A stretch of DNA of 64,000 nt, taken from positions 85,754,711-85,818,710 of the forward strand of contig CM039463.1 of NCBI GenBank assembly GCA_022414725.1, written 5' to 3'. The stretch comes from Microglena sp. YARC. Its lineage: Eukaryota; Chlorophyta; Chlorophyceae; Chlamydomonadales; Chlamydomonadaceae. How positions within the stretch are numbered: the stretch's first letter is position 1; every line of letters begins with the position of its first letter. Shown one piece after another: positions 1 through 64,000 of the stretch. The notes under the pieces are model-generated. The model was not told where the DNA came from, ran no database searches, and saw only the letters and a program-made list of their open reading frames with translations. A program made the translations under genes and the position numbers.

Positions 1-2
1 CA

Positions 3-479
3 TTGACTCAGCGCCGCCCTGGCATGGCCACGGCGCCTGCTGTCGATGTCAAAGCCACTGGGGCAGGTGTGGTGCAGGGCAGCGAGGACGGCCCCTCTGC
101 CCCTGTCTCCTCCGCACCCTTGGGCCTGCAGCTTGGGGATAGCATTGAGCTGGGCGGGGGAGTAGTGCTGCTGCTGCAGTTGTCAACAAAGCGTGCGCTG
201 CCTCTGCTACTGGCTGATGGGCAGACGGGAACATTTGACCTCGTATAAGTGGACGGCTCCCACCTGCGTGCAGATGTGCTCTTCGACGGAGTGCTGGCCT
301 TCGAGTTGCTTGCCGTGGGAGGGGTCCTCGTATTCGACGACTACGATTGGGATCGGTACCTGGACAATACTGCTTGCCATCCTGGAGAGGCTGTTGATGC
401 ACTGATCAAAACGCATGGGGCAAAGCTGAAGCTGCTGCACAAAGGCCACCAACTCATGCTGCAGAAAGTGGAGGAGTGA
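3..479 (+). pseudogene. class I SAM-dependent methyltransferase C-terminal part, partial, in-frame stop
   Basis: The frame enters from the left edge and ends at TGA 477-479. Its second half reads VDGSHLRADVLFDG, then LLAVGGVLVFDDYDW, then a C-terminal helix region ending QKVEE. This is the typical end of the Rossmann fold in small class I methyltransferases of the Methyltransf_24 type (DL-Y-DGSH, later GGVLVFDDY). Upstream in the same frame LQLGDSIEL and GTFDLV fit the preceding strands. The codon at 246-248 is TAA exactly where the family has tyrosine (DLV-Y-VDGSH), so the copy is interrupted by a single-base change or a sequencing error. Substrate cannot be told. The start and the SAM-binding glycine loop lie outside the window. 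Confidence 0.75.
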
Positions 480-923
480 CGGTAGACACAAGTTGCATGC
501 AGCGTCGCAAGCGACATTAGCGAGAGGTGCTCGAGACGGAGCGACAGGTGGCAACGGAAGCGACTTAGTTACGAGACCGTTGGCTGACGTGTCAGGCTTC
601 ATCGCGGTCAGACGGATGCGGATGGATGGACGGATGCGGATGGTCGGATGGTCGGTCGGTCGGAGGGACAAATTGGCAACCCTGGGGGCTCCCCCAGGGT
701 ACTCCCGCCCCCTACAAGGGAGGGCTCCGCCAAAAATGTGTTGCAGAGACCTGCAGATACCCAGAAAATATAATTGTGTGATCCTGGCACAACAGCCAGG
801 CCATCAGTCAGTCAATACAGTCAGGTCATATGTTAGTCAGCACTACACATTTGGGGGAACTTCAGCATCCTTGTCTGCACCCTTACGGCACCCTTCCCAC
901 CCAGAATGCACCCTTCTCAACCA

Positions 924-929
924 AATAAA
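924..929 (+). other. candidate polyadenylation signal AATAAA
   Basis: AATAAA lies about 445 bases after the methyltransferase stop codon and would serve as its poly(A) signal. The interval between holds only short GGAT/GGTC-type repeats near 615-665 and no other coding frame. Confidence 0.4.
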
Positions 930-1489
930 CGGGTGCTGTAGACCATGAGATTCAGAAGATATAGTTATGCAGCTCCCCAGTGTTTCCTTAGTTCCTTACA
1001 ATTGTAGAGATGTGAATTGTGAAAGAACCTCAGTTGTTGCAGAGCACTGTGCCTCAATTTTTGCAGAGTATGCATCTGTTCACCTGCCTGGCTTTACCAT
1101 AAAATGCACGAGCCACGATATACTATTGCCTAGTGAGTCAAAGCTTTCAACGCTATTCGAACGGAATCCTGTGTCGCTGGTGTGTAAGGAGACCCACATC
1201 CTGGGGTGAAATTCCTTTCACAACCAAATCCCCAACTGAAATTACTTCAGAGTGAGGCATACCTATGGGAAGTTGTGGGCAGTTTGTGGGCAGTTGTGCG
1301 TTTCTTCGTGTGCACTTTATGCGCATATGTGCTCATACAGAAATGCCAATTTTCTTGCTGAGTTGCATACTTGGCCATTGAGCCTAGCGCTCTGCTGCCC
1401 CTGCTGCACTTTTAAGAAGGGCAGTTTGTACAAGGGAAGTGTAGTTGCTGAACATATCTTGCTAGCATTTAACCCATTTATCTTAACTT
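930..1489. other. intergenic, nothing recognised
   Basis: Short open frames here have no recognisable protein signature. I see no RNA gene. Confidence 0.4.
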
Positions 1490-1580
1490 CAGGACGTTCG
1501 AATAATGAAGGTACGGGGTTCGAATCCCTACGGATGCGCTTTGGTGTTCTTGGTCGCTGTCAACCGCCGTGGTAGCTTGT
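1490..1580 (+). repeat. SINE fragment (tRNA-derived family)
   Basis: A perfect RNA polymerase III B box GGTTCGAATCC is at 1517-1527. It is followed by the family body CGCTGTCAACCGCC-TGGTAGC, which is also found at 34462, 35009 and, on the minus strand, 40161. There is no convincing A box or acceptor stem, so it is not called a tRNA gene. Confidence 0.6.
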
Positions 1581-1890
1581 TATAGACCGACTTAATAAGT
1601 AACATAATATGTGTCTGTACTTGAGTAGGCAAAGCACGGGTCCCTGTTCCTACCAGGACCCGAGTTGTCTGCCGCCAGGCTTCTAGGCTAGCTATGGCCT
1701 ACACGCCACAATGCAGTACTGTGCTCTACAGACTGCATGTCTTTATCATCGCCCTCGTGCGACTAATTCTCTCTCTACTATTCCTGTAACGAGTTGAGCC
1801 TGCAGTGTCTCTCCCGATTATCAAATAGCTTTGTAGCACGAAATCTGTGGCTCAAGCCTGTTTTTATTTTGTTTGATAGCTTTGCATGGT

Positions 1891-1919
1891 AATGGGCGTT
1901 CCTGCTTCCGAACGGATTT
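1891..1919 (+). repeat. left terminal inverted repeat
   Basis: 29 bases, perfectly complementary to 5824-5852. Outer end AATGGGCG, inner end CGGATTT. Confidence 0.75.
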
Positions 1920-1970
1920 CCAATCTTACAATCACTTTTTGGGGGTCTTTTGATGCTTTTCAAATGCAAT

Positions 1971-2136
1971 CTTACGATAAAAAACGTAAGATTGTAGTCA
2001 ATTTTGACAAAATATGCTTGAAATGAGCTTGAAAGACGGAGAAACGTACAGATTGCGAATGTTACAACGTTGAAATGCCATATTTTGTAACAAAAGGTGT
2101 TAACATCAATTCGTGTCTTACAATTATAATTGTAAG
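1971..2136. repeat. left subterminal palindromes
   Basis: Two 20-base palindromic modules, CTTACGATAAAAAACGTAAG (1971-1990) and CTTACAATTATAATTGTAAG (2117-2136). A half module CTTACAAT is at 1925-1932. The arms are conserved and the central bases vary, as in transposase-binding sites. Confidence 0.6.
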
Positions 2137-2178
2137 AAATAAAGGGAAAGCGGACGGTTATAAGTCGGCAGGCAGAAT

Positions 2179-3565
2179 TCAGATCATAATCGGGAGCACT
2201 GACAAACCCAACGAGCGAATGATTCAGAAAACATGTACTCCGCAATTTTTTTTTTTTTTTTTTGTACGCGCATACCCATAGTCCTCCGATCATAATCGGG
2301 AGCATTGTCAAACCCAACGAGCGAATGATTGAGAAAACCAAATTCGGAATACTCACAGTCCTCCCGATCATAATCAGGAGCATTGACAAACCCAACGAGC
2401 GAATGATTGAGAAAACCAAATTCGGAACACACACAATCCTCCCGATCATAATCGGGAGCACTGACAAACCCAACGAGCGAATGATTCAGAAAACATGTAC
2501 TCCGCATTTTTTTTTTTTTTTTTTTTGTACTCGGCATACCCTTAATCCTCCCGATCATAATCGGGATCATTGTCAAAACCAACGAACGAATGATTGAGAA
2601 AAACCAAACTCAGAATACCCATAGTCCTCCCGATCATAATCGGGAGCATTGTCAAACCCAACGAGCGAATGATTGAGAAAACCAAATTCGGAATACACAC
2701 AGTCCTCCCGATCATAATCGGGAGCATTGACAAACCCAACGAGCAAATGATTGAGAAAACCAAATTCGGAATACACACAGTCCTCCCGATCATAATCGGG
2801 AGCACTGACAAATTCAACGAGCTAAAGATTCAGAAAACATGTGCTCGGGACTTTTTTTTTTTTTTTTTTTTTTTTGTAGTCGGCATACCCATAGTCCTCC
2901 CGATCATAATCGGGAGCAATGACAAACCCAACGAGCGAATGATTGAGAAAACCAAATTCGGAATATACAGAGTCCACCCAATCATAATCGGGAGCATTGT
3001 CAAACCCAACGAGCGAATGATTGAGAAAACCAAATTCGGAATACACACAGTCCTCCCGATCATAATCGGGAGCACTGACAAACCTAACGAGTGAATGATT
3101 CAGAAAACATGTACTCCGCATTTTTTTTTTTTTTTTTTTTGTACGCGGCATACCATAGTCCTCCCGATCATAATCGGGAGCATTGTCAAACCCAACGAGC
3201 GAATGATTGAGAAAAACCAAACTCAGAATACCCACAGTCCTCCCGATCATAATCGGGAGCATTGACAAACCCAACGAGCGAATGATTGAGAAAACCAAAT
3301 TCGGAATACACAGAGTCCTCCTAGCATAATCGGGAGCATTGTCAAAACCAACGAGCAAATGATTGAGAAAAACCAAACTCAGAATACCCACAGTCCTCCC
3401 GATCATAATCGGGAGCATTGACAAACCCAACGAGCGAATGATTGAGAAAAACCAAACTCAGAATACCCACAGTCCCTCCCGATCATCATCGGGAGCATTG
3501 TCAAACCCAACGAGCGAATGATTGAGAAAACCAAACTCGGAATACACACAGTCCTCCCGATCATA
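2179..3565. repeat. 78-bp satellite with hairpin and periodic poly-T units
   Basis: About 16 head-to-tail units, each containing the inverted repeat CTCCCGAT-CATA-ATCGGGAG followed by a segment with CAAACCCAACGAGCGAATGA. Most units are 78 bp (for example 2369, 2447; 2631, 2709). Every third or fourth unit is longer, ends in an ACATGT-type segment and carries a T16-T25 run (near 2247, 2509, 2851, 3121), which gives a higher-order period. Reading frames across it are repeat artefacts. Confidence 0.85.
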
Positions 3566-5580
3566 AAAAAAATCAATCCTAAAACCAGTCAAAGAAAACT
3601 TGATCCACTGAATGCCTAGACGGAACAGGCAAAAGGGCTAAATTCTTCTGGGCTATGACATTTCATCAGTCATGCTATGCAAGCCAAGCAGGCCTCAACT
3701 ACACATCTTTGCTTTACCTATTGCAGTAATGGGCCACAAAAAACAAACCTAGTAAATAGGTAGGTGGCCGAGGTGGGCAAGAACACAGTAAAATAGAAGA
3801 ACTGCAGGTGTACATGATCCATATGTCAATGTCGTGTAAAGTACAATCACAACATAAACACCCAACCACACTCCCGGCAAAGATTAACCAATAAACAAGG
3901 CAACCTGTTGGCAAGCAGTAACTTGGTCAACACAGGCACAAGGCAGCTAAGACTGGGCTACAATTGCAGTCTACCACTACAATGCAATTCATAACCAAAC
4001 CAGACTCTATGGAAATCTTGGAACGGTAGCTAAGGATGCATGCCATATGGGTATGTAGTAATGTCCGCCAGAACTCTGACGCAGGTGCAGGCGGGTAACC
4101 ATCATGCAGGTAGGCCTCAGGAAGGTGCAGGCGGGTGCAGAGCTGTTCGCCAGTACTCCGGCGCAGGTGCTGGCCCGGCGCGTGTCCTGGTCTGGTCTGG
4201 CAGGTGCAGGCGGGTAACCGCCATGCAGGTAGGCAGACCTATCCAGTGCTCCGAGCGCCAGTGCTCCTGGCTATCTGCCCAGCATCCACCAGAGAAGGTG
4301 CTAGGCAGGACAGTGACAGTGAAATGCATTGCGCAAAGGGTGCGAGAATTAGAAGCAACTCGGGGGTTATTCACAACCACCCGGTGCTAATGCAGATGCG
4401 CAGCAAGGCGATGCAGAAAGCGAAAGGCAAAGCAGATCATGAGAACAGAGCTGAAGTGAATTCCCATAGCAGTGAAATGCATTGCGCAAAGGGTGCGAGA
4501 ATTAGGTGCTACTCGGTACCATGCAGGGCCAGGATGCGAAAGGCAATTTGCGCAAGGCATGAAAGGAGGTGAAAGCGCAAGGCAAGAAAAGAGGTGAAAG
4601 CGCAAGGCATGAAGCAAAGCCTTTTCCGACTTATCAAAAACAGTCTTTCATGCATGCGCAGCAAGGGGGGGCCCGGCAAGGGGGGTCAATCAATGCACAT
4701 CAAGGGGTCATGCAAAGGGGTCAAGCTGCCAGGTCATGCAAAGGGGTCAAGCTGCCAGAGAAGGTGCTGGGCATGGCAATCAATGCACAGCAAGGAGTCA
4801 TGCAAAGGGGTCAAGCTGCCAATCCATTGAGAAGGACACCAAGGCAGAGGCTGTGCAATCGGATGGAGACAATGTAGACATTGCTAAGGAGGAGGAGATG
4901 GAGGAGGAGGAAGATGGGGATGGGGGCATGGAGGAGGAGATTCTAGTGCAGCGATTGTACAGGCGCTGTTGTTACCCAACAAGTTAGCATTGGCCCTCTT
5001 TCTACAACGTGATAGCCTGTTCCCACAATCTAGAGTAGACAGTATTGTGTCAGGTAGCACCATGGCGTCACTTAGCACATGACCTGTCAGCACCAAGTGC
5101 AGAAGTTATCACCAATGGACTTGTTGGCAGCAGTGCAACATTAGCACCGTGCACAAGTTTGCACGAGTGTACTAGTTTGCCTTATCCAACACACATTTTG
5201 AGTGATTTCAGGATTCTAGGATGGCAGTTTGCAGATTTAAGGATATAAATTTGTGTTATGTACATAATGAGGCTATGAGGTATGAAATTATGAATAATAA
5301 GTCCTGAGTTAGGAGTTATTAGTTCTGACTTGTATAAGGTACATATAAGTTCTGAGTTGTGAGTTATACATAAGTGAGGTACACATAAGTACAGATTTCG
5401 GAGTCATAAGTACTAAGTTGTACTTTCGAACTGTTGAGTTGTGAGTTGTGAGATAAATAATTATGAGCAATGCGTTCAAGACTTTGTAAACAGCTTTCAC
5501 CTTCCTCTTGACTGTCCTCTACAATTGATTTTGTATTGGAATACTTCGAAGGAAATTTCTCTCTCTCCAAACGAGCAAAT
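3566..5580. other. interior of the TIR element, no recognised gene
   Basis: Contains short direct repeats: GTGAAATGCATTGCGCAAAG at 4319 and 4472, and CATGCAAAGGGGTCAAGCTG several times between 4705 and 4825. One plus-strand frame (about 4800-4987) ends in an acidic Glu/Asp-rich stretch after SIEKDTKAEAVQSDG and could be the tail of a cargo protein. It has no family signature. The rest is AT-rich with no protein signal. Confidence 0.35.
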
Positions 5581-5639
5581 CAATGTTACAATTGAAATTG
5601 AAGGGAATAGTCTCTTTCTCCGGAATACAACAAAACAAT

Positions 5640-5807
5640 CTTACAAAATAAATTGTAAGATATTTTCGTAAAATACACAAAAAAAGCAAAATCAATTAAT
5701 TTACGAAAACGATCTTACAAAATAAATTGTAAGATATTTTCGTAAAATACACAAAAAAAGCAAAATCAATTAATTTGCGAAAACGATCTTACAATATTTA
5801 TCGTAAG
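5640..5807. repeat. right subterminal palindromes, 74-bp tandem
   Basis: Three CTTAC...GTAAG modules at 5640, 5714 and 5788, 74 bp apart. The spacer (TTTTCGTAAAATACAC...) is duplicated almost exactly. They match the left-end modules in length (20 nt) and arms. Confidence 0.65.
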
Positions 5808-5823
5808 ATTTCAGTAAAATAAA

Positions 5824-5852
5824 AAATCCGTTCGGAAGCAGGAACGCCCATT
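5824..5852 (-). repeat. right terminal inverted repeat
   Basis: Exact complement of 1891-1919, followed by TGGT. Confidence 0.75.
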
Positions 5853-5871
5853 TGGTCAAGCATCTGCGTGC

Positions 5872-6211
5872 TATCAGCATGTATAGCGGTGCTCTCACGC
5901 GTTTTATGACTTGGTGACTACTTATGTACTCCCATAGAACTATCGGCTCTCCTGAGCCAGCTTCCCGTGGGACTGAGTCATCTTGAGATGACTCAGTGGC
6001 AGCTTCCTGTCACCTACGTTCTGATCTCCTGTCTCATACGGTCTGATCTGTACCCTATTAGGTTCCTGTCTACCGTCTCCTTTCACCACGGGTGCCCCTT
6101 TATGGGTCTCCTGTGTCTGTAACGTTATCCTTGTCTCCGTGTATAGATTGGTGCGTCTGTTCCGCTGCTTTAATCTACTGTCCACTCTACCGGAGTGATT
6201 TCAAGCTGATA
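5872..6211 (+). repeat. 5' LTR
   Basis: 340 bp, TATCAGC...GCTGATA. Preceded by CGTGC. Differs from the 3' LTR by an A/G in CCTATTAGG and a G/A in CACCACGGG. Confidence 0.93.
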
Positions 6212-6248
6212 GGTCATTGGGCTCCTCATCACTACCACTGCTTTGATA

Positions 6249-8399
6249 ATGCAACTTCCGCGAGGGCCTCCTGCCGGCTTTGTGAAACTTACCAAACTTA
6301 ATGGTGTTTCATGGGCTCGTGGGATCCGCAGTGTCATTGTGAGCAATGGATGCGACCGAATCCTCCCAACGGGGGTGAAGGTTCCTCTAGATTGGCTAGA
6401 CGACTGCGCGCCAGCGGCCTCTGCTGCCGGAGAGGAGGGTCCTTCCGCCATCAAGGAAGTAACCCCCCCTGATCAATCCTCCAACTTTACGGTTCCTTCT
6501 CTCAATGTTCGACGCCTGTCCTCTGATGTTGAGGATGTCCTGATGAAGCTGTGTTGTGTACAGACACAGATCATCCGTTGTGCATCAGACCCGCAGCCTC
6601 ATTGCGTCCCCTTCAATTATGATGAAGACTACTCTACTACTACTGATGAGGAGGAGGACTTGAAGAGTGCTACGAGTGCTGACTTCGGTGGCGTGACCCA
6701 TCTGCTGCTGCCACTCGTGTCTTTGAGACTTCCGCTGTTTCACCGGTGTATGAGCCTGCTGATCAGCAGATGCCTAATCGAGAGCTTTCGCCTGTGTATC
6801 AGCCTCAGCCTTCGTCGGCGCCTCCCTTTGAGCCTGTTCCCCCGGCTTACCCGGAGGTGGCTAAGCCCACTTTCTTGAAGGGCTTTGCTTCTTTTTCCTC
6901 TGCATCTGCCCCCATGGAGCGTGGCCTCCCTGGCTACCACACTCGCTCTCGCGAGGCTGCTGTTTCCTCTGCACGCACCTCTGCTGCTGGTGCCTCCCTG
7001 GAACCCCCTCCGCCTCCGCCGGTGGAGCTGCCTCCTGCCCCTGGCCCTCCTCCTATGCTATATACGCGGTCATGCGAATCTTGGGAGCATCTGCTCACTG
7101 GTGGATCTCCTCCGACTTTGAACTTGCGGGACTACCGCCTGATCAACCAGGATCGACGGGATGGTGAGTCCTTGAACCGCTCTTTGTACGGTCGGATGGA
7201 TATGCAGGCTACAATGGCAAATGTTTAGTGTGAAGCTGAGGCATCGCCGAGTGATGGCTTTCTCTGAGCTTGGTACCAGGTGTCGTTCTTTTCTTGGTCC
7301 AGTCACTTCTGGGATTCTGTATCCCCCAGATCATGGTGTTTCCTTTGGTGGTACGAGGCGTAGTGATCACGAGAAGCTTGGTTATCAGTTTGTGCGAGTG
7401 CCTGTCCCTCTGTGTCCTGTTAGCCCAGATTTCGAGCTGCTTATGAGTGTTGCGAGGTCCATTCCTGTGATTAGGAACATAGACGACCAGCGCGCTCTTG
7501 ACGCTGGTCTTGCTGCGGAGTATTTCATGGACATTCGTAGGTCCTTGGCTCCTGTCCCTTCTGCGATTGGAGCTGGGTCTAATACCCTCATTCATGGTGA
7601 GTCTCGGTTTGATCCTGCACTGTTGGGGTTCAGTGCACTGCCTCTCGAACGTCAGGAGTTCATGTGTTTAACTATGATGCTCGCGAACATGGAGGACGAT
7701 ATGGCCAAGGTATACCAGGACTTTGCCACCCCTCGGGATATCCTTTTGGATATCCGGAAGACGCAGTCTGATGCCCTCGCCTCTAGAGTCCCTCTCATGC
7801 GTATCGAACTTCATAATGCGCACATGGGCCCTTCTGACCGTCTCGATGATTTCTTTCGCATGGTTCGCAGTCTGTGCACTGACCTCCGCAGTGCTGGACA
7901 TCCTGTCACTCAGCGCCACGCCATGGAAACCATTGTGAATGGGATCCGTTTGATCCGATTTGAATCGCTGCGGATCCAGTACGGTATGATGTTGGCTAAC
8001 AGACAGGCTGTCGATTACTGGTCTTGTCTGGAGGCATATAGGTCTCTCGACATTTTGAACATTGCTCTCCCCAGGTCCGACTCCAGGCATCCTGGTTGGT
8101 CCCGGGACGCTCCCCAGGTTCCTGCCAATGCTGCGATTCAGCGTGGGCAGGGATCTGGTTCTCAGGGTTCCGGTTCCAACAAGCGGCGTCTGGATTGCAC
8201 TTGGGGCCCATGCCTCAGCAAGACGACCCACTCGGAGGATCGCTGTTTCACGAAGCATCCGCACCTGCGTAAGACCAAGCCTGGTGCACCGGTTACCAAT
8301 CCGGTGCCCATGGCCTTGGCCCTTCCAGGTGTGCTTACTCCGCGGCAGCTGGCCTCCTTGCAGACTCAGATTGATGGGTATGCTTTGGACAAGAAATAG
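6249..8399 (+). pseudogene. copia Gag, frameshifted
   Basis: Gag starts at ATG 6249 (MQLPRGPPAGFVKL). It moves to another frame near 6700, where a proline-rich stretch (SLEPPPPPPVELPP) runs to 7228, and returns to the first frame for 7221-8399. The last part has the Gag UBN2-like helical region (MLANMEDDMAKVYQDF; MGPSDRLDDFFRMVRSL). Near its end is a zinc-knuckle variant C-x4-C-x5-H-x4-C (CTWGPCLSKTTHSEDRC), spaced differently from the canonical CX2CX4HX4C. It ends in TAG at 8397-8399, in the same frame as the protease that follows. Confidence 0.8.
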
Positions 8400-8402
8400 G
8401 AG

Positions 8403-11400
8403 GTACGCTCTGTCCTTTTCTCTTGCACTGCGAAATTTTCAAATGTCTGCAGCCCGAGCCTGTCTGAGGGTGTCTGGCATGTTGATTCTGGAGCTGGGAC
8501 GTCAATCACAGGTGATATGTCTTTGTTCACTGTGTTTCATGCTTCTGAGACTGGGCCAGCAGTTAAATTTGGTGATGGTGTGGTTCAACGGTCTGTGGGT
8601 CAGGGTTCTATTGTGTTAGGTAGTGATTGGTTACCAACACCAATCACTTTAACCAATGTTCTCTACATCCCACACTGTCCGGTGAACCTCATGTCAGTAA
8701 ATGCTGTTGCCCATGCTCACAACTGCAAGATTTCTTTTGATAGTCTTAGTTGTACTGCCACACAGGGCTCTTCTGTTCTGTGGTCTTTCCCTGCCTCCAG
8801 TGATGGTGTGTAACAAGTTTGCATGTAGGCCTTGTCACACCCCTCGTGGCCGTTTGTATGGTGCTGAAGATTATCCAGCTTTTGCTCTTGATGTTGATGA
8901 GGATGGTGGAGTTGTGATCCCTACCACTCCTGAATGGTTGTGGCATAGGCGGCTGGGTCACCCTGGCTATGATGCCATGCACAACCTTGTAAGGAAGGGT
9001 TTGGTTCAGAACTTACCCTCACTCTCCAACAGGTGCAAAGACTGTCTAAGATCCCATGTGATGCTTGTCAGAAGGCAAAGGGAAAACGTATCCCTTTTCC
9101 TAAAGAAAGCAAAACTAGGATCCGTGCCCCATTACAACGCCTTCACTTGGACATCATGGGGCCATTTAATATTAGGGGCTTGCGTGGGGAGTTTTTATGT
9201 TCTGTGTCTCACTGACCAATACTCTGGCTATGCTGAGGTCTTGTGCTTGAGAACCAGGGATGAAGCACCCTTAGCAGTTCAAACTACCATCCTCAGATGG
9301 ATGACTCAGCTGCATGGATTTGTTTTCAAGTGTCTTAGGTCTGACAGGGCTAAGGAATTTATAGTGAAGTGGTTCGAGGATTGGTTAGAATCGGTTGGTG
9401 CTGTGCATGAATTGTCCATGGCTTACACTGCTCAGCAGAATGCGACTGTGGAACGGTACAATGGGGTCCTTCAGAACGTAGCTAGGAGCATTCACTTGGA
9501 GTCTAAGCTCACTAAGTCCTTCTGGCCCTATGCCTTCCTCGCCGCGTGTTACCTACGCAACCGGCTGCCTAATCAGGGTGACAAGACTCCTTATGAGTTG
9601 TTCTTTGGGGTTCTACCTGATGTATCGTTATTGCGCGTGTTCGGGTGCCCATGCTATGTTACCTTAGTGAATGGGAAGAAGCGCAATAAGCTTGACGAAA
9701 GGGCGTTATCTGGTAGACTGGTTGGGTATTCTCTGGTGAGTAAGGGTTATTTTGTTTGGGTTCCGAAGTTGCGCCAGGTGGTAGAAGAGTCGTGATGTGC
9801 TCTTCTATGAACAGTTTAGCTATAACTGTATCCCTGGGCTCTTTCCCTATGATGGATCTCAGTATTTTTTCTCGCACCCCTGCCGCTATCATCGGTAAAG
9901 GGCTTGATACTACTGACAATGTCCTGGCCCTTTACCAACCCCGATTGTTGACCGCTTTACTGGTCATGGGATGACGATGCGTCCCAGGCCAGGGTAATGA
10001 TGGTGCTGTATCGCGTGCGGCGGCATTGGGCCAGGGGGAGTCTGATGTTCCTTCAAGCTCTAATTTATTCGAATCTCAGGGGGTCGCCGGCCTTCCTCTG
10101 CGCCACGTTTCGTCGGTGAAGTCGTAGGATTAGGACAGCCTCGGGTCATAGTGGAACCTAGTACAGGTCCACTGCCCACTAGTCGCCACCCCCCGTCCAC
10201 CTATTCGGATAGCTCGCGGGAGTTGTTGATCACTTCACCCCCTGCTATACCTGGTGGTTTATACCGGACCAGGCATTGCGACGATGTGGCCGTCACAGAT
10301 GATGTGAGTGATGACCTCGAACACTGGTCCGGGTCAGATACTGGCTATATGGCTGGGGTGTTCCAGTGTACCCAGGCTTCGACGATTTAGAGGCAAAGGA
10401 GGCCGGCCTTGTTCAACCACGCATGAGTGCTGCGCTGGGGGCTTTATTACCGGTTACTGCTGATACTGCTGATATCCCGCTGCCCATGTACAAGTACACT
10501 GCTTGTACGTGGGGCTTTTATTTCTACCTCTACTGAACTCTCTTATAAAGCTGCAATGTTACCTACCAACCCTGACAGAGATCTCTGGCTGCAGGCTATG
10601 AAGGATGAGATGGCCTCCCTCCATGCTCATGGCACTTGGGTCCTCACTCCACAGCCTCCTAGGCAGAGGATTCTATCTGGCAGATGGTTATTTGTCAAGA
10701 AACATGGGGCTGATGGTTCTTTGCGTTTTAAAGCTCGTTTTGTAGTTCGTGGTTTTCTGCAACGTCCTGGGCTGGACTACCATGATGTGTATGCCCCCGT
10801 CTCCTCTAAAGCAGGTCTTCGTGTGCTCCTTGCTGCATCACTCATAGGAAGATGTTTGTGAGGCAGCTGGACATCAAGACTGCATTCTTGAATGCCAAGC
10901 TGGAACCTGGTCTGGACCTGTTCTGTTACCAGCCTGAGGGCTTTCATGAACTTGGTCCTGACAATGTTCCCCTTGTGTGCAAGCTGATTAAATCTCTTTA
11001 TGGTTTGAAGCAGGCACCCAGGCTTGGAGCAAAGATGTAAAGCAGGTTTTGGTTGCCCACGGTTTTACCATGTGCAAAGCTGAACCTGCTCTGTATTTCA
11101 GGAGGGATTCTACTGGTGGGTGGAGCTATGTCCTGACCTATGTGGATGACTTCATCTGTGATTTTTAGTGAGCTGCATAGGTATGCCTTGCTGATCGAGG
11201 CTATGGAAGCAGCTGGGTGGGAAGTCAAGGAAATGGGTGTACCTGTCCAGTTTCCTTTCATTGGACATGACTTGTACACTTGATTCTGACGGCAGGTGTG
11301 TTAAGATCAACCTCTCCCAGCACTCCTACATTGTTGAGCTGGTGGAGCAGTTTGGTCTCACTGCTGCTACCAAACCCAAGTTTTTCAGTTCCCATGGCCA

Positions 11401-12114
11401 AGTGCACTGTCACTGATCCTCCTGGAGAACCTCTGGCCTTTAATAGCCAGTACCTCTCTCTTGTGGGGGCTTTGCTGTACCTGGCTACCTGCACAAGGCC
11501 TGATATTTCTTTTGCTGTGAGCTACCTGTCCAGGTTTTCTGCTCAACCCACTGCCCCCCTGTGGGCTGCAGCCAAGCGCTTGCTTTTGTATTTGAGAGAA
11601 CATTCCCATCTGGGCCTCACTTACACTCACAGCCCTGGTTTCTCTTTTTACTGTCTTTAGTGACTCATCCTTTGCTGATGATGGGTCTGACAGGAGATCT
11701 CAGACTGGCTATGCTGTGCTTGCTGGAGGCTGCCTTGTGAACTGGATGAGCAAAAGGCAACCCACTGTTGCTGTTAGCTCCAGTGAGGCTGAGTATCAGG
11801 CCCTGTCTCAGACTGCCCGGGAGGTACAATGGTTGAAAAATTTGAGAATTGATCTAGGGCTGCCTTGTGACCTGGTCACCATTCAGGGTGACAACTTGGG
11901 GTCCTTGAGCTGGGCCAATGACTGTCAGCTGCTCCCTCGCAACAAGCACAATGATGTCATCCATCACTATATCCAGGAGCTGGTGGAGGATGGCCAGGTG
12001 GATGTTGCCTATGTTAACACTAAGGACAACTGTGCTGACCCCTTCACCAAGCCCCTTGATCCTATGGTGTTCTGGCGTTTCATTCGCATGTTTGGAATGA
12101 CTGCTTCTCCTTAA
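8403..12114 (+). pseudogene. copia Pol (protease, integrase, RT, RNase H), multiply frameshifted
   Basis: Protease: HVDSGAGTS with DSGA at 8484-8495. Frame stops at 8811. Integrase: LWHRRLGHPG (8938 on) and CDAC (9057-9068) form the HHCC finger. The DDE residues lie in LHLDIMGPF (Asp 9150), SDRAKEF (Asp 9342) and NATVERYNG (Glu 9451). The frame changes near 9030 and again in a T5 run near 9190. Reverse transcriptase: WLFVKKHGADGSLRFKARFV (about 10680), QLDIKTAFLNA (10864 on), SLYGLKQAP (10996 on), YVDD at 11139-11150. RNase H: DSSFADDGSDRRSQTGY (about 11660) to ADPFTKPL, stop 12112-12114. At least six frame changes are visible, so no full Pol can be made from this copy as sequenced. Confidence 0.88.
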
Positions 12115-12522
12115 ACCAATTTTTTTTGGTTACATGTATTCTAGAATTTTGGTTACATGTATTCTGGAATTTTTGGTTACTTTGAAGGGTTTCTTTGGTT
12201 ACATTTAGAGTTTCTTTAAGTTATCATTGATTGGCATTAGGTTCCTATTCCCGGATCGGGTTTTCTATACCGTTGTTACCCGACTTTGATATTTAGTTGT
12301 CCTCTTATATCCACTTGGCAAATTTTGGTTCTTTGCCTTGCTTCATACCTTCCCTTACACCCTTTGGGTTTCATTTGAAGTTTCTCTCGATTTTTTTTCC
12401 CGGAGTTCTTTGATTTTTTTTTTTTTTTTTTTTTTTTAATTTAATTTGTTACATATAGTTCTATGTCACCAGTGCCATAGGTGGAGTAGTACTAATGTAT
12501 TTCACCTGTGTCATAGGTGGAG
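12115..12522 (+). other. copia 3' untranslated region
   Basis: Contains TTTTGGTTACATGTATTC in tandem, a long T run (about 12414-12437) and a duplicated CATAGGTGGAG. The second copy abuts the 3' LTR and is the best polypurine-tract candidate. Confidence 0.6.
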
Positions 12523-12862
12523 TATCAGCATGTATAGCGGTGCTCTCACGCGTTTTATGACTTGGTGACTACTTATGTACTCCCATAGAACTATCGGCTC
12601 TCCTGAGCCAGCTTCCCGTGGGACTGAGTCATCTTGAGATGACTCAGTGGCAGCTTCCTGTCACCTACGTTCTGATCTCCTGTCTCATACGGTCTGATCT
12701 GTACCCTGTTAGGTTCCTGTCTACCGTCTCCTTTCACCACAGGTGCCCCTTTATGGGTCTCCTGTGTCTGTAACGTTATCCTTGTCTCCGTGTATAGATT
12801 GGTGCGTCTGTTCCGCTGCTTTAATCTACTGTCCACTCTACCGGAGTGATTTCAAGCTGATA
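12523..12862 (+). repeat. 3' LTR
   Basis: 340 bp, same termini as the 5' LTR, followed by CGTGC. Confidence 0.93.
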
Positions 12863-12867
12863 CGTGC

Positions 12868-13770
12868 TGAGTAAACTTGGGTCTTACCAACGCCACTATT
12901 ACGCCACACTCTTAAGAACAAAGTTCCATCGCATGAGTGTAGACATTCTATTGACATGACCAGGTGGACTTGGGTAATCTAGAGGTCTGTCTACATACGT
13001 GCATGTTATTAAACCTGGGCCAATAATGGCCTCCCTAAAACAACTGTAACAATCCAAGTTGCAAATGAACGAAACGTAATGAAACGGACTATTCTGGTTG
13101 CCGTATGCACCTGATATGTTGGCGGAAATTAGGTTTGACGGCAAATCCGAATTGAACCTACGTCACAGCTTCGTCACTTTGGTCGGCGAATTTTCGAATC
13201 TGGGGCGCTCCATAAATTGGCTGAAATTACATACCGGTACCGGTATTTGGCGGAATCCTTTTTAATTGCTTTATTTTACATTCAAACCAGATTCAAGTGT
13301 GACATAAAAGGAGACACTGGGCATCCCATAGTTGGCTGCAAAACATGTAACCATCCAATGCAGAGTGTGGTGTGGTAGCATTTATACCACTCAGGTTTAT
13401 TTTGCCCGCAAACAGTTCGATGCGAACCACATTCAAGTGTGATCCAATAGGAAACACTCAGCAATTAGAATGTAATTAAAGCACCAAATCGGTCCTTTGA
13501 AGGATTTTGACACACCAGGAAGCCACCAAGAAGCCACCAGAAGTACATTGAAGTACATTGACGTGCAACTTATATACCATATAATAATGGTACGACTTGC
13601 GGTATTTACACAGGTCAGATTCTCGTGATGAGCATCGCAATTCAAGAAAAGGAGCTAAATTATTTTTGATTACTAACGATACTTACAAGTATACCGTTAA
13701 TATATGCCCACAGAATGTACACCACAGATGCGCCTACAAATCTACATTCTTCATGTTTGTGGTGTGTAGA
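12868..13770. other. intergenic, nothing recognised
   Basis: Only a weak direct repeat is seen: ATTCAAGTGTGA at 13290 and 13431, each followed by a GGARACACT segment. No coding signature. Confidence 0.4.
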
Positions 13771-14280
13771 TGATGAATTGATGCTGCTGATGCTGATGCT
13801 GATGCTGCTGATGCTGCTGATGCTGATGGTGCTGATGGTGCTGAGGAGGATGAGGAGGATGAGGAGGATGAGGATGGGGATGAGGATGGGGATGAGGATG
13901 AGGATGATGATGATGAGGATGAGGATGAGGATGAGGATGATGATGATGATGATGATGCTGATGCTGATGCTGATGCTGATGATGCTGATGCTGATGCTGA
14001 TGATGCTGATGCTGATGCTGATGCTGATGCTGATGCTGATGATGCTGCTGCTGATGCTGCTGCTGATGCTGCTGCTGATGATGCTGATGATGATGATGCT
14101 GATGATGCTGATGATGCTGATGATGCTGATGCTGATGCTGATGCTGCTGATGCTGCTGATGCTGCTGATGCTGCTGATGCTGCTGATGATGCTGATGATG
14201 CTGATGATGATGCTGATGGTGCTGATGGTGCTGATGGTGCTGATGGTGATGGTGATGGTGATGATGATAGTGATGGTGGT
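13771..14280. repeat. GAT/GCT trinucleotide repeat block
   Basis: About 500 bp of GATGCT, GATGAT and GAGGAT hexamers. It is open in several frames on both strands (Met/Leu on plus, Ser/Ala on minus), so long frames here are repeat artefacts. Confidence 0.9.
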
Positions 14281-15696
14281 GTTGGTGCTCGCAAAAAACA
14301 GTTATTTAGGGCAGTGGTATAGGAACTCTTTATAGTACACGTTTTTGGGCTATCCAATAGACAGGCTGGCGTTGTGGCGTTGTCTCATTGCATGGTGCCG
14401 ATCATTTAGGTCCCAACCAGGAAGAAACTCTTTCACCACCCCGTAAAGGCCGCTAACCGAAAAAAGAGAAAAGCGAAGAATAGCGAGGACAAGTACAGGA
14501 GAGAAACGAGCAACGGGGTGGGTGTTCACGTAACAATAGGGGTCTAGCACCGGCACTGCATCGGCACCCGCACATGCCCGAACCTGACAAGTGCACTTGC
14601 AAGTGTTTGTGTAGCTGCGAGTTGTGCAGGAAGGCGTACCGCCCACGTGCCGTTCGTCGTGGCGTGGCTCTGACCAATTTTTTAGCACTGAGTTTTTGTC
14701 CACCTATTCCACTTCAGTTAGGTTACAGCCGGAAGCTGCCTGCACACCGCAACGTTGATGAATCTGAAGAAGCTGACCGTAGCGGGATTCCTCTCGCGCT
14801 TACACTCGCATTCCATACATAATCGAGCTTAGCGCGAGCAGTCTTGAGAGTTTCCAGTTGGTACGTCCTAGCAATCGTGTAACCCTCATACCCAGCCCTT
14901 GCCTTTTATTTCGCGTGTGCATCTACTGCATCGCTACCATGTTTAACTGAGGTTTGTAGCATCTGCCTTCCCTGCTCACTTGACGAATCCGATTCAGCCT
15001 TTGGCCGTGGCGCATAATTCGAAAGATCCCAGATGCGCGCGCAAGTGTTGCCGGTAGGGGAAACCGGAAACGGCAGCGACGCTCAAACACGACCAAAGAG
15101 AGACCTTGCTATTTACCAAAGTGCCGGAATGCTGCATCGGCATGAATTGGGGCATTGGTGCACGAGGCGGGGGTTCGTTGATCGACCGACGACTTTAGTC
15201 CCACTTAGATGTGTCCTAACAGTGTAAGGGAATTGACGATAATAAATCCTACGGTGTCACGTTTCGAATCCCCCCGGTTGAAACGCGAAAACATACCGGA
15301 AGCCCGGCCCTCTTCAGGGGGAAGGGTGGGGTGAGGTGGGGGTCAGTAAGAGATAACCTCCATGTAAACTGTGGTTATACTTACGATAACATGCAAGCAA
15401 GCTAATGTCATCAGGTCTCATTAAGCTTATTCATGCATGCACTCTGTCACTATCAAGCCTGTTCATGCATGTATGCTTCAATCACCAGGTCGCACAGCAC
15501 GAGCAGCAGCAGCAGCAGAAACAGCAGAAACAACAGCACCAAAAACTACAACAACAGCAACAGTAACTGCCTTAGCAGCAGAAGCAACAGAAGTAACAGA
15601 GAGAGCAGACGCAGCAACCGCACACTAAGTGTGAGATCACAACGACATCAAGCCTTCTCACCCTCACACAGTCTACCTGCCCTAACTCCACAGTAC
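14281..15696. other. region upstream of the phosphatase gene; promoter not located
   Basis: No recognised protein. A CAG/CAA-rich stretch lies at about 15495-15610. The promoter and a 5' UTR exon of the large gene should lie here or in the next repeat, because the ATG exon has an acceptor in front of it. I cannot place them. Confidence 0.3.
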
Positions 15697-16170
15697 AGGA
15701 CCTTCCCAAACAAAGCGCATAAAACTCAGGTCTGCATGCCAGGCCATGTCATGTCATCTGAGTTCATGTCTCACCTGCAGGAGCCAACAAAACACACCAA
15801 AACACTTTCCCAACAAAATGCATCAAACTCAGGTCTGCATGCCAGGCCATGTCATGTCATCTGAGTTCATGTCTCACCTGCAGGAGCCAACAAAACACAC
15901 CAAAACACTTTCCCAACAAAATGCATCAAACTCAGGTCTGCATGCCAGGCCATGTCATGTCATCTGAGTTCATGTCTCACCTGCAGGAGCCAACAAAACA
16001 CACCCAAACACTTTCCCAACAAAATGCATCAAACTCAGGTCTGCATGCCAGGCCATGTCATGTCATCTGAGCTCATGTGTCACCTGCAGGAGCAAAAACA
16101 ACGCACCAAAACGCTTCCCAAACAAAATGCATCAAACTCAGGTCTGCATTCTGGGATAGTTCACGCAAGC
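15697..16170 (+). repeat. 103-bp tandem array carrying the 5'UTR intron acceptor
   Basis: Four to five 103-bp units, each with CATCTGAGTTCATG...CACCTGCAG-GAGCC. The last degenerate relative is the true acceptor at 16511-16521 (CATCTGAGTTTATTACC...CACAG-GAGCC) in front of the ATG exon. Confidence 0.75.
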
Positions 16171-16220
16171 CGAGTTCATAGTCTTCTTGTAGGAGCCCCC
16201 TTATCCCTCACTCCCCAGAA

Positions 16221-16280
16221 CTTGATCCTGAACTTGGTTAAATAGCACAGCAATTTGGCTGCTCGCCGTCTTCATCAGCA
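16221..16280 (+). repeat. dispersed TTGAACTTGGTTAC-hairpin repeat
   Basis: CTGAACTTGGTTAAATAGC followed by CAGCAATTTGGCTGCTCGCC and GTCTTC. Member of the window-wide family described in findings. Confidence 0.6.
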
Positions 16281-16550
16281 CAAATAATTTTACCACGAAA
16301 ATGTTAAGACCTCCCCCCTCCCCCTCCTTTTTTCCCGCTTGACTTTCTGAACTATTCCCCCCCTGCCCTGCCCGTGACTGCTAAAGTGTTTTTCCGTGTC
16401 GCATGCGACACGTGCTTAGGACTTATCTTTTTCTTTTTTACTTGAACTTGAACTTGAACTTTGAACATGAACTTGAAGTTTTTTACTCCCCATCTGAGTT
16501 TATTACCTACCCACAGGAGCCTGTGAGGACACCTGATAAGCGCCAGCGAA

Positions 16551-60453
<43,903 letters not shown>

Positions 60454-60571
60454 TGATAACCAGGATGGTTACGCTATCCTGGTGCCCTGTTGGACTCCAA
60501 TGGCATGATGATAACCAGGATGGTTACATTATCCTGGTGCCGTGTTGGACTCCCAAGGCATGATGAATAAA
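60454..60571 (+). other. 3' UTR with duplicated hairpin and poly(A) signal
   Basis: Two hairpins ACCAGGAT-9 nt-ATCCTGGT (60459-60483, 60514-60538) lie in a tandem of about 55 bp that starts at the stop codon. AATAAA is at 60566-60571. A third, mismatched hairpin is at about 60697-60722, beyond the signal. Confidence 0.65.
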
Positions 60572-62288
60572 TGTATAGTACGCCTTGTTACGAGGCGTGA
60601 CGTTGAGGGGGCCAGCCCGTTTGCTTTCACTGGGGCCAACCACCTCTAGGATGTGCGTTGTCAGACAACTGACATACTCGACACAAGGCACGATGATAAC
60701 CATGATGGTTACAGTATCCTGGTGCCCTGTTGGACTCTAAATGTGCCGGCGGTTTGGCGGCTAGCTTAATGTGCACTGAATGTGCCGTGGCTTGACGGCT
60801 TGATTGGATTGACAAAGTGGAAGAAGTTGTGACATGGATTCGTACGGCATATCAACGCCATCTCTAGATTGTCAAAGTAATACCATTGCACAGGGAAAGA
60901 GGCCCAGAAGATTTGTTGGTGTGTGTGTTGATGGGGGGGGGGGGGGGGGGCAGTTTGGGACTTGTCTATGGTTGTTACTACGAATCTTGCTGGGATTTTA
61001 CTTCTAGTGAAACATGCGTGTCCCTGTTTATTGATTGCTGTTGTCAAGCTTGGATTTAATTACATGGTCTATCAACTAGGGTACTACAGTTTGTCAAATT
61101 GGTCAGCGCTCAAGCGCACTAACGTCAAATTGGTCGATTGGTAGTACCCTGCTATCAACCATCAGGCGGCTCACCATCTGCAGGCGTGTCAGCGAAGCCA
61201 AATTAATAAACACTGCTGCACCACACTGTTTCCTAGTGAAACATGCGCGCCTGAGTTGTGTATGAATCTGTACCACGCATCGTAACCTGCGCCTAAGTGT
61301 TCTGATTCACCCGTTTGTCTTGTTGACGACTCAGCCATTGCGAGGGCGAGTTTCGTGCTAATATGCACCGTGCAACTTCACCTGCGCTGTGCATTTTAAC
61401 CGCCCTGCTTCATCCGTCTAACTTTGTTGACACCTCGGCCGAAGAGAGAGACAGTATCAGATCTGTTGCTTGATACTGTCACTCAAGCAGTGTGACAGTA
61501 GTATGATTGAGTGGCAGTAGGCTTGCTTGAAATATAAAATATCCGCATGGCTCTGGCAGCACCAGCAGTTATCTGCTGGTTTTAACCGAGGGGGGGTATT
61601 TGTGCTTGGACACAGGACACCTTATTAAGAACATAAACTGTTTGAACGGGTTAAGTACCGCAATATAACATTTTGGCTTGGAGGCGGGTATGTATTTTCA
61701 AGCCCCAACCCACCTGCTCCACATTGGGATTTTTCAAAACTCTTTGCTTTTGTCTATATACGGTACATGGTTTTTCAGCCATCTCTGGGCTGCCCACCGT
61801 CTTCCGGTTCCATGTCCTCTCGTGCGATACCCACAGAAAACCGGGCCTTTGGGTGCATACCAGGGTTGTTCAGGATGCTGCGTCCTCCGTCGCAGCGGCA
61901 ACGTTGTAGGGTCTGTTGCGTCGCAGGACGCAACGTGGGGAGGGTCTGTTGACCAGAAGGGCCCGTTGCGTCGCAGGACGCAGGCTATACAATTGATTGT
62001 GTCTCAGGCAGCAGAGCTGGGAGTCTTTCTGAAGTACCCTAGTGCATACACCAGGGATTCTACAGTTTCAAGACTTCAGGTCAAAGTCAATTGCATGCAC
62101 CGCATTGAAGTTTTATGTCGAAGCTGTGTGCAGATCATCCATCACTGGACCCCCTGGGCACCTTATTACGAGGTGGGAGGTCCAGGGGGGCAGCCCGTTT
62201 GCTTGCACTGCAACCACCAAGGGGCTTACATTATATTGCCACTTGTATAGTATGTCTGTCTGGGTCTGTCGATAACCACATATATTGA
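60572..62288. other. downstream intergenic DNA, hairpin repeats, no gene
   Basis: Holds a G20 run (60933), a CGCCTTGTTACGAGGCG hairpin (60581) with a related CACCTTATTACGAGGTG (62159), and GTTGCGTCGCAGGACGCAAC (61914-61933) with a partial second copy at 61964. A 190-codon frame (61678-62250) has no recognisable family and overlaps these repeats. Confidence 0.4.
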
Positions 62289-62344
62289 CTTGAACTTGGT
62301 TACATAGCTTCAGCCAGCAATTTGGCTGCTGGCCGTCTGCGGCA
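62289..62344 (+). repeat. dispersed hairpin repeat
   Basis: ACTTGAACTTGGTTACATAG, CTTCAGCCAGCAATTTGGCT, GCTGGCCGTCTGCGGC. Confidence 0.7.
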
Positions 62345-62419
62345 TTAAAAACAATTACCAGGATGATGTAAACACGAACAAATCATGTTTTCATGTTTTA
62401 ACAGTACTGATTGCTTCCT

Positions 62420-62530
62420 ATGTATGTTACAGTCCAAGGGAAGGCCAATTAGGCTTAAGGGACTTGCCCAACAGTATACGAAGGGCTTAAAAAGAAAAAG
62501 CACTGATGAACTGAACCCCAAACCCCTTAT
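62420..62530 (+). repeat. dispersed repeat, inverse copy of 29395-29512
   Basis: GTTACAGTCC, GGCCAATTAGGCTTAAGGG, ACTTGCCCAAC, GCACTGATGAACTGAACCCC. Confidence 0.65.
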
Positions 62531-64000
62531 CCAATCGCCACATGCATGTGCAAATGCTAAATCACAGGTGAGGGTTAAAACGGGTCCCGGGAAAACATGT
62601 TTCTAGACCGCGATGCTGATGCTCGAGATTTTCTGTTTGGATGAAGTATTGCGCGAGGACGTTGGGAAGGCCATGCTCCTAGCAGACAGCCAAACTGTTG
62701 CTCAGCGAGTTCAATCGAGCTTGCTGACGGAGTTACATAACGATTCCCAACTCACCAAGTCTCTCACATTGAGGGAATCTTAAAATCTTTACATACGTCA
62801 GCGAGCTCCTGCGCTTCTGAGCGTCCACCAATTTCAAATCTATGAATGTCAGGTACAAGCTCGTATCCTTGTGCTATGATCTTGCTATCTAGCTTTTTGA
62901 AGAGTTTCGCATGCAGCTCAATATTTTGATCGCCCTGGAAAATTGAGGGTCGAACATCGGGTTTGGTGGCTGCAGGATGGCGACGCTGTGGTGACGCACA
63001 AATCAGGTGAAACCCCCTGCCCTGGACTTAAATATTTAAAATAGTGGGGGAACTATGAAGCCATCTTCAGCACCCGACAAGTTGCCGTTCAACTGTCTGA
63101 CTAACATGCAGGTTTTATCTCGGACAAAACCCTCAGTATTTATACTTGAACTTGGGTACGGCTCCAGCCTTGAAAGATGCTCGCAGTCTTCGGCAGGAAT
63201 CTAATCAATTCAAATCATAGCATTTTTGAACTACCTAGTAAGCCATATAATTCAAAAGCCGCCAAGAGAGGCGGTATTCAGGATTTTTCGTAAACTAAAT
63301 TGTTATCATCTCGGCAGTCGACATTATATTATCTTGGCCAAGAGGATCGCTGCGAACCGTAACTCGGAAGGTGGGTAGAAAGGAATGGCACGGACGGTCG
63401 AACGGAAGTAGCGGCAGGTCAATCGGAACGGTGCATAAATAGGGATGGATTTAACCGAACAATGATGAATTTATTCTATCAACAGTATTACACTCAGATA
63501 TATCTCGACGTCTCTTACGCGCTGCCTTACCTTCTTACTGTTCGAGGGCATTATTCCATCCGTCAGATTTGCCAAGGGTGCAGTGCCCTCTGGAATGCAT
63601 TTACCAGCTATATGTCGTATATCTACCAGTGCCGTTATCAAGCATGATCCAATGATCGCCTATCCAAAGCTCAGTCCAGAATTTAGGGTCGCCCACAAGA
63701 GCTAAATTGAATGGGGCATTTTGTTTGCCTGGTAAGCATATCATATTCTTTGGGCAAGTGGGGACCAGTTCATTGGTGTTCGTTATTGATGCCCAATACT
63801 GCTGATAATCTTGACTGGATCGTAATTATTCGAGGATGGGCAAGTCCTGCTAGCTTAATAGGCCAAGCCTATGTTTGAATACCGCGCACTTACGTTGAAT
63901 AAATGTGATTATATGTGATCAACGTGGCATCACATATACTCCTAGTCTAGGGCTAGACTCAGGAATGGATACTGCTGTAGTGCTGTGTGGATTGGTAGTC
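62531..64000. other. intergenic, nothing recognised
   Basis: A degraded hairpin repeat is at 63149-63196 (CTTGAACTTGGGTACGGCTC). AATAAA at 63898-63903 could end an unseen plus-strand transcript. No frame shows a family signature. Confidence 0.35.

Follow-up and report, generated by a model that had tools for sequence, protein, structure and literature searches.

Tandem copies of exon edges in the introns of a PhoD-like gene and of other genes of a green alga suggest intron growth by local duplication

Results

A gene of 28 exons with two PhoD_2 halves

The window, by which we refer to the entire analysed stretch of 64,000 nucleotides, is located on a 94.8-Mb contig of a 568-Mb green algal assembly and contains a gene of 28 exons on the forward strand (16517-60453), whose 27 introns are all of the GT-AG type and whose exons join into a single open frame of 1247 amino acids. 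The predicted protein harbors two copies of the PhoD_2 domain (PF19050; E 2.4e-144 in Pfam), with both halves being 55% identical across 540 aligned residues. Its best hit is the EukProt protein P0001 with 49%, and those of its top matches that carry a name are PhoD-like proteins of green algae. The exons of this gene, termed window gene in the following, have a median length of 130.5 bp and its introns one of 1565 bp, the latter amounting to a total of 40,159 bp. Upstream of the gene resides a Copia-like retroelement, whose direct terminal repeats (5872-6214 and 12523-12865, 99.1% identical over 343 bp) identify it as a recent insertion and whose interior is nearly devoid of local repeats (0.003 of windows). 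A polar alga is suggested by four pieces (L017, 4945-7434) that lie some 65 kb upstream of the window and match the ice-binding family PF11999.

The gene and the arrays described below are found at the following positions:

16517-60453 (+): gene of 28 exons with two PhoD_2 halves (open frame, Pfam, half-versus-half alignment)
15703-16149 (+): 5' array, 103-bp unit x 4.3, copies with cacctgcaggagc; putative acceptor
16722-17393 (+): exon 1 donor array, functional donor 16782, 4 spanning copies
19435-20449 (+): exon 3 donor array, functional donor 19495, 3 spanning copies
20711-20955 (+): exon 4 donor array, functional donor 20740, 2 spanning copies, spacing 90 and 86
22109-22499 (+): exon 5 acceptor array, functional exon start 22440, 2 spanning copies
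22882-23271 (+): exon 6 donor array, functional donor 22906, 4 spanning copies
24983-25569 (+): exon 7 donor array, functional donor 25037, 4 spanning copies
27379-27840 (+): exon 8 acceptor array, functional exon start 27821, 4 spanning copies, spacing 103-114
31111-32454 (+): exon 11 acceptor array, functional exon start 32426, 10 spanning copies
32641-33534 (+): exon 12 acceptor array, functional exon start 33486, 7 spanning copies
36528-36873 (+): exon 14 acceptor array, functional exon start 36837, 2 spanning copies
36905-37494 (+): exon 14 donor array, functional donor 36927, 2 spanning copies
38167-39660 (+): exon 15 acceptor array, functional exon start 39601, 5 spanning copies
41892-42465 (+): exon 16 donor array, functional donor 41941, 4 spanning copies, spacing 124-127
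42719-43131 (+): exon 17 donor array, functional donor 42775, 2 spanning copies
43501-43865 (+): exon 18 acceptor array, functional exon start 43809, 2 spanning copies
47329-47986 (+): exon 20 donor array, functional donor 47389, 2 spanning copies
47988-49857 (+): exon 21 acceptor array, functional exon start 49816, 12 spanning copies, spacing 124-192
50316-51232 (+): exon 22 donor array, functional donor 50356, 5 spanning copies
52372-53147 (+): exon 23 acceptor array, functional exon start 53102, 4 spanning copies
53219-53695 (+): exon 23 donor array, functional donor 53279, 4 spanning copies, spacing 100-103
54181-55079 (+): exon 24 acceptor array, functional exon start 55026, 7 spanning copies, identity from 79% (farthest) to 98% (nearest)
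55134-56156 (+): intron 24, last 18 bases equal to the last 18 of exon 24 (CCCCTCATATACCCTAAG), two decayed copies between; absent in half 1; candidate duplication-made intron
56229-56672 (+): exon 25 donor array, functional donor 56289, 1 spanning copy (2 with longer query)
56837-57291 (+): exon 26 acceptor array, functional exon start 57234, 2 spanning copies
57386-57889 (+): exon 26 donor array, functional donor 57432, 2 spanning copies
57972-59115 (+): exon 27 acceptor array, functional exon start 59056, 4 spanning copies
59206-59756 (+): exon 27 donor array, functional donor 59266, 2 spanning copies
60213-60386 (+): exon 28 acceptor copy, functional exon start 60370, 1 spanning copy

Copies of splice junctions in their own introns

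For each junction, up to 60 exonic and 40 intronic bases were searched with blastn (E<=1e-3) against the own intron, from which the junction's own 40 bases were excluded, and a match crossing the junction by 5 bases on each side was counted as a spanning copy. At least one such copy in direct orientation was found for 39 of the 54 junctions (20/27 donors and 19/27 acceptors), with a total of 115 copies residing in 25 of the 27 introns. In the same search, 15 junctions showed no spanning copy in their own intron, among them those on both sides of introns 5 (239 bp) and 21 (312 bp). Identity of the copies to the functional junction ranges from 70 to 98%, with a median of 88% (n=115). Longer queries (120 exonic and 60 intronic bases) returned 116 copies with an exonic part of 37 bases in the median and 110 at maximum. 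Adjacent copies lie 141 bp apart in the median (middle half 108-178, n=102), and by the range of 10-160 bp described for amphioxus the arrays have minisatellite-like unit lengths, with the spacings above 160 bp being in part a consequence of lost copies, which double the distance.

Tandem self-copies at the junctions of this gene had been proposed in a sequence-only reading of the window, and our search confirms them at 39/54 junctions, with controls near zero. All 27 coding junctions named in this reading (13 acceptors and 14 donors) have at least one spanning copy at E<=1e-3, and the same was found for 12 further junctions (the acceptors of exons 4, 9, 10, 13, 16 and 20 and the donors of exons 2, 6, 8, 14, 19 and 24). 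The statement that nearly all junctions are affected holds for introns (25/27) but not for individual junctions, where the proportion is about three quarters (39/54). An array in the 5' UTR is also present as described (15703-16149, 103 bp x 4.3, 95%), with a putative role as acceptor. Wherever copies lie in the intron, the functional site is the end member of its array, as had been claimed, which is a consequence of the location of the copies inside the intron. The suggested graded decay was recovered in part: of the 15 arrays with at least three copies, matched bases drop with distance in 11 and the near copy is better than the far one in 12 (Wilcoxon p 0.026), but percent identity is nearly without gradient (mean rho -0.09), so the gradient along arrays is weak.

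If spacers are included, the stretches from each junction to its farthest spanning copy cover 51% of the 40,159 intronic bp. The remaining half or so of the intron DNA lies outside of these arrays, with simple repeats and other minisatellites making up much of it. The earlier view that introns have grown by local duplication and not by insertion of outside DNA is thus supported insofar as duplication is a large source of length, but it does not extend to the exclusion of other sources. Among the intronic repeats noticed by eye that are not derived from junctions, blocks such as ACATGGCTCCAGCCTTTAAGGCTGCTAGCC occur repeatedly in intron 2, and introns 2, 3, 13 and 14 contain recurrent palindromes resembling ATATGATATCATAT (18495-19200 and elsewhere).

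Whole-junction queries found no match on the minus strand (0/54) or in reversed introns (0/54), and in introns that are neither their own nor the partner intron of the other half they matched in 5 of 1368 cases. Exon edges of 40 bp outscored the best of 30 dinucleotide-shuffled versions of the intron at 23/27 donors and 19/27 acceptors, and on at least one side in 25/27 introns. When searched against the whole 64 kb, exon-edge 50-mers had 97 matches in their own intron and 25 in other introns, including partner introns of the other half, with zero matches outside of the gene and zero on the minus strand. Spanning copies come from the adjoining exon and rarely from elsewhere (5/1368). This property bears on two alternative explanations. 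Since the sequence is rich in repeats and the surrounding 264 kb contain 17,000 N, an assembly artefact resulting from collapsed or repeated read segments might be suspected, which we find scarcely credible in light of the correspondence of copies with the adjoining exon and rarely with another intron, the presence of arrays in genes on contigs C1, C2, C3 and C5, and the identity of 70-98% (median 88%, n=115), which argues against re-used reads. An origin of the introns as inserted mobile elements similar to introners would draw on the presence of such elements in the genome, as illustrated by the Copia-like element in the window. However, similar intron sequence at unrelated sites, the mark of introners, was encountered for junction sequences in just 5 of 1368 cross-intron tests within the window gene, the copies instead matching the adjacent exon, and we regard such an origin as highly improbable.

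Enrichment of copies at junctions

Within exons, copies are concentrated at the edges, where 40-bp windows have one in a fraction of 0.70 (donor) and 0.59 (acceptor), and none was found for windows starting at least 100 bp (donor) or 70 bp (acceptor) inside. Similarly, a copy was detected for 2/14 exon-internal 50-mers located at least 60 bp from both edges, compared to own-intron copies for 37/54 edge 50-mers. Interior intron windows are often repeated too (0.61 of complexity-filtered windows, with both sides searched). In a one-sided comparison within introns at complexity-filtered points, copies were found for 27/44 junctions, with 14.3 expected (simulation p 2e-5). With points of simple sequence in the same introns included, the corresponding values are 27/44 versus 21.0 (p 0.03) and 24/34 versus 17.5 (p 0.008). 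Junctions thus exceed interior points and show an enrichment of arrays that is strong for complex sequence and modest overall. Repeat borders that are no commoner at exon edges than expected by chance, which the sequence-only reading had named as an observation that would speak against it, are therefore not what we found, although the excess that is strong with the complexity filter (p 2e-5) becomes modest with simple sequence (p 0.03). A strong coincidence of unit borders with exon edges was rejected, as the enrichment is real but modest once simple sequence is counted. Mismatches between copy and exon amount to 0.113, 0.106 and 0.158 at codon positions 1 to 3, a pattern to be expected under constraint on the exon and not on the copies.

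The described enrichment could reflect a duplication process that is itself directed to junctions, perhaps through breaks or R-loops associated with transcription and splicing, where arrays would start at exon edges and older copies would be pushed inward. Besides the complexity-filtered excess (27/44 versus 14.3), this is consistent with the distribution of near copies, which are found in 0.71-0.79 of intron windows at 0-100 bp from the donor versus 0.14-0.42 beyond 400 bp, with a less steep fall from 0.54-0.70 to 0.21-0.55 on the acceptor side. Conversely, the excess is small when simple-sequence points are included (27 versus 21.0, p 0.03), non-genic flanks have local copies too (0.20 of windows), and detection is favoured at junctions, since constraint on the exon keeps the source recognisable while arrays in the interior decay. 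We thus consider targeting of junctions unlikely, albeit worth serious attention, and assume that universal duplication combined with selection against exon-internal copies accounts for much of the enrichment. Still, the excess of junctions over interior points need not follow from a uniform process and selection, and a bias towards junctions is possible.

Intact decoy splice sites

In 102 of 116 copies, the GT or AG is intact in the alignment, and the previous estimate of more than 50 decoy splice sites was thus borne out and even too low. Scored with weight matrices that were built leaving out the intron under test, 64/103 intact decoys (28/42 donor and 36/61 acceptor copies) equal or exceed their functional site. 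The splice core dinucleotides are 0.927 identical compared to 0.873 in the exon flanks (p 0.014) and, as judged by these values, the decoys are not purged. Since decoys are as strong as real sites, we infer that the cell must distinguish sites by their position, most simply by exon definition. In the window gene, the use of the exon-proximal site rests on the open frame and on conservation. At exon 16, the acceptor (41785-41797) reads GAAG and an upstream copy ending at 41649 contains ACAG; the better-looking acceptor is here the upstream copy, which is presumed to be unused.

The intact sites might also be functional, either in the recursive or nested removal of long introns or as back-up sites, as their strength, the preservation of GT or AG in 102/116 copies and the AAG|GT copies in intron 24 and in the D/E intron of the paralog L030, which could act both as acceptor and donor, would allow. 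Against such function stand the 15/54 junctions without a spanning copy and the core dinucleotides, which are barely better kept than their flanks, as expected of young copies, and we consider it improbable. An interpretation of the copies as alternative or mutually exclusive exons, which would be in line with the coding-like sequence next to their splice site, appears more remote still, since they hold a single exon edge with a median of 37 exonic bp and the reading frame would be preserved in just 42 of 102 cases if an intact decoy were spliced.

Age of the arrays and origin of intron 24

A comparison between the two halves of the gene has revealed nine intron positions that are exactly shared (2/18, 3/19, 5/20, 7/21, 8/22, 9/23, 11/25, 13/26 and 15/27). 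Introns 4, 6, 10, 12 and 14 are found in half 1 only and intron 24 in half 2 only, with introns 1, 16 and 17 having no aligned counterpart for this comparison. Six of the nine shared-position pairs contain no similar sequence (E 1e-5, low-complexity filter on), the pairs 8/22 and 13/26 share only stretches of 21-44 bp, and the pair 11/25 shares 100 bp at 88% and 184 bp at 70%. Since introns at shared positions are mostly without common sequence, the arrays would mostly be younger than the positions. The block in intron 11 (33300-33405), which is 88% identical over 100 bp to the array in intron 25 (56750-57230), resembles exon 26 of the other half and not its own exon 12, and an exchange between both halves is a possible cause.

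The end of intron 24 repeats the tail of exon 24 in an unbroken match of 18 bases that terminates with AAG before G, and its interior contains copies of the exon tail with 92.6% (27 bp) and 81.8% identity (22 bp, E 0.009). In the other 26 introns of the window gene, the comparison of exon and intron tail gave at most 11/20 matches, with runs of up to 5. An intron at the same position in L030 (D/E) matches its exon tail at 17/20 positions and contains 13 exon-tail matches along its whole length, 9 of which have AAGGTGA and the last of which is the acceptor itself. Half 1 has no intron at this site and reads on through, as does the paralog L029, which continues for about 12 codons before a possible intron. 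Since intron 24 and L030 D/E are each bounded on either side by a copy of their exon tail with AAG|GT, they seem to have been created by tandem duplication. The reading of intron 24 as a candidate gain rests on this repeat signature and on the absence of the intron in half 1 and L029, although, judged by position alone, loss in the latter two is possible as well. Because both introns occupy one place, they may descend from one old gain with later turnover of the array or from two parallel gains. L030 C/D, whose acceptor carries a 9-base repeat of the exon tail and which contains 10 donor copies with a unit of mostly 60 bp, offers weaker evidence for a birth by duplication; by protein alignment and intron list, the window gene has no intron at this place. 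A tandem-duplication origin of all introns was rejected, as its signature is found in 1/27 introns of the window gene and 0/21 chaperonin introns.

Junction copies in other genes of the genome

Outside of the window gene, 33 of 60 junctions pooled from a DUF1997-like gene, chaperonins and L030 have spanning copies. Arrays are thus not special to one gene, as had been implied, and the uniqueness of the window gene is ruled out. The neighbouring DUF1997-like gene on the minus strand, which has copies at 4/6 junctions, was selected among 20 predicted pieces run through Pfam since two adjacent predicted exons matched the family, both below the Pfam cut-off (E 0.0028 and 0.00017), and for its outer introns lengths of 2000 and 2500 bp were assumed. 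Genes of TCP-1 chaperonins (PF00118) have copies at 20/42 junctions (12/28 and 8/14) and in 15/21 introns, with junctions being our own splice choices from profile matches. This sample comprises 8 loci from the listed PF00118 matches, with 31 exon pairs, 21 of which were accepted at a splice score of at least 9, a limit set after the first scores were seen. Three pairs were dropped because no good splice pair was found (L021 303/313, L022 282/278 and L023 300/301) and seven due to profile gaps; L024 yielded none, and one match in L026 (profile 322-374), a repeat of the previous exon, was omitted from the exon list. For 28 chaperonin junctions, 10 matches on the minus strand were obtained, one of them spanning, and the specificity outside of the window gene is thus a little lower. 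L030, chosen as PhoD paralog of the window gene, has copies at 9/12 junctions and in 5/6 introns.

In the window gene, L030 and the chaperonins together, introns with copies are longer (median 1279 bp, n=45) than those without (749 bp, n=9; p 0.0004). Junction arrays span 27% of the intron DNA in the first 14 chaperonin introns, where length and copy number show no significant correlation (p 0.40). Copies are denser in the window gene than in the chaperonin sample (39/54 versus 20/42, Fisher p 0.02).

Discussion

Copies of exon edges with their splice sites are present in most introns of the window gene and in many of other sampled genes, and this suggests that introns grow, and in few places arise, by local tandem duplication. 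Taking the observed copies, their strand, their origin in their own intron, the intact decoys, their presence in other genes and the signature of intron 24 together, we consider it quite probable that local tandem duplication is frequent, that copies straddling a junction persist owing to continued use of the exon-proximal site, and that the process sometimes makes introns. The genome would undergo frequent local tandem duplications with copies mostly 100-180 bp apart, which selection would usually remove if they occurred inside exons. A duplicate straddling a splice junction would instead place its extra copy harmlessly in the intron, provided that the site adjacent to the exon is still spliced, and repeated events would generate arrays of the exon edge with its donor or acceptor, a longer intron and intact decoys. 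If the duplicated exonic segment contained AG|GT, its first copy could act as donor and its last as acceptor, thereby turning the array into a new intron, as proposed for intron 24 and L030 D/E. It is the neutrality of the copies, the exon-proximal splicing rule and the order of events that we infer in this account. A bolder version, which we put forward tentatively and with the balance tilting somewhat against it, would have tandem duplication of exon edges as the main genome-wide route of intron birth and lengthening in this algal lineage, with new introns starting as AG|GT exon-tail arrays, whose first copy is the donor and last the acceptor, further copies being added at junctions thereafter, and a strict exon-proximal choice making thousands of full-strength decoys harmless.

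The phenomenon itself has precedents, and the assertion that no gene of this kind had been described is contradicted by the 'mirages' of amphioxus. In Adh3, globins, troponin C and PGBD5, these tandem repeats extend over exon-intron boundaries, with minisatellite-like units of 10-160 bp, many of which retain splice signals (PMC3087553, PMC3902484). Adh3 data and RT-PCR of globins suggest that splicing is undisturbed, and a gain of introns from mirages was proposed (PMC3087553). The algal arrays are similar as direct tandem repeats across junctions (39/54) that keep their splice signals (102/116). In contrast to mirages, which, as far as these texts go, concern some junctions of few cephalochordate genes and are accompanied by RT-PCR, they are found at 39/54 junctions of one gene and 33/60 elsewhere and are known from DNA alone. 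Intron gain by tandem duplication is described as well supported (PMC3443670; potato RdRp, PMC4974935), and a corresponding model by Rogers is cited in PMC3087553. Intron 24 and L030 D/E resemble such cases, as described there, in that a duplicated exon segment with AG|GT supplies both splice sites, but differ in that the segment seems to keep expanding into an array that fills the intron (4 copies in intron 24 and 14 in L030 D/E, including the functional donor). In segmentally duplicated human genes, introns are elongated by internal tandem repeats located at exon-intron boundaries, which can also give rise to new introns (PMC2812944). This likewise reflects minisatellite expansion at boundaries, although with units of about 30 bp on average and in recently duplicated genes, compared to a spacing of about 140 bp in the alga, where conserved housekeeping genes are also affected. 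A literature search that covered subscription papers thinly and did not extend to the original mirage papers found no description of such arrays in algae among the titles and abstracts listed, and within the same limited coverage no report of an extent to most junctions of a gene and to many genes with arrays that are themselves introns. The kind is thus known, whereas its extent in the genome and the link from the exon edge to the birth and growth of introns did not appear among the papers listed in this search.

How introns originate and why they become longer has been asked for a long time, with recent cases amenable to study being scarce, and this genome displays a simple mutational process that is legible at about half of the junctions sampled outside of the window gene (33/60), in stages that begin with one additional copy and end with an intron consisting entirely of an array of its exon tail. 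The genome also constitutes a natural experiment on the choice that the spliceosome makes between adjacent sites that are equally strong. Finally, junction arrays are a likely source of annotation error, as illustrated by P0001. This protein is the product of L030, with exact blocks of up to 106 residues, which fit exon-proximal splicing at five of six introns and misfit at one. At a donor array at L030 2905-3734, which has a unit of mostly 60 bp and 10 spanning copies, five listed ones being 95-97% identical, P0001 joins the exons differently and is without a stretch like AALVLDTR of the window protein, and it thus appears to be mis-spliced at one such array.
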